Below are positions 1-64,000 of a stretch of 64,000 bases of DNA, piece after piece. The notes under the pieces were generated by a model. It worked only from the letters and a program-made list of their open reading frames with translations, had not been told where the DNA came from and made no database searches. The stretch comes from Hydrogenovibrio crunogenus (GTDB lineage: Bacteria > Pseudomonadota > Gammaproteobacteria > Thiomicrospirales > Thiomicrospiraceae). The stretch is from contig NZ_CP032096.1 of NCBI RefSeq assembly GCF_004786015.1, positions 1,240,001-1,304,000 of the forward strand, in the 5' to 3' direction. The translations under genes were made by a program, and so were the position numbers. The first letter of the stretch is position 1. Each line of letters starts with the position of its first letter.

Positions 1-16
1 AATTTTTGGGATTGGT

Positions 17-1093
17 ATGAATACTCAACATAAAACCTGGCTGAGCGGTGTTATTTTTCTAGTTGTCATTGCGGTGGCGATATCCATTTACTTAAAGGAA
101 ATGCCCGCGGCTTTGCCTGACGATGTGGTGAAAGTCAATGGTCGAACCGAGGCGGATCACTATTTAGCCTCTACTAAAGTGTCAGGCAAAATTTTAAAGG
201 TTTTGGTGCGAGAGGGAGATGTGGTCAAAAAAGATCAGGTGCTCGCAGTATTAGATGATGCTCAGGTTCGGGCAAAGGTCACTCAAGCAGCGGCAGCTTA
301 TGGTGCTGCGCAAGCAAGATTAAAAGCGGCGAAAACAGGGTTGAAGGTGTTAAAAAAACAAGTGCCTTTACAAATTGCAACGGCTGAATCGAGCGTGCGA
401 CATAGCAAGGCGGTTTTAAACAGCGCGATTGAAAATGCAAAACAGGCAAAAATAGATGAGCAGCGTTATGCCCGTTTATATGAAAAGGGAACAATTCAAA
501 AGCATCAGCATGAGTCAGCTGCCTTAGCTATGAAGGTTGCAGACGATAATGTGTTGATCGCAAAAGCCGCTATCAATAAAGCACAAAAAGCATTAAATGA
601 AGCCAAACTTGGTTGGCAACAGATAGAGGCCAAGCAAGATGATGTCAATGCGATAAAGGCACAAAATTTACAAGCGCAAGCGGCTCTGATGGAAGCGATG
701 AGTGTGTTTGATGACATGAAAATCAAAGCCCCGACCGAAGGTGTCATCACCACCAAGCTGATTAATGAAGGCGAGGTGATTGCTTCAGGTGCCGGACTGT
801 TTGATATTGTTAATTTACACCAGGTTTATCTGAAAGGGTATATTGCCGAGAATAAGGTTGGTTTAGTCCACTTAGGGCAAAAAGCGACGATTAAAATTGA
901 TTCCATGCCAGAGCAAGATTTTCCAGCCACCATTCGATACATTGCCTCGGAAACGGAGTTCACCCCGAAAGAAGTTCAAACCCAAGATGAGCGCGTTAAA
1001 TTGGTGTATGCCATTAAGTTGTACTTAGACGATAATCCAAAGAAAAGGATTACCCCGGGGTTACCGGCAGATGCTTACATTCAGGTGAAGTAA
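17..1093 (+). CDS. HlyD-family periplasmic adaptor of ABC exporter (YbhG-like)
   Basis: Membrane fusion protein that would couple the inner-membrane ABC exporter encoded downstream to an outer-membrane channel. The 358-residue protein has an N-terminal membrane anchor (about residues 9-26). A lipoyl/barrel-sandwich half begins near residue 42 (ASTKVSGKILKVLVREGDVV), followed by a long Ala/Lys/Gln-rich alpha-helical hairpin (about 80-235), the returning half motif (KIKAPTEGVITT) and a beta-barrel region. The length fits HlyD/YbhG/YhiI adaptors. It is the first gene of a tightly packed set of four (1-nt gap to the next gene). A TolC-type outer-membrane partner is not in view. The substrate cannot be predicted. 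Confidence 0.9.
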   Translation: MNTQHKTWLSGVIFLVVIAVAISIYLKEMPAALPDDVVKVNGRTEADHYLASTKVSGKILKVLVREGDVVKKDQVLAVLDDAQVRAKVTQAAAAYGAAQARLKAAKTGLKVLKKQVPLQIATAESSVRHSKAVLNSAIENAKQAKIDEQRYARLYEKGTIQKHQHESAALAMKVADDNVLIAKAAINKAQKALNEAKLGWQQIEAKQDDVNAIKAQNLQAQAALMEAMSVFDDMKIKAPTEGVITTKLINEGEVIASGAGLFDIVNLHQVYLKGYIAENKVGLVHLGQKATIKIDSMPEQDFPATIRYIASETEFTPKEVQTQDERVKLVYAIKLYLDDNPKKRITPGLPADAYIQVK

Positions 1094-1094
1094 G

Positions 1095-3050
1095 ATGCAT
1101 TTTGCGGTTCAAGTAAGTCGAGTTAGCAAGCACTATCGAAAAAAAGTCGCATTCGAAGACATTTCGATTGAGATTCAGACCGGTGAAATCTATGGCCTCA
1201 TTGGCCCGGATGGCTCGGGAAAAAGCTCATTGATGCAAGCCATTGCTGGCGTATTAACATATAACTCAGGCGATTTATGTGTTTTTGACACGCTTATTGA
1301 TTCCGAGAAATCGGCAGAAAAAATAAAACACCGCATCGGTTTTATGCCCCAGGGTTTAGGCTTGAATCTTTATCCAGACTTAAGTATCGAGGAGAATATC
1401 GACTTTTTCGCGAACTTAAGAGGCGTCTCAAGTGATTTGTTGCAGCAGCGTAAAGAGATGTTGTTGTCAGTTGCGAAGTTGACACCTTTTAAAACAAGAC
1501 CTATGAAAAACTTGTCCGGTGGTATGAAACAGAAATTGGGGCTGGTATGCACTTTAATTCACCAACCCGAGTTAATTATTCTGGACGAACCAACTACGGG
1601 AGTTGATCCCATTTCTAGGCGAGATTTTTGGGAAATGCTGAACCGTTTGGTAATGGATGAAGGGATGACAGCCTTAGTTTCGACCGCTTACATGGATGAA
1701 GCCAGTCGATTTAATCGTTTAAGTGTGATGCATCAAGGAAAAGTACTTGTGCAAGGACGTGCTGACGACATTATTGCTAAATCGCCCGGTTGGGTAGTTG
1801 AAATTGAAACCTCTCAACCCAGCGTGGTGTTGGCTCGATTGAAAGTCAAATTTGAAACGGTCGAGCAATTAGGTCAAATGATTCGGCTGGTTATCTTTGA
1901 TCAGGAAAAAGATGTCATTGAATCAATTTTAAAAGAACAGCTCGGCTCTGAAGAGCATCAATGGTATTTTTTACCGATTGGCTTGGAAGAGTTTTTTATT
2001 CATCATTTGAAAAACCATTCAAGCTCGGCCGCCAAACGACTTCAGAACCCGTCTTATCCCATTTCTCAATCACCCACAGATAAAGACCGTGTAAATACTG
2101 ATGAACCGCTGATTCAAGCGGATAACCTGATCCGACGATTTGGTGATTTCATCGCGGCCGATCAAGTGACCTTTGAGGTCAGGCCTGGTGAAATTTTTGG
2201 TTTATTAGGCGCCAACGGGGCTGGAAAAAGTACGGTCATTAAAATGCTGACCGGCATTCTTCCTCCGACAGATGGGGCGGGATTTGTTGCCAATCAGAAT
2301 ATGGCGCATTCAGGCATGGCAATTAAAGAAAGCATTGGCTATATGTCACAAGCCTTTTCGTTGTACCTGGATCTAACGGTGTTGGAAAATATTAAATTGT
2401 TCGGTCGAATTTATGGTTTAAGCGGAGAAAGATTACAAGAGCGGATTGACTGGGTAATAGATGTCGGGCATTTACAGTCAGTTCAAAACGAACCCGCTGG
2501 TAGCTTACCGATGGGTAAAAGACAACGACTGGCATTGGGCTGTGCATTAATCCATCAGCCTAAAGTGCTTTTTTTAGATGAACCGACCTCCGGTGTGGAT
2601 CCGATTGGTCGCTCTGAGTTTTGGCGTATTTTAGTGAATCTGGCGTCGGAATGGGGAGTGGCTATTTTAATTACAACGCACTACATGCTAGAAGCGGAAC
2701 ATTGCCACCGCTTAGCTTTAATGCAAGCCGGAAAGATCGTCGCCTATGACACGCCAGTTAACTTGAAGCAGACACTCAAGCAACAAAAAGGACAGGTTCT
2801 GAGCGTGAACGTTTCGCACCCTTATCGTGCGCTGTCTTGTTTGCAAAAGGCAGGTTATGACAATCTTTCTTTGTTTGGGAATCGACTTCAACTCTTTTCT
2901 AAAACAGTTTCCAAAACAAAAAACGATGTAGTTAATGTATTAAAAAACAACCAGATAGAAATAAAAGATACCATGGTGCTTCAACCATCTTTAGAAGATG
3001 TTTTTGTTGATAGAATTGAAACCGCTCTTGCTAAGCATGAGCTCCGTTAG
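1095..3050 (+). CDS. ABC transporter ATP-binding protein with two fused ATPase domains (YbhF-like)
   Basis: Energises the exporter formed with the two downstream ABC-2 permeases. Two nucleotide-binding domains lie in one 651-residue chain. NBD1 has Walker A GPDGSGKS (residues 37-44), signature LSGGMKQ and Walker B LIILDEPTTGVDP. NBD2 (from about residue 340) has Walker A GANGAGKST and Walker B VLFLDEPTSGVDP, but its signature reads LPMGKRQ instead of LSGGxxQ. The two ATP sites are therefore probably unequal. The gene order adaptor, double ATPase, permease, permease matches E. coli ybhGFSR. The start is supported by an AGGTGAAG ribosome site that overlaps the end of the previous gene. Confidence 0.92.
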   Translation: MHFAVQVSRVSKHYRKKVAFEDISIEIQTGEIYGLIGPDGSGKSSLMQAIAGVLTYNSGDLCVFDTLIDSEKSAEKIKHRIGFMPQGLGLNLYPDLSIEENIDFFANLRGVSSDLLQQRKEMLLSVAKLTPFKTRPMKNLSGGMKQKLGLVCTLIHQPELIILDEPTTGVDPISRRDFWEMLNRLVMDEGMTALVSTAYMDEASRFNRLSVMHQGKVLVQGRADDIIAKSPGWVVEIETSQPSVVLARLKVKFETVEQLGQMIRLVIFDQEKDVIESILKEQLGSEEHQWYFLPIGLEEFFIHHLKNHSSSAAKRLQNPSYPISQSPTDKDRVNTDEPLIQADNLIRRFGDFIAADQVTFEVRPGEIFGLLGANGAGKSTVIKMLTGILPPTDGAGFVANQNMAHSGMAIKESIGYMSQAFSLYLDLTVLENIKLFGRIYGLSGERLQERIDWVIDVGHLQSVQNEPAGSLPMGKRQRLALGCALIHQPKVLFLDEPTSGVDPIGRSEFWRILVNLASEWGVAILITTHYMLEAEHCHRLALMQAGKIVAYDTPVNLKQTLKQQKGQVLSVNVSHPYRALSCLQKAGYDNLSLFGNRLQLFSKTVSKTKNDVVNVLKNNQIEIKDTMVLQPSLEDVFVDRIETALAKHELR

Positions 3051-3062
3051 GAATCATTTTTA

Positions 3063-4217
3063 ATGAATATTTATACAATCCTAACCTTGTCGAAAAAAGA
3101 ATGGCTTGAGATTTGGCGCGATAAAGTATATTTCACGATGGCTTTTATTTTCCCGTTTGTGATGATGACGGTGCTTGGGTTCGGCATGAGTTTTGATGTC
3201 GAGAAAATGCCTTTTGTGATTGTTGATTATGATCAATCTGATTTGAGCCGGGAGTACTCGCATAAATTTATCAGCTCTCGGTATTTTGATTATAAAGGGC
3301 ATTTAAAAAAAGCGTCAGAGGCCGATGAATTAATTGCCAAAGCAGAGGTTAGATTCTTATTGGTGATTCCACCGGAATTTTCGAAAAAACTGAAACAAGG
3401 TAAACCGGCAGACGTACAAGCCCAAATAGATGGACAGTTCACGTATCGGGCTTCCATGGTAAAAGGGTATGTCAGTGCGATCACGGCGCATTTTAATTCC
3501 AAGTTGATGCAAGATTGGTTCGCTAAAAAGCAGGGTCTTTCTAAACAAGAATTGGATGCCAAAATAAGTCCCGTCACCTTACAGACACATTACTTATATA
3601 ACAATGAATTGAAGAGCATCTGGTCTACGGGTACGGGAATGATTATGCTGGTTATGCTGGTAGCGCCGGCCATGCTGGCAGCACTTGGCGTGGTTCGAGA
3701 AAAGGAAAGCGGCTCTATTTTCAATATCTACGCTTCCACGGCCACTCCGGCAGAGTTCATTACAGGTAAAATTCTGCCTTATATTTTGATTTCTTATATT
3801 AATATTTCCATTCTCAGTTTAGCCGCAGTGTGGCTGTTCGAAGCACCTTTTAAAGGAGAGTTGTCGTTGTTATTGGTGAGCAATCTACTGTACGTTGCCA
3901 GTGCAGCGGGAATCGGTTTGGTGATTTCGACCTTTGTAAAATCGCAAGCCGCCGCGGCACTGATTGCTATGATCGGAACAATGATTCCGGCCATGATGTA
4001 TTCCGGCTTGATGATGCCGGTTGCATCCATGGCAGCTGAAGCCAAAATTGAAGCGCATGCTTTTCCCGCAATGTATCAATTGGAAATACTTTGGGGCACC
4101 TATTTAAAAGGACAAGGCTGGCAAGAGCTTTGGCCTAATGTTTTTGTGATTGCCGGATTTTTTCTACTTTATTGGACGGTTGCGGTGCTTCGATTCCATA
4201 AGAGGGTGAAATCATGA
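3063..4217 (+). CDS. ABC-2 type transporter permease (YbhS-like)
   Basis: First of two paralogous inner-membrane permeases of the exporter, 384 residues. It has one N-terminal membrane helix (about residues 24-42, FTMAFIFPFVMMTVLGFGMS), a soluble periplasmic domain of about 150 residues, and a C-terminal block of about five helices from roughly residue 190. The ABC-2 hallmark VVREKESGSIFNIYASTAT follows the second helix. It lies 12 nt after the ATPase gene and overlaps the next permease by 4 nt (ATGA), so translation is probably coupled. YbhS/YbhR/YhhJ-type permeases are implicated in drug or cation export in E. coli. The substrate here is unknown. Confidence 0.9.
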   Translation: MNIYTILTLSKKEWLEIWRDKVYFTMAFIFPFVMMTVLGFGMSFDVEKMPFVIVDYDQSDLSREYSHKFISSRYFDYKGHLKKASEADELIAKAEVRFLLVIPPEFSKKLKQGKPADVQAQIDGQFTYRASMVKGYVSAITAHFNSKLMQDWFAKKQGLSKQELDAKISPVTLQTHYLYNNELKSIWSTGTGMIMLVMLVAPAMLAALGVVREKESGSIFNIYASTATPAEFITGKILPYILISYINISILSLAAVWLFEAPFKGELSLLLVSNLLYVASAAGIGLVISTFVKSQAAAALIAMIGTMIPAMMYSGLMMPVASMAAEAKIEAHAFPAMYQLEILWGTYLKGQGWQELWPNVFVIAGFFLLYWTVAVLRFHKRVKS

Positions 4218-5359
4218 ACTGGCTTTGGTGGCGTCGTATTTTTGCGTTAACACAAAAAGAACTGTTACAGTTCAGTCGTGATTTGATTCTGGTTGTGGCG
4301 ACAATTTATTTCTTTACTGGAGAAGTCTATATTGCGGGAAAAGGGGTCAGCTTAGAACTGGTTAAAGCACCTATTGGTTATATGGATCATGATCAATCTT
4401 TGGCCAGTCGAGAATGGTTAAATAAATTACGTCCGCCTTATTTTGATGTCAAAGGTCAGGTTACGGAAGAGGCGACCGCTTTTGAGCTGCTGGATAAAAG
4501 CCAGTTGCTTGGCGTGGTTGATATTCCACCACATTTTCAAAGAGATTTACTGAAAGGGCACTCCACTGCTATTGGTTTTCAACTGGATGGCAGTAATGTC
4601 GTTTTGGGCAACCTTGCCAATAGTTACACCGGGTTGGCAAACGCGTATTTCAATCAAGAATGGATGCTGAAACAAATGAAGGTGACACCGGCACAAGCCT
4701 TGGAAGTGCCTAGAGTGGATATGCGTCAGATGGTTTTGTTCAACCCTGAAGGGAATAATGCCTGGTTTATGTCCATTTCTGAAATGATGACGGTCATGAC
4801 CATGCTTTCTTTATTCTTAACGGCGGCGATCGTGGTTAAAGAAAAAGAACGCGGTACTATTGAACAACTTTCAATTGCACCGCTTACCCCCTTACAAATT
4901 TTATTACCGAAGATATTGGCTGTTGAATTGATTTTATTAAGTGGGATTGCTTTATCGATTTTTGTAGTGCTTTTACCCGTTTTTAATGTCCCTTTTCAAG
5001 GCAGTTTTTTCCTGTTTTTTCTGGTGTCAGCCGTTTATGTTTATGCGGTTTCCGGTCTGGGATTGTTTATTGCAACCATCAGTAAAAATTTGGCGCAAGT
5101 CATGATTATTTCGATTTTGTTGTTGATGCCGATTATTTTATTGTCGGGCGCGTTTACGCCACCTGAAGCGATGCCGAAATGGGAGCAAGCTTTGATTTGG
5201 TTGTCGCCTTTATACTATTACATCAATATGGGGTATGGCATTATTTTAAAAGGGTCAGGCTTGGAGATTATTTGGCAGAATTTGTTGGCACTGTTTGCTT
5301 TAGGGTCTGTCTTGTTTTTATTTGGTATTCGTCAGTTTAAAAAACAGTTCGAAGTCTAA
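4214..5359 (+). CDS. ABC-2 type transporter permease (YbhR-like)
   Basis: Second permease of the exporter, 381 residues, with the same topology as its neighbour: an N-terminal helix, a periplasmic domain (about 50-190), then hydrophobic helices. The conserved segment VVKEKERGTIEQLSIAPLTP marks the ABC-2 family. Its start codon overlaps the previous stop codon (ATGA), and it is the last gene of the operon, followed 22 nt later by a strong hairpin terminator. The two permeases probably form a heterodimer with the fused double ATPase. Confidence 0.9.
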   Translation: MNWLWWRRIFALTQKELLQFSRDLILVVATIYFFTGEVYIAGKGVSLELVKAPIGYMDHDQSLASREWLNKLRPPYFDVKGQVTEEATAFELLDKSQLLGVVDIPPHFQRDLLKGHSTAIGFQLDGSNVVLGNLANSYTGLANAYFNQEWMLKQMKVTPAQALEVPRVDMRQMVLFNPEGNNAWFMSISEMMTVMTMLSLFLTAAIVVKEKERGTIEQLSIAPLTPLQILLPKILAVELILLSGIALSIFVVLLPVFNVPFQGSFFLFFLVSAVYVYAVSGLGLFIATISKNLAQVMIISILLLMPIILLSGAFTPPEAMPKWEQALIWLSPLYYYINMGYGIILKGSGLEIIWQNLLALFALGSVLFLFGIRQFKKQFEV

Positions 5360-5381
5360 AAAATCAATTATAAAAGAGATA

Positions 5382-5408
5382 AAAAAACCCGGTTTAACCG
5401 GGTTTTTT
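5382..5408. terminator. Bidirectional intrinsic terminator
   Basis: A-run, then the perfect stem ACCCGGTT/AACCGGGT, then a T-run. The symmetry lets it serve both the exporter operon (plus strand) and the convergent purB gene (minus strand). Confidence 0.85.
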
Positions 5409-5432
5409 ACAAAAAAATATCAAGTGGTTATC

Positions 5433-6866
<1,434 letters not shown>

Positions 6867-6996
6867 TTATACCCGAAAACAGTGACTTTTTTGGCTTTTG
6901 AAATATGCCATTCAATTGAATGTGTAAAAATGCTTGTTTAGCGTTAAAATTGTCTTTTAAGTGATTGATATAAATTAAATAAAGGTCTCGTAATTA

Positions 6997-7413
6997 ATGT
7001 TGACCCCTGTGATACAAGAAGAGAAAACAGGTTGCGGCATTGCTGCTTCGGCGGCGATTGCTGGGCTGACTTACTCGCAAGCCAAAAAGGTCGCAAATCA
7101 ACTCGGCATTGATGCAGCAGATAAGACCTTATGGTCGAGTACAACGTCGGTTCGGTGTTTGTTAACCGCCTTGGATAAAAAAGTGGCGGATGAAACGGTT
7201 CCTTTTACAGGTTGGGATGCGCAGCCTGATTGTGCCTTACTGGCAGTTAAGTGGCATTTGGAACAAGGCGTGCCTTTCTGGCACTGGGTGGTGTTTGCTC
7301 GAGATGGGACGCAGGCCTATGTACTGGATTCTAAACAAGGATTGAAAACGCACGTTCGAACTGACTTCGGGCGAATGCACCCGAAATGGTTTTTAGCGGT
7401 TTCTTCGACTTAA
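6997..7413 (+). CDS. Small C39-like (papain-fold) cysteine peptidase-like protein
   Basis: A 138-residue protein with no signal peptide. It carries a papain/C39-like arrangement: Cys13 in TGCGIAAS, His96 in PFWHWVVF and Asp111 in VLDSK, in the expected Cys-His-Asp order. C39-like domains cleave double-glycine leaders or act as housekeeping hydrolases, but this one has no transporter domain and no nearby bacteriocin gene, so its substrate is unknown. It lies alone between purB (divergent) and a convergent phosphatase gene, with a palindromic terminator between them. The start ATG has a weak AAAGG site 11-12 nt upstream. The fold assignment is by motif only. Confidence 0.75.
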   Translation: MLTPVIQEEKTGCGIAASAAIAGLTYSQAKKVANQLGIDAADKTLWSSTTSVRCLLTALDKKVADETVPFTGWDAQPDCALLAVKWHLEQGVPFWHWVVFARDGTQAYVLDSKQGLKTHVRTDFGRMHPKWFLAVSST

Positions 7414-7434
7414 TGATAGACACATTCTGTGTTC

Positions 7435-7459
7435 AAAACGACCAGGCCTGGCTGTTTTT
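7435..7459. terminator. Convergent terminator built on CCAGGCCTGG
   Basis: Hairpin with the exact palindrome CCAGGCCTGG at 7442-7451, flanked by AAAAC on the left and TGTTTTT on the right. It lies between two convergent genes, so it could stop transcription from both sides. The arms have two internal mismatches outside the core. Confidence 0.6.
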
Positions 7460-7934
7460 AATGATAAGAATGAATGAACTCGACTTGAAGATCGCAAACC
7501 GGCATCTTGTCTCCACGTGCTTTGGAGGCAATTTTCATGGCTTCAGTCGCATCATAACCGTGTTCTATCATTAAGCTGATGGCCACGGTTCCAGCTCGTC
7601 CGCGCCCACCATGGCAATGGATGGCGATATGGGCACCTTTAGAAAGCTGTTGTTTTAGTTCCAGGTTAAGTTCTTTTAAAGCGGAGACATCCGGGACGTC
7701 CATATCCTTGATTGGGAAGTGGGTGAATGACAGTTGGTAAGATTTACAGATATCGGCTTCTTCCCTCATTTGAAAGGCTTCGATTTCAGCTGGTTTTAAA
7801 AGGCTGATGACATGGGTAACGCCTTGCTCCTTGTAGGAAAAAATGTCTTGCTGCAATTGCTCTGTTCGAGGTTTCGGCATGACCGATAGGGTTCCGTTGC
7901 CTAGATGGCAAATGGGGTAAAGCGCTGTCTTCAA
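7458..7934 (-). CDS. Dual-specificity / tyrosine phosphatase family protein
   Basis: Cysteine-dependent phosphatase with the P-loop HCHGGRGRAG, in which Cys107 and Arg113 form the CX5R active site. An upstream conserved Asp sits in the FPIKDMDVPD segment, fitting the general-acid loop. The length (158 residues) matches small CDKN3/DSP-like bacterial phosphatases. The start is uncertain. A TTG at 7934 has GGAG six bases upstream, whereas the TTG at 7946 has no ribosome site, so the shorter form is preferred. Its substrate (phosphoprotein or other phosphoester) cannot be told from sequence. It is followed, 28 nt upstream on the same strand, by the DUF482 gene and may share its transcript. Confidence 0.82.
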   Translation of the reverse strand: MKTALYPICHLGNGTLSVMPKPRTEQLQQDIFSYKEQGVTHVISLLKPAEIEAFQMREEADICKSYQLSFTHFPIKDMDVPDVSALKELNLELKQQLSKGAHIAIHCHGGRGRAGTVAISLMIEHGYDATEAMKIASKARGDKMPVCDLQVEFIHSYH

Positions 7935-7962
7935 ATCATTCTCCAATTAATTGATTTATAAT

Positions 7963-9177
7963 CTAAAAGGTTTTAGGCCGTGTTTGGTAAGGAATATGCG
8001 CCAAGCAGTCGTCGGCATAATCATCAATCATCTGCCTTTCTTGTCGGATAAAATTGGCTAAGCCTTCTGGAAAAGGGTTGTCTTTAACCCAGTGAGTGGA
8101 ACGCATTTTAACAGGCACAAACCCTCGTGCAATTTTATGTTCGCCCCCGGCGCCAGGTTCGAATACGCGCAAGCCTTTTTTTATTGCATAGTCGATGCCC
8201 TGATAAAAACAGGTTTCGAAGTGCAAGTGTTTGATATTCTCAGCGCATCCCCAGTGCCGACCATATAAGACGGTATCGGATTCGAACATCAAGGCGCCTG
8301 CGATACATTCATTTTCTCGATCTGCCAATACCAATACAATTTGGTCTGGCAAGGCCTTGGCAATGGCTTTGAAAAAACCTAAATTAAAGGTGGGTGTGCT
8401 CCATTTTTCAATAAACGTTTTTTGATAGAAAAAATCAAAGATTTCCCAATCTTGATCTGTGGCGGTGTGCCCATTTAAAACACGAAACGTAATGCCATTA
8501 TTGAGAATGGATTGGCGCTCTTGTTTGATATTCTTGCGTTTTTTACGCTTTAAGGAAGCCAAGAAGTCGTTAAAAGTTTCAAACTCTTGGTTGAACCAGT
8601 GAAATTGACAGTCATGGCGAAAATAAAAATCAGGCAAAGCAAGTTCTTCAATTTGGTGTTGTTGATCTGTTTCGGCAAACAGGATGTGTACGCTGCTCAT
8701 GTCCCATTCAGTTGCTAAACTCTGGGTGGCTTGAATTAAAGTGTCGAGTAATTTTTCTTGGCTGATGAAATCCACTTCCGCATCGATTAAAAACCGTTGA
8801 CCTTGTGCCGGGGTATAGGGGACCGCAGAAACCAATTTAGGATAGTAGCTTAAACCAACTTGATGCCATGCTTGTTCCCAGGCTTGGTCAAAAACAAATT
8901 CGCCATAATTATTGTGCTTTTCATAAAGAGGCATGCCGGCAATGATCTTATCTTGGTAAGACAAGGTAATGTGATGCGGAATCCAACCGAATCTGTCACT
9001 GACACAGCCATGCGTTTCCATTGCCGATAAAAAGGCATGTTTTAGAAAAGGGGTGTTGTCTCGAATCAACCTGTCCCACTGATTTTTATCAATGGTCTGC
9101 ATAGAAGAATGAACTTGAAGGCTGAGTTGGATATCGGATTCAGGCATATTGGCTTCAGTGAAAGGATTATGTTGCAC
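7963..9177 (-). CDS. FemAB/GNAT-like protein (DUF482 family)
   Basis: A 404-residue protein with the hallmark FEPGAGGEHKIARGF near its C-terminus, diagnostic of DUF482 (FemAB-like, predicted acyl- or aminoacyl-transferase fold). The central segment RKKRKNIKQERQ is also typical. No signal peptide or membrane helix is seen, so it is probably cytoplasmic. The called start is GTG at 9177 with a weak ribosome site; an in-frame ATG ten codons downstream (MPESD) is an alternative. Members of this family have no well-established reaction. The gene is probably co-transcribed with the downstream phosphatase gene (28-nt gap). Confidence 0.85.
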   Translation of the reverse strand: MQHNPFTEANMPESDIQLSLQVHSSMQTIDKNQWDRLIRDNTPFLKHAFLSAMETHGCVSDRFGWIPHHITLSYQDKIIAGMPLYEKHNNYGEFVFDQAWEQAWHQVGLSYYPKLVSAVPYTPAQGQRFLIDAEVDFISQEKLLDTLIQATQSLATEWDMSSVHILFAETDQQHQIEELALPDFYFRHDCQFHWFNQEFETFNDFLASLKRKKRKNIKQERQSILNNGITFRVLNGHTATDQDWEIFDFFYQKTFIEKWSTPTFNLGFFKAIAKALPDQIVLVLADRENECIAGALMFESDTVLYGRHWGCAENIKHLHFETCFYQGIDYAIKKGLRVFEPGAGGEHKIARGFVPVKMRSTHWVKDNPFPEGLANFIRQERQMIDDYADDCLAHIPYQTRPKTF

Positions 9178-9255
9178 TATATTTTAACACTGAATTCGGG
9201 TTGGTAACATGCAGTAAATAGTTGTTTCTCAACATTATACGAATGGTTTTATATA

Positions 9256-9275
9256 AACATTTCCTGATATATGTT
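9256..9275. promoter_or_regulatory. Candidate MntR operator upstream of mntH
   Basis: Perfect outer arms AACAT-N10-ATGTT, the same half-sites and spacing as the E. coli MntR box upstream of mntH, 73 bp before the mntH start. The inner bases differ from the E. coli sequence. A TATAAA-like -10 starts on the operator's last base (9275-9280). No MntR gene is in view, so the regulator is inferred. Confidence 0.6.
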
Positions 9276-9348
9276 ATAAACTGAATCAGTTGTTATTTAG
9301 TCATAGCTAATTATTTTTTTAATTTTAAATAAAGAAAATTTATTTTAT

Positions 9349-10626
9349 ATGAATCATCAAACCGCAGAAAAAATGCAACATCAGCGATCGTTCTGGTATT
9401 TTCTGGGGCCGGCTTTTTTAGTGTCGGTTGGGTATATGGATCCTGGAAACTGGGCAACATCGATAGAAGCCGGTTCGCGTTATGGTTATGATTTTCTATG
9501 GGTTATTACGTTAGCCTCTTTAGTTGCGATACTGATGCAGCTTTTAAGTGCGAAATTAGGCATTGCGACGGGGAAGAACTTAGCTCAGATGATTCGAAGT
9601 CAACACCCAGGAAAAGGGGGCACTTTTTTATTGTCATCGGCTGCGTTGGCGATGATTGCTACCGACTTAGCGGAGTTTTTAGGCGTTGCCGTTGCTTTAA
9701 ACCTACTGTTTGACATTCCTTTGGTTGCAGCTATTTTCTTAACCATATTTGATGTATTACTGATCCTTTGGCTAGAGCGTTTCGGTTTTCGCTGGGTGGA
9801 AATGACTATCTTTGGTTTCGTTGCAACCATTGGCCTAGGGTATGTGGTGGAATTGTGGCTGGTCCAGCCAGAATGGGTTCAAGTGGCTCAAGCATTAGCA
9901 GTTCCAAATGATACGATTATGGACACCACTGCTTTATTTATTGCGATGGGGATTTTAGGGGCAACGGTCATGCCCCATAATTTATATCTCCACTCGCACC
10001 AGGTGACGACACGAGCTAATTTAGCGGGTGAAGCGCTACAGCGTTTTTATAAGATGATGAAGTGGGATACGATTCTGGCATTGATGGCAGCATGGATTAT
10101 TAATTCCGCTATCTTGATTATGGCTTCTGCCGCATTCCATGAAAAAGGGTTGTTAATTACCGATATTGATGAGGCTTATCATACCTTAGGTCCATTGCAG
10201 GGAAGTTCCGCAGCATTGACATTTGCGATTGCTTTATTGGCTTCTGGAATCGCCAGTTCAGCAACAGGTACTTTGGCTGGCCAAATTGTGTTTGAATCTT
10301 TTTTCAAAAAACATCCTGTTAATATTCTTAAAATTCGCGTTTATATCCGTTTGGCAACGATGATCCCTGCAGCAATCGCGATTCTGTTGAGTGCTAAGCC
10401 TTTAAGTTTATTGGTTCTGTCTCAGGTCATTCTGTCAATGCAGTTGCCGTTTGCGGTCATTCCTTTAGTGATGATGACATCTAACCCTGAATTAATGGGA
10501 GAGCTGGTGAACCAACCAATCACTAAGCTCCTGGCGTGGACAGCCACTGTTATTATTGTTGCTTTGAATTTGTGGTTGCTGGTCATGCTCTTTTGGGAAG
10601 GGGTTCATAAGGTGACGCTTCATTAA
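9349..10626 (+). CDS. mntH: Nramp-family divalent metal (Mn2+/Fe2+) transporter
   Basis: Proton-coupled importer of manganese and other divalent metals across the inner membrane. The 425-residue sequence has the Nramp helix-1 motif MDPGNWATS (metal-binding Asp and Asn) and the helix-6 motif MPHNLYLHSH, plus about 11 membrane segments. The ribosome site before the called ATG is poor. An in-frame ATG at codon 9 would also work, and it would not change the motifs. It appears monocistronic; the next gene, acnB, starts 205 bp downstream with its own promoter-like sequence. A candidate MntR operator precedes it. Confidence 0.93.
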   Translation: MNHQTAEKMQHQRSFWYFLGPAFLVSVGYMDPGNWATSIEAGSRYGYDFLWVITLASLVAILMQLLSAKLGIATGKNLAQMIRSQHPGKGGTFLLSSAALAMIATDLAEFLGVAVALNLLFDIPLVAAIFLTIFDVLLILWLERFGFRWVEMTIFGFVATIGLGYVVELWLVQPEWVQVAQALAVPNDTIMDTTALFIAMGILGATVMPHNLYLHSHQVTTRANLAGEALQRFYKMMKWDTILALMAAWIINSAILIMASAAFHEKGLLITDIDEAYHTLGPLQGSSAALTFAIALLASGIASSATGTLAGQIVFESFFKKHPVNILKIRVYIRLATMIPAAIAILLSAKPLSLLVLSQVILSMQLPFAVIPLVMMTSNPELMGELVNQPITKLLAWTATVIIVALNLWLLVMLFWEGVHKVTLH

Positions 10627-10831
10627 AGATTTAAAGCACCTTTTAATTCAATTTGTTAAAGAATAAAAAAGATTGGATTTTGAGTCATTTAATCAATCTG
10701 AAACACTGTGTAAATTCATTTTTGTGCTGACGGAAAGGATTATTTTTTAAGATGTCGCATGACTGGCTTAAGAGTTTGGGTTTGTCTATGATAAAATACT
10801 CCCAAATCTAAACAGAAAGGACTTAAAGAGT

Positions 10832-13408
10832 ATGTTAGAAGCTTATCGTCAACATGTGGCCGAACGTGAAGCAGAGGGGATTCCTCCTTTGCCAATGGAT
10901 GCAGAACAAACGGCAAAACTGGTTGAGCTGATTAAAAACCCGCCAGCGGGGGAAGCAGATTTTGTTTTAGACTTATTTGTGAATCGAGTGCCACCAGGGG
11001 TCGATGAAGCCTCATACGTTAAGGCAAGCTTTTTGGCAGACGTCGCGGCTGAGAAAACCAAAGTCGAGATGATTTCACCTGTTAAAGCGACTTTCCTATT
11101 AGGCACCATGTTAGGTGGTTATAACGTTTTGCCGTTGATTGAATTATTGGACAGTGCGAACACGGATGTCGCAGAAGAAGCTGTCAAAGCCTTATCAAAA
11201 ACATTATTGGTATACGATGCTTACCATGATGTGGTCGAGAAATCGAAAACAAACGATTATGCCATGCAGGTATTGAAGTCTTGGGCTGAAGCGGAATGGT
11301 TCCTGTCGAAACCGAAAATGCCAGAGCAAATCACCGTGTCGGTCTTTAAAGTGGAAGGCGAAACCAATACGGATGACTTGTCACCTGCAACAGCTGCTTG
11401 GTCGCGTCCGGATATTCCATTGCATGCAAAAGAAATGTTGAAGTCTCGAATGGACGACGTGGATGGCACGATTGCCAGCCTTGAGGCAAAAGGTCACCCA
11501 GTTGCTTATGTCGGTGACGTTGTTGGAACGGGGTCTTCACGTAAGTCAGCCATGAACTCTGTTATGTGGTTTTTCGGGAACGATATTCCATATGTACCGA
11601 ATAAGCGCCAGGGTGGTGTGGTACTGGGTGGCAAGATTGCGCCGATTTTCTTTAACACTGCAGAAGATTCAGGTTCTTTGCCTATTGAATGTGATGTCGA
11701 AAAACTGAATACGGGCGATGTGATTACAATTCATCCTTATGAAGGCAAAATTACGAATGAAGCGGGTGAAACAGTTTCTACCTTTGAACTCGCACCGGAC
11801 ACGATGCCGGATGAAGTCAGAGCAGGGGGACGTGTTCCCTTGATTATCGGTCGAGGTTTGACTGATAAATCGCGTGAGGCGCTTGGATTAGAACCTTCTG
11901 ATGTGTTTATTCGTCCAACGGATAAGTCGCAGGCAGCGCATGGCTATACGTTAGCGCAAAAAATGGTTGGTAAAGCGTGTGGTATTGAAGGGGTTCGACC
12001 TGGAATGTATTGTGAACCACGCATGACGACCGTGGGGTCGCAGGATACAACCGGTGCAATGACGCGTGATGAAATGAAAGAGTTAGCTTGCTTAGGTTTC
12101 TCTGCGGATTTGGTGATGCAGTCTTTCTGTCATACTGCTGCGTATCCGAAGCCAGTTGATATCAAATTGCAACACTCTCTTCCTGATTTTATTACCAGTC
12201 GCGGCGGTGTGGCGCTTCGTCCTGGAGATGGTGTTATCCATTCGTGGTTAAACCGTTTATTATTACCTGATACGGTTGGAACGGGTGGGGATTCTCATAC
12301 CCGTTTCCCAATCGGGATTTCATTCCCGGCAGGGTCAGGCCTGGTTGCTTTTGGGGCCACGTTAGGCGTGATGCCTTTGAATATGCCAGAATCCGTCTTG
12401 GTTCGCTTTAAAGGTGAAATGCAACCTGGCATTACGCTTCGTGATTTGGTAAATGCTATTCCGTATCAAGCCATTCAGGACGGTCACCTAACCGTAGAGA
12501 AGAAAGGTAAGAAAAACATCTTTAATGGTCGAGTACTCGAAATTGAAGGGCTAGAACACCTGAAAGCGGAACAGGCATTTGAATTATCCGATGCCTCTGC
12601 AGAACGTTCTGCCAACGGTTGTGTAGTGAAATTAGGCGAAGAACCGATCATTGAATATTTAAAATCCAATATGGCATTGATTGATTGGATGGTTGAAAAT
12701 GGCTATCAGGATGCTAGAACATTATTGCGCCGACGTGATGAAATGCAAGCTTGGATTGATAATCCTAAATTACTGGAATCCGATCCAGATGCAGATTATG
12801 CTGCGGTGATTGAAATTGATTTGAATACCATCAAAGAGCCAATTGTGGCATGTCCGAATGATCCAGATGATGTGAAACTGATGTCTGAAGTACAAAATAC
12901 CAAAATTGATGAAGTCTTCATTGGATCTTGTATGACGAATATCGGTCATTATCGTGCGGCCGGTAAAGTGCTTGAGCAAATGGGGAATGTGCCGACGCGT
13001 TTATGGATTGCACCGCCAACCAAAATGGATGAGCGCCAATTAATCGAAGAAGGTTATTACAGCATTTACGGTAAAGTGGGGGCACGGACTGAAATGCCGG
13101 GTTGTTCGCTTTGTATGGGGAACCAGGCTCGTGTTGCCGATGGGGCAACCGTGTTCTCGACCTCAACGCGTAACTTCCCGAACCGTTTAGGAAATGGTGC
13201 CAATGTTTACCTTGGTTCGGCCGAATTAGCCGCCGTGTGTTCTGTACTTGGGCGTATCCCAACCGTTCAGGAATATATGGACGCGGTCGCGATGCTCGAT
13301 ACGATGACGGGTGAAGTGTATCGTTACCTACAGTTTGATGAGATGGCGGACTATAAAGTGGAGTCGCCTAAAAACTTATCCGATATCGGGGTAGCTGTTG
13401 CTTCTTAA
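10832..13408 (+). CDS. acnB: Aconitate hydratase B
   Basis: Interconverts citrate and isocitrate (also 2-methyl-cis-aconitate in some bacteria). The domain order is that of AcnB: an N-terminal HEAT-like domain (1-160), a swivel domain (170-380, including [13 protein letters not shown]), then the three catalytic domains with GGDSHTRFP. The [4Fe-4S] ligands are Cys700 (GSCMTN), Cys758 and Cys761 (GCSLCMG). The length of 858 aa compares with 865 in E. coli. The preceding 205 bp hold a -10-like GATAAAAT about 40 bp before the start and an AAAGGA ribosome site. A strong terminator follows. In an autotroph it would serve a biosynthetic or complete TCA route. Confidence 0.97.
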
Positions 13409-13434
13409 CTATTTAAGTTAAACAGACTTTTCAT

Positions 13435-13474
13435 AAAAAACCGTTTGGCGACTTTGTTGCCAAACGGTTTTTTT
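13435..13474 (+). terminator. Intrinsic terminator after acnB
   Basis: Perfect 9-bp stem CCGTTTGGC/GCCAAACGG with a 9-nt loop, preceded by an A-run and followed by seven T. It can act in both directions. Confidence 0.9.
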
Positions 13475-13517
13475 ATGTCTGTTGGTTTTAGGGATTTAAA
13501 TACGAGTTGAATAATGG

Positions 13518-13537
13518 AGCCAGGCCTGGCTGTTTTT
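13518..13537. terminator. Second hairpin with CCAGGCCTGG core
   Basis: Perfect palindrome AGCCAGGCCTGGCT (13518-13531) followed by GTTTTT, between acnB and the convergent diguanylate cyclase gene. It is one of the exact copies of the dispersed palindrome discussed in the findings. Confidence 0.6.
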
Positions 13538-13569
13538 ATAAGAATGTGTGGGTAAGGCTGAACGCGGAT

Positions 13570-15168
13570 TTAGTGAATTGCAGGGTTGGCCGTTACGCGA
13601 TTCCGTCCATGTTCTTTTGAGTGGTAGAGCATTTCATCTCCACGCTGCATCAAACTTTCTGCAGTATCAACTGGACGGAGGTCTGAAACCCCGAAGCTTG
13701 ACGTAATTTGCATATCGAAATCCGTCATGGTTTCAAGCTTATGTCGAAGTCTTTCCGCAACTTTTTCAGCATCTTGTAGGTTTGTGTTTGGTAATAAAAT
13801 AACAAACTCTTCTCCACCCCAGCGGGCAAAAATGTCTTTGTGGGTTAACCCATCTTCAATGTGTCGAGCAACCTTTTTAAGGACTTTGTCTCCTACCAGG
13901 TGGCCATAAGTGTCATTAATTTTTTTAAAATGATCAATATCGAAGAAAATCAAACTTAAGGGCCACTGCTTTTTATTGCTTCGTTTGATGTTTTCATTTA
14001 ACGCTCGTTTAAAAATACTTCTATTAGGTAAGCCTGTTAAATTGTCTGTTCTTGCCATTTTATGTAGTAAACGTCGCTGGCGAATTTGATTACGAATAAA
14101 AAAGAACACCAATAAGCTGATAATGAATAGCAAGAGTTCATTGATTAACAAGTGTTGTAAAAAATTTTCAGTAATGAGTTTAATACCGGGCTCTTCCTGA
14201 TAGTTCACGATATAACCTACAGGTTTTTGTTCGATATTTTTTAACTGAAAGAAGTTCACCAAATAGTAGGTCTGATCAACATTGATCATGAAGTTACAGC
14301 TTTGACACTGACGATCCAGTTGTTTTAAAAACTCGCCATTTAAAGCGTTGTTAATTTGTTGAATTCTATTTTTAGGAATGGCATTGATATGGGACTTCAT
14401 GCCTTCTACTGCTCTGTCCACTAAAAAGTTGTCGGAAATGGCAGAAGGGGCATAGTTTTGGCGTTCATTGGAGAATACTTTTTCTTTTACCAAGTCTTTT
14501 TTTAGTAACAGGCTGTAAAATTCTTTATTGCTGTGTGTCATCAATTCATAGATTGCGTCTACTGAAAAAGAGATCTCAACCGTTCCAACTAACTCATCTT
14601 TGTAAATAATTGGAAAAACATGACGAAAGCCATTAAAAATCCGACCTTCTTCAAATCCTGAAATAGGTGCTTTTGTTTTATTGACTTGTACGATGCTATA
14701 ACGGACGCTTGATATGTTATCACCGTATTTTTCTGGGCGATGAAATCTTAAAAAGCTGATTCCGCCAGGCAGGTGAAAATGAAGCTGCCGGATGTGTTCA
14801 AGTTGTAAGAGTTGGTAGATGGGCTGGAGCTTATGATAAAGCTCTGTTCTGACCTTATCTTTGACCTGCGTATTACCATGATAAGCTTTGGCCATGAGTT
14901 TGAAGATATCATCTTTGTAAATTGAGGTTTGAAAAATGGTTTTTGCGTGAATGTTAAGCGCCTTTTTACTGGCGTTAAAACTATTCATTTCATGACTGCT
15001 GTCATAATTGATGAGGTGCTGTTTTTGGGTCGTGAAATTAGAAAACCCGACCCAAAAACTCATGCCACTTAAAAATAAAAACACACTGGTTGCGACTAGA
15101 AACGCAAGACGCTTTGACGAAAGAGAACGCCATTTGATGACCCGATGCTGTTTAGAAGAAGTTGGCAT
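13570..15168 (-). CDS. Membrane-anchored diguanylate cyclase (sensor + GGDEF)
   Basis: Makes cyclic di-GMP. The 532-residue protein has an N-terminal helix (about residues 18-40) and a periplasmic sensory region of about 300 residues, probably double-Cache-like (not verified; contains a CQSC pair in RQCQSCNF). A second helix (about 345-365, LLINELLLFIISLLVFFFI) precedes a GGDEF domain with active-site GGEEF at 451-455. The position of the usual RxxD inhibitory site reads THKD, so classical product feedback is probably absent. There is no EAL domain. The start ATG at 15168 has no strong ribosome site. Confidence 0.9.
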   Translation of the reverse strand: MPTSSKQHRVIKWRSLSSKRLAFLVATSVFLFLSGMSFWVGFSNFTTQKQHLINYDSSHEMNSFNASKKALNIHAKTIFQTSIYKDDIFKLMAKAYHGNTQVKDKVRTELYHKLQPIYQLLQLEHIRQLHFHLPGGISFLRFHRPEKYGDNISSVRYSIVQVNKTKAPISGFEEGRIFNGFRHVFPIIYKDELVGTVEISFSVDAIYELMTHSNKEFYSLLLKKDLVKEKVFSNERQNYAPSAISDNFLVDRAVEGMKSHINAIPKNRIQQINNALNGEFLKQLDRQCQSCNFMINVDQTYYLVNFFQLKNIEQKPVGYIVNYQEEPGIKLITENFLQHLLINELLLFIISLLVFFFIRNQIRQRRLLHKMARTDNLTGLPNRSIFKRALNENIKRSNKKQWPLSLIFFDIDHFKKINDTYGHLVGDKVLKKVARHIEDGLTHKDIFARWGGEEFVILLPNTNLQDAEKVAERLRHKLETMTDFDMQITSSFGVSDLRPVDTAESLMQRGDEMLYHSKEHGRNRVTANPAIH

Positions 15169-15261
15169 ATTGCAGTCTTTATTCCATAAAATGGGGTTTG
15201 ATCAAATTATATCATGCTCGTTTTAGGTTAAGCTGCTCATAACAAGGCTTCGTTTGTACCA

Positions 15262-16200
15262 TTATTTTAATGTGGTGAAATACATCGAAAGCCGAGTAGC
15301 GGTTTCACTGCTGATATCACCCATTAATTGTTCCATAAAGGTTTTTTCCGCTTCATAATGACGTGTATTGGTTTGTTTGACGACTTCACGTTTGACGTAA
15401 CCGATGTCACCTAAACCATCAATCATTCCATTCTTGACGGCTTCATCTCCAAGCCAAACCAACCCTGTATAGGTGTTTTCATTTTCTTTGATTCGGTCCC
15501 CGCGACCTTTTCGAACGGCCTCGATAAACTGTTGATGTGTTCTTTCTAAAATACGCTCTTGAAAGAATTGACGCCCCCCTTCATCTTTGGGGCTGAAAGG
15601 ATCGATAAAGGCTTTATGTTCACCTGCATGCATAGAACGGTTTTCAATGCCCATTTTTTCCATTAAACCTGTGACACCGAATGTATCCATGCGTACGCCA
15701 ATTGAACCAATGATGGAACCTTTGTTGGCATAAATTTTATCGGCTGCAACGGCGATATAGTAACAACCGGAAGCACAGAGATCTTCAACAACAACGTAAG
15801 CCGGTTTGTTATAAAGCTTTTTCAAGCGGGTAATTTCATCATTAATGAGAGCCGATTGCACTGGGCTGCCACCAGGTGAATTGGCTTTTATGATAACGGC
15901 TTCAGAATTGGGGTTTTTGAATGCGCTGTTTAATAACGGGTTTAAGGTTTCTGCACTGGTACGGCTACCTGGCATAATCGGCCCCTCAAGTTTCACAACC
16001 GCCACATGTTTGCTGCCACTCAATACATCCTCTTCTGATGTAAACTGGCTGGCAAGCATGACGATTGTCACAATGATGTAAAGAATCACCGAAAGTTTTA
16101 ATAGGTTCGTCCAGCGACGACTCCATTTTTCTTGTTTAACAAAACTTTCTGCCGCACCCGCTAAACGATTTAAACCTTCATTTTGATTCTGATTATCCAT
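15262..16200 (-). CDS. sppA: Signal peptide peptidase SppA, short (36 kDa) form
   Basis: Membrane-bound S49 serine protease that degrades cleaved signal peptides. It has one N-terminal membrane helix (about residues 38-56). The conserved NSPGGSPVQS and the nucleophile segment CASGCYYIA (Ser144) are seen, followed by KGSIIGSIGV. At 312 residues it is the single-domain type. ATG at 16200 is preferred over the TTG two codons upstream because AAGG lies 8-9 nt before it. It is divergent from uvrC, with 79 bp between the starts. Confidence 0.92.
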   Translation of the reverse strand: MDNQNQNEGLNRLAGAAESFVKQEKWSRRWTNLLKLSVILYIIVTIVMLASQFTSEEDVLSGSKHVAVVKLEGPIMPGSRTSAETLNPLLNSAFKNPNSEAVIIKANSPGGSPVQSALINDEITRLKKLYNKPAYVVVEDLCASGCYYIAVAADKIYANKGSIIGSIGVRMDTFGVTGLMEKMGIENRSMHAGEHKAFIDPFSPKDEGGRQFFQERILERTHQQFIEAVRKGRGDRIKENENTYTGLVWLGDEAVKNGMIDGLGDIGYVKREVVKQTNTRHYEAEKTFMEQLMGDISSETATRLSMYFTTLK

Positions 16201-16279
16201 TGACAATACCTTATAATACCCACAAGATGAATAAGCCTGTAAGACTCATAATTATTTTAATAACGCCATTCTAACTCAA

Positions 16280-18121
16280 ATGCCAAATCAATTCGAAACC
16301 CAATTTGATATTGATGCTTTTCTAAAGCATTTAACCGAACGGCCTGGCGTCTACTTGATGTACGACGCCAGTGGTCAAATCATTTATGTGGGTAAGGCGA
16401 AGAACTTGAAGCGCCGAGTTTCCAGTTATTTCAAAAAACGCCATGAAGAGATTAAGACAGAAACATTGGTGTCGCAAGTTGCATCTATTGAAGTGACAGT
16501 GACGGATACGGAATCCGAAGCGTTGATCCTAGAAAATACATTAATTAAGCGCCATAAACCTCGCTATAACATCTTGTTTAGGGATGACAAGTCGTATCCT
16601 TATATTTTTGTATCAACAGGAAAAAAATTTCCCTCGCTAAGCTATCATCGTGGTGCAAAACGGAAAGTGGGGCGTTACTTTGGTCCTTTTCCAAATGCGT
16701 CTGCCGTGCATCAGACATTACATGCTCTGCAAAAGATTTTCCCGGTTAGACAGTGTGCTGAGAGTGTATTTAACCATCGATCACGCCCGTGTCTTCAATA
16801 TCAAATTAAACGCTGTTCAGGGCCGTGTGTAGAAGGGTTGGTCACAGAGGATGAATATAAAGAAGATGTGCAACATACCATTGCTTTTTTAGAAGGGAAA
16901 AGTTTTGACGTGATTGAGTCGCTCGGGCATAAAATGCAACAAGCTTCCGATGAGTTTGAGTTTGAGAAAGCCGCAGTTTACCGAGATAAGATCTCTGCTT
17001 TAAGAGCGATACAAAGCCAGCATTTAATTAATCAACCCGGATCAAAAGATACCGATGTGGTTGCTTTAGCAGAAGAAGCGAACCAAGTGTGTGTATCAAT
17101 TATGATGTATCGCGGCGGGAACTTGTGGGGCAGTCAGAACTACTTTCCTAAAATGGGTGGGCAATCTATTAATCCGGAAGAAGTCATTAGTGCCTTTATC
17201 GCACAACATTATATTGATCTACCGGTTCCGCAGATGATTTTAGTGTCTGATACATTGGAAGAAAAGCCGTCATTGGAAGCTTGGTTATCTGAACAGAAAA
17301 AGGCCAAGGTTTCGATTCGAAAAGCGGTCAGTCAAACACATAAAGGTTTGATGAAACTGGCGTTGACAAACGCTCAATCTGGTTTAAAGCAACAGCTGAC
17401 GCAGAAAGCCTCACAAACGGACCGTGTCAAGGCATTGCAAGAGGTGTTAGCCTTAGCTTCACCTCCCAATCACATGGAGTGTTTTGATATTAGTCATACC
17501 CAGGGAAATCAGACGGTGGCCAGTTGCGTGGTGTTTAGCGAAGGGGTGCCTAATACCAGTGCTTACCGTAAATTCAATATCGAAGGTATTCAGCCTGGAG
17601 ATGATTATGCTGCTATGCATCAAGCGATCACACGGCGTTACAGCCGTGTGAAGAAAGAAGGGTTACCGTTACCAGACCTTATTGTGATTGATGGGGGGAA
17701 AGGGCAGTTAAACAAAGCTATTGAGGTGTTTAAGACGCTGGAACTGGATAATCTTCCTTTGGTATCGGTTGCCAAAGGAGAAGGGCGTAAAGCAGGCCTG
17801 GAGATTTTATATACTCCATTCAATGAGGAAGGGATTGATTTAGAACCTGATGATATTGCATTGCATTTGCTGAATTATATTCGAGATGAAGCGCACCGGT
17901 TTGCCATAACCAGTCATCGTAGCCGCCGACAAAAAGCGCAGACACATTCTCGCTTGGAAGATATCCCTGGTGTTGGCGCTAAGACGCGTCATAAGTTATT
18001 AACCCATTTTGGCGGGTTGGCAGAAGTTAAAAATGCAGCGGTCTCAGAGTTACAAAAAGTACCTGGAATCAGTAACCGAATTGCTCAGACCATTTATGAT
18101 TTTTTTCACGGGGAAATCTGA
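16280..18121 (+). CDS. uvrC: Excinuclease ABC subunit C
   Basis: Makes both incisions in nucleotide excision repair with UvrA and UvrB. The 613-residue protein begins with a GIY-YIG nuclease (GVYLMYDASGQIIYVGKAKNLKRR, split at GVYLM...YVGKA). It then shows a Cys-rich segment (CLQYQIKRCSGPC), a UVR domain (FEFEKAAVYRDKI), the UvrC RNase H-like endonuclease (ECFDISHTQG...VIDGGKGQL) and C-terminal helix-hairpin-helix motifs (IPGVGAKTRHKLL, VPGISNRIAQTI). No clear ribosome site precedes the ATG. It is followed 88 bp later by pgsA, a common uvrC neighbour in gammaproteobacteria. Confidence 0.97.
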   Translation: MPNQFETQFDIDAFLKHLTERPGVYLMYDASGQIIYVGKAKNLKRRVSSYFKKRHEEIKTETLVSQVASIEVTVTDTESEALILENTLIKRHKPRYNILFRDDKSYPYIFVSTGKKFPSLSYHRGAKRKVGRYFGPFPNASAVHQTLHALQKIFPVRQCAESVFNHRSRPCLQYQIKRCSGPCVEGLVTEDEYKEDVQHTIAFLEGKSFDVIESLGHKMQQASDEFEFEKAAVYRDKISALRAIQSQHLINQPGSKDTDVVALAEEANQVCVSIMMYRGGNLWGSQNYFPKMGGQSINPEEVISAFIAQHYIDLPVPQMILVSDTLEEKPSLEAWLSEQKKAKVSIRKAVSQTHKGLMKLALTNAQSGLKQQLTQKASQTDRVKALQEVLALASPPNHMECFDISHTQGNQTVASCVVFSEGVPNTSAYRKFNIEGIQPGDDYAAMHQAITRRYSRVKKEGLPLPDLIVIDGGKGQLNKAIEVFKTLELDNLPLVSVAKGEGRKAGLEILYTPFNEEGIDLEPDDIALHLLNYIRDEAHRFAITSHRSRRQKAQTHSRLEDIPGVGAKTRHKLLTHFGGLAEVKNAAVSELQKVPGISNRIAQTIYDFFHGEI

Positions 18122-18209
18122 TTTAGGATTATTTTTCATTTATTCTCATTCCGCTAGAGTGGTATGGTAATATTTTTTTAGTTTTTTAATGAGTTAACCA
18201 AAGACACTT

Positions 18210-18797
18210 ATGACGTTACAATCTTTACCTATGATCATGACCTGGTCTCGAGTCGCCTTAATTCCTGTTTTTTTAGTCTGTTATTACGCCCCTATAGAGG
18301 ATGCGCGTTTTTGGGCCGGCTTGGCCTTTATGATTGCGGCCATTACCGATTGGTTTGATGGCTATCTGGCTAGAAAATTGAATGTCAGCAGTAAACTCGG
18401 CGCTTTTCTAGATCCGGTAGCGGATAAATTGATTGTGGCAGCTGCATTGATTGTGGTGTCGGTTGAATATCAGAATATCTGGGTAACATTGTCTGCCATT
18501 GTGATTATGATGCGAGAAATCAGTATTTCTGCTTTAAGAGAGTGGATGGCGGAAAACAATGCGCGTGATGTGGTGGCTGTTTCCAGTTTAGGAAAAATCA
18601 AAACCGCTTCACAGCTGGCTGCATTAACATGGCTGTTGTATGGTGGCGAGCTTTGGGGGGTCGACTGGGGAACTTTAGGCTTCCCGATGTTGTATTTTTC
18701 AGCGGTGTTAACGGTTATTACTTGGTATCAATATGGGCGCGCTGCTTTGCCAGTCATGCTTGAAACCGTGTCGGACGAAACAAAAAAGTCATCATAA
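18210..18797 (+). CDS. pgsA: CDP-diacylglycerol--glycerol-3-phosphate 3-phosphatidyltransferase
   Basis: Commits CDP-diacylglycerol to phosphatidylglycerol synthesis at the inner membrane. The 195-residue protein has the CDP-alcohol phosphotransferase motif with correct spacing (DWFDGYLARKL...GAFLDPVADK) and four to six membrane segments. It lies downstream of uvrC in the same orientation, as in E. coli, and is followed by the tRNA cluster, which has its own promoter. Confidence 0.95.
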   Translation: MTLQSLPMIMTWSRVALIPVFLVCYYAPIEDARFWAGLAFMIAAITDWFDGYLARKLNVSSKLGAFLDPVADKLIVAAALIVVSVEYQNIWVTLSAIVIMMREISISALREWMAENNARDVVAVSSLGKIKTASQLAALTWLLYGGELWGVDWGTLGFPMLYFSAVLTVITWYQYGRAALPVMLETVSDETKKSS

Positions 18798-18862
18798 TCA
18801 GCTGGTTAGTAAAAAGATAATTTCAACCATTATTTTTTTGTCATTTTTTTGATTAAAAAAGC

Positions 18863-18890
18863 TTGTAATTTTTCCGCAACCCCCTATAAT
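18863..18890 (+). promoter_or_regulatory. Promoter of the tRNA cluster
   Basis: TTGTAA (18863-18868), 16-bp spacer, TATAAT (18885-18890), then a GC-rich discriminator (ACGGCC) 18 bp before tRNA-Gly. GC-rich discriminators are typical of stringently controlled stable-RNA promoters. Confidence 0.65.
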
Positions 18891-18908
18891 ACGGCCTCAT
18901 TACGAAAT

Positions 18909-18983
18909 GCGGGAATAGCTCAGCGGTAGAGCACAACCTTGCCAAGGTTGGGGTCGCGAGTTCGATCCTCGTTTCCCGCTCCA
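18909..18983 (+). tRNA. tRNA-Gly (anticodon GCC)
   Basis: Cloverleaf with acceptor GCGGGAA/TTCCCGC, anticodon GCC at 18941-18943 in a 7-nt loop, T-loop GTTCGATCC and an encoded CCA end. Confidence 0.96.
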
Positions 18984-18987
18984 AATA

Positions 18988-19061
18988 GGCGGAATGGCAG
19001 AGTGGCTATGCAGCGGATTGCAAATCCGTGGACCTCGGTTCGACTCCGGGTTCCGCCTCCA
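18988..19061 (+). tRNA. tRNA-Cys (anticodon GCA)
   Basis: Acceptor GGCGGAA/TTCCGCC, anticodon GCA at 19020-19022, T-loop GGTTCGACTCC and an encoded CCA. It lies 4 nt after tRNA-Gly, so the two share a transcript. Confidence 0.96.
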
Positions 19062-19114
19062 TTATGGTTTTGGGTTTTCGTATTGCATTTTTTCTGTTGG
19101 CGAACAGATTCTAT

Positions 19115-19201
19115 GCCCAGGTGGCGAAATTGGTAGACGCAAGGGACTTAAAATCCCTCGGTGGCAACACCGTGCCGGTTCGATTCCGGCCCTGGGCACC
19201 A
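19115..19201 (+). tRNA. tRNA-Leu (anticodon TAA)
   Basis: Class II tRNA with a long variable arm (CGGTGGCAACACCG), acceptor GCCCAGG/CCTGGGC, anticodon TAA at 19149-19151 and an encoded CCA. It ends the Gly-Cys-Leu cluster. Confidence 0.96.
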
Positions 19202-19395
19202 TTTCTTTAAAGATATAATTTCCTTTATATCGACCTTCATCATTTAATTGCTTTTCTTGCATTCATTTTTCACAGTATTTCTATGTCTTTTTAAATTGTT
19301 TTTTCTTTCTTGAAATAGTCTTTTGCTAAAAATAGCATTACGTAGATGAGTCAGTCCTTTTCTTCACTTTGCTCCTTAATTTTTTGCGCTTAAAT

Positions 19396-19450
19396 AAAAT
19401 GTAAATATATTACATTTTTATTGACAGCCACGATTAAATCGTTCTATTAT
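19396..19450 (+). promoter_or_regulatory. Promoter with a 23-bp palindromic site
   Basis: The 316-bp gap 19202-19517 holds no gene. Its first 190 bp are AT-rich and featureless. A perfect inverted repeat AAAATGTAA-N5-TTACATTTT occupies 19396-19418. It is followed at once by a good sigma-70 promoter, TTGACA (19421-19426), 18-bp spacer, TATTAT (19445-19450), about 65 bp before the secreted-protein gene. A palindrome touching the -35 fits an activator or repressor site. It partly resembles the 11-1-11 NsrR motif of gammaproteobacteria. Confidence 0.6.
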
Positions 19451-19517
19451 AAAGATGAAGCCAAACACTGAGTGCTTGGAAAGAATGTTTCGTTATCCAA
19501 GTTAAAGGAAGAAAACA

Positions 19518-19889
19518 ATGAAAAAAAATACATTAATCCTAAGTTTATTATTATCTGGTGCCGTTGTAACCCAAGCCATGGCTGTTGATGAGGTTCAAAC
19601 TCAAACTCAGAGCCAAGTGCAGGATCGTGTGCAAACACAAGAAAATAGAATGCAGCAAAACGGCTCGGGTCGAATGGGGTCCAGTGCACCTTCTACCCAA
19701 GGACAACAAAAACGTATTCAAAATCAGTATCAATACAATCGACAAATGCAACATAAGTACCAGAGAAGCGAAGGTGGGTTTAAAGGAAATGGTAATAGAA
19801 CGTATGGCAATGGTATGAACGGGAATTCGAACGGTGGAGGTAACCGTGGCTCTATGGGTGGAGGAAATCGCTCAGGGGGTAAACGTTAA
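19518..19889 (+). CDS. Secreted Gln/Asn/Gly-rich low-complexity protein
   Basis: A 123-residue protein of unknown function. It begins with a clear Sec signal peptide (MKKNTLILSLLLSGAVVTQAMA, split after residue 20, cleavage after AMA at residue 22). The mature part is rich in Gln and Asn at first (QTQTQSQVQDRVQTQ), then Gly/Asn/Arg (GNGNRTYGNGMNGNSNGGG), ending GGKR. It has no cysteine and a net positive charge, and is probably disordered. A good AAGGAAG ribosome site and a strong promoter suggest real expression. It lies next to the exosortase substrate gene and shares an AAATGTAA motif with it, so a joint surface or matrix role is possible but unproven. Confidence 0.8.
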   Translation: MKKNTLILSLLLSGAVVTQAMAVDEVQTQTQSQVQDRVQTQENRMQQNGSGRMGSSAPSTQGQQKRIQNQYQYNRQMQHKYQRSEGGFKGNGNRTYGNGMNGNSNGGGNRGSMGGGNRSGGKR

Positions 19890-19940
19890 TTGAGTACATT
19901 GCCTAGTGATAAAAAAATTTTAAAGTTTATAAAATAAAAA

Positions 19941-19993
19941 AAATGTAAAAAAAAGACAATTCAAATGTAACCATAGAAAAAATGCGTTATAGT
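19941..19993 (+). promoter_or_regulatory. Candidate promoter with two AAATGTAA direct repeats
   Basis: AAATGTAA occurs at 19941-19948 and 19963-19970, 22 bp apart (about two helical turns). The second copy occupies the -35 position of a -10-like TATAGT at 19988-19993. No TTGACA-like -35 is present, which fits an activator-dependent promoter for the downstream surface protein gene. Confidence 0.4.
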
Positions 19994-20065
19994 TAATTTA
20001 AGGATGGCTGAAAGCTTGAAGATTTTTAAAAGAGAATTGAAGGGTATGCAGTCATTTATTTGGCT

Positions 20066-20131
20066 CAGGTATGGGTAAATTATTTAGTTCTTGAAATAAA
20101 AAGGCCATACCTGATTTTACCCCTAAGGAGG
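20066..20131 (+). promoter_or_regulatory. Structured 5' leader, possible H-type pseudoknot, next to the ribosome site
   Basis: The arm CAGGTATGG (20066-20074) pairs perfectly with CCATACCTG (20105-20113). Bases GTAAA (20075-20079) in the loop can pair with TTTAC (20116-20120) downstream, which would give an H-type pseudoknot ending 4 nt before the strong ribosome site AAGGAGG (20125-20131). This suggests translational control of the gene at 20140. Confidence 0.4.
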
Positions 20132-20139
20132 ATATAATT

Positions 20140-20433
20140 ATGGCAACAAAGAAATCATTTAATAATTTCAAGCTCTCAATGTTAAGTTTAGCTTGTATGA
20201 GTGCCATGTCAGCGGTACAAGCAGATACTATTGATGGAATTCAAGGAACAGATGTAGGAACACAAAGTGCACCGGTGACGAGTTACGACTTTACTTCACT
20301 TAAGCAGTTTGGTTATGGCGGTTGGAATTTAGATAATGTTACGGTCAATATTATCAATGCTGAAACGGGTGACGCTGTCGCTAAGTCTTTTGATGAGACT
20401 ACGTGTAGTGGTAAAGTGAAATTGGCCACCTAA
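20140..20433 (+). pseudogene. 5' fragment of IS-disrupted secreted, exosortase-type substrate protein
   Basis: N-terminal part of a surface protein gene split by the IS3 element. Native sequence runs to codon 88 (20403). The remaining codons to the stop at 20431-20433 come from the IS left end. A signal peptide is visible (SMLSLACMSAMSAVQA, cut near residue 28, then DTIDG), after a perfect AAGGAGG ribosome site. The missing part begins at 21666. Joining codon 88 to it, with one ACG target copy removed, gives an uninterrupted 513-residue reading frame. The short truncated product may still be secreted but lacks the sorting tail. Cellular function is unknown. Confidence 0.85.
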
Positions 20434-20476
20434 TTGGAGATGCTAAAATGCATCTAAATCAAAAAGGTGAGTCAAA

Positions 20477-21654
<1,178 letters not shown>

Positions 21655-21665
21655 CCACTACAACG

Positions 21666-22943
21666 GGAACTTATTCTGCGATGGTAGATGGTGAAACATT
21701 TTACAGTGCCATCTATGATGGTGCCAGCAATCTGACAGGGAAGCTGGCGAGTAAAGTTTGGCCTGTTGGAGAGCCGGCTGGTGTTAAAGTTTTGACCGAT
21801 ACTGATACGGTCTATGAAAGTAATGGAAAACCTGCCAGTTGCATTATGAGTACCGCTTATCATCGTTATTCTGATGATTCAAATTTAACCCCTCCTTCTG
21901 GTGCGGTGACAAGTGATGGGTTTTTAGATTCATCCTACCCAAACCCAACCATGTGTGACAGTGCTTTCCAAACGCATAAACGTTTTAAAGTCAGTGCGCA
22001 ACCGGCTTCGCTAACGTCAGGTGGGATTGATATGGTCTTTAATGTCTCTGATGGTAATACAAGTGCTACTTTAGCTCCTAATAGTGCTACAAGATACATG
22101 GTACTGCAGAAGTTGAATAACTATACTGGTAAGCATTTATCGGGCTTTAAAATTCAAGTCGGAACAGGAGTGGGTGCAGCGTTTACAGCAATAGGTGCGG
22201 CTACCACTGTCGAATTGTCTGATGGTGCCGGTGAAAAAACAGGGGGGGGTGATATCTGGGGGCCAGAAGATCGCGCTGCTTTCTCTGCTGGGCTCTTTGG
22301 GCCAGCAGATCCGCCAAAACATCCTAACCCAGGTTTCTTTGACAATACCAACCGTGCAGGGTTTACTGATGCAGAAAATACAAATAAAGACGAAATCGCC
22401 TCTACTGGCACGATGACCAGTAACTATACGACGTTGTTTGGTGGCAGTAAATGGTTACCAGCTAAGTATCAGCCTAAAGGGATTTTCTATGACGATGATA
22501 ATAATCCTGATACCGATGATCAATTAGTTGCTTGGTGGGGAGATAACCCGAATACCACTGTTGAGGATTATCAATGGTTGAAAGGGGATGCAGACAATTT
22601 TACTCCAGTACCCGTTGATACGTTGAACTCTTATGTTGGTAACTCTCAATATTACATTGGTGGTATTGAAGACACGGTCAACCTTGGTTTGACTTATGCT
22701 GTTGATGTTGGAGATATTGCTCCAGCTTCAGATACGTTTACGCTAAGAATGATTCCGATTGCAGACTCAAATCAATATGTTCCGGGGTATATGGAAGAGG
22801 GAAATCAGCCACCAACGGAATTGGTTTTGACTGGAGAAGGTGGAAGTTCATTCAGCGCTTACAATAACACAAGCTTGATTGCAATGATTTTAGGATTCTT
22901 AGGATTGGGTGCATGGGTTGCACGCAGAAAGCTGTCTAAGTAA
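21666..22943 (+). pseudogene. 3' fragment of IS-disrupted surface protein with exosortase-type C-terminal tail
   Basis: Carries residues 89-513 of the reconstructed protein. No domain is recognised with certainty. The middle is rich in Asp, Asn, Pro and Gly (FGPADPPKHPNPGFFD, DDDNNPDTDD). The C-terminus has the three-part sorting architecture: a polar linker (FSAYNNTS), a hydrophobic helix (LIAMILGFLGLGAWVA) and a basic end (RRKLSK). There is no PEP or IPTL motif just before the helix, so the recognition motif would be a variant. A TTG at 21651 opens a long frame through the IS end but has no signal peptide, so this part is unlikely to reach the surface. The exosortase gene lies 111 bp downstream. 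Confidence 0.85.
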
Positions 22944-22969
22944 CGTTTAGAATTTAATAAGGTCTTATT

Positions 22970-23005
22970 AAGCGTCGTTCGGGTTTGCCGTTCGGCGCTT
23001 TTTTG
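22970..23005 (+). terminator. Probable intrinsic terminator after the surface protein gene
   Basis: Imperfect stem AAGCGTCG...CGGCGCTT with inner pairs and six T at its end, between the sorting substrate and the exosortase gene. Some readthrough or a separate promoter would be needed for the exosortase. Confidence 0.6.
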
Positions 23006-23054
23006 TTATTAACTCACGGTAAAATAAACCAATCCATGTTGTTAGGAATTTTCG

Positions 23055-23552
23055 ATGTTTGCTTTTATTCTTCGTTATGTTTTTTGGGTGTGTTTACTCT
23101 TTTGGTTAGTGTTTTTTGAAGCATTCAGTCCGTTTTTTATGATTAATCAGCTTCAAACTGACTTGATTGTGAATCTGACCTGGTTATGGGTAGATATTCT
23201 AGAATTGCCGATTCGTATCCAAGACAATACACTCATTCTAGCAAATGGCATGAATTTACGGATTGTCCATGAGTGTAACGGTTTGACCCCTTTTTTATTG
23301 TATTTGGCCGCGATCCTCGCCTATCCAGTTAATTGGAAGCATAGATTGATTTGGAGCGCATTAGGTTATATCGCTTTACTGGTTATTAATGTGATACGGA
23401 TGCTGTTGATTACCTTGGTTGTATTAGATCATCCAGAGTTGTTTCATTTTGCTCATGATTGGGTAGGACGTTACAGTGTTGGCCTATTGACCCTTGGGTT
23501 ATTTTTCTTGTTTACGTCATATGCTCCAATCCAAAGAGTCTTAAAGGATTGA
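23055..23552 (+). CDS. Exosortase/archaeosortase family protein (small, XrtH-like)
   Basis: Polytopic inner-membrane transpeptidase that would cut and anchor proteins carrying a C-terminal sorting tail. The 165-residue protein has about five or six hydrophobic segments and the three invariant residues: Cys in VHECNGLTPF, Arg in VINVIRMLL and His in FAHDWVGRY. The small size resembles exosortase H. That subclass is inferred, because the usual IPTL recognition motif is not seen in the neighbouring substrate. AGGA lies 9-10 nt before the ATG. The gene directly follows the disrupted substrate gene, suggesting a dedicated enzyme-substrate pair. Confidence 0.9.
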   Translation: MFAFILRYVFWVCLLFWLVFFEAFSPFFMINQLQTDLIVNLTWLWVDILELPIRIQDNTLILANGMNLRIVHECNGLTPFLLYLAAILAYPVNWKHRLIWSALGYIALLVINVIRMLLITLVVLDHPELFHFAHDWVGRYSVGLLTLGLFFLFTSYAPIQRVLKD

Positions 23553-23631
23553 CACAATTAATAATGCTTATTAAGTATAATTGATAAAAAGTTCCATGTA
23601 ATCGTTGTATGTTCAAAAGGCATTATGAAGA

Positions 23632-26600
23632 ATGACTCAAAAGAAAAGTAAGTTAAAGCACTACCTTAAGTCTTACCGTATTTGGCTGATGTTTTTATTA
23701 CTTTTTTTAATGGTGCCCTTATTTGCAATAACGGTTATTGCAAACCATGGCCCTAAAATGCAACAGCAAACTTTTAATAATTTACTGGGCATTGCGGAGC
23801 TTAAATCTTATCAGATTGCTAACTGGCTCAAGGAGCAAGACAAAGTTACCAAAGTTGTTTCTAGTAACAGATTGCTATTGCTATATACAAAAAATATTCT
23901 GCTTAACAAACAGGTATTGGATCAAAAGAAAAATATTTCTGAGCTGTTTGCTGCATTGCAAGAATTTTATCACTATGAATCCATTTCACTAATTAAACCG
24001 GATGCCTCACTTCTTTTAAATGTTGGACAGGCTCATGATTTGTCAAACCCTGAAATATTAAAACTCATTCATAAAAGCATTCAAACCAAGTCTATAGTGA
24101 AGAGTGATATGACTTTTGAATCAGGTACGACAGCTCATCTTGATATAGTCGTTCCTTTATTCGAACCTTCAGCCCCACAAAATAGAGTGATGGCAGTGGT
24201 TTTATTACATCTTGACCCAAACCATTTTATTTTCCCTTACCTAAAACGTTGGCCAACCTCTAGCCAATCTAGCGAAACCTTGCTGGTTTTACAAAAAGGA
24301 AAGCGTGTTCAGTTTTTATCGCCGCTACGTCATGCTGTCAATGATAACCAAGGGGGGATTGTAGAAAGATCAATGAACGAGGATACTTTGCCGGCCGTTG
24401 TGGCTTTAAAGAACCGTGAACCTGGCGTTGTTGAAGGGATTGATTATCGAGGTGCTAGGGTTTTAGCAGCTTACTATCCAGTCAAAAATACAGACTGGAT
24501 GATTATTTCCAAAGTTGATATGGAAGAATCAACTAAATCACTTAACGACTTGGTTTTCTGGATTGTTTTAGTTTCCTTTTTCGCTTTATTTTTGATTGGA
24601 ATTGCCTTTTTGATTGTTTTGAAAAAACAACGTGATCTACAAGCATTAGAACGGTATGCGGAAAAAACGGAAGCCGAAAAAGTTCTGCAAAAATTTTACG
24701 AACTACCATTTATCGGCATGGCGATCTTAGATGCTAAGCATGACAAATGGGTTCGGTTTAATCATCGGTTACCCAAAATATTAAGATATTCAGCGCAAGA
24801 TTTAGCATCTAAAACCTTTAGAGAAATTATTCACCCTAAAGATCTAGCGGAGGTTTCTACTCAATTAGAAAAGATTGAATCGGGTAAAAGCGAAGGGTTT
24901 ACTACAGAAGTTAACCTGTTAGCGGCTGGTGGTAGCATTGTTTTTGGGACCATTAATGTTAAATGTGTACGAGATGCTCATGACGTGGTGCAGTACTATC
25001 TAATGACGGTACAGGATGTCACAGAATTAAAGCATTTAGCTGAACTTAACATTGAACATCAAAATCAATTGACAGCCTTAGTCCATACTATTCCAGACTT
25101 AGTGTGGTTAAAGGATACGGAAGGGAAGTATTTAAGTTGTAACCCAAGTTTTGAAAAATTTTTTGGTGCAAAAGAAGCCGATATCATTGGCAATACGGAT
25201 TATGACTTTGTTGATAAAGAGCTGGCAGATTTTTTTAGAGAAAATGATTGTAATGCAATGGCAGCGAATGAATCTGTCGAAAATGAAGAATGGTTAACCT
25301 TTAAAGAGAACGGTTATCGAGGCCTTTTTTCAACCATTAAAACGCCGATGAAAAACGAACAAGGGCAAGTGATTGGCGTTTTAGGGGTGGCAAGAGATAT
25401 CAGTAAGCGTAAACAAGATGAAGCTCGCTTGGAACGCTTGACCAAACTTTATTCTGCGATGAATCACACTAATGAAGCCATTATTCGTAGTAGCAACCAA
25501 ATCACTTTGTTTTCAAAAGTCTGTGAAATTGCGGTTCGTGAAGGCGGAATGAAGATGGCTTGGATCGGTAAGATTGATAAAGAGTCAAACCTTGTTTACC
25601 CTGTGGCTCATTTTGGTAATAACTCTGAATATCTTGAAGGGCTAGAAATATCAATTGACCAAAAAGCTGAAATAGGGCAAGGTCCGACAGCACTTGCGAT
25701 TCGGCAAGACGAACCTTATTGGTGTCAAGACTTTCAGACAGATCCTCATACACAACCCTGGCATGAACGTGCAAAGCAGTTTGGCTGGCAATCTTCCGCT
25801 TCTCTGCCATTACATCAAAACTCTAAGGTGGTTGGAACCCTTAATTTATACAGTGATACAAAAGAAGCATTTGATGAGCCTATCCAAAATTTATTGTTGG
25901 AAATGGCTGTAGATATTAGCTTTGCTCTGAATGATTTTTTTCACGCTAAGGAACGCAAGGAAATAGAAGCTTCTCGTCAAGAGGCCTATGATAGGTTACA
26001 AAAATTAGCAGACAGGTTACCTGGCGTGATTTATCAATTCCGTTTAATGCCTGATGGAACAAGTTTCTTTCCTTTTGCAAGTGATGCTTTGTATGACATT
26101 TATCGCGTTAGACCCGAAGACGTTATGGAGAGCGCAGATAAGGTTTTTGAAGTAATTCATCCAGAAGACATTGACGCTGTACAGCAATCAATTCAAGAAT
26201 CGGCTGAGCGATTAGCACCTTGGTATCAAGAATATAGAGTGTGTTTTGAGAATGACGATGTTCGGTGGTTGTCAGGTAATGCCATGCCGGAGAAACAAGA
26301 AGATGGGTCTATTTTATGGCATGGTTTTATCACAGATATCAGTCAGCATAAGAAAACGGAAGCTCAAGTAGAGTTGGCATCAAAGGTCTTTGAACAGAGT
26401 CGTGAGGGAATCATGATTACGGATTCAAACCAAAAGATATTAATGGTGAATGAGGCCTTCTCAGAAATCAGTGGCTACAGTGTTGAAGAAACGTTAGGAA
26501 AAACACCTAAGATACTGGCCTCAGGTCGGCATTCTAAAGAGTTTTACCAAAAAATTTGGAAATCAATTAAAGAAAAAGGGCACTGGCAAGGCGAGATTTG

Positions 26601-28032
26601 GAACCGTCGGAAAAACGGTGAAATTTTTCCAGAGTGGTTGTCAATCAGTTGTGGATTGGATACGTCTGGCAATGTAACTGAATATGTTGGTATCTTTAAT
26701 GATATTTCCAAAGTAAAGGAGTCGGAAGAAAAGATAAAGCATTTAGCCCATTACGATCCCTTAACGGGATTAGTCAATAGAGAACTGCTTATGGATCGAC
26801 TTCATCACAGTATCAGTACAGCAGAAAGAAACAACACGCCATTAGCATTATTGTTTATTGACCTGGATCATTTTAAAAATGTGAATGATACATTAGGTCA
26901 CCAAGTTGGAGATCAGCTACTGATTGAGGTTGGGCAGCGTATATTAAAAATATTACGAGATGAGGATACGATTGCGCGCCAAGGTGGAGATGAGTTTATT
27001 GTTGTTCTACCTGATACCGGTGAAAACGGTGCAGTACATGTAGCTGAAAAAATCTTGGAAACAATATCTGATGAACTGAATTTGAAACCTTATAAGCTCT
27101 ATATTACGCCCTCAATTGGAATTGCGGTTTACCCTCAGGATGGTGTGGATGCAGACAGCCTTTTGAAAAATGCCGATACCGCCATGTATGAAGCGAAAAA
27201 TGATGGGCGTAATGTTTATCGATTCTTCACGATGGAAATGCAAGCACATTCTTCACGACTTATGCAAATTGAAAGTGCATTACGCATGGCTTTATTTAAC
27301 CAGCAATTTGAATTGTATTATCAACCCCAAGTTTGTGCTCAGTCTGGCAATATTGTTGGCGTTGAAGCCTTGATTCGATGGAATCATCCAGAGATGGGGG
27401 AAATTTCTCCGCAAGAATTTATTCCGGTGGCCGAACAAAGTGGACAGATTCTAGCCGTTGGTTGGTGGGTGTTACGAACAGCAATAAGACAAATTAAAAT
27501 ATGGTCTGAGCACAATAAGCCATGTTTTAGAGTGGCTGTTAACTTGTCTGCAGTCCAGTTTCGTTATGAGGATTTGCCTAAACAGGTTATGAAAATCCTG
27601 ACAGAAGAAGGCGTTTCTCCGGAGTTTTTAGAATTAGAGTTAACAGAAAGTGTTGCAATGGCTAATCCAGAAGCAGCGATTGACATGATGGATAAGTTAG
27701 TTGGACAGGGAATTAAAATGTCAATTGATGACTTTGGGACGGGATACTCTTCTTTGAGTTATTTAAAACGTTTTAAGGCGTCGAAATTAAAAATCGACCA
27801 ATCCTTTATTCGTGATCTTGCCGTTGATTCAGATGATCGATCAATTGTAGAAGCTATTATCAGTTTATCAAAAGCCCTAGGTTTAAAGACAATCGCTGAA
27901 GGGGTCGAAACCCAAGCGCAGTTGGATTTTTTAAAAGAAAGGCAATGTGATGAAATTCAAGGATTTTATTATAGTAAAGCATTAACAGCCGAAGCATTTG
28001 ATGAGTTTTATGAAAAGCAATCGCAAAAATAA
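23632..28032 (+). CDS. Multi-sensor c-di-GMP protein (Cache-PAS-PAS-GAF-PAS-PAS-GGDEF-EAL)
   Basis: A 1466-residue membrane sensor with both cyclic di-GMP synthase and phosphodiesterase domains. In order: membrane helix (about 16-35), periplasmic double-Cache-like region (40-300), second helix (about 308-330), PAS (345-455), PAS (475-595), GAF (600-770), PAS (785-905), PAS (915-1035, ending DISKVKESEEKIKHLAHYDPLTGL), GGDEF (motif RQGGDEF near 1118-1122) and EAL (VEALIRW near 1244, DDFGTGYSSLSYL). Both catalytic motifs are intact. No stop or frameshift interrupts it. It lies 79 bp downstream of the exosortase gene on the same strand; whether it controls surface display is speculation. Confidence 0.93.
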   Translation: MTQKKSKLKHYLKSYRIWLMFLLLFLMVPLFAITVIANHGPKMQQQTFNNLLGIAELKSYQIANWLKEQDKVTKVVSSNRLLLLYTKNILLNKQVLDQKKNISELFAALQEFYHYESISLIKPDASLLLNVGQAHDLSNPEILKLIHKSIQTKSIVKSDMTFESGTTAHLDIVVPLFEPSAPQNRVMAVVLLHLDPNHFIFPYLKRWPTSSQSSETLLVLQKGKRVQFLSPLRHAVNDNQGGIVERSMNEDTLPAVVALKNREPGVVEGIDYRGARVLAAYYPVKNTDWMIISKVDMEESTKSLNDLVFWIVLVSFFALFLIGIAFLIVLKKQRDLQALERYAEKTEAEKVLQKFYELPFIGMAILDAKHDKWVRFNHRLPKILRYSAQDLASKTFREIIHPKDLAEVSTQLEKIESGKSEGFTTEVNLLAAGGSIVFGTINVKCVRDAHDVVQYYLMTVQDVTELKHLAELNIEHQNQLTALVHTIPDLVWLKDTEGKYLSCNPSFEKFFGAKEADIIGNTDYDFVDKELADFFRENDCNAMAANESVENEEWLTFKENGYRGLFSTIKTPMKNEQGQVIGVLGVARDISKRKQDEARLERLTKLYSAMNHTNEAIIRSSNQITLFSKVCEIAVREGGMKMAWIGKIDKESNLVYPVAHFGNNSEYLEGLEISIDQKAEIGQGPTALAIRQDEPYWCQDFQTDPHTQPWHERAKQFGWQSSASLPLHQNSKVVGTLNLYSDTKEAFDEPIQNLLLEMAVDISFALNDFFHAKERKEIEASRQEAYDRLQKLADRLPGVIYQFRLMPDGTSFFPFASDALYDIYRVRPEDVMESADKVFEVIHPEDIDAVQQSIQESAERLAPWYQEYRVCFENDDVRWLSGNAMPEKQEDGSILWHGFITDISQHKKTEAQVELASKVFEQSREGIMITDSNQKILMVNEAFSEISGYSVEETLGKTPKILASGRHSKEFYQKIWKSIKEKGHWQGEIWNRRKNGEIFPEWLSISCGLDTSGNVTEYVGIFNDISKVKESEEKIKHLAHYDPLTGLVNRELLMDRLHHSISTAERNNTPLALLFIDLDHFKNVNDTLGHQVGDQLLIEVGQRILKILRDEDTIARQGGDEFIVVLPDTGENGAVHVAEKILETISDELNLKPYKLYITPSIGIAVYPQDGVDADSLLKNADTAMYEAKNDGRNVYRFFTMEMQAHSSRLMQIESALRMALFNQQFELYYQPQVCAQSGNIVGVEALIRWNHPEMGEISPQEFIPVAEQSGQILAVGWWVLRTAIRQIKIWSEHNKPCFRVAVNLSAVQFRYEDLPKQVMKILTEEGVSPEFLELELTESVAMANPEAAIDMMDKLVGQGIKMSIDDFGTGYSSLSYLKRFKASKLKIDQSFIRDLAVDSDDRSIVEAIISLSKALGLKTIAEGVETQAQLDFLKERQCDEIQGFYYSKALTAEAFDEFYEKQSQK

Positions 28033-28097
28033 GTTCAATAAAAGTAATTATGCATTTATGATTTTTTCATTTTTGATGTTAACGAAAGGGTGCAGAG

Positions 28098-28685
28098 ATG
28101 GCCGAAGCCAATGAACCTATAAAAGTGATGCTGGTGGATGATGATTCTGCTCGTGCGGCATTATTGTCTCAAGCATTGCGAGATCATGGGTATGAGGTTA
28201 TTGCGCGTGTTGAGCCAGGACCAAGCCTTTTATCGAAGGTGGCTAAAGTGTTACCCGATATGATCGTAATTGATACGGATTCGCCTGATCGAGACATTCT
28301 GGAAAGCATGTCATTATTAAACGAGCATAACCCGATGCCGGTAGTGATGTTTTCGGATGTTGAGGATGAAACCGTGATTCAGGAAGCGATACGCTCAGGC
28401 GTCAGTGGGTATATTGCCAAAGGAGTGGATCAGCAACGTGTTAAATCGATTATGAATGTAGCGATTGCTCGTTTCAGAGAATACCAGGCTTTAAAAAATG
28501 AGTTGAAACAGACAAAAGATGAACTCGAAAGCAAAAAACTGATTGATCAGGCAAAACATCTGTTGATGTCTCAAAAAGGGGTTTCGGAACAAGAAGCATA
28601 TGAAGCCATGCGAAAAATGTCGATGGATCGTAATATTCGCATGGCTGACGTGGCGGAAAATATCATTAGTGTGCTGGAGTGGTGA
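28098..28685 (+). CDS. nasT: ANTAR-domain response regulator NasT
   Basis: RNA-binding antiterminator of nitrate assimilation. The 195-residue protein has an N-terminal receiver domain (MLVDDDSARAALL, probable phospho-acceptor in VIDTDSPDRD), a coiled linker (about 120-140) and a C-terminal ANTAR domain (IDQAKHLLMSQKGVSEQEAY...RNIRMADVAENIISVL). In the known NasST system NasS holds NasT inactive until nitrate binds, and NasT then relieves termination in the nas leader. NasS is encoded 7 nt downstream and a long terminator hairpin lies before nrtA, matching that mechanism. Confidence 0.92.
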   Translation: MAEANEPIKVMLVDDDSARAALLSQALRDHGYEVIARVEPGPSLLSKVAKVLPDMIVIDTDSPDRDILESMSLLNEHNPMPVVMFSDVEDETVIQEAIRSGVSGYIAKGVDQQRVKSIMNVAIARFREYQALKNELKQTKDELESKKLIDQAKHLLMSQKGVSEQEAYEAMRKMSMDRNIRMADVAENIISVLEW

Positions 28686-28692
28686 AAAGTAA

Positions 28693-29841
28693 ATGAAAAA
28701 TGTAAATATTGGATTTATCCCTTTAACGGACAGCGCACCGTTAATTGTTGCGAAGGAACAAGGTTTCTTTGAAAAGCAAGGCTTAAACGTTCAGTTACAA
28801 AAAGAAGTCTCTTGGTCAAATATTCGAGATAAATTAATCTTTGGAGAGGTCGAGGCGGCACATATGCTTGCCCCCATGTTAATGGCGACAACCTTAGGCA
28901 TAGGAGGTTTGAAAAAACATTTGGTCACAGCGTACTCTTTTGGTTTGAATGGCAATGCTGTTGGTGTTTCGAATACATTGTTCAATGAAATGAAACAATA
29001 TGATTCAGACCTGCTGTTAAAACCAAGAGAAAGTGCATATGTTTTGAAAAAACTTATTCAAAAGAGAGCAGCGAATCGACAGGAACCCCTGAGGTTTGCG
29101 GTGGTGTTTCCTTTTTCCATGCATCATTATCTTTTACGACATTGGTTAAAAAGTGCAGGCGTTGATGCAGATCGAGATGTACAAATAGTGGTTGTGCCAC
29201 CTTCAAGTGTTGTTAAAGCCTTAGAAGAAAAGTTGATTGATGGTTATTGCGTGGGAGAACCATGGAGTTCACATGCCGTGAAATGCGGCACAGCCGTCAC
29301 CCTAATCACGGGGTACGAAATATGGAACAATGCGCCAGAAAAGGTTTTGGGTGTTACGAAGCAATGGGCGGATGAAAATAAAACAACGCATCAAAAGTTA
29401 ATTACAGCTCTGTATCAGGCAAGTGAATGGATAGATCGAGTTGAACATAAAGAGCAACTGATCAAGTACTTGGCTCGGCCAGAGTATGTGGGTGCGCCAG
29501 AGGCGTCTCTATGCAATGCGATAGATGGTGATATTTATCACCCAGACACTCAATTCTGCCGAAAAGTGATTAACTTTTCAGTGCCATTTAAATATTTAGC
29601 AAACTTCCCATGGCAGTCACATGCAGAATGGATTCTGGAACAAATGAAAGAGTCGAATCAAATAGATGATAGCGTTGACATACAAAAAGTGGCGGCATCC
29701 ATTTACTTGACTGATACCTACCGGGAAATCATCTCTTCTCAAGGTGTGGTGTTACCGAGTGTCAATCATAAAAAAGAAGGCATTCATCTGCAGCCATGGT
29801 TGCTGGAAGGGGTAGAGTTAGGCGAAGATTGTTTTATTTAG
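28693..29841 (+). CDS. nasS: Nitrate/nitrite sensor NasS (cytoplasmic NrtA-like protein)
   Basis: A 382-residue relative of the periplasmic nitrate-binding protein NrtA that lacks any signal peptide (MKNVNIGFIPLTDSAPLIVAKEQGFF), so it is cytoplasmic, as expected for the NasS sensor. Shared family motifs include AAHMLAPM and DGYCVGEPW. It is encoded just after nasT, which fits the NasS-NasT pair where nitrate binding releases NasT. Paralogy with the NrtA protein encoded downstream is obvious from FIPLTDSAPL versus FIKLTDMAPL. Confidence 0.9.
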   Translation: MKNVNIGFIPLTDSAPLIVAKEQGFFEKQGLNVQLQKEVSWSNIRDKLIFGEVEAAHMLAPMLMATTLGIGGLKKHLVTAYSFGLNGNAVGVSNTLFNEMKQYDSDLLLKPRESAYVLKKLIQKRAANRQEPLRFAVVFPFSMHHYLLRHWLKSAGVDADRDVQIVVVPPSSVVKALEEKLIDGYCVGEPWSSHAVKCGTAVTLITGYEIWNNAPEKVLGVTKQWADENKTTHQKLITALYQASEWIDRVEHKEQLIKYLARPEYVGAPEASLCNAIDGDIYHPDTQFCRKVINFSVPFKYLANFPWQSHAEWILEQMKESNQIDDSVDIQKVAASIYLTDTYREIISSQGVVLPSVNHKKEGIHLQPWLLEGVELGEDCFI

Positions 29842-29989
29842 GTGCATTTCTGAACAATAAAGGTTCAATATGGCGCAGTTTAAAGTCGTGATGTTTTTAT
29901 TGGTTTGTAATTAAATTATTGTTAATTAAGGATTTAATTTTTTTGGCATAAAATTCGTTAAATACTTTTAAAATTTGAAAAGAGTATAG

Positions 29990-30042
29990 ACGCTCATAGG
30001 CATTTTCTCATGCGAGAAGATTGCCTGTGGGCGTTTTTTTTT
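29990..30042 (+). promoter_or_regulatory. Nas operon leader attenuator (terminator hairpin, NasT target)
   Basis: Stem of about 22 bp with a few G-U pairs and one bulged U, capped by AUGC between UUCUC and GAGAA, followed by nine T (30034-30042). It sits 82 nt before the nrtA start. Its place in front of a nas operon and next to nasT/nasS fits NasR/NasT-type antitermination known from Klebsiella and Azotobacter. A canonical pair of ANTAR hexaloop hairpins could not be drawn with confidence. A TTGGCA element with a loose sigma-54 fit lies at 29943-29958. The hairpin could alternatively just end the nasTS transcript. Confidence 0.65.
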
Positions 30043-30123
30043 GCTTTTAAAAAACTTCAACGATGAAAAGAATTTAAAAGTTTTAGTTGAATGACACAGT
30101 ATTAAACCGAAAAGGATGAAATT

Positions 30124-31509
30124 ATGACAAACCAACAAACAGGTCGACGCTCATTCATTAAAAAAACAACCCTGGCAATTGCCTCGGCAATGGTTTTTTC
30201 ATCAGGAAGTGCATACGCACTAGGGTATCCAGAAAAAGAAGATTTGAAGTTCGGGTTTATCAAGTTAACGGACATGGCTCCTTTAGCCATCGCTTATGAA
30301 AAGCGTTTTTTCGAAGATGAAGGGCTTTATGTGCAGTTAGAGGCTCAGGCCAACTGGAAAGTATTGTTGGATAGGGTTATTGATGGTCAGTTGGATGGCG
30401 CTCATATGTTAGCCGGGCAACCGATTGCGGCCACCATAGGATATGGAACCAAAGCAAACGTAATCACACCCATTTCGATGGACTTAAATGGTAATGCAAT
30501 CACCGTTTCTAATAAAACCTGGGCAGCGATGAAACCCAATGTTGAAATGGAAAACGGTAAGCCCAAACATCCAATCAGTGCATCGATATTAAAACCTGTG
30601 GTGGAATCTTATAAAAATGCTGGTAAGGCCTTTAAGATGGGAATGGTCTTTCCTGTTTCAACCCATAACTATGAGCTACGTTATTGGTTAGCAGCAGGTG
30701 GCTTGAAACCTGGCTATTACGCTCCTCATAAAGGGGATACAGCAGGGACACTCAACGCAGATGTATTACTTTCAGTGACGCCCCCTCCACAAATGCCTTC
30801 CACAATGGAAGCTGGAACCATTGAAGGGTATTGTGTCGGAGAACCCTGGAATCAACAGGCCGTTTTCAAAGGCATCGGTGTTCCCGTCATTTCAGATAAC
30901 TCCATTCAAACAAACAATCCTGAGAAAGTATTCGGTCTTAGAGAGGATTTTTATGAGCAGTATCCGAACACGACGATTCGAATCGTAAAGGCAATGATCA
31001 GAGCTGCAAAATGGTTGGATGAAAAGAATAACAAAAACCGTCCGGAAGCAGTCAAAATCCTATCTAAATCAAGTTATGTAGGGGCCGATTATAAAGTTAT
31101 CGCTAACTCCATGACTGGCACATTTGAATATGAAAAAGGCGATAAGCGTTCCGAGCCAGATTTCAATGTCTTCTTCCGTTATAACGCAACCTACCCTTAT
31201 TATTCCGATGCCATATGGTATATGACGCAAATGCGTCGTTGGGGGCAAATTTCAGAATATAAACCAGATACTTGGTATCAGGACATGGCTAAAAAAGTCT
31301 ACCGTCCAGACATCTATAAAAAAGCGGTTGCAGCTTTGATTGAAGACGGCGTGATGAAAAAATCTGATTTTGATACTGCTGTGTTCACAACAGATGGTTA
31401 CAGAGGCGTTCAGAATGACTTTATGGACGGCATTCCTTATGACGGCTCTAAACCAAATGCATACATCGATAGCCTTAAGATTGGATTGAAAGGCAAAGAA
31501 AAACTTTAA
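30124..31509 (+). CDS. nrtA: Nitrate ABC transporter substrate-binding protein (Tat-exported)
   Basis: Periplasmic nitrate/nitrite binding protein of a high-affinity uptake system (NasF in Klebsiella). The 461-residue precursor has a twin-arginine signal (TGRRSFIKKTTLAIASA, cleavage near residue 33, SAYA). The CmpA/NrtA fold motifs (KFGFIKLTDMAPLAIAYEKRFF, DGAHMLAGQP, EGYCVGEPWNQQA) follow. It is the first gene of the nas operon, after the leader hairpin, with an AAAAGGA ribosome site. Confidence 0.95.
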   Translation: MTNQQTGRRSFIKKTTLAIASAMVFSSGSAYALGYPEKEDLKFGFIKLTDMAPLAIAYEKRFFEDEGLYVQLEAQANWKVLLDRVIDGQLDGAHMLAGQPIAATIGYGTKANVITPISMDLNGNAITVSNKTWAAMKPNVEMENGKPKHPISASILKPVVESYKNAGKAFKMGMVFPVSTHNYELRYWLAAGGLKPGYYAPHKGDTAGTLNADVLLSVTPPPQMPSTMEAGTIEGYCVGEPWNQQAVFKGIGVPVISDNSIQTNNPEKVFGLREDFYEQYPNTTIRIVKAMIRAAKWLDEKNNKNRPEAVKILSKSSYVGADYKVIANSMTGTFEYEKGDKRSEPDFNVFFRYNATYPYYSDAIWYMTQMRRWGQISEYKPDTWYQDMAKKVYRPDIYKKAVAALIEDGVMKKSDFDTAVFTTDGYRGVQNDFMDGIPYDGSKPNAYIDSLKIGLKGKEKL

Positions 31510-31565
31510 ATAAACGTATACGCAGGTTCAGACGAACCTGCTTTTGAGAAATAAAGGTAAGTTCT

Positions 31566-32564
31566 ATGAATCCTTTAAAGTGGTCACTTGTTGAACCTTT
31601 TTACAAACTGATGATTGGTGAAGATCGTAAAAGCCAACTCAATAACATTATAAAAATGATTGGTTTGCCAATAGCAGGCCTGGTGGTTTTTTTATTCATT
31701 TGGCAAGGCGCCGCCTCGCATATTCATACTTCTTTGGGCCAGTTTCCAGGGCCAATACAAACGTATGAGCAGTTTATTTCGTTGCAGGAAGAAGCGGAAG
31801 CAAGCGCTATTAAAGAAGAAAAGTTTTACGAGCGTCAAGCCGAGCGTAATGCACAAAGAGTGGAAAAAGATCCAAGCTATGAGCCAACCATTCGCGACTA
31901 TACCGGACCGCCTACATTCTTTGAACAGATAGGACGGAGCTTAGTTACCGTCATGAGTGGGTTTATCCTAGCTTCAATCATTGCGATTCCAATTGGAATT
32001 ATCATCGGGTTAAGCGCCAATGCCTATGCTGCTGTGAATCCTCTTATTCAAATATTTAAACCTGTTTCTCCTTTGGCCTGGTTGCCCTTGGTGACGATGG
32101 TGGTGTCAGCGGTTTATGTGACGGACGACCCAGCTTTTGATAAGGCGTTTTTAAATTCGATGTTCACTGTTTTATTGTGCTGTTTGTGGCCTACCATTAT
32201 CAACACCGCAGCAGGTGTGGCAACGGTGACACAAGATTTAAAAAATGTCAGTCAGGTTTTACGCCTGAACTGGTGGACCCATGTTCGAAAAATTGTTCTA
32301 CCGTGCTCGATCCCAATGATGTTTACCGGTTTGAGAATTTCTTTAGGAATTGCATGGATGGTGTTGATTGCCGCTGAAATGCTGGCCCAAAACCCAGGCC
32401 TGGGTAAATTTGTGTGGGACGAATTTCAAAATGGCAGTTCTAATTCGTTAGGCCGAATTATGGTTGCCGTCATTATGATCGGGATTGTTGGGTTTATATT
32501 AGACCGAGGCATGTTGGTTTTGCAAAAAGCCGTGTCTTGGGATAAGTCGGTCACATTACGATAA
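31566..32564 (+). CDS. nrtB: Nitrate ABC transporter permease
   Basis: Inner-membrane channel of the nitrate transporter (NasE type), 332 residues. It has an N-terminal helix (about 33-51), a charged linker (residues 70-115, EEAEASAIKEEKFYERQAE) that is longer than in short family members, then five helices with the BPD-transport EAA region (RLNWWTHVRKIVLPCSIPMMFTGLRISLGIAW). It lies between nrtA and the ATPase gene in an operon with small gaps. Confidence 0.94.
   Translation: MNPLKWSLVEPFYKLMIGEDRKSQLNNIIKMIGLPIAGLVVFLFIWQGAASHIHTSLGQFPGPIQTYEQFISLQEEAEASAIKEEKFYERQAERNAQRVEKDPSYEPTIRDYTGPPTFFEQIGRSLVTVMSGFILASIIAIPIGIIIGLSANAYAAVNPLIQIFKPVSPLAWLPLVTMVVSAVYVTDDPAFDKAFLNSMFTVLLCCLWPTIINTAAGVATVTQDLKNVSQVLRLNWWTHVRKIVLPCSIPMMFTGLRISLGIAWMVLIAAEMLAQNPGLGKFVWDEFQNGSSNSLGRIMVAVIMIGIVGFILDRGMLVLQKAVSWDKSVTLR
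32393..32404. repeat. Copy of dispersed palindrome CCAGGCCTGG inside nrtB
   Basis: Exact core at 32394-32403, extended to CCCAGGCCTGGG. It encodes the NPGLGKF segment. Confidence 0.7.
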
Positions 32565-32583
32565 GCAGGGGTAGGAGAAAAAA

Positions 32584-33378
32584 ATGTCAGAAGTTCATTT
32601 GGAATTAACGAATGTTGGAATTGAATTTCCAACCCCTAAAGGGCCTTTTAGGGCTTTAGAAAAAGTGGATTTAAAAATACAACAAGGAGAATTCATTTCT
32701 CTTATCGGGCATTCAGGATGCGGTAAATCGACGGTATTAAATATCGTTGCCGGATTGTATGAAGCGACCGAAGGCGGAGTGTTACTGGATGGAAGAGAGG
32801 TTAACGAACCCGGTCCTGAAAGAGCGGTTGTTTTCCAAAACCATTCCTTATTGCCTTGGTTAACGGCTTATGAAAATGTGGAGTTGGCGGTTGATCAAGT
32901 GTTTAAAAAAAGCAAAACCGCGTCTGAGAAAAAAGAATGGATTGAACATAACTTAAAGTTGGTCCACATGGACCATGCGATGCACAAACGACCTGACGAG
33001 ATTTCAGGTGGCATGAAGCAGCGTGTGGGTATTGCCCGAGCATTGGCGATGCAACCTAAGATCATGTTAATGGATGAACCTTTTGGAGCACTTGATGCTC
33101 TAACCCGAGCGCATTTGCAAGATTCATTGATGGAGATTCAGAAAGACTTGAACAATACCGTTATTATGATTACGCATGATGTGGATGAGGCCGTTTTATT
33201 GTCAGATCGTATTGTGATGATGACAAATGGGCCAGCGGCTAGTATAGGAGAAATATTAAAGGTTGATTTGCCACAGCCACGAGATCGGTTGGCGTTAGCG
33301 GATGATCCAACTTACAACCACTATCGTTCAGAAGTATTGCGCTTTTTATATGAAAAGCAACGCAAGGTTAATCATTAA
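32584..33378 (+). CDS. nrtD: Nitrate ABC transporter ATP-binding protein
   Basis: ATPase of the nitrate importer (NasD type), 264 residues. Walker A GHSGCGKST, Q-loop VVFQNHSLLPW, signature ISGGMKQRVGIARAL, Walker B IMLMDEPFGALD and switch His in MITHDVDEA are all present. It has no fused substrate-binding domain, unlike cyanobacterial NrtC. The ribosome site is GGAG. It ends 15 nt before nasC. Confidence 0.94.
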   Translation: MSEVHLELTNVGIEFPTPKGPFRALEKVDLKIQQGEFISLIGHSGCGKSTVLNIVAGLYEATEGGVLLDGREVNEPGPERAVVFQNHSLLPWLTAYENVELAVDQVFKKSKTASEKKEWIEHNLKLVHMDHAMHKRPDEISGGMKQRVGIARALAMQPKIMLMDEPFGALDALTRAHLQDSLMEIQKDLNNTVIMITHDVDEAVLLSDRIVMMTNGPAASIGEILKVDLPQPRDRLALADDPTYNHYRSEVLRFLYEKQRKVNH

Positions 33379-33393
33379 GGAACGGGTGATTTT

Positions 33394-34605
33394 ATGAAAC
33401 CGAAACTCATTTTAGTCGGTACAGGAATGGCGGGAACTCGTTTCCTTGAACATTTGCTAGAAGAAGCTCCGAACAGCTATGAAATTGAGGTATTCAATAA
33501 AGAGCCAGTTGGCGGTTATAACCGCATTATGTTATCTCCGGTATTGGCAGGTGAAAAAACGATTCCAGAGATAATGACTCATGATGCAACCTGGTTTGAG
33601 GAACGAAGAATTCGTTTGCATACCGGCAAGATGGTTTCAGCTATTGACCCGGTTGGACAAGTTCTTACCACCTTTTGCGGTGAGACTTATTATTACGACA
33701 AATTGGTTATCGCAACAGGCTCGAACCCATTTAAATTAGAGATTCCAGGTGTTGATTTACCAGGCGTGGTCACGTTTAGAGATATTCGTGATGTCGAAAG
33801 CATGGTATCGGTTTCCCAAAGTCATAACAAAGCGGTCGTAATTGGTGGGGGCTTACTAGGATTGGAAGCTGCTCATGGTTTAATGAAAAGAGGAATGGAC
33901 GTCACCGTTATTCATCGAAGTGACGTGCTGATGAATATGCAAATGGATAAAGAATCTGGTCAATTGCTAAAAAAACATCTTGAGCAGAGTTCGAATGATA
34001 CCACGGGGATGAAATTCCGTCTGGGAGTCAATGCCACCGAAATTATTGGACAAAATCAAGTCGAAGGCATTCGCTTAGATGATGGGTCAGAAATTGTGAC
34101 TGACCTCGTGGTGATGTCGATAGGGATTCGTCCTAACACACAGTTAGCCAAACAAGCCAACCTTGAAGTCAACCGAGGGATTTTGGTGAACGACTTCCTT
34201 GAGACTTCGGCTGAAAATATTTATGCATTAGGGGAGTGCAATGAACACCGAGGCCAAACGTATGGCTTGGTTGCCCCTTTGTATGAGCAAGCCAAGATTC
34301 TAGCTAAAAGATTGGCGGGGCAATCCGTGTCTTATACCGGTTCCATTACCTCGACGATGTTAAAAGTCACGGGCGTTCACCTGTTTTCTGCGGGTGAGTT
34401 TAAAGGGGAAAACGGAACGGATGTTATTGTTTTTAGAGATCTGGCAAAAAATATTTATCGAAAAATTGTATTAAAAAACAATCAGGTCATCGGAGCCCTT
34501 TTATTTGGTGACACCACCGGTGCCACTTGGTTATTTGAACTGTTACGACAAAAACAAAATATTTCGCCGATGCGAGATACGTTGGTTTTTGGTCCGGGTT
34601 ATTGA
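33394..34605 (+). CDS. nasC: FAD-dependent NAD(P)H oxidoreductase, electron-transfer subunit of nitrate reductase
   Basis: A 403-residue flavoprotein similar to the N-terminal half of NirB, with two dinucleotide-binding folds (LILVGTGMAGTRFLEHLL and AVVIGGGLLGLEAAHGL) and the FAD-contact segment NIYALGECNEHRG. It lacks the [2Fe-2S] and siroheme parts of NirB. By position in the nasFEDCBA-like order it should pass NADH electrons to NasA, whose C-terminal BFD-like [2Fe-2S] domain could receive them. The partner assignment is from gene order. Confidence 0.85.
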   Translation: MKPKLILVGTGMAGTRFLEHLLEEAPNSYEIEVFNKEPVGGYNRIMLSPVLAGEKTIPEIMTHDATWFEERRIRLHTGKMVSAIDPVGQVLTTFCGETYYYDKLVIATGSNPFKLEIPGVDLPGVVTFRDIRDVESMVSVSQSHNKAVVIGGGLLGLEAAHGLMKRGMDVTVIHRSDVLMNMQMDKESGQLLKKHLEQSSNDTTGMKFRLGVNATEIIGQNQVEGIRLDDGSEIVTDLVVMSIGIRPNTQLAKQANLEVNRGILVNDFLETSAENIYALGECNEHRGQTYGLVAPLYEQAKILAKRLAGQSVSYTGSITSTMLKVTGVHLFSAGEFKGENGTDVIVFRDLAKNIYRKIVLKNNQVIGALLFGDTTGATWLFELLRQKQNISPMRDTLVFGPGY

Positions 34606-34641
34606 AGCTGACAGTCAGGAATTAGAGATTAGGAGCAGGAA

Positions 34642-37182
34642 ATGAAACAGCGTATTGTTGTCATTGGTAATGGGATGGTCGGGCATAGTTTTCTCGAAAA
34701 GCTTATCGCCAGCGAGGGTTTTGAAAACTTTGAGGTAACGGTTTTTGGAGAGGAACCTCGCAAAGCCTATGATCGTGTGTATTTATCTTCTTATTTTTCA
34801 GGTAAAACGGCTGAAGATTTGAGCTTGGTTAAACCGGGGTTCTATGAAGAGAATGGCATTCAGCTGTATTTGAAAGATAGAGTCATTGAGATTGATCGTA
34901 CGCAAAAAACGATTACGTCAGAATCCGGTCAGAAAGTTTGTTATGACAAACTCATTCTAGCAACAGGTTCCTATCCCTTTGTACCGCCAATTACAGGGAA
35001 TGATCGTGCTGGCTGTTTGGTTTATCGAACGATTGAAGATTTAGAAGCCATCAAAGCTGCAGCCACTAACGGCAAAACGGGTGTGGTTGTAGGCGGCGGT
35101 TTATTAGGCTTAGAAGCGGCTAAAGCGCTGAAAGATCTTGGTTTGGATACACATGTGGTTGAATTTGCGCCCAGGTTAATGCCTGTCCAACTGGATGAGG
35201 GCGGTGCAGGGTTGCTGAAAAGAAAAATTGAAAACATGGGCGTCCATGTCCATGTTTCAAAAGCAACGCAAGAGATTACGGACGGGGAAAGCTGTCTTAA
35301 TAAAATGATCTTTTCCGATGGAGAGTCCTTGGAAACTGATATTGTTTTATTTTCAGCCGGTATACGTCCACGTGATGATTTGGCAAAGCAAGCAGAATTA
35401 ACGATTGGGCCACGCGGCGGGGTTGAAGTTAATGATCAATGCTTGACGTCAGACCCTAATATTTATGCCATTGGTGAATGTGCGTTACATAACGGGATGA
35501 TCTATGGACTGGTTGCGCCCGGTTATGCCATGGCACAAGCCGTCGTTGATCAACTGAACTTAACTTCTGCCAACTTTGAAGGCGCGGATATGAGCACCAA
35601 GCTGAAGTTAATGGGGGTTGATGTTGGTTCCATCGGAGACCCTCATGGTAACGATGAAAGCGCGTTGTCTTATGTCTATGAAAATGGTCCGGAAGAGGTC
35701 TATAAAAAAATCGTCGTTTCATCAGATGGTCAGACATTACTTGGCGCGGTTTTAGTAGGTGACGCTGAGGATTTTAGCAATCTCCTGCAAATCATGTTGA
35801 ATGGCATGGCGCTACCTGAACACCCGGATTCGTTAATTCTTCCTAACCGGGATGGCAGTGGTAGTGATTTATTCGGCCCCGATGCTTTACCGGAAACAGC
35901 TCAGCTTTGTTCGTGTTATGACGTGTCAAAAGGAGACATCATTCAATCGGTTGAGGCAGGATGTTGCACCGTTTCAGACGTGAAAGCATCCACACAAGCA
36001 GGTACCGGCTGCGGGGGATGTGTTCAACTGGTCACCAATGTTTTAAACAATGAGCTAGAAAAGCGTGGAGTGGAAGTCAATACCGACCTTTGTGAACACT
36101 TTAGCCATACCCGTCAAGAACTGTTTCATATTTGTCAGGTTGAAGAAATTAAAACCTTCGAAGACCTTATCCAAAAGCATGGCCGTGGCCACGGTTGTGA
36201 TATCTGTAAACAAACCACAGGCAATATTTTTGCCTCCTTATGGAATAGTTATGCCTTGGAGCCTGACAAAATTCCACTACAAGATACCAATGATAATTAT
36301 TTGGGCAATATGCAAAAAGATGGAACCTATTCGGTGATTCCTCGAGTGCCTGGAGGTGAGATAACCCCTCAAAAATTAATTGTTTTGGGTCAGGTAGCGA
36401 CCAAATACAAGCTCTATACAAAGGTTAACGGGGGACAACGAATTGTGCTGTTTGGGGCGCAGATGAATGACCTTCCTGCGATTTGGAAAGAATTGATTGA
36501 TGCTGGTTTTGAATCAGGTCAAGCTTATGCTAAAGCGCTGAGAACCGTTAAATCCTGTGTAGGGTCTACCTGGTGTCGTTATGGTTTGGATGACTCCGTG
36601 ACCATGGCGATTGATATGGAAAATCGTTATAAGGGACTTCGCTCACCCCATAAAATCAAAATGGGGGTGTCGGGTTGTACACGTGAGTGTGCGGAGGCAC
36701 AGGCAAAAGACATCGGCTTGATTTCAACAGAAGAAGGCTGGAATTTATATGTATGTGGTAATGGTGGAATGAAGCCACGCCATGCTGATTTGTTTGCAAC
36801 GAAACTGACTCAGGAAGAAGTTTTCCGTTATGTCGATCGGTTATTGATGTTTTATATCAAAACGGCGGATCGCCTGCAAAGAACCGCCAGTTGGCTGGAT
36901 AATCTAGAAGGTGGATTAACTTATTTACGAGAGGTCGTGATTCAAGACTCATTAGGCATTGGCGAATCTCTCGAAGATCAAATGAAAGATTTGCGAGAAA
37001 CCTATGAATGTGATTGGAAGCGAGCTATTGCAAGCCCATCTTTCACTAAAAGATTCCGTTCTTTTGTCAATGTGGATGACAAAGCCGAGCAGTTGTTTGT
37101 TCAAGAACGAGGGCAAATTCGTCCGGCCACCGAGCAGGATAAATTGAACGGAATTGCGGTTCAAGTTAAGGAAATCGCTTAA
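34642..37182 (+). CDS. nirB: Assimilatory nitrite reductase [NAD(P)H] large subunit
   Basis: Reduces nitrite to ammonium with six electrons. The 846-residue protein carries an FAD and an NAD(P)H fold (VVIGNGMVGHSFLEKL, GVVVGGGLLGLEAAKAL), a BFD-like [2Fe-2S] region (CSCYDVSKGDI...GTGCGGC), a second Cys cluster (CEHF...HGRGHGCDIC) and the siroheme-[4Fe-4S] domain with Cys639, Cys645, Cys679 and Cys683 (CVGSTWC, GCTREC). Length and order match E. coli NirB (847 aa). The ribosome site is AGGAG. A palindromic hairpin follows before nirD. Confidence 0.96.
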   Translation: MKQRIVVIGNGMVGHSFLEKLIASEGFENFEVTVFGEEPRKAYDRVYLSSYFSGKTAEDLSLVKPGFYEENGIQLYLKDRVIEIDRTQKTITSESGQKVCYDKLILATGSYPFVPPITGNDRAGCLVYRTIEDLEAIKAAATNGKTGVVVGGGLLGLEAAKALKDLGLDTHVVEFAPRLMPVQLDEGGAGLLKRKIENMGVHVHVSKATQEITDGESCLNKMIFSDGESLETDIVLFSAGIRPRDDLAKQAELTIGPRGGVEVNDQCLTSDPNIYAIGECALHNGMIYGLVAPGYAMAQAVVDQLNLTSANFEGADMSTKLKLMGVDVGSIGDPHGNDESALSYVYENGPEEVYKKIVVSSDGQTLLGAVLVGDAEDFSNLLQIMLNGMALPEHPDSLILPNRDGSGSDLFGPDALPETAQLCSCYDVSKGDIIQSVEAGCCTVSDVKASTQAGTGCGGCVQLVTNVLNNELEKRGVEVNTDLCEHFSHTRQELFHICQVEEIKTFEDLIQKHGRGHGCDICKQTTGNIFASLWNSYALEPDKIPLQDTNDNYLGNMQKDGTYSVIPRVPGGEITPQKLIVLGQVATKYKLYTKVNGGQRIVLFGAQMNDLPAIWKELIDAGFESGQAYAKALRTVKSCVGSTWCRYGLDDSVTMAIDMENRYKGLRSPHKIKMGVSGCTRECAEAQAKDIGLISTEEGWNLYVCGNGGMKPRHADLFATKLTQEEVFRYVDRLLMFYIKTADRLQRTASWLDNLEGGLTYLREVVIQDSLGIGESLEDQMKDLRETYECDWKRAIASPSFTKRFRSFVNVDDKAEQLFVQERGQIRPATEQDKLNGIAVQVKEIA

Positions 37183-37198
37183 TGCCGTTGTTATGCAT

Positions 37199-37224
37199 AA
37201 AAACAGCCAGGCCTGGTTGTTTTT
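37199..37224 (+). terminator. Hairpin with CCAGGCCTGG core between nirB and nirD
   Basis: Near-perfect 26-bp palindrome. Each 13-base arm holds AAAAACA/GCCAGG and its complement with one G-U pair, and the hairpin ends in TTTTT. It looks like an intrinsic terminator but lies inside the operon, so it could cause partial termination or mark a processing site. Confidence 0.5.
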
Positions 37225-37252
37225 GAAACCTTATGGAGAAGGGTATAAAGAC

Positions 37253-37573
37253 ATGAGTGAGTTTAAAAAAGTTTGTCAACTGTCTGATTTAATAAATAAT
37301 TCTGGTGTCGCGGCATTGATCGAAAATCAACAGATTGCGTTGTTTTATGTTGAAAATAAAGTGTTTGCTTTAAGTAATTATGATCCGATTGGTCAGGCCA
37401 ATGTGATGTCCCGCGGTATGGTGGGTGATCTAAAAGGGGAGTTGATGGTGGCGTCTCCTTTGCAAAAACAACATTACAACTTAAATACCGGGGTTTGTAT
37501 GGACGATGAGGCCATTTCTATTCCCACATTCGAAACGAAGATTGAAAATCAATCCGTCTGGGTAAAATTATAA
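37253..37573 (+). CDS. nirD: Nitrite reductase [NAD(P)H] small subunit
   Basis: A 106-residue Rieske-like small subunit that lacks the Cys/His cluster ligands, as is usual for NirD. Recognisable segments are NKVFALSNYDPIGQANVMSRG and HYNLNTGVCMDD. The frame is open 99 nt further upstream, overlapping nirB, but the ATG at 37253 gives the standard N-terminus (MSEFKKVCQLSDL) and has GAAGGG upstream. The stop codon abuts the nasA start. Confidence 0.93.
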   Translation: MSEFKKVCQLSDLINNSGVAALIENQQIALFYVENKVFALSNYDPIGQANVMSRGMVGDLKGELMVASPLQKQHYNLNTGVCMDDEAISIPTFETKIENQSVWVKL

Positions 37574-40297
37574 ATGAATCGTCCTGTGTTTTTAAGCTCT
37601 GAAGATGTCGAAACAACCTGCCCTTATTGCGGGGTAGGGTGCGGTATGACGGTTTCGCCTAAAATACCGTCAACCAAGAGTGATTCGTTCGAAGTCAAGG
37701 TTAAAGGTTCGTCAGCACATCGTGCAAATTATGGCAAATTATGCGTTAAAGGATCATCCGCAGGTGAAACGGTGGATTTTTCTGGGCGAATGTTACACCC
37801 ACAGATTAATGGCAACATCGTCGATTGGGAAACCGCACTGAATGATGTAGCTAAGACGTTTCAGAAAACCATCTCAGAATACGGTCCCGATTCCGTCGCC
37901 TTTTATGTATCTGGACAGTTCTTGACGGAAGATTACTACGTTGCCAATAAATTGATTAAGGGATTTATTGGAACCGCGAACATCGATACCAATTCCCGTC
38001 TCTGTATGGCCTCGGCGGTAGTAGGTTACAAACGAGCGTTTGGCTCCGATACAGTGCCTTGCTGTTATGAGGATTTAGAACACGCCGATTTAATTACGTT
38101 GGTGGGATCAAACACGGCATGGGCGCATCCCATTATTTATCAAAGAATTGCGGCGGCTAAAAAGAAAAATCCGAAACTGAAAATTGTGGTGGTTGACCCG
38201 CGTAAAACGGCAACTTGCGACATTGCTGACCTTCATCTAGCCATTAAGCCAGGAATGGATGCCGCTTTATTCAATGGTTTGTTGGCGTACCTTTATCAGC
38301 AGAATGCACTTGATTTAGATTATATTCAAAAGCATACCGAAGGATTTGAAAGCGCATTGCAAAAAGCAGATGAGCTGCAAGGCAATGTATCGGATTTGGC
38401 GACACAATGCGACCTTAATGAAACTGACTTGCGACAGTGGCTAGATTGGGCGACTTACACACCTAAAATGGTGACGATGTACTCGCAAGGTATTAATCAA
38501 TCATCCTCTGGCGTGGATAAATCCAATGCCATTATTAACTGTCATTTAGCAACGGGCAGAATTGGGAAAGAAGGAATGGGACCGTTTTCGGTTACCGGAC
38601 AACCCAATGCAATGGGTGGGCGAGAAGTCGGAGGCTTAGCGAACCAGCTCGCAGCCCATATGGATTTTAATGACCCTCAAAATATCGATCGAGTAGCACG
38701 TTTCTGGCAAGCCGAAAACATGGCTCAACAAAACGGCTTGAAAGCAGTCGATTTATTCCAAGCTGTGGGCGAGGGCAAGATTAAAGCCATTTGGATTATG
38801 AATACCAATCCGGTGGTCTCAATGCCGGATGCGGATAACGTCAAACGCGCCCTGGAAAAATGTGACTATGTTGTGGTGCAGGATTGCATGCAAGACACTG
38901 ATACAACACGAGTTGCTAACGTGTTATTACCTGCCACCACCTGGGGAGAAACCGATGGCGCCGTGACCAACTCCGATCGAACTATCTCGATTCAAAGGCA
39001 ATTTATGCAAGGGCCAGAAAATGCTCGACCTGATTGGTGGATCTTATCGGAAGTGGCCAAAAGGATGGGATGGGAGCATGCATTCAATTATGATACCGCA
39101 GTGGATATTTTCAGAGAACACGCTCAGTTATCCGGCTTTGAAAACAATGGCTCACGTGATTTTGATATTTCAGCATTTGCAAATATTTCTGAACAAGAAT
39201 ATGCCAATTTAAAACCGACTCAATGGCCTGTGAATGCCGCTGCACCGAACGGAACACAACGTATGTTTTCAGATGGTCGCTTTTATACGCCTTCTAAAAA
39301 GGCGCAATTCATCGCCATCACACCTTATTCGCCCTTGAGTCAGCCCACAAAGAACAAACCCTATGTATTGAATACCGGTCGTGTTCGCGACCAATGGCAT
39401 ACGATGACTCGTACTGCTAAAACAGCCAAGTTGATGGCACATAAGAATGAACCTTACATTACGCTTCACCCGGATGATGCCAGCCTCCATCAATTATCAG
39501 AAGGCGATTTGGTTAGAGTTTCAAATGAACTTGGACAGTTGATCGGACGGGTTGAAATCAGTCGTGCACAGCGTCGGGGTGACATCTTTGTACCGATTCA
39601 TTGGACCAGTCAGTATGCCAGCCACGGTCGAGTTGACAGTTTGGTAAGGGCTCATGTCGATCCGCTTTCCGGACAACCGGAATCAAAACACACCACTGTG
39701 AAAATCAAACGTTATTCTGCGCAGTGGCAAGGATTTATTTTAAGTCGAACTGAGATTGATCCAGAATTGTTTGACGATGACTATTGGGTAAAGATTACGG
39801 GTAAACATTTTTACCGGTATGAAATCGCCAGTGAAAGAGCACTTAAAAATGCCCAGGCCTGGGCAAAAACCGTACTGTCTTCCCTAGAAAATACGGAGTG
39901 GATTGAATATGACGATGCCTCTTGTCAGCAATACCGTGCTGCCTTAATCAAGAACGATCAACTTCAAAAAGTATTTTTTATGGCGGCGGACCATAAAATG
40001 CCCAGCCGAGATTGGTTAGGTCAATTATTTTCAACTTCGGAACTTTCTTCTGCAGAGCGTCGCAGTTTGTTGGCTGGTAAAGCAAGTGGTGCGAAGGACC
40101 CAGGGCGAACGATTTGTTCGTGTTTTGGGATCGGAATTAACACCATTATTGATGCGATTGAAGCACAAAATTTAGTCAGTGTAGAAGCCATAGGACAAGC
40201 ACTTAAAGCGGGGACAAACTGCGGTAGTTGTGTTCCGGAATTAACGGAAATTTTAGCGGTTGAACTGAACTCAGGCGTTTCTGAAAAAACAGGATGA
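37574..40297 (+). CDS. nasA: Assimilatory nitrate reductase catalytic subunit
   Basis: Cytoplasmic molybdopterin enzyme reducing nitrate to nitrite. The 907-residue chain has an N-terminal [4Fe-4S] motif (Cys16, Cys19, Cys23 in TCPYCGVGCGM, then GKLCVKG) and the molybdopterin oxidoreductase and dinucleotide-binding domains (SVTGQPNAMGGREVGGLANQ, VLNTGRVRDQWHTMTRT). A C-terminal BFD-like [2Fe-2S] domain (ICSCFGIG...GTNCGSCVPEL) follows, as in Klebsiella NasA. It starts immediately after the nirD stop. No export signal is present. Confidence 0.96.
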   Translation: MNRPVFLSSEDVETTCPYCGVGCGMTVSPKIPSTKSDSFEVKVKGSSAHRANYGKLCVKGSSAGETVDFSGRMLHPQINGNIVDWETALNDVAKTFQKTISEYGPDSVAFYVSGQFLTEDYYVANKLIKGFIGTANIDTNSRLCMASAVVGYKRAFGSDTVPCCYEDLEHADLITLVGSNTAWAHPIIYQRIAAAKKKNPKLKIVVVDPRKTATCDIADLHLAIKPGMDAALFNGLLAYLYQQNALDLDYIQKHTEGFESALQKADELQGNVSDLATQCDLNETDLRQWLDWATYTPKMVTMYSQGINQSSSGVDKSNAIINCHLATGRIGKEGMGPFSVTGQPNAMGGREVGGLANQLAAHMDFNDPQNIDRVARFWQAENMAQQNGLKAVDLFQAVGEGKIKAIWIMNTNPVVSMPDADNVKRALEKCDYVVVQDCMQDTDTTRVANVLLPATTWGETDGAVTNSDRTISIQRQFMQGPENARPDWWILSEVAKRMGWEHAFNYDTAVDIFREHAQLSGFENNGSRDFDISAFANISEQEYANLKPTQWPVNAAAPNGTQRMFSDGRFYTPSKKAQFIAITPYSPLSQPTKNKPYVLNTGRVRDQWHTMTRTAKTAKLMAHKNEPYITLHPDDASLHQLSEGDLVRVSNELGQLIGRVEISRAQRRGDIFVPIHWTSQYASHGRVDSLVRAHVDPLSGQPESKHTTVKIKRYSAQWQGFILSRTEIDPELFDDDYWVKITGKHFYRYEIASERALKNAQAWAKTVLSSLENTEWIEYDDASCQQYRAALIKNDQLQKVFFMAADHKMPSRDWLGQLFSTSELSSAERRSLLAGKASGAKDPGRTICSCFGIGINTIIDAIEAQNLVSVEAIGQALKAGTNCGSCVPELTEILAVELNSGVSEKTG
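39851..39864. repeat. Copy of dispersed palindrome CCAGGCCTGG inside nasA
   Basis: Exact core at 39853-39862, extended to GCCCAGGCCTGGGC. It encodes NAQAWAK, a different frame from most other intragenic copies. Confidence 0.7.
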
Positions 40298-40306
40298 GGA
40301 GGGTGT

Positions 40307-41728
40307 ATGGATTATTTACCGATCTTTATGAAAATTGAACAACAGCATTGCCTGATTGTTGGAGGTGGAGCGGTTGCCGCCAGAAAAGCCGATTTGTTTA
40401 TCAAGTCGGGAGCCATCGTCACGGTCGTGGCACCTAAACTGGGGAATGAAATGTCATTTCATTTGGCTCAAGGAAAAATCATTTGGCATATGAATACCTT
40501 TTCGACCGCCTTGGTATCCCAATTGCCACGACCTAACTTGGTTATTTCCGCAACAGATGATCAAAACGTAAATTTAGCGGTTTATGAAACGTATCATGCA
40601 CAAGCCATTCCCGTTAATGTGGCGGATCAAACCGAATACTGTGATTTCATTCTGCCTGCGATTGTAGATCGTGCCCCAATGACCATTGCGATTTCAACCG
40701 GAGGGCGCTCCCCGGTATTGGCTCGAGTAATGAAAGCACGTTTAGAAACGATGATCCCACATGGATTCAGTGTGTTAACGGATTTGCTGGGTCGTTATCG
40801 TCAGGCAGTCAAAAATGTGATTTCGGACATTGATGGACGAAAAACATTCTGGGAAACCCTTTTATCAGGTTTGTTTATTGATAAGGCGGTTCATGGGAAC
40901 ACAGGAGAAGCCGAAGCCTTATTGGAAGCCGAGCTTGAAACAATCAGAACCAACGGGCAGAGTTTGCCACAGGGGGAGGTTTATATTATCGGAGCAGGAC
41001 CAGGCGATCCCGATTTAATGACTTTCAAAGGACTTAGATTGCTACAACAGGCGGATGTCATTTTATACGATCGATTGGTTGCACCTGAAATTCTGGAAAT
41101 GGGACGACGTGAAGCTGAACGTATTTACGTAGGCAAAAAAGAGAAATGGCATAAGGTTGATCAAAAAGACATCAATCAAATGTTGGTGGATCTGGCACGA
41201 CAAGGGAAACGTGTTGCACGATTGAAAGGAGGGGACCCTTACATTTTTGGCCGAGGAGCAGAAGAAGTTGAACTTTTGGTGCAACATGATGTGCCTTATC
41301 AGGTTGTGCCAGGGATTACGGCGGCCGCGGGCTGTTCTGTTTATGCAGATTTTCCTTTAACCCATCGTGATTATGCGCAATCTGTGGCCTTGGTAACCGG
41401 TCACCAGCAGGCAGGCGCACAAGGCATTGATTATGCCAAGCTGGCACAATCCGGTGATACGATGGTATTTTATATGGGAATTAAAAATGCTCCTAAAATT
41501 CAAGCAGGCTTGATTGCTCATGGTCTTAACCCAGACACGCCGGCTGCGATTATCGAAAATGGAACGCGCGTTAACCAAAAGGTAACCGTCACTTCTCTGG
41601 CCAAACTGTCTGAAACGATTCAAAAACAGTCTATTAAACCTCCTGCATTATTAGTGATAGGAGATGTGATTAAAGTCAGAGAACGATTGCAAAAAAAGTC
41701 ATTATTGGATGATAAGGTGCCGGCATGA
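40307..41728 (+). CDS. cysG: Siroheme synthase (trifunctional CysG)
   Basis: Makes siroheme for NirB from uroporphyrinogen III. The 473-residue fusion has an N-terminal precorrin-2 dehydrogenase/ferrochelatase (CLIVGGGAVAARKADLF) and a C-terminal SAM uroporphyrinogen III methyltransferase (VYIIGAGPGDPDLMTFKGLRLLQQADVILYDRLV, split at the GPGDPDL motif; VVPGITAAAG). It is placed directly after nasA with a GAGGAGG ribosome site and overlaps the next gene by 4 nt, so cofactor supply is co-expressed with the reductases. Confidence 0.96.
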   Translation: MDYLPIFMKIEQQHCLIVGGGAVAARKADLFIKSGAIVTVVAPKLGNEMSFHLAQGKIIWHMNTFSTALVSQLPRPNLVISATDDQNVNLAVYETYHAQAIPVNVADQTEYCDFILPAIVDRAPMTIAISTGGRSPVLARVMKARLETMIPHGFSVLTDLLGRYRQAVKNVISDIDGRKTFWETLLSGLFIDKAVHGNTGEAEALLEAELETIRTNGQSLPQGEVYIIGAGPGDPDLMTFKGLRLLQQADVILYDRLVAPEILEMGRREAERIYVGKKEKWHKVDQKDINQMLVDLARQGKRVARLKGGDPYIFGRGAEEVELLVQHDVPYQVVPGITAAAGCSVYADFPLTHRDYAQSVALVTGHQQAGAQGIDYAKLAQSGDTMVFYMGIKNAPKIQAGLIAHGLNPDTPAAIIENGTRVNQKVTVTSLAKLSETIQKQSIKPPALLVIGDVIKVRERLQKKSLLDDKVPA

Positions 41729-42708
41729 CAGATCATCCTTTCAGTCAATACCTGAGGATTCTTGGTAAAGGACCTATCAGCCGACGTTCTTTAACCGAAG
41801 CAGAAGCAAGTGATGCGCTAGGGATGATTTTGTCTGGACAGGTGACAGACAAGCAATTAGGCGCATTTTTACTGTTAATGCGTGCAAATGGCGAAACCCC
41901 TGATGAGCTCATCGGATTTGTCAAAGGCATTAGGCAAGCATTAGACCTCAATGAAAAACAGGGTGTTGTAGAATTGGATTGGGCGGCTTATGCCGGTAAA
42001 TGGCGTTATCCTCCTTATTTTTTACTGGCGATAAAACTGTTAACGCAGAATGGCACTCGAGTCTTGTTGCATGGGGATGCCGGCCAATTTAGTAATCGTC
42101 AATATGTTGAATCCTTTTTAGAGCCGCTAAATTTTTATCAAGCCAGTTCGATTATGCACGCTCGGGACTTGGTTTCAGAATGCAAAGCGACCTATCTTCC
42201 ATTAGAAAATTTTGCGCCTGACTTACGCGAGATATTACATTTAAAATCCGAGCTAGGTGTTCGAACAGTTTTTAATACCGCTGTTAAGTTATTGAATCCA
42301 TTGAATGCACCTGCATCCATTCAAGGTATTTTTCATAAGGGTGTGGAATCGCTTCATCACTCAACAGCCATGGTCATTGGAACTGAGCATAATTTGGTCT
42401 TTAAAGGGGAAGGTGGGGAGGCTGAAATACGGCCCGATGCGTTAACACAGCTCTATTTTTCGACTAGAAACGCCACTGGAATGAGACAACATCCATTCAA
42501 AGGCATTATTGAACGTCAAATACGTCCAAAAGAATGGCAACAGCAAGACATCATTGATTTATGGCGTGGTGACAAAAAGGATTTATATGGCGAATCCTCC
42601 GTTGTGGCGACCACCGCTACGGCTTTGATGCTGTTGGATTCGCTTTCCGAGGTTGAAGCGCTTGCTAAAGCTAAGGGATATTGGGCTCGGAGGAAGATAG
42701 AATGTTGA
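41725..42708 (+). CDS. ybiB: TrpD2/YbiB-like protein (anthranilate phosphoribosyltransferase fold)
   Basis: A 327-residue member of the glycosyltransferase family 3 fold, resembling E. coli YbiB (TrpD2), a DNA-binding protein whose role is not settled. The N-terminal helical domain reads RRSLTEAEASDALGMILSGQVTDKQLGAFLLLMR. The phosphoribosyl-transferase loop of true TrpD (GTGGD) is replaced by AYAGKWRYP, so tryptophan synthesis is unlikely. It overlaps cysG by 4 nt and moeA by 7 nt, a position often seen in nitrate assimilation clusters of related bacteria as far as I recall. Confidence 0.82.
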   Translation: MTDHPFSQYLRILGKGPISRRSLTEAEASDALGMILSGQVTDKQLGAFLLLMRANGETPDELIGFVKGIRQALDLNEKQGVVELDWAAYAGKWRYPPYFLLAIKLLTQNGTRVLLHGDAGQFSNRQYVESFLEPLNFYQASSIMHARDLVSECKATYLPLENFAPDLREILHLKSELGVRTVFNTAVKLLNPLNAPASIQGIFHKGVESLHHSTAMVIGTEHNLVFKGEGGEAEIRPDALTQLYFSTRNATGMRQHPFKGIIERQIRPKEWQQQDIIDLWRGDKKDLYGESSVVATTATALMLLDSLSEVEALAKAKGYWARRKIEC

Positions 42709-43907
42709 AGCATAATAAAGAGTTACGGCATGATTTTGATGATGTCTTTACTTTTGTGATGTCGAAAGCAACAACACTGAACAAACATGAGCAAATTCCA
42801 TTATCTGTCGGAGTGGGTCGAATTTTGGCAGAGGATCTTTTTTCACCGATATCTGTGCCGGCTTGGCGACAAAGTGCCATGGATGGTTATGGTTTCTCAG
42901 CGCGTTCTTCTTTGGAATGTCTCCCTGTCAAACAAATCGCTTTTGCTGGTCATTCTGCTGAGCCATTGTCTGAAAATGAAGCTGTCTATATTATGACAGG
43001 AGCCGTTGTTCCCGATCAGGTTGATACCATTGTGCCGATTGAAAAAGCATGTATTCAGCAAACAGAACAAGGGCAATATGTTTTCAAACCGAACACTCTA
43101 AAGCCGAAGCGACACATTAAACCCATTGGGTCGGATGTGAAAGAAGGCCAAAAACTGTTGTCTAAAGGACACGTCATTAGACCCCAAGATCAAGCATTAT
43201 TAGCCTCGGTTGGCATCAATGAATTGCGGGTTTTTCAAAAAGTTACTCTGGTCATATTAACCTCAGGAAATGAATTGGTTACACCAGGAAACCCTTTGAA
43301 AAAAGGGCAGATTTATGATGCCAATGCTTTTCTAATAGAGTCCCTTTGCCAAAGGCTTCCGGTTAATGTCATCGCCAATGAAAGACTGGCTGATGATGAG
43401 GCAGAAATCAAACACCGTTTGGCCGCTTGGCAAGGCCAAGTTGATGTAATTCTGACGGTAGGGGGCGCTTCGGTAGGAGAAAAGGACTTTATGAAATCAT
43501 CTTTAGCTGCTTGTCACTCTTTCTGGACATGGAAGCTTAATATGAAACCTGGTAAACCTTTCTCCATGGCAATTTCTCAGCAAACCAGTATTCTTGCTTT
43601 GCCGGGTAATCCCTTGGCGGCTTTCATGACCTTTCAAGCATTGGTCACCCCTTTTATTCGAAAACAAGCCGGTATAAAGGAATGGCAAATTAAGCCTGCA
43701 AAAAGGGTACTTGCCAGTGACCTTAAAATGAACCATGACTGTTTGGTCTGGTGTCAGGTGAGGGAAACAGAGCAAGGGGTCAAGCCGATTTTAAATGTCT
43801 CAACAAGCCAGATTATGAATTTGGTTGAATCAGGCGGTTATATCCGAATCGACCCAAACCAAACCTATCAGGCAGGCGACATTGTTGATTTTTGGGTGAA
43901 TCCGTAA
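42702..43907 (+). CDS. moeA: Molybdopterin molybdenumtransferase
   Basis: Inserts molybdate into molybdopterin, needed by NasA. The 401-residue protein has the MoeA landmarks WRQSAMDGYGF, IMTGAVVPDQVDTIVPIE, ILTSGNELV, GQIYDANAF and VGGASVGEKDF. The ATG at 42702 was chosen since GGAGGAAG lies upstream; the frame is open earlier from a TTG. It is translationally coupled with its neighbours: 7-nt overlap with the previous gene and 1-nt overlap (TAATG) with mobA. Confidence 0.95.
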   Translation: MLKHNKELRHDFDDVFTFVMSKATTLNKHEQIPLSVGVGRILAEDLFSPISVPAWRQSAMDGYGFSARSSLECLPVKQIAFAGHSAEPLSENEAVYIMTGAVVPDQVDTIVPIEKACIQQTEQGQYVFKPNTLKPKRHIKPIGSDVKEGQKLLSKGHVIRPQDQALLASVGINELRVFQKVTLVILTSGNELVTPGNPLKKGQIYDANAFLIESLCQRLPVNVIANERLADDEAEIKHRLAAWQGQVDVILTVGGASVGEKDFMKSSLAACHSFWTWKLNMKPGKPFSMAISQQTSILALPGNPLAAFMTFQALVTPFIRKQAGIKEWQIKPAKRVLASDLKMNHDCLVWCQVRETEQGVKPILNVSTSQIMNLVESGGYIRIDPNQTYQAGDIVDFWVNP

Positions 43908-44527
43908 TGATTGGCGTGCTTATTCTAGCCGGTGGGGAGGGCAGGCGAATGGGTGGGCAGGACAAAGGTTGGTGTGTCCGAAACAACAAAGCTTTTATCG
44001 AAGTGGTGTTGCAACAAATTCAACGACAAGCAGAGAGGGTAACTCAAACAGTTACGATCGTCATTAGTGCAAACCGGAATTTATCTGATTATTCAAATTT
44101 AGGCCCCCCTGTCGTTTCAGATATCCGGCCGGGGTACTGTGGCCCTTTGGCGGGTATTGAAGCAGTTATGAATGAACCTTCCTTGTCACATATTAATCGT
44201 TGGATCACTTGGCCAGTAGACTCTTTAAACATTCCTGACCATTATTTATTGCACATGCTGGCTCTGGAATCAGAAGTATCTTTTATCTCACAACATCGTC
44301 GTGCGCATTATGCACATTTGTCTATCTCGAAGGAATTAAAGAATTCCCTGTCATCCTATTTAGATTCGAAGCGCAATTCAATAAAAGGATGGTTACAAAG
44401 TATTTCACATAGTGGCGGAGAAGTGCATGAAGTCGATATTTCTTCCTATATGTCTATTACCAATTACAACCATTTTGACACAGTCAATGAGCACCGTGAA
44501 ATGGAGAATAATTTGATGTTGCGTTGA
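43907..44527 (+). CDS. mobA: Molybdenum cofactor guanylyltransferase
   Basis: Adds GMP to molybdopterin to make the bis-MGD cofactor used by NasA. The 206-residue protein has the N-terminal nucleotidyltransferase motif LILAGGEGRRMGGQDKGW, then VVSDIRPGYCGPLAGIEAVM and the metal-binding Asp in WPVDSLNIP. It starts within the moeA stop codon (TAATG). It ends the nas/moco operon. The following 156 bp before minC contain no gene and no strong terminator that I can see. Confidence 0.93.
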   Translation: MIGVLILAGGEGRRMGGQDKGWCVRNNKAFIEVVLQQIQRQAERVTQTVTIVISANRNLSDYSNLGPPVVSDIRPGYCGPLAGIEAVMNEPSLSHINRWITWPVDSLNIPDHYLLHMLALESEVSFISQHRRAHYAHLSISKELKNSLSSYLDSKRNSIKGWLQSISHSGGEVHEVDISSYMSITNYNHFDTVNEHREMENNLMLR

Positions 44528-44683
44528 TTTTAAATCATTTTTTATCAACTCCTGTGGTCACCGCTTTAAAATCCTTAACTGAGATATTTTTTTAAAGCCT
44601 TTTTAACCGTAATTTGCCTTTGACTCGCCCTTATTGGTCAAGTAAGATTATGGTTTTTAACTGTCTAGGCCTAACTCAAACAC

Positions 44684-45373
44684 ATGAGCAAAATAGTAGA
44701 TTTAAAAGGCTCTATCCTTTCTTTAACGGTTTTAAACCTTTTTTCAGATCAAATTGACGAAACGAAAAAAGCCATAGCGGCAAAAATAGAACAAGCACCG
44801 GACTTTTTTGTGGGGATTCCGATTGTACTCGAACCTCAAATGACATTGAAAGATCCCACCTTTTTGGCGCTGCTAGTGGAGTATTTAACGCAGCTTCAAA
44901 TGATTCCCATCGGTATTCGAACCGAAGACGAAGCCATTAAAGAGCAGGCCGAATATGCAGGCCTGGCTATTTTTCCGAGAGAAAAACCGAAAACACGTCC
45001 TAAAAGAACCAAAGAAGAACCTGAAAAAGGCGGTTTAAAATCAGCTTTAATGGTAAAAAATTCCGTGCGTTCTGGACAACAAATCTATGCTAAGGATCGA
45101 GACCTGATTGTTATGGGGTCAATCAATCCAGGCGCTGAAGTGGTGGCTGATGGACATGTACATGTTTTTGGTAAAGTGATGGGCAAAGTGTTTGCAGGGT
45201 CGTCTGGCGATACGCAGGCTAAGATTTTTGCAAAACAGTTGAATCCCGAGCTGGTGTGCATTGCCGGAATGTATCAATTGTCAGAAGACATTGACGAGTC
45301 ATTTAAAAACGGGTTTGTTGAAATCAGCTTAGCCGATGGGAAGTTGGTCTTTAACCCAGATTTACTGGATTAA
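44684..45373 (+). CDS. minC: Septum site-determining protein MinC
   Basis: FtsZ assembly inhibitor that prevents polar division. At 229 residues it has the N-terminal inhibitory domain (1-105), a charged linker (KTRPKRTKEEPEKGG) and the C-terminal beta-helix dimer/MinD-binding domain (DLIVMGSINPGAEVVADGHVHVFG). The ATG has no obvious ribosome site. It is followed by minD after 112 bp, wider than the tight spacing usual in E. coli. Confidence 0.95.
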   Translation: MSKIVDLKGSILSLTVLNLFSDQIDETKKAIAAKIEQAPDFFVGIPIVLEPQMTLKDPTFLALLVEYLTQLQMIPIGIRTEDEAIKEQAEYAGLAIFPREKPKTRPKRTKEEPEKGGLKSALMVKNSVRSGQQIYAKDRDLIVMGSINPGAEVVADGHVHVFGKVMGKVFAGSSGDTQAKIFAKQLNPELVCIAGMYQLSEDIDESFKNGFVEISLADGKLVFNPDLLD

Positions 45374-45384
45374 TTTTTAAGGCA

Positions 45385-45421
45385 GAGTAATTTTACGCAG
45401 CGTAAAATACTCAGTTATAAT
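45385..45421 (+). promoter_or_regulatory. Palindrome overlapping a putative minD promoter
   Basis: Perfect repeat ATTTTACGC-A-GCGTAAAAT, extended by GAGT/ACTC with one bulge (45385-45412). It is followed by a consensus TATAAT at 45416-45421 with a TTACGC/TTTACG -35 inside the palindrome. No T-run follows, which argues against a terminator. It suggests a separately controlled minDE promoter. Confidence 0.45.
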
Positions 45422-45485
45422 TCTATCATTAAGGTCTTTCATTATATTGATGGGACCCTGTTTTAAAATTCGAGGAGAAGCTTAG

Positions 45486-46298
45486 GTGTCACGTGTAATC
45501 GTCGTAACCTCAGGAAAAGGTGGTGTGGGCAAGACCACTACGAGTGCAAGTATTTCAGCTGGTTTGGCTTTAAAAGGCTATAAAGTTGCGGTCATCGATT
45601 TTGATGTTGGTTTACGTAACTTAGATTTGATCATGGGATGTGAACGCCGCGTTGTTTATGACTTTGTGAACGTGGTTCAAGGCGAAGCGACTTTAAATCA
45701 AGCGTTAATTCGAGACAAACGAATTAAAAACCTTTATATCTTGGCGGCTTCACAAACGCGTGATAAAGATGCTTTAACTCAAGACGGCGTTGGAAAAGTT
45801 ATTGATGACTTAAAAGAAGACGGCTTTGATTTTATCATTTGTGATTCTCCTGCGGGGATCGAAAAAGGGGCTCAGTTAGCCTTGTATTTTGCGGATGAAG
45901 CCATCATCGTTACGAATCCGGAAGTGTCTTCTGTACGCGATTCCGATCGTATCTTAGGGATTTTACAAGCGAAATCCAAACGTGCTGAGGGGGGGGGTGA
46001 ACCGATTATCGAGCACCTTGTTTTAACCCGCTATAACCCAAGCCGGGTTGAGACAGGAGAAATGTTGTCGGTTGAAGATGTGACTGACTTGCTTAACATT
46101 AAACTGTTAGGAGTCATTCCGGAATCCGAACAAGTATTGAACGCTTCTAACTCTGGACAGCCTGTTATTTTAGAGGAAGATTCTGATGCGGCGCATGCCT
46201 ATATGGATGTCGTTGATCGTTTCTTGGGCGAAGAAAAAGAACATCGCTTCTTGATTGCCGAAAAGAAAGGCCTTTTCAAAAAAATATTTGGGAAGTAA
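45486..46298 (+). CDS. minD: Septum site-determining protein MinD
   Basis: Membrane-associated ATPase that recruits MinC and oscillates with MinE. The 270-residue protein has a deviant Walker A (GKGGVGKTT, residues 10-18), VIDFDVGLRNLDLIMG, DSPAGIE and a C-terminal amphipathic targeting helix (KKGLFKKIFGK). The start is GTG with GAGGAG upstream. It carries a run of nine G (45989-45997) encoding EGGGE, a potential slippage site. minE follows 3 nt after it. Confidence 0.96.
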   Translation: MSRVIVVTSGKGGVGKTTTSASISAGLALKGYKVAVIDFDVGLRNLDLIMGCERRVVYDFVNVVQGEATLNQALIRDKRIKNLYILAASQTRDKDALTQDGVGKVIDDLKEDGFDFIICDSPAGIEKGAQLALYFADEAIIVTNPEVSSVRDSDRILGILQAKSKRAEGGGEPIIEHLVLTRYNPSRVETGEMLSVEDVTDLLNIKLLGVIPESEQVLNASNSGQPVILEEDSDAAHAYMDVVDRFLGEEKEHRFLIAEKKGLFKKIFGK

Positions 46299-46301
46299 GT
46301 T

Positions 46302-46556
46302 ATGGCATTATTAGACTATTTACTCGGACAAAAGAAAAAGAAGTCGGCAAATCTTGCAAAGGATCGTTTGCAGATTTTACTTGCGCATGAACGCTCAGAA
46401 CGCAGTGCTCCAGAGTACTTGCCTAAGATGCGTGAGGAAATTCTGGCGGTCATTTCAAAGTATGTCACCATTGACCAGGAACAGTTACAAATTTCAATTG
46501 ATGAAGCCAATGGATTTGAAGTATTGGAATTGAACTTAGTGTTACCAGATAAATAA
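46302..46556 (+). CDS. minE: Cell division topological specificity factor MinE
   Basis: Stimulates MinD ATPase and restricts MinCD to the poles. It is 84 residues, with an N-terminal membrane/MinD-binding segment (ALLDYLLGQKKKKSANLAKDRL) and the conserved ILLAHERSE helix plus a C-terminal dimerisation domain. It is the last gene of the min cluster, followed by a terminator. Confidence 0.95.
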   Translation: MALLDYLLGQKKKKSANLAKDRLQILLAHERSERSAPEYLPKMREEILAVISKYVTIDQEQLQISIDEANGFEVLELNLVLPDK

Positions 46557-46582
46557 AGTTCACGCAATATCGAAAAGTCACA

Positions 46583-46610
46583 AAAAAACCGCCAGGCCTG
46601 GCGGTTTTTT
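46583..46610. terminator. Bidirectional terminator with CCAGGCCTGG core
   Basis: Perfect 28-bp palindrome: A6, CCGCCAGG, CCTGGCGG, T6. It lies between convergent minE and csiV. The exact dispersed palindrome sits at 46592-46601. Confidence 0.9.
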
Positions 46611-46651
46611 ATATTTACAGCAAAGCAAATGAAGCCAACTGGCTTTATAAA

Positions 46652-47272
46652 TTAACGGCCCTGGTATTGGATTTTAACTAAGGCTCCAAAGATAGGGTGG
46701 TCAAAATAATGCAACTCTCCAGACTTAACTTTTCGGGCTTCTTGCAATTGAAAACGCCAAAATTCCGGTAGCATTTCAGGGTCGATACTTTGATTGGCTG
46801 CAAACTCTTCTCTTACCTGGTGAGGAATTTTTCTTTCCAATTCAAGGTGTAAGCGAACATGGGCATAACGAGATTTATAGAATTTTAACGTGCCTGAAAG
46901 TTTAGGCTGATAATCTTCTTCCGGCAGTTCTTCAATCTTAAGGGGTTGACTGTTTTCTTCCGATGCACCTTGTAGGATCCAGGAACGATGATACAAGATG
47001 TAATAGCCTTTCTTGGGTGTCATTTTTTCTTCTTCTGAAGTCAGCATGAACTGTTGTTCAGGTAGAGAGGGGATGTCGAGGGCCCCCTCCATATCGATCA
47101 ACGGTAAGTCTTCTTTCCAGTATTCTTCCGTCCAACCTCTAAGGGCCAAGGTTTCAAAAACGATCAGTTCAACTTGGTATTTAGGCAGGTTTTCTTCTGT
47201 TTCTGCTTGTGCAGACAATGAAAAGCTGGCTAAAAAAAGTAACGCGGAGGTAAAGAACAGTCGGGGTTGCAT
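46652..47272 (-). CDS. csiV: CsiV family protein (peptidoglycan-binding partner)
   Basis: A 206-residue exported protein with a signal peptide (LFFTSALLFLASFSLSAQA, cleaved near residue 23). The conserved segment YQVELIVFETLALRGWTEEYW identifies the CsiV family; the C-terminus reads ELHYFDHPIFGALVKI. In Vibrio CsiV works with a periplasmic protein in response to non-canonical D-amino acids. Its position directly downstream of mfd (6-nt gap) is the conserved gammaproteobacterial arrangement. The ribosome site AAGGAA lies in that gap region. Confidence 0.88.
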   Translation of the reverse strand: MQPRLFFTSALLFLASFSLSAQAETEENLPKYQVELIVFETLALRGWTEEYWKEDLPLIDMEGALDIPSLPEQQFMLTSEEEKMTPKKGYYILYHRSWILQGASEENSQPLKIEELPEEDYQPKLSGTLKFYKSRYAHVRLHLELERKIPHQVREEFAANQSIDPEMLPEFWRFQLQEARKVKSGELHYFDHPIFGALVKIQYQGR

Positions 47273-47278
47273 AAAAGC

Positions 47279-50200
47279 TTATTCCTTATTTGAAATAGTC
47301 GCTACGATTAATTCGATAGCTTGAATTCGTTGTTTCATCTCTGGCATTGTATCGAAATATTTTAATTCAATCTGCCCTTTTAACTGATAGTTCTTCGGAT
47401 GGTTTTGAATTAATTTAATCAATTCAAGCGGGTTGATGTTAGGTGACGATCCAAATTGAATGCGGATCATTGTTTCACTGGCTTCCACTTTTTTCAGGTT
47501 TAAAGCGTCAATGACCAATTTAACTCTTGTGGTTTCAAACAGGTTTTTTACCTGGTCTGGCAACAAGCCAAAACGATCAATCATTTCCACTTCCAATTCT
47601 TGCAAGGCATTATTGTCTTCAGCACTGGCAATGCGTTTATAAAAAACCAGTCGTGTATGTATATCCGGTAGATAGTCTTCCGGAATCAGGGCGGGCATCC
47701 CCAGTTCAACTTCAGCGCCTGTATGCAATTTGGCATCCAGCTCAGGCTGTTTGCCTGACTTTAAAGCTTTGACCGCACGATCAAGTAACTCTGAATACAG
47801 TCCGAATCCAATTTCATGAATTTGGCCTGATTGACCATCTCCAAGGAGCTCACCAGCACCACGAATTTCTAAATCGTGGCTCGCTAACATAAAGCCAGCG
47901 CCTAAAGTGTCGTGTTTGGCAATGGCGGCTAATCGTTTTTCCGCATCTTTCGTCATCAAAGATTTGCCCGCTGTAAACAGGTAAGCATAGGCTTTATGAT
48001 GGGAGCGTCCCACACGACCACGCAACTGATGCAATTGCGCCAAACCGAATTTGTCGGCCCGATGGATTAAAATAGTATTGGCCGTTGGAATATCGATTCC
48101 CGTTTCAATAATGGTGGTACACACCAGAATATTGAATCGGCGATGATAGAAATTCTGCATGACTTGTTCTAACTCTCTTTCATGCATCTGACCGTGTGCG
48201 GTTTCAACTTTGGCTTCAGGCAATAACGCTTGCATTTCTTCAGCCATCTGTTCAATTTTATCAACATTGTTAAAGAGCAGGTAAATCTGACCACCACGGC
48301 GTATTTCACGCAGGCAAGCTTCTTTGACGACATCCGGATTCCAGTCTTGCACAAAGGTTTGCACGGCCAACCGTTTTGCCGGCGCAGTGGCGATAATGGA
48401 TAAGTCACGTAAATCATTCATCGCCATATTCAATGTTCGAGGAATAGGGGTTGCCGTCATGGTCATCACATCCACTTCGGTACGAAGTTTTTTGAGCTGT
48501 TCTTTCTGACGCACCCCAAAACGATGTTCTTCATCAATGATAATCAACCCCAGATTTCCGAATTTCATCTCATTCTGAATGAGCTTATGGGTACCAATGA
48601 TGATATCGACTTGGTTGTTTTTCACCGCTTCGAGAATTTGTTTGGTTTCTTTTGCGGTTTGAAAACGAGACAGTCCTTCAATGCGAATCGGCCAATCAGC
48701 AAACCGGTTTTTAAAGTTTTCCAGGTGCTGTTGTGATAACAATGTGGTTGGCACCAAAACAGCGACTTGTTTACCAGAATAAGCGGCCATAAAGGCGGCT
48801 CGCATCGCGACTTCTGTTTTACCAAATCCAACATCACCACAAATGAGCCGGTCCATCGGTTTGTCGGACTTCATATCGGTCAGCACCGCTTCGATTGCGG
48901 CTTCCTGATCCGGTGTTTCCTCAAATGGGAAGCCAGCACGAAAGCGAGCATACGCTTCTTCATCTGTTTGGAAGGCATGGCCGGGGCGAGCTTCACGCTG
49001 AGCATAGATATCGAGCAGTTCGGCTGCAACATCGCGAACTTTTTCAGCCGCTTTGCGTTTTGCTTTATCCCATTTATCGGATCCTAGTTTGTGTAATGGT
49101 GCGGTTTCGGCACTGGCACCAGTATAACGACTGATCAAGTGCAAGGAGGTAACGGGTACATAAAGCTTGGCATCCCCTGCATACTGAATCATAAGGAATT
49201 CATGCTCTTCACCTTGTATCGCCATCGTTTCTAATCCTAGAAACCGGCCGACACCGTGATCAAAGTGGACGATAGGTTGTCCTAAATCCAATTCAATTAA
49301 GTTTGAAATTGCGCTATCAAATTCGGAATGTTTACGCTTACGACGACGTTTTTGGATGACCGTTTGCCCGAAGATTTGGGACTCCGACAGAATACAGAAA
49401 TCATCGGTATAAACCGAGTCTTCTAGTGGGCCGACGATGATTTCGTAAGGTGCTTTTGATGTTTTAAAGTCGTCCCAGCTGTCGATTTGTTTGGGTAATT
49501 TGCCTTTGAACTGTGGGTGCTTTGATAAAATCGTTAATAAGGTTTCACGCCGACCAGTGGACTCCGCGCAATAAAGAATACGGCCATTATGTTCCGATGC
49601 ATATTGATCTAGAAATGCATTCAACTTTGCCAGCGGGTATTCACTGTTTGATTGAATCGTTAGGTCCGGTAATGGATAGGTCTTAAAGGTTGCCGTAGCT
49701 TTATCCGTTGGCTGCAATGAAAACTGTATGCGATGGAAGGCTTTTAAAGCAGAGAAAACTTCATTTTCAGACAAGATCAACTCAGACGGCGCCAGCACCG
49801 GATAATCAGGGTTATGTTGTGCAATATCATACCGCTCTTGATAATCCTGCCAGTTTTGTCGAATTTGTGTCTGAAGATGACCCTGGTTGAAGAATAGGCA
49901 ATCAGACGGAAGATAGTCAAATAAGGTGGCAATATTGGAATGAAACAAGGAGAGATAATATTCCAGGCCATCGACCGTCTGCCCATCTTTAACTGACCGA
50001 TAAAGTTGACTATTACGGGCATCATCTCCGAAATGACTGCGGAAGTTTTGACGAAAAAGACTAATTCCTTCGGGCGTTAAATCATATTCTTTGGCAGGTA
50101 ATAATTCGATTTGGTCAATCGAGTCGACACTGCGTTGTGTATCTGGATCAAAACTTCGAATGGTTTCAATCTCTTCATCGAATAAATCTAACCGGTAGGG

Positions 50201-50758
50201 CGTTCGACTTCCCATCGGGAATAAATCGATAATGGAACCGCGCACGGCAAACTCCCCATGCTCCATCACTTGACTGACACGTTGATAGCCGCTGGATTCT
50301 AGCTGGCGAGTAAAGGCATCGATATCAACCGTTTCACCACACTGTAATAGAAAGGTATATTTTTCTATAAAGTGATGAGGAACAACTTTTTGTATCAACG
50401 TGCTGACAGGTAGAATCAATAACCCTTGTTGAGTACTGGGCAGCTGGTATAGAGTTTTCAGACGTTGTGAAATAATGTCTTGATGTGGTGAAAACTGGTC
50501 ATACGGTAAGGTTTCCCATTCAGGAAAACTTAGAATAGGGTAATCTGTTTCGGCAAAGAAGCGTAACAATTCATTGTATTTGTTGGCTTCAGCCATGTCT
50601 TCAGTCAATAAAACAGCCAGGCCTGGCGCTTTTTGCGCCTTTTCAATCAAAGCGAGAGCACTTTCAGAGATATTGTTTAAAGACCATGTTGAAGTTTGAC
50701 CTTTGAGAGAAATTTGGTCCGCTTCTAATAAGGCATATGGCGAGTGATTTTTTGACAT
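47279..50758 (-). CDS. mfd: Transcription-repair coupling factor
   Basis: ATP-driven translocase that removes stalled RNA polymerase and recruits UvrA. At 1159 residues it has the UvrB-like N-terminal half, the RNA-polymerase-interacting (CarD-like) domain (LGQPIVHFDHGVGRFLG), a RecG-like motor (GDVGFGKTEVAMRAAF, DEEHRFG, TATPIPRTL, QLRGRVGRS) and the C-terminal TRCF domain. No ribosome site is visible before the ATG. An exact copy of the dispersed palindrome lies near its 5' end, at codons about 45-48. Confidence 0.97.
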   Translation of the reverse strand: MSKNHSPYALLEADQISLKGQTSTWSLNNISESALALIEKAQKAPGLAVLLTEDMAEANKYNELLRFFAETDYPILSFPEWETLPYDQFSPHQDIISQRLKTLYQLPSTQQGLLILPVSTLIQKVVPHHFIEKYTFLLQCGETVDIDAFTRQLESSGYQRVSQVMEHGEFAVRGSIIDLFPMGSRTPYRLDLFDEEIETIRSFDPDTQRSVDSIDQIELLPAKEYDLTPEGISLFRQNFRSHFGDDARNSQLYRSVKDGQTVDGLEYYLSLFHSNIATLFDYLPSDCLFFNQGHLQTQIRQNWQDYQERYDIAQHNPDYPVLAPSELILSENEVFSALKAFHRIQFSLQPTDKATATFKTYPLPDLTIQSNSEYPLAKLNAFLDQYASEHNGRILYCAESTGRRETLLTILSKHPQFKGKLPKQIDSWDDFKTSKAPYEIIVGPLEDSVYTDDFCILSESQIFGQTVIQKRRRKRKHSEFDSAISNLIELDLGQPIVHFDHGVGRFLGLETMAIQGEEHEFLMIQYAGDAKLYVPVTSLHLISRYTGASAETAPLHKLGSDKWDKAKRKAAEKVRDVAAELLDIYAQREARPGHAFQTDEEAYARFRAGFPFEETPDQEAAIEAVLTDMKSDKPMDRLICGDVGFGKTEVAMRAAFMAAYSGKQVAVLVPTTLLSQQHLENFKNRFADWPIRIEGLSRFQTAKETKQILEAVKNNQVDIIIGTHKLIQNEMKFGNLGLIIIDEEHRFGVRQKEQLKKLRTEVDVMTMTATPIPRTLNMAMNDLRDLSIIATAPAKRLAVQTFVQDWNPDVVKEACLREIRRGGQIYLLFNNVDKIEQMAEEMQALLPEAKVETAHGQMHERELEQVMQNFYHRRFNILVCTTIIETGIDIPTANTILIHRADKFGLAQLHQLRGRVGRSHHKAYAYLFTAGKSLMTKDAEKRLAAIAKHDTLGAGFMLASHDLEIRGAGELLGDGQSGQIHEIGFGLYSELLDRAVKALKSGKQPELDAKLHTGAEVELGMPALIPEDYLPDIHTRLVFYKRIASAEDNNALQELEVEMIDRFGLLPDQVKNLFETTRVKLVIDALNLKKVEASETMIRIQFGSSPNINPLELIKLIQNHPKNYQLKGQIELKYFDTMPEMKQRIQAIELIVATISNKE
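50616..50627. repeat. Copy of dispersed palindrome CCAGGCCTGG inside mfd
   Basis: GCCAGGCCTGGC with the exact core at 50617-50626, in codons for APGLA. On the mfd mRNA strand it is followed by TGTTTTATT and preceded by a second small hairpin (GGCGC-A5-GCGCC). It therefore resembles a weak attenuator early in the gene. Confidence 0.65.
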
Positions 50759-50854
50759 GTTTTTTATGGACTAATTTAAAATGTCGCTATTCTAACAAAA
50801 TATCGTTTTTCAGGGGAGGAACACGTTGAAAACGAAAAATGAGGTAATCAGATC

Positions 50855-52066
50855 ATGACTGGACGTTGGGCATTCAACTGGGTACAAATAATGGGGCACC
50901 ACTATAGCTCTCTCATGACCTTGTTTACTTTTATTTCATTAGGAATCTTAGCCGGGCTGTTCAACAATTTTTCTATATTGGATACCCAAAGCAGTATTTA
51001 CATCGGAACAAGTCTTCTAATCATGTCTCTTTGGGCCATGAAAATCATGGATTCAATCAAAGCGGGTGGCTTGCTTTTTTTACTGAGTGCCTATGCGCTA
51101 TTGATGCTAGCGGGAATTATGAGCTGGCTTGAAATATCATTTGATGAGCATTCCGTTTTAGGTTGGGTTGTTATCATTGCCATGATGATGAGCAACTTGG
51201 TTCATGTCCTCTCGACTTTGTTAAGAGAAATGGCGCGTGGGAGTTTTCAGCACGATGCTTTAGCTGAAGCTTTAAAACAAAATGCAACGCCTATTTTATT
51301 GTCAAATATCACGACCTGTTTTGGATTTGTTGTCGCTGCTTTTTATGATGCCAGCTTTTATGCTATGGCTTGGATTGTAGTGCTTGGCGCCATTATCAGT
51401 TATTTGACACTGCTTTCTTGGTTGCCAATCATTTTGTTAAAGTTTTTCTTGGAATTCCGAGTTGGGCATTATGACGACCGACATGGCCTAGTTGATTTGG
51501 TCAGCCGAATTCAACAATATCCTCGCGCTGTTAAATTGGGTGTGAGTATTTCGATTATCGTGTCGCTGATCAGCTTGGGATATCTTGCACAATTTATGAC
51601 ACAGTTGTATTCGGTAGGGGTCATGCTTTTAGCTAGCTTTTTTTTACTATTAATTATCTGGCAGGACCTTAAAATAACTTTTATAACACTCGTAAGCAGT
51701 TTTTTATCCGTTGTCATTGTTTTAGCGGCTTATTTTTCATTCCAGGGTGTGCTTTCCATTTCTGCGTTTGTATTGATTGTTCCTCTGGGAATGGTGTTGG
51801 ATGATGCCATTCATTATTTCTCTCGTTATTTGAAGTCTAAACGTGGTTTTTTTAATGATGATGCTTCGTGCCATCGGTTTGCCTTGAGCACGGTAGGGCG
51901 GCCTATCTGGTTGACAACACAACTTTTAATGATCGGTCTATTGATCTTGAGTTTTCACCCGAATACGCTTATTCAGCAAGCTAGTTTCATTACAATTTTT
52001 ACGGTTTTTTTAGCCTCTTATATTATTTTAGTGTTGTTGCCAGTGATACGTTTACGACGATCATAA
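50855..52066 (+). CDS. RND/MMPL-type membrane protein without large periplasmic domains
   Basis: A 403-residue, almost wholly hydrophobic protein with about 11-12 membrane segments in two similar halves. The second half carries a pattern typical of RND/MMPL helix 4 (VPLGMVLDDAIHYFSRYLKSK), and the first half has ILLSNITTCFGF, like the RND segment after helix 6. The large periplasmic loops of exporters are missing, so this is a minimal or reduced relative. No partner adaptor is adjacent. It is divergent from mfd, with a GAGG ribosome site. The substrate is unknown. Confidence 0.75.
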   Translation: MTGRWAFNWVQIMGHHYSSLMTLFTFISLGILAGLFNNFSILDTQSSIYIGTSLLIMSLWAMKIMDSIKAGGLLFLLSAYALLMLAGIMSWLEISFDEHSVLGWVVIIAMMMSNLVHVLSTLLREMARGSFQHDALAEALKQNATPILLSNITTCFGFVVAAFYDASFYAMAWIVVLGAIISYLTLLSWLPIILLKFFLEFRVGHYDDRHGLVDLVSRIQQYPRAVKLGVSISIIVSLISLGYLAQFMTQLYSVGVMLLASFFLLLIIWQDLKITFITLVSSFLSVVIVLAAYFSFQGVLSISAFVLIVPLGMVLDDAIHYFSRYLKSKRGFFNDDASCHRFALSTVGRPIWLTTQLLMIGLLILSFHPNTLIQQASFITIFTVFLASYIILVLLPVIRLRRS

Positions 52067-52163
52067 AATAATAACCTCATATAAATTAGTATTTTTTATT
52101 ATGAAGTATTCGAAAAATCTATTTTTAATTTCAATATGAATGATTCATTATTGCCGCACAAGA

Positions 52164-52184
52164 ACTTTGTACTATCAGCAAAGT
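52164..52184. promoter_or_regulatory. Inverted repeat upstream of sqr
   Basis: ACTTTG-N9-CAAAGT, 82 bp before the sqr start. It could be an operator for a sulfide or redox regulator or a leader hairpin. No promoter could be fixed with confidence. Confidence 0.3.
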
Positions 52185-52265
52185 ACCCGACTTCTTGTAT
52201 AGGTATTTTGCTTCCCTGAACAGCTAATAATAAAAACAAAAGATACTAATGAAAAGGAACGAAAA

Positions 52266-53573
52266 ATGGCAACAATTGTTGTAGTTGGATCAAGCACGGG
52301 TGGGTTACCAATGGCTTATGACGTTCGTAAGCAACTTGGTAAGGAACACACGATTAAAGTTGTAAATGCAATTGATGAATTTAACTTCGTCCCCTCAAAC
52401 CCATGGGTTGCAGTTGGCTGGCGAAAACCAGAAGATATTTCTTTCAAATTAGAGCCGCATTTAACACGCAAAGGCATTGAGTTTTATCATCAAACAGCAA
52501 CCAAGCTTGATGCGCCTAATAATAAGCTGACCTTGGATGATGGAACAGAAATGGACTATGACTATTTGATTCTTGCAACCGGTCCGGCATTGGCTTTCGA
52601 AGAAATTGAGGGGTTTGGACCCAAAAGCCAAGGGGGGAATACCGTATCAGTTTGCACAACACCACACGCCAGTGAAGCATTTGAGCAGTGGGAAGAGTTT
52701 TGTGACAACCCTGGTCCAATCGTTGTAGGAGCGGTACAAGGGGCTTCTTGTTATGGCCCGGCTTATGAGTTTGCAATGATCATGGAAACGGACTTACGTA
52801 AACGTAAGATTCGTAGCCAAGTGCCGATGACATTTGTTACTTCTGAACCTTATATTGGACACTTAGGGTTAGGTGGTGTAGGTGACTCTAAAGGCCTAAT
52901 GGAAACAGAAATGCGTAACCGCCATATCAACTGGATTTGCAATGCAAAAGTGACCAAGATTGAAGACGGCAAAATGTATGTTGATGAGCACAATAATAAA
53001 GGGGATGTGATTGATCAACATGAATTGCCATTCAAGTATTCCATGATGCTTCCTGCCTTTAAAGGGTCTAAGTTCTTACAAGAACTGGCTGAACTTGAAA
53101 ACATGGGCGGACCACTTGTAAACCCTCGTGGGTTTGTGAAAGTGGATAATTTCAGCCGCAATCCAACCTATCATAATATTTATGCGCTAGGTGTCGGGAT
53201 AGCTATCCCGCCGGTTGAAGCGACGCCTGTTCCAGTTGGAACGCCCAAAACAGGGTTGATGATTGAATCAATGGTTACAGCGATTTGTCATAACATTCAA
53301 GCAAACCTTGAAGGAAAGGATGCACACGAAGAGCCGACTTGGAACACGGTCTGTTTAGCGGATATGGGGGATACCGGGGCTGCATTTGTCGCCTTACCAC
53401 AAATTCCACCTCGTAACTTAACTTGGGCAAAACGTGGTAAGTGGGTTCACCTGGCGAAGATTGCCTTTGAAAAATACTTTATCCGTAACATGAAAGCGGG
53501 GAATTCCGAGCCTATTTATCAAAAGTATATTATGAAAATGCTTGGCATAAACCGTTTAAAATCTGATAAATAA
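52266..53573 (+). CDS. sqr: Sulfide:quinone oxidoreductase
   Basis: Membrane-associated flavoprotein that oxidises sulfide to polysulfide or sulfur and reduces quinone. The 435-residue protein has an N-terminal FAD fold (IVVVGSSTGGLPMAYDV) and three cysteines at positions expected for the catalytic set: Cys130 (VCTTP), Cys162 (GASCYGP) and Cys363 (VCLADMGDTG). Their spacing resembles Acidithiobacillus SQR. The basic C-terminal region (FIRNMKAGNSEP) could mediate membrane contact. The ribosome site is AAGGAA. It is monocistronic with its own terminator. It is the main evidence for sulfur lithotrophy in this window. Confidence 0.93.
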   Translation: MATIVVVGSSTGGLPMAYDVRKQLGKEHTIKVVNAIDEFNFVPSNPWVAVGWRKPEDISFKLEPHLTRKGIEFYHQTATKLDAPNNKLTLDDGTEMDYDYLILATGPALAFEEIEGFGPKSQGGNTVSVCTTPHASEAFEQWEEFCDNPGPIVVGAVQGASCYGPAYEFAMIMETDLRKRKIRSQVPMTFVTSEPYIGHLGLGGVGDSKGLMETEMRNRHINWICNAKVTKIEDGKMYVDEHNNKGDVIDQHELPFKYSMMLPAFKGSKFLQELAELENMGGPLVNPRGFVKVDNFSRNPTYHNIYALGVGIAIPPVEATPVPVGTPKTGLMIESMVTAICHNIQANLEGKDAHEEPTWNTVCLADMGDTGAAFVALPQIPPRNLTWAKRGKWVHLAKIAFEKYFIRNMKAGNSEPIYQKYIMKMLGINRLKSDK

Positions 53574-53595
53574 CAACACGTTATTACTCTTTATT

Positions 53596-53622
53596 AACGC
53601 CCTCTCCCTGAGGGCGTTTTTG
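53596..53622 (+). terminator. Intrinsic terminator after sqr
   Basis: Perfect stem AACGCCCTC/GAGGGCGTT with a 5-nt loop, ending in a T-run. Confidence 0.9.
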
Positions 53623-53729
53623 TTTCTACTAAGACAAAACGGGTCACTGACGAACCAAAACAGCATGACTTCAAAATTAAGTCCCACCTTTCCTTAATAA
53701 AGTCTCTTTTTCATGGAAGGCTTTGCTTT

Positions 53730-53735
53730 ATAATA
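53730..53735 (+). promoter_or_regulatory. -10 element giving a possibly leaderless mRNA
   Basis: TATAAT ends 6 nt before the ATG at 53742. A start point 7 nt downstream of the -10 would fall on the A of the ATG. No ribosome site is present between them, and the -35 region is weak. Confidence 0.45.
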
Positions 53736-53741
53736 ACCGCC

Positions 53742-54368
53742 ATGAATTTAGTCCAAACACTTTATTACCTTGATCTATTGGGAACCGTTGTCTTCGCGAT
53801 GACTGGTTTGCTGGCTGCCAGCCGGAAACAACTGGATCTCTTCGGCGCAATTGTCATCGCCATGGTGACGGCAGTCGGAGGTGGAACCTTACGTGATTTA
53901 ATCCTAGACCAGCCTGTCTTTTGGGTTGAACACAATATTTACATATATGTTGTTGTTTTCTCAACTCTTTTCTTGTTTTTCTATGCGCGTATAAAAGAAA
54001 TTCCGGTCAAACTGCTGTTATATCTTGATGCGCTCGGTCTTGCTGTTTTCAGTGTCATAGGGGCGCAAAAAGCGATGGCGCTTGGACTCTCTGATCCAAT
54101 CATCATCATGACGGGCGTAATGACGGGCGTGGTCGGAGGTGTGATTCGAGATGTCTTAATGGGAGAGGTTCCATTAATTTTTCGTAAAGAAATTTATGCC
54201 ACAGCTTCATTTATCGGCATCAGTTTATTACTGGTCTTGGTGCATTTAAATCTTCCGGTGGATTTAGCTGTCATCTTGTCCGTTATGGTTATTTTCAGTC
54301 TACGCATTTGGGCCATTTTATTTAATATCGGATTACCCGTTTTTCAACCGATCAATTCACAGGACTAA
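53742..54368 (+). CDS. TRIC-type cation channel / UPF0126 membrane protein
   Basis: A 208-residue inner-membrane protein with seven hydrophobic segments formed by two repeats. Each contains the glycine-rich hallmark (VTAVGGGTLRDLIL and MTGVVGGVIRDVLM). The family includes YicG and bacterial TRIC channels; the transported ion or solute is not certain. No ribosome site precedes the ATG, which may be leaderless. It lies 19 bp before lolC in the same direction. Confidence 0.88.
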   Translation: MNLVQTLYYLDLLGTVVFAMTGLLAASRKQLDLFGAIVIAMVTAVGGGTLRDLILDQPVFWVEHNIYIYVVVFSTLFLFFYARIKEIPVKLLLYLDALGLAVFSVIGAQKAMALGLSDPIIIMTGVMTGVVGGVIRDVLMGEVPLIFRKEIYATASFIGISLLLVLVHLNLPVDLAVILSVMVIFSLRIWAILFNIGLPVFQPINSQD

Positions 54369-54387
54369 CAGCTAAAGGTTTTCTTTT

Positions 54388-55638
54388 ATGTTCAAACTGC
54401 CATTTGAGTTATTGTTGGGCTATCGATACACACGTGCCAAGCGCCGGAATGGGTTTATCTCATTTATCTCATTATCGTCGATCATTGGAATCGGTTTAGG
54501 TGTAACGGCATTGATTACCGTGATGTCTATCATGAACGGGTTTCAACAAGAACTCCGTGATCGTATCTTAGACATGACGGCGCATGTGACATTGTCAGAA
54601 CGTGGAGAGCGCTTAAACCACTGGCAAGACTTGTATTCGGTCGCTAAACAATTACCTCATGTAGAAGGCGCAGCGCCTAATGCGATGGGACAAGGCATGT
54701 TAACGCATGGAGATCGAGTAAAAGGGGTGTTGGTTAGAGGGATACTCCCGAAATATGAAGGGCAGGTTGCAGATGTTGAGTCAAAAATGGTCTATGGACA
54801 TTTATCCGATTTAAAATCCAAAGACTATAACGTCATTCTGGGAACAGAGTTGGCCAATGGGCTAGGGGTTTCCGTTGGGGATAAAATTACATTAGTTGCG
54901 CCACAGGCTTCCATTTCACCAATGGGAGTTGTGCCTCGCTTAAAACGTTTTACCGTTTCGGGCTTGTTTGAAGTGGGAATGCATGAATATGACAGCGCTT
55001 TAGCACTTGTGCATATGGCCGATGCGCAGCGTGTATTTAAAATGGGACATCAAGTGTCCGCTTTACAATTACGGCTTGATGATATGTTTGCCGTTCGAGA
55101 TGTTAGAGAAGCCGTTGCGGAAAACATTGATGATGTGCTTTACATGAGAGATTGGACGCAACAACATTCCAATTTCTTTAAGGCCATTGAAATGGAAAAA
55201 CGTATGATGTTTATTGTTTTGACTTTGATCATCATGGTGGCCGCTTTTAATATTGTTTCAACCATGGTGATGGTGGTGACCGATAAACAAAAAGATATCG
55301 CAGTATTGAGAACCATTGGTGGCACGCCTGGCAGTGTGCAGGCAATTTTTATCGTACAGGGGCTGATTATCGGAACGTTTGGAGCTATTCTAGGGGTGAT
55401 CGGAGGGGTTACGATTTCATTAAATATAGATGTAATTGTGCCGTTTATTGAAAACATTTTTGGCTTTAAGTTCTTTCCGGCCGATATTTATTATATTAGT
55501 AAAATCCCGTCAGATTTACACTGGGAAGATGTTTGGACGGTATCCGGATTAGCTTTTGTCCTTACCTTACTGGCGACGATTTATCCGGCCAGACGTGCTT
55601 CAAAAATTCAACCTGCGGAGGCTTTACGTTATGAGTGA
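54388..55638 (+). CDS. lolC: Lipoprotein-releasing ABC transporter permease (LolC/LolE)
   Basis: Inner-membrane component that hands mature lipoproteins to LolA. The 416-residue protein shows the conserved start [32 protein letters not shown], a periplasmic domain of about 200 residues and three C-terminal helices in the FtsX-like domain. Only one permease gene is present beside lolD, so the complex may be a homodimer (LolF-type organisation). The 3' end overlaps lolD by 8 nt. Confidence 0.93.
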
Positions 55639-56323
55639 TTTAATTTTACAAGCCTCAAATCTAGAAAAAGAATACCGTGACGGAAAATTAAAAACAGCCG
55701 TCATCAAAGGACTGGACTTTGAACTCAGAGCGAATGAAAAAGTCGCTATTGTCGGTAGCTCTGGTTCTGGGAAAAGTACCTTGTTACATTTACTGGCCGG
55801 CTTGGATAAACCAACGGGTGGAACGGTTTCCTTAATGTCGCAAGAATTTTCAAATTTAAATGAAGTGAAACGTGGGCGACTCCGCAATCAATATATGGGA
55901 TTTGTTTACCAGTTTCATTTTCTGTTACCGGAATTAAATGCATTGGAAAATGTGATGTTACCTTTACGGGTTCGTCGCACGCCTTCAAAAGAGGCCGAAA
56001 AGCAGGCAAGTGCTTTACTTGAGCGCGTTGGACTCGGGCATCGTACGCATCATAAACCGTCAGAGTTATCGGGTGGGGAACGCCAAAGAGTGGCCATTGC
56101 ACGAGCGTTAATCACCAAGCCTGCTTGTGTATTAGCCGATGAACCGACTGGTAACTTAGATGAAAGTTCTGCACAACAGGTATTCGATTTGATGTTGGAA
56201 TTAAACCAAGAACAAAACACTGCGTTATTGGTTGTGACGCACGACTTATCATTGGCCGCTAAAATGGACCGTCAATATCAATTAACAGAAGGGCATTTTA
56301 TCCTGCCTTCAGAAACACGTTAA
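55631..56323 (+). CDS. lolD: Lipoprotein-releasing ABC transporter ATP-binding protein
   Basis: ATPase partner of LolC, 230 residues. Walker [11 protein letters not shown]-loop [20 protein letters not shown], signature [15 protein letters not shown] and Walker [12 protein letters not shown], with the LolD motif around the Q-loop. The frame is open further upstream inside lolC, but the ATG at 55631 gives the standard N-terminus ([15 protein letters not shown]) and overlaps the lolC stop. The next gene starts 3 nt after it. Confidence 0.95.
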
Positions 56324-56326
56324 TTT

Positions 56327-58291
56327 ATGCTCAATATACAGTCCGTCAGTTTAATGGCCGGGTTAAAACCCTTATTGCAAAACGCCTCATTGACTTTACA
56401 TCCCGGTCAGAAGATCGGTTTAATTGGTCAGAATGGTGCAGGAAAGTCGACCCTTTTAAAAGCGATTTTAAACGAAGTTTCTTTAGAAGCCGGCAATATT
56501 GCCATGCCCGATACCTGGCAAGTCGGGTATGTTGAGCAGGAGCAAACACATCTATCTTTTTCGGCCATGGAATACGTCACGACAGGGGATACGCTTTACG
56601 CCGAAGCACGAACTCGAATTGACCAGGCCGAACTTAATAATGATCATGATGCTCTAGTCGCTTCTTATGATGAACTCGATCGCATATCCGGTTACGAAGT
56701 CCCTCAAAAAGCACAACAACTTTTGTACGGACTGGGATTTTCAGAAGCAGAATTTAATAAACCGGTAGAGTCTTTTTCAGGTGGCTGGCAAGTTCGGTTG
56801 AAGCTGGCTCGAGCATTAATGCAACGCGCCGATTTACTATTATTGGATGAACCCACCAACCATTTGGACATTGAAGCCGTATCCTGGTTAATTCAATGGT
56901 TAAAAGGCTTTTCGGGTGCCGTCATAGTCATCTCCCATGATCGGCACTTTCTAGATGAAGTGGTTCAAGGCATTGCCCACCTAGATCAAGGCAAAATTCA
57001 ATATTACTCAGGCAATTTTGCCGCGTTTGAACGCCAACGCAATGAACAGTTGATGCAACAACAAGCGTTGCATGACAAACAAAAGCAACAAATGCAGCAT
57101 TTAAAATCTTTTATTGAACGATTTAAAGCGAAAGCCTCTAAAGCGAAACAGGCACAGAGCCGAGTGAAAGCTTTAGAACGCATCGAGTCCGTTGCTGCGG
57201 TACAAGCCAGCAACCCGTTTCAATTTCATTTTGCGGAACCGGAACATTTGCCAGATCCGATGTTATTTTCAGACGCGTTGAGCTTTGGGTACGAGGATCA
57301 TTTGATTTTAAAAGACGTTGACTTAACCTTGCGCGCGGGCGACAGAATTGGTTTAGTAGGGGTCAATGGATCTGGTAAAACAACGCTTTTAAAATTATTG
57401 ATTAAAGAGAATCCCCCAAAATCAGGGAAATTGGTTCACAGCAAAGGGCTTAAAATAGGTTACTTTGCGCAACACCAGCTCGAGTCCCTTAATCTCGATC
57501 AATCTCCTTTGGCACACATGCTGTCTTTAACAAAAGAGGACATGGAGCGTGTCACCGACCAAGAAGCCAGAGACTTTTTAGGGCAATTCGGTTTTTCGCA
57601 TGATAAAACCTTAAACCCTATAAAACACTTTTCTGGTGGGGAAAAAGCGCGTTTGTCCCTGGCCTTAATGGTGTATCAAAAACCGAACCTGATTATTTTG
57701 GATGAGCCGACCAACCATTTAGACATGGAAACACGTGATGCTCTGGAAATGGCTTTGCAGGAATTTTCAGGCGCTCTGATTTTGGTCACGCATGATCAAC
57801 ATTTATTAACCAGTATTGTAGATCAATTCTGGTGGGTGCATGATCAACGTGTTGAGCGCTATCATGGTGACCTGGATGCTTACTTGCAACAACGATTACG
57901 CTTGTTAAAAGAAAAACAAGCTCAGATCAAAGCGGAAAAATCGACCAGGCCTGGCAATATTTCAGATACCAGCAATGCCAGTAGTGCCAATAAAAAAGCA
58001 CAACGTCAACAAAATGCGCATTATCGAAAGCAACTCAAAGAAGCGACTAGAGATCAAAGTAAACGTCTGGCTAAAGTTGAAAAACAACTATCTGATGCGC
58101 AAAAACAATTGGCTGATTTACATGCTGAAATGGAAGATGCGACCTTGTATGAAGCCAACCGTTCTAAAGAGCTTAAAGATATTTTAAAGCAAGAAGCACA
58201 ATTGAAGGTATTGATTGAATCACTGGAAGACGAGTGGTTGCTTTTGGAAGATGAAATAGAGGAAATAACAAACTCTTTTTCAGAGGTATAA
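56327..58291 (+). CDS. ABC-F family ATPase (YheS/Uup-like)
   Basis: A 654-residue soluble protein with two ABC domains and no membrane segments: Walker A GQNGAGKST and GVNGSGKTT, signatures SGGWQVRLKLARAL and SGGEKARLSLAL, Walker B LLLLDEPTNHLD and LIILDEPTNHLD. A basic linker (about 240-285) and a long C-terminal coiled coil (about 560-645) follow the YheS plan. ABC-F proteins act on ribosomes to resolve stalling or protect against antibiotics. It is probably in one operon with lolCD. An exact dispersed palindrome lies at 57945-57954. Confidence 0.9.
   Translation: MLNIQSVSLMAGLKPLLQNASLTLHPGQKIGLIGQNGAGKSTLLKAILNEVSLEAGNIAMPDTWQVGYVEQEQTHLSFSAMEYVTTGDTLYAEARTRIDQAELNNDHDALVASYDELDRISGYEVPQKAQQLLYGLGFSEAEFNKPVESFSGGWQVRLKLARALMQRADLLLLDEPTNHLDIEAVSWLIQWLKGFSGAVIVISHDRHFLDEVVQGIAHLDQGKIQYYSGNFAAFERQRNEQLMQQQALHDKQKQQMQHLKSFIERFKAKASKAKQAQSRVKALERIESVAAVQASNPFQFHFAEPEHLPDPMLFSDALSFGYEDHLILKDVDLTLRAGDRIGLVGVNGSGKTTLLKLLIKENPPKSGKLVHSKGLKIGYFAQHQLESLNLDQSPLAHMLSLTKEDMERVTDQEARDFLGQFGFSHDKTLNPIKHFSGGEKARLSLALMVYQKPNLIILDEPTNHLDMETRDALEMALQEFSGALILVTHDQHLLTSIVDQFWWVHDQRVERYHGDLDAYLQQRLRLLKEKQAQIKAEKSTRPGNISDTSNASSANKKAQRQQNAHYRKQLKEATRDQSKRLAKVEKQLSDAQKQLADLHAEMEDATLYEANRSKELKDILKQEAQLKVLIESLEDEWLLLEDEIEEITNSFSEV
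57945..57954. repeat. Copy of dispersed palindrome CCAGGCCTGG inside the ABC-F gene
   Basis: Exact core. It encodes TRPGN at the start of the C-terminal variable linker. Confidence 0.7.
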
Positions 58292-58335
58292 AAAAACCGC
58301 TGCCCCTTATTCCTCTGTTGGCAGCGGTTTTTTTA
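58291..58335. terminator. Intrinsic terminator between ABC-F and DUF2892 genes
   Basis: Stem AACCGCTGCC/GGCAGCGGTT with a loop of about 14 nt, flanked by A and T runs. It serves the two convergent genes. Confidence 0.9.
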
Positions 58336-58344
58336 ATTTAAAAC

Positions 58345-58554
58345 TTAGCAATTACGAAAAGCACAGCCATGCTTTAAACCGGCTTTACGTAAAAAATAAA
58401 CCATTGGGCAAAACCCGGTGATACCCGAAATAAGTAAATTCAGACCAATAAAACCTGTTAGCAATAACCAGCTTGCTGAAACTGTGTATGCCAAAATGGT
58501 AGACACAAGTACCATGCTTCCCACCATAATCATCATGAATTTTTCAATTGTCAT
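58345..58554 (-). CDS. DUF2892 small inner-membrane protein (YgaP-like membrane domain)
   Basis: A 69-residue protein of two hydrophobic segments (about 6-26 and 29-45). It ends with the family motif SGITGFCPMVYFLRKAGLKHGC, typical of the DUF2892 domain that in YgaP follows a rhodanese. Here the membrane part stands alone. It carries Cys49 and two C-terminal cysteines (GCAFRNC). A link to sulfur metabolism is possible given sqr nearby, but no rhodanese gene is adjacent. Confidence 0.85.
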   Translation of the reverse strand: MTIEKFMMIMVGSMVLVSTILAYTVSASWLLLTGFIGLNLLISGITGFCPMVYFLRKAGLKHGCAFRNC

Positions 58555-58809
58555 TTTTCTCTAACCCTTTAGTTTTATTCGTTGTTTTGTCATTTTTTGA
58601 TATATAAATCATAAATGTACCGATACGAATATTTTATCACAACTTTCTTTTTCAAGGAATATCCCTGCATTAATTTAGGGCTATGTCTTTCATTACTTTA
58701 ATAAAATCAGTATAATTCACCGTTTATTTTATACAGTAGAGTAAAGCCGCCGAGCGGAAAAGAAGTTTCGTTCACGTCTAACCGGATTTTAATTTTTGAG
58801 ATTAAACAC

Positions 58810-60120
58810 ATGCAAGTAACAGTAGAAAAGCCAGAAACAGGTCTAGAGCACAAAATTAATGTCACGCTTCCAGCGGGTGATTTAGACAGTAAAGTTGAAC
58901 AACGTTTAGCGCAAATGCGTCGTACAGTTAAAATGGATGGTTTCCGTCCTGGCAAAGTACCAATGAGCGTGGTTAAAAAACGTTATGGCGGTCAGGTTCG
59001 TCAAGAAATGATGGGTGAAACCGTACAACAGTCTTTTTATGACGCCGTTGCAAAAGAATCTCTAAATATTGCAGGCTACCCACAATTTCAAGAGTTAGAT
59101 GAAAAAGATGGTCACATTGTCTACTCAGCAACATTTGAAGTTTTCCCAGAAGTAGAGTTACCAAAATTCTCTGGCCTGAAAGTTGAGACAATCACTTCAG
59201 AAATCACTGATAAAGATGTCGAAAAAATGGTTACCCGTCTTCGTGAACAGAAGATGGCTTGGAAGCCTGCAAACGGCAACAAAAAAGCCAAAGAAGGTGA
59301 TCAGGTAATCATCGATTTCGTTGGTAAAAAAGATGGTGAAGAATTCGAAGGCGGAAAAGCTGAAGAAGTTCCTTTGGAACTAGGATCTGGCCGAATGATT
59401 CCTGGTTTTGAAGATGGCATCATCGGCATGAAAAAGAACGAAGAAAAAACAATTGAAGTGACATTCCCTGAAGATTACCAATCTGATGAGCTGAAAGGAC
59501 AAACCGTCACATTTGATATTAAAGTTCACTCGGTTCAAACAAAAGTGTTACCGGAAATTGATGAAGAATTCGTTAAGTCATTCGGTATCGATGAAGGAAC
59601 TGAAGAAGCACTGGTTAAAGAAATCCGTTCTAACATGGAAAAAGAACTGAAGCGTTCGGTTGAGAACAAAAACCGTACGGCTGTGCTAGATGCTTTAGCA
59701 GAAAAGGTTGAAGTTGAGCTGCCTCAAGCAATGGTAGATCAAGAAGCGTCTGCTTTAATGGAACGTCAACTTGAGCAATTCCAGCAACAAGGTTTAAAAG
59801 CAGAAGACATCGGCTTAACAGCAGAAGCTTTCAAACCAGAAGCTGAAAAGCGCGTTAAAATTGGGTTGGTCCTGGGTGAAGTGATCAAAGAGTATAAGAT
59901 CGAAGCGACTGATGAAGCGCGTCAAGCCTTCATTCAAGATCAAGCTTCCTCTTATGAAGATCCTCAAGAAGTGATTGAGTGGTATGCAAAAAACCCTCAA
60001 GCACAAAAAGAAATTGATGCGATCTTGGTTGAGAAAGAAATCACGAACAAGATTCTTTCTGAAGCAAAAACTAAAGAAGTTTCTAAATCATTTGAAGAAG
60101 TTGTTGGTCCTGCTGCGTAA
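58810..60120 (+). CDS. tig: Trigger factor
   Basis: Ribosome-bound chaperone and peptidyl-prolyl isomerase. The 436-residue protein has the N-terminal ribosome-binding domain (signature GFRPGKVPMSVVKKRYG), the FKBP-like domain (FEGGKAEEVPLELGSGRMIPGFEDGI, split after LELG) and the C-terminal helical cradle. The 255-bp gap upstream holds TATAAT at 58711-58716 and a short CCGC-CGA-GCGG hairpin. The order tig-clpP-clpX-lon is the conserved proteobacterial cluster. Confidence 0.97.
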   Translation: MQVTVEKPETGLEHKINVTLPAGDLDSKVEQRLAQMRRTVKMDGFRPGKVPMSVVKKRYGGQVRQEMMGETVQQSFYDAVAKESLNIAGYPQFQELDEKDGHIVYSATFEVFPEVELPKFSGLKVETITSEITDKDVEKMVTRLREQKMAWKPANGNKKAKEGDQVIIDFVGKKDGEEFEGGKAEEVPLELGSGRMIPGFEDGIIGMKKNEEKTIEVTFPEDYQSDELKGQTVTFDIKVHSVQTKVLPEIDEEFVKSFGIDEGTEEALVKEIRSNMEKELKRSVENKNRTAVLDALAEKVEVELPQAMVDQEASALMERQLEQFQQQGLKAEDIGLTAEAFKPEAEKRVKIGLVLGEVIKEYKIEATDEARQAFIQDQASSYEDPQEVIEWYAKNPQAQKEIDAILVEKEITNKILSEAKTKEVSKSFEEVVGPAA

Positions 60121-60141
60121 GCATCAGCGCATCTAACTTAA

Positions 60142-60199
60142 AAAACTTAACTTCTGTTACGAAATTATGTCATTTTGTAACAAGGTTAAGTTTTTTTTT
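60142..60199 (+). terminator. Intrinsic terminator after tig
   Basis: Outer stem AAAACTTAAC/GTTAAGTTTT and inner stem GTTAC/GTAAC, then nine T. It separates tig from clpPX. Confidence 0.85.
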
Positions 60200-60251
60200 G
60201 CCTAATAAAAAGCTAAGATAGAGCCATCTATTAATCAAAATCAAAGATAAC

Positions 60252-60282
60252 TCACTCGTTTCTCTTGTTAAAAAACGAGTGA
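60252..60282 (+). promoter_or_regulatory. Leader hairpin before clpP
   Basis: Perfect 10-bp stem TCACTCGTTT/AAACGAGTGA with an 11-nt loop and no T-run, 38 nt before clpP. It could be mRNA-stabilising or regulatory. Confidence 0.4.
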
Positions 60283-60320
60283 ATTACCCTTAAATACATA
60301 AATTACAAAGGTTTATTTGA

Positions 60321-60923
60321 ATGCATTCTACACCGATTCAAGACGCACTAATTCCAATGGTTATCGAACAAACCAGTCGAGGAGAAAGATCGTTTGATAT
60401 TTATTCTCGTTTATTAAAAGAGCGTGTTATTTTTTTGGTAGGGCAAGTTGAAGACCATATGGCCAACTTAATTGTGGCACAGTTGCTTTTCTTAGAATCT
60501 GAAAACCCGGATAAAGACATTCATTTATACATTAATTCACCGGGCGGGAGTGTCACGGCTGGAATGGCTATTTATGATACCATGCGTTTTATAAAACCAG
60601 ATGTCAGCACGATGTGTATTGGTCAAGCCGCCAGCATGGGATCCTTTTTATTATCTGCCGGGGCAGAAGGCAAGCGTTATGCCTTACCAAACTCTCGCGT
60701 GATGATTCATCAACCGTTAGGGGGATTCCAAGGTCAGGCATCGGATATTGAAATTCATGCGAAAGAAATTATTCAAATTAAACAAAAATTAAACAAAGCG
60801 CTTGCCGATCATACCGGGCAACCTATTGAAGTGATTGAGAACGACACAGATCGTGATAACTTCATGAGTGCTGACGAAGCCTGTGACTATGGATTGGTTG
60901 ATAAAGTTCTAACGCGTCGTTAA
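60321..60923 (+). CDS. clpP: ATP-dependent Clp protease proteolytic subunit
   Basis: Serine peptidase of the ClpXP machine, 200 residues. Catalytic Ser in [14 protein letters not shown], His in [11 protein letters not shown] and the Asp downstream are visible. It has an AAAGG ribosome site and is followed 22 nt later by clpX. A terminator separates it from tig, so clpPX has its own promoter in the 60200-60320 region, which I could not fix exactly. Confidence 0.97.
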
Positions 60924-60945
60924 ATTAAGAAAAGAAGGCAGTCAG

Positions 60946-62196
60946 ATGAGTGAAAAAACCTTATATTGTTCATTTTGTGGTAAGGCCCAAGATGAAGTAA
61001 AAAAATTAATTGCAGGGCCTTCGGTTTATATTTGCGATGAATGTGTTGAACTCTGTAACGATATTTTAAAAGAAGAATTCGGTGAAGAGGAATTAAGCGG
61101 ATTTGAGCTGGATCACTTACCAACTCCGCATGAAATCAGCCAGATTCTGGATGATTATGTGATTGGTCAGTACCAGGCGAAAAAGGTCTTGTCGGTCGCA
61201 GTTTACAACCATTATCGCCGTTTAGAAAGCGGTCATCAAAAAGATGAAGTTGAGCTGAACAAAAGTAACATTTTATTAATTGGGCCAACAGGGTCCGGAA
61301 AAACGTTACTGGCACAAACATTGGCAAGATTGCTAGATGTACCGTTCGCTATTGCTGATGCTACAACCTTAACCGAAGCTGGTTATGTGGGCGAGGACGT
61401 TGAAAGTATCGTTCTTAAATTGTTACAGCGTTGTGATAATGATGCTGAAAAAGCAGAACGAGGTATTATTTATATCGATGAGATCGATAAGATTACTCGT
61501 AAATCTGAAAACCCTTCAATTACACGAGATGTTTCCGGTGAAGGGGTCCAGCAAGCATTATTGAAATTGATTGAAGGAACCGTCGCCAACATTCCACCGC
61601 AAGGAGGTCGTAAACACCCGAACCAAGATATGATTCAGGTGGACACCTCTAAGATTTTATTTATTGTCGGTGGGGCTTTCGAAGGGCTGGATAAAATCAT
61701 TGAACAACGTACCGAGAAAAACATCGGTATTGGTTTTTCAGCAGAAGTGAAATCTCAAGACAAAAAAGTGACTGTTTCTGAAAAATTCCAAAATATTGAA
61801 CCGGAAGACTTGGTGAAATTTGGTCTGATTCCAGAATTTGTAGGGCGCCTTCCAATCTTGGCCGCGCTAGAAGAGCTGGATGAAAAAGCGCTGATCCAAA
61901 TCTTGACAGAACCTAAAAATGCGCTGGTTAAACAATACCAAAAAATGTTTGAACTGGAAGGCGTTGAACTCCAGTTTAGAAAAGATGCATTGTCTGAAAT
62001 TGCGAACCTTGCGATTGAAAGAAAAACCGGTGCGCGAGGATTAAGATCGATTTTGGAAAAAACTTTGCTTGATACAATGTATGACTTGCCAAGCATGAAA
62101 AATGTTGAAAAGGTAGTCATCAATAAGGCCGTTATTAAAGGCACTAAAAAGCCGATGTTGATGTATCAAGACAGCAAAGAAAAAGTCTCTAGCTAA
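60946..62196 (+). CDS. clpX: ATP-dependent Clp protease ATP-binding subunit ClpX
   Basis: AAA+ unfoldase partner of ClpP. The 416-residue protein has the N-terminal zinc domain (CSFCGKAQ...CDECVELC), Walker A GPTGSGKT, Walker [11 protein letters not shown], the pore loop in GYVGEDVE and sensor/ISF motifs ([10 protein letters not shown]). It is co-transcribed with clpP. An imperfect hairpin lies in the gap before lon. Confidence 0.97.
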
Positions 62197-62235
62197 TTCT
62201 CAAAATACAGCTCTCCTATACATCTACACTTGAAT

Positions 62236-62274
62236 CCACCTTTTTTATCCTTATATAGGATAAAAAGAAGGTGG
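62236..62274 (+). promoter_or_regulatory. Long hairpin between clpX and lon
   Basis: CCACCTT...TTATCC pairs with GGATAA...AAGGTGG, a stem of about 15 bp with a small bulge, and no clean T-run afterwards. A candidate lon promoter (TTGCTC, 18-bp spacer, TATAAA, 62291-62320) lies just downstream. Confidence 0.45.
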
Positions 62275-62341
62275 CATGCCTTTATTGATTTTGCTCATCT
62301 CTTCATGAGCTGATTATAAAACTAAATGGATAAAACGCACT

Positions 62342-64000
62342 ATGGATATTGACCAAATTGAATTCAAAACAAATGTCTTTGTATTAGCTCTGAGAGATGT
62401 CGTTGTCTTTCCTGGCATGGTTGTGCCACTATTTGTTGGACGGCCCAAGTCAATGAATGCATTGAATGCGGCCATGAAAGAAGATAAACAGATCTTTTTA
62501 GTGACACAAAAAAATGCAACAGAAGAGACACCTACCATTGATAATTTGTATCAAACAGGGGTCATGGCAAACATTCTTCAATTGTTAAAACTTCCAGATG
62601 GCACCTTAAAAGTATTAGTCGAAGGGGTGAAGCGTTTTGAACTGTTAGCTTTAAATGATGAAGAGAATTTTTTAACAGGTGACATTCAACAAGTCGAATC
62701 CGATGAAGAACTGGATAATGACGGTGTAGTGTTAGTTCGAACCATTCAGGAACGTTTTCAAGATTACGCGGCTCTGAAGAAAAAGATCCCTTCAGAAGTG
62801 TTAAAAAGTGTCCAAAAAATCACTGATCCGAATCGTTTGGTTGACACAATCTCTGCCAACCTAAAACTAGGTATTGAAGAAAAGCAGACATTACTCGAAA
62901 TTTTAACGATTAACGATCGTCTGGAACATATTTTAAAAACCATTGAAACGGAAATTGATTTATTAGAATCTGAGCAGCGAATTAATTCGCGCGTGAAGAA
63001 GAAAATGGATCAAACACAGCGTAACTTCTATTTAAACACCAAGTTACAAGCCATTCATGAAGAGTTAGGGGATTCCTCTGAAGATGGCGTGAGTGAGTTT
63101 GCTCGACTAAAAGAGCAGATCGAACAGGCTGGCATGACACAAGATGCACTTAAAGTCGCTGAAGATGAGTTAAAGAAACTCAAAATGATGTCACCGCAGT
63201 CACCTGAAGCTAACATTATTCGTACCTATATCGAATGGTTGGTCAGTATTCCATGGAAAAAGCGTTCGCGTGTATCGAAAGATTTAAATAAAGCACAAAC
63301 GATTCTTGATAAACAGCACTATGGACTTGAGAAAGTTAAAGAGCGCATTATCGAGTATCTAGCCGTGCAAAAGCGTGTTAACAAGATGAAAGGGCCAATT
63401 CTGTGTTTGGTTGGACCTCCAGGGGTTGGGAAAACCTCTTTGGCTCGTTCCATCGCAGAGGCGACCAATCGCAAGTACGTACGTATGTCATTAGGTGGTG
63501 TCAGAGATGAAGCCGAAATCCGGGGGCATCGCAAAACATACTTGGGTGCTTTGCCGGGTCGTGTCATTCAAAAAATGAAAACCGCTGGTACACGGAACCC
63601 ATTATTTCTTTTAGATGAAATCGACAAAATGGCGCGTGACTTAAGAGGCGACCCAGCCAGTGCCTTACTAGAGGTGTTGGATCCTGAGCAAAACAAAGCT
63701 TTCAACGACCACTATCTGGAAGTCGATTATGACTTGTCTGATGTGATGTTTGTGGCCACGTCAAACTCAATGGATATTCCTGAAGCTCTATTGGATAGAA
63801 TGGAAATAATCGACTTGGCCGGCTACACCGAAAACGAAAAACTTAACATTGCTACGCAGCATCTATTGCCGCGTGAAATTAAAGAGCATGGATTAAAACA
63901 AGGCGAGTTAGAGGTGCCTTCAGATACGATTCTAAAAATCATTCAAACCTACACCCGTGAAGCGGGTGTACGATTGTTAGATCAAAATCTGGCAAAAATT
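62342..64000 (+). CDS. lon: Lon protease (partial, 3' end outside window)
   Basis: ATP-dependent serine protease; the first 553 residues are visible, starting MDIDQIEFKTNVFVLALRDVVVFPGM. Seen are the LON N-terminal substrate domain, the helical region and the AAA+ motor with Walker A GPPGVGKTS (Lys about residue 363, as in E. coli Lon) and Walker B LLDEIDKM. The catalytic Ser-Lys domain lies beyond 64000. The start was chosen by homology; only a weak GGA precedes it. It lies downstream of clpX with its own promoter-like sequence. Confidence 0.96.
   Translation, partial: MDIDQIEFKTNVFVLALRDVVVFPGMVVPLFVGRPKSMNALNAAMKEDKQIFLVTQKNATEETPTIDNLYQTGVMANILQLLKLPDGTLKVLVEGVKRFELLALNDEENFLTGDIQQVESDEELDNDGVVLVRTIQERFQDYAALKKKIPSEVLKSVQKITDPNRLVDTISANLKLGIEEKQTLLEILTINDRLEHILKTIETEIDLLESEQRINSRVKKKMDQTQRNFYLNTKLQAIHEELGDSSEDGVSEFARLKEQIEQAGMTQDALKVAEDELKKLKMMSPQSPEANIIRTYIEWLVSIPWKKRSRVSKDLNKAQTILDKQHYGLEKVKERIIEYLAVQKRVNKMKGPILCLVGPPGVGKTSLARSIAEATNRKYVRMSLGGVRDEAEIRGHRKTYLGALPGRVIQKMKTAGTRNPLFLLDEIDKMARDLRGDPASALLEVLDPEQNKAFNDHYLEVDYDLSDVMFVATSNSMDIPEALLDRMEIIDLAGYTENEKLNIATQHLLPREIKEHGLKQGELEVPSDTILKIIQTYTREAGVRLLDQNLAKI

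Follow-up and report, generated by a model that had tools for sequence, protein, structure and literature searches.

The Klebsiella nas operon has a gene order that is matched by the nitrate operon analysed here. Transcription of the Klebsiella operon is controlled by antitermination through the ANTAR protein NasR, and its nasF leader contains two hexaloop hairpins, P1 and P2, with the hexaloop of P2 overlapping the terminator (available text of PMC7496416). NasR binds single P2 RNA at ~12 µM, compared to 1 µM for RNA with both hairpins, and SELEX with NasR showed that a C-G pair closes the loop (PMC7496416). In the Enterococcus eutP leader, which is the target of the REC-ANTAR protein EutV, formation of P2 excludes the terminator and the loop has G at position 4; EutV is phosphorylated, and deletion of P1 ablated its induction, so that EutV needs P1 (available text of PMC3369931). 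Only one chain of EutV uses its Arg142 to contact G4 of the loop, and replacement of Arg142 by alanine made binding 8-fold weaker (PMC8934654). The same paper raises the question of why two hairpins are required for ANTAR antitermination if the dimer holds a single loop at any one time. In Paracoccus and Bradyrhizobium, NasT is held by NasS and freed by nitrate, and its target is the leader RNA of nas or nos genes. The release of NasT from NasS by nitrate was described for Paracoccus (PMC3795266), where a series of leader hairpins is mentioned with data not shown there, and the available text of PMC3795266 and PMC6759348 describes no one-loop leader for these two systems. Among open-licence PubMed Central papers, we found nothing on a nas leader with a single hexaloop, or on control by ANTAR proteins in the bacterial group studied here.

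The window, i.e., the whole stretch of 64,000 nucleotides that was analysed, comes from a genome consisting of a single contig of 2.45 Mb; all window features listed below are on the + strand. nasT (28098–28685) encodes a receiver plus ANTAR RNA-binding protein (Pfam Response_reg, 2.8e-17; ANTAR, 8.8e-21) with PDB relatives 1s8n, 6wsh (EutV) and 4akk (nitrate regulatory protein). It adjoins nasS (28693–29841), which encodes the presumed nitrate-binding partner of NasT, an NrtA-like protein (Pfam NMT1_2, 5.1e-78). A REC-ANTAR protein adjoining an NrtA-like sensor protein is the arrangement of a NasS-NasT pair, and release of NasT by nitrate is a candidate property of the pair, judged from sequence. 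With nasT and nasS directly upstream, an intergenic region of 282 nt leads from nasS to nrtA (30124–31509), the first gene of the operon, encoding the substrate-binding protein of a nitrate ABC transporter (Pfam NMT1_2, 2.6e-94). Then follow nrtB and nrtC for permease and ATPase (31566–33378; TIGR01183 below cut-off and TIGR01184 above cut-off) and the genes for a nasC-like FAD/NAD reductase, nirB, a Rieske-type nirD and a nasA-like molybdopterin reductase (33394–40297), named from profiles and context: the nirB profile scored above cut-off, and the nasC-like and nasA-like names combine profiles below cut-off with context. By profile matches, the cluster ends in cysG (siroheme synthase) and a glycosyltransferase-family-3-like gene (40307–42708); relatives of the latter (41725–42708) at ~35% identity are found upstream of nasT in Aliiglaciecola (L071, L078, and L079). 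The closest named relative of the window nrtA among the matches listed is Hydrogenovibrio sp. SC-1 (93%). There are two ANTAR genes in the genome, with nasT being the one beside the nas operon. The second (G000:C1:871683-872228, L052) lies beside an EAL-domain gene and encodes a protein ~35% identical to NasT; in some relatives (L060, L061, and L062) it adjoins nasT on the upstream side.

The initial annotation described a stem of about 22 bp, interrupted by one bulge, capped by a tetraloop and followed by nine T, at a distance of 82 nt from nrtA, and both sequence and fold confirm it. The predicted intrinsic terminator (29988–30042) has a stem of 22 pairs with one bulged base (29988–30036), an AUGC loop (30010–30013) and nine T at 30034–30042, the last of which is followed after 82 nt by the nrtA ATG at 30124. 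Folding of 29955–30123 gave –45.1 kcal/mol relative to a shuffle mean of –27.7 (z –5.2), and 0/200 shuffles were equally stable. In an alignment of 16 leaders, which takes in the window leader and the second copy from the same genome, 97.2% of cells in the terminator stem were paired, 6/11 pairs were altered on both sides, and 0/500 shuffles reached the covariation score. The terminator hairpin is far beyond chance, and by predicted fold and covariation the window leader has the intrinsic terminator expected of an ANTAR target. A U-G pair of the terminator, at alignment columns 15 and 59, is invariant in 16/16 leaders, as expected if U15 also had to pair with hexaloop A4, although such invariance alone proves nothing. 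The window hairpin was not listed by a simple terminator scanner, probably because the stem rule of the scanner allows no bulge. Rfam, searched with the window leader at gathering and permissive thresholds, gave no credible match and nothing above the gathering score; a match to the trpB motif (25.7 bits against a gathering score of 59) was rejected as merely terminator-like. Leader-peptide attenuation was also rejected, there being no ATG between 29970 and the hairpin, just a four-codon TTG frame without a ribosome-binding site.

A scan of nrtA leaders for hexaloop hairpins sharing an arm with the terminator resolved a single ANTAR hexaloop hairpin in the window, GAGU[AUAGAC]GCUC (29982–29995). 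The 3' arm of this putative antiterminator, GCUC, is part of the 5' arm of the terminator, which is the place of P2 in ANTAR leaders, and its loop AUAGAC (29986–29991) has A at position 1 and G at position 4 (A1..G4), as ANTAR targets do. Shuffling of the 25 nt upstream created an A1..G4 hexaloop at this site in 0.4% of cases and one with R1..G4 in 1.6%. In contrast to the C-G closure found by SELEX, the window loop has U-G as its closing pair; G060 and G062 are the only ones with C-G among the 22 single-type nrtA leaders defined below. The initial annotation had not been able to draw the usual twin hexaloops and suggested that the recognition element may be a variant. With respect to P1 this holds in the window, while the second hexaloop (P2) is there, at 29982–29995; the suggestion of a variant is borne out by a single hexaloop in place of two hairpins. 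Since the leader is ANTAR-like in its working but does not have the two hairpins, it is not a plain member of the ANTAR targets.

The same geometry was observed before nrtA in many Proteobacteria. From 100 nrtA leaders, with identical ones removed and many still related, 71 had a detected terminator, and in 58/71 a hexaloop was located at the terminator 5' arm when no loop bases were required. A1..G4 was found in 50 of the 71 and R1..G4 in 57, where shuffling of the 25 nt upstream expects 1.0 and 1.7, respectively. Of 59 loops, 50 had A and 9 had G at position 1, and 57 had G at position 4. An A1..G4 hexaloop was present at 22/214 other terminators in the same loci, some of which may be further nas leaders. 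Fourteen leaders were counted as having a terminator without an R1..G4 hexaloop; two of them (L039 and G059) do have one by other scans, and several Alteromonadales among them have, by eye, a version with 3 bp. Within the order, 22 of 26 nrtA leaders had GAGY hexaloops, and we refer to these as single-type; the pattern admitted only A or G at position 1 and G at position 4, and position 1 was A in 12 and G in 10. In this clade 3/4 of the hexaloop pairs are invariant, which puts the hexaloop beyond the reach of a covariation test. When the window leader is constrained to form the hexaloop, the cost is 7.1 kcal/mol, so that by folding alone the terminator would win and protein would be needed to hold the hexaloop.

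Promoters of the sigma54 type have GG at –24 and GC at –12, with ten bases between. Taking the best-scoring GG within 60 nt, we found a sigma54-type –24/–12 element, TTGGCATAAAATTCGTT, at 29943–29959 (GG-N10-GT); its score was reached by 0/1000 shuffles of the 60 nt. The –12 dinucleotide in the window is GT, not GC, and in the 22 single-type nrtA leaders it is GT in 9, GC in 7, TC in 5, and CC in 1. The promoter score was reached by 0–28/1000 shuffles outside the chemoreceptor leaders and by 55–108/1000 in three chemoreceptor leaders. A half site GGTGCA (29841–29846) and an imperfect GGTTCA (29862–29867) are NtrC-like; upstream of the 22 single-type nrtA leaders, GGTGCA/TGCACC occurs 17 times, in 13/22, where shuffling expects 0.8. 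The predicted transcript start, ~29970, precedes the hairpin; a start downstream of 30042 would, as the initial annotation had pointed out, make the hairpin only the terminator of nasTS.

In 22/22 single-type nrtA leaders the predicted start is 9–14 nt from the hexaloop, and this short stretch folds at 0.0 kcal/mol. Within 60 nt upstream of its hexaloop, the window leader has no other one of the A1..G4 kind that could serve as P1, and the predicted start leaves no room for one. The minimum-free-energy hairpin at 29962–29987 was rejected as P1: its 5' arm precedes the predicted start, its loop is not a hexaloop, and none recurs in relatives. Among 28 distinct single-type leaders, comprising nrtA, formate/nitrite-transporter (FNT), and chemoreceptor copies, an A1..G4 hexaloop with four or more pairs was present in the 60 nt upstream in 2/28, one of them upstream of the promoter and the other, UUAA[AUUGAU]UUAA with four A-U pairs, before FNT. 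By contrast, in a hand-made list of 43 leaders with a different P2 stem, 34 have an upstream A1..G4 hexaloop (P1), counting L108, where P1 is found only 71 nt away, and 31/34 have at least 31 nt from predicted start to P2; the other three are without a credible promoter. No A1..G4 P1 was found in 9/43 leaders, with L123 of these masked by N. The dual-hexaloop nrtA leaders, in a sister genus (g6; G030 and G080) and in many Proteobacteria, have the gene, the overlap with the terminator, and a similar promoter element in common with the window leader, but differ in having P1 upstream of P2. In the sister genus, P1 is clear in G030 and G080, and the leaders of G015 and G082 are shorter and without an A1..G4 hexaloop, which suggests that P1 was lost in steps. 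In the leaders of L094, L097, L100, L105, and G082, a short hairpin containing UUCG can be drawn by eye where P1, with its A1..G4 hexaloop, would be expected.

We further analysed recurrence of the element by searching the order. The ANTAR covariance search proposed in the initial annotation gave nothing with Rfam, so far as the window leader is concerned, and 33 places in 19/62 genomes (E ≤ 0.01) with a purpose-built model. That model was built from 16/23 single-type leaders; L032 (the same stretch as L031), the long chemoreceptor leaders L033 and L034, and four leaders without a U run were left out of alignment and model. Seventeen of the 33 matches are outside the training set, one of them (G002) identical to a training sequence. 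Downstream of the matches are nrtA (18), FNT (5), a chemoreceptor gene (3), and nasA or nirD-nasA (4); the remaining 3/33 are unassigned, two of them with cysG in the stretch, so that 30/33 precede either nitrate genes or the chemoreceptor gene that adjoins nasT. An ANTAR gene is present in 19/19 genomes with the element, and the element in 0/21 genomes that have no ANTAR gene (Fisher p 8e-5, uncorrected for kinship), the absences being soft given strict filters and scoring of only the best first-pass candidates. The window genome itself has a second copy (G000:C1:2257607-2257671; L139:1499-1563) with its own terminator and U9, before an FNT gene; the next gene downstream is 72% identical to the PP2C/kinase protein of a relative. 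The genes upstream of this FNT copy point the other way, so that it is not their terminator; GGTGCA boxes are seen upstream of it. G001, G004, and G010 each have the element three times: ahead of nrtA, ahead of FNT, and ahead of a PAS chemoreceptor gene divergent from nasT. The terminator stems differ among copies, with the hexaloop kept. The attenuators before the PAS chemoreceptor gene (L033:8164, L034:8231, and L035:8427) possibly place chemotaxis under nitrate control, and weak matches from a wider search, before nasT in L159 and L160 (G001 and G010; E ~0.01, imperfect hexaloop) raise the possibility of autoregulation.

The regulator is not the same throughout the clade. In Hydrogenovibrio SC-1, a NIT-ANTAR (NasR-type) protein is encoded before nrtA (L058:4558-5748) in place of NasST, which was not found in the 6 kb before SC-1 nrtA, and GAGU[AAUGAC]GCUC is retained in the leader together with the terminator; the L058 leader and nrtA match G007. 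G060 and G062 encode ANTAR proteins of ~400 aa before nrtA. Since the leader is kept though the sensor is swapped, it seems to follow the ANTAR domain and not the sensor. The 22 single-type leaders represent one clade and one regulator swap, and their counts are therefore not independent events.

To compare the ANTAR domains, window NasT was aligned to EutV. Lys143, Lys149, Glu160, Tyr164, Arg168, Met172, and Arg177 are kept, whereas Arg142 is replaced by Lys, Lys147 by Gln, Asn173 by Asp, and Arg175 by Asn. In the nas-linked ANTAR proteins of the 22 single-type genomes, position 142 is never Arg (NasT: K 3, N 9, S 4, T 2, and G 1; NasR type: Q 3), with regulators matched by locus where one leader has two handles and G067 read by eye. 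The dual-hexaloop loci differ in this respect: 25 ANTAR domains were found at 31 hand-listed P1 loci, and position 142 is Arg in 24 and His in 1 (L119). G030 and G080 also have Arg142, as do the NasR-type proteins found in the sister genus and the second ANTAR protein, encoded in tandem, in the same genomes. A Porticoccus MAG (L103) has no visible P1 and has Gln142. Of the nine leaders without an A1..G4 P1, five (L094, L097, L100, G015, and G082) have regulators with Arg142, and for L086, L105, and L123 no ANTAR was seen in the surrounding stretch. Further exceptions are L119 and L089, the latter with Lys142 and, by eye, a G1..G4 P1. The absence of P1 and the absence of Arg142 thus do not always go together. 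As the 19 NasT cases are one lineage, the support amounts to two, perhaps three, separate changes.

The overlap of hexaloop and terminator, the recurrence of the regulon, co-occurrence with ANTAR genes, and the regulator swap with the leader kept all support the proposal of the initial annotation that NasT controls an attenuator at this site. We consider it probable, from these sequence features, that the window leader is an ANTAR attenuator of transcription, responsive to nitrate and working with a single hexaloop and no P1. Under nitrogen shortage, the NtrC/sigma54-type promoter ~12 nt before the hexaloop would start nrtABC-nasC-nirBD-nasA. By default, the nascent RNA would form the long hairpin with U9, and RNA polymerase would stop. 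Nitrate would make NasS release NasT, which would hold GAGU[AUAGAC]GCUC as a small hairpin; because the hexaloop 3' arm is the terminator 5' arm, the terminator could not then form, and the operon would be read. RNA polymerase reaches the end of the hexaloop at 29995, ahead of the terminator 3' arm at 30014–30036, so that NasT would have ~40 nt of transcription to seize it. Compared to nasF, this leader would work with P2 only and with a NasS-NasT pair as regulator, and compared to eutP it would do so without P1. Given that EutV needs P1 and that the affinity of NasR for P2 is weak, one loop might be too weak. The U-G closure, G1 in 10/22 leaders, GC at –12 in only 7/22, and the A1..G4 hexaloops at 22/214 other terminators also count against this reading. 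NasT may bind one loop tightly enough, perhaps via an altered ANTAR face, or may be recruited otherwise.

Three other readings of the leader were weighed against the single-hexaloop attenuator. The leader could be a normal attenuator with two hexaloops, in which P1 was overlooked because transcription starts further upstream or P1 is differently shaped. The published target motif does have two hairpins (PMC3369931 and PMC7496416, available text), the start is predicted, from an element with GT at –12, and AAUUA[AGGAUU]UAAUU and the weak hairpin at 29962–29987 can be drawn in the window, as can the A1..G4 hairpin before FNT. However, an upstream A1..G4 hexaloop in just 2/28 leaders, the unfolded 9–14 nt in 22/22, and the distance of at least 31 nt in 31/34 leaders that do have P1 argue against it, and we regard an overlooked P1 as unlikely. 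That the hairpin is the terminator of nasTS alone, with nrtA starting downstream, would suit its location 147 nt past the nasS stop and ahead of nrtA, but is very improbable given the promoter-like element upstream of the hairpin, the FNT copy behind oppositely oriented genes, chemoreceptor copies located between divergent genes in three relatives, and a hexaloop that is kept despite differing terminator stems.

A former ANTAR attenuator that has lost protein control, leaving constant partial termination or control by another partner, would account for the absence of P1, for G1 in 10/22 leaders, for the change at ANTAR residue 142, and for the four relatives whose nrtA leaders have no U run. 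Drift is not expected to keep a GAG/CUC stem and its overlap with the long hairpin, and so their recurrence in 22 nrtA leaders and several other operons, all in ANTAR-bearing genomes, counts against such a loss, which we consider improbable.

The single-hexaloop attenuator of the window may have a wider meaning. On balance, and by a modest degree, we favour the view that Hydrogenovibrio-Thiomicrorhabdus has a natural, clade-wide class of single-hexaloop ANTAR antiterminators, in which P1 was lost and residue 142 changed alongside, separately in NasT, in NasR, and perhaps in the Porticoccus MAG, with a regulon of transporter, reductase, nitrite-channel, and chemoreceptor operons. A natural system with seemingly one loop, a sister genus with two loops, and a co-changing residue would make the question of why two hairpins are needed testable by swapping ANTAR domains as well as leaders. 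A further implication is that such regulons would escape searches that assume two hairpins.

The four leaders without a U run are nrtA leaders L037, L060, L062, and L064 (G013, G072, G056, and G065), in which hexaloop and overlapping hairpin are kept. Translational control was considered for them and is not supported: Shine-Dalgarno-complementary stretches can be drawn, but the Shine-Dalgarno is freed in none of the four (0/4) when the hexaloop is forced. At the positions of EutV 164 and 168, NasT of these four loci has His and a residue other than Arg, respectively, and the same combination is seen in L063 and in the NasR-type proteins of G007, G060, and G062, which have the U run.
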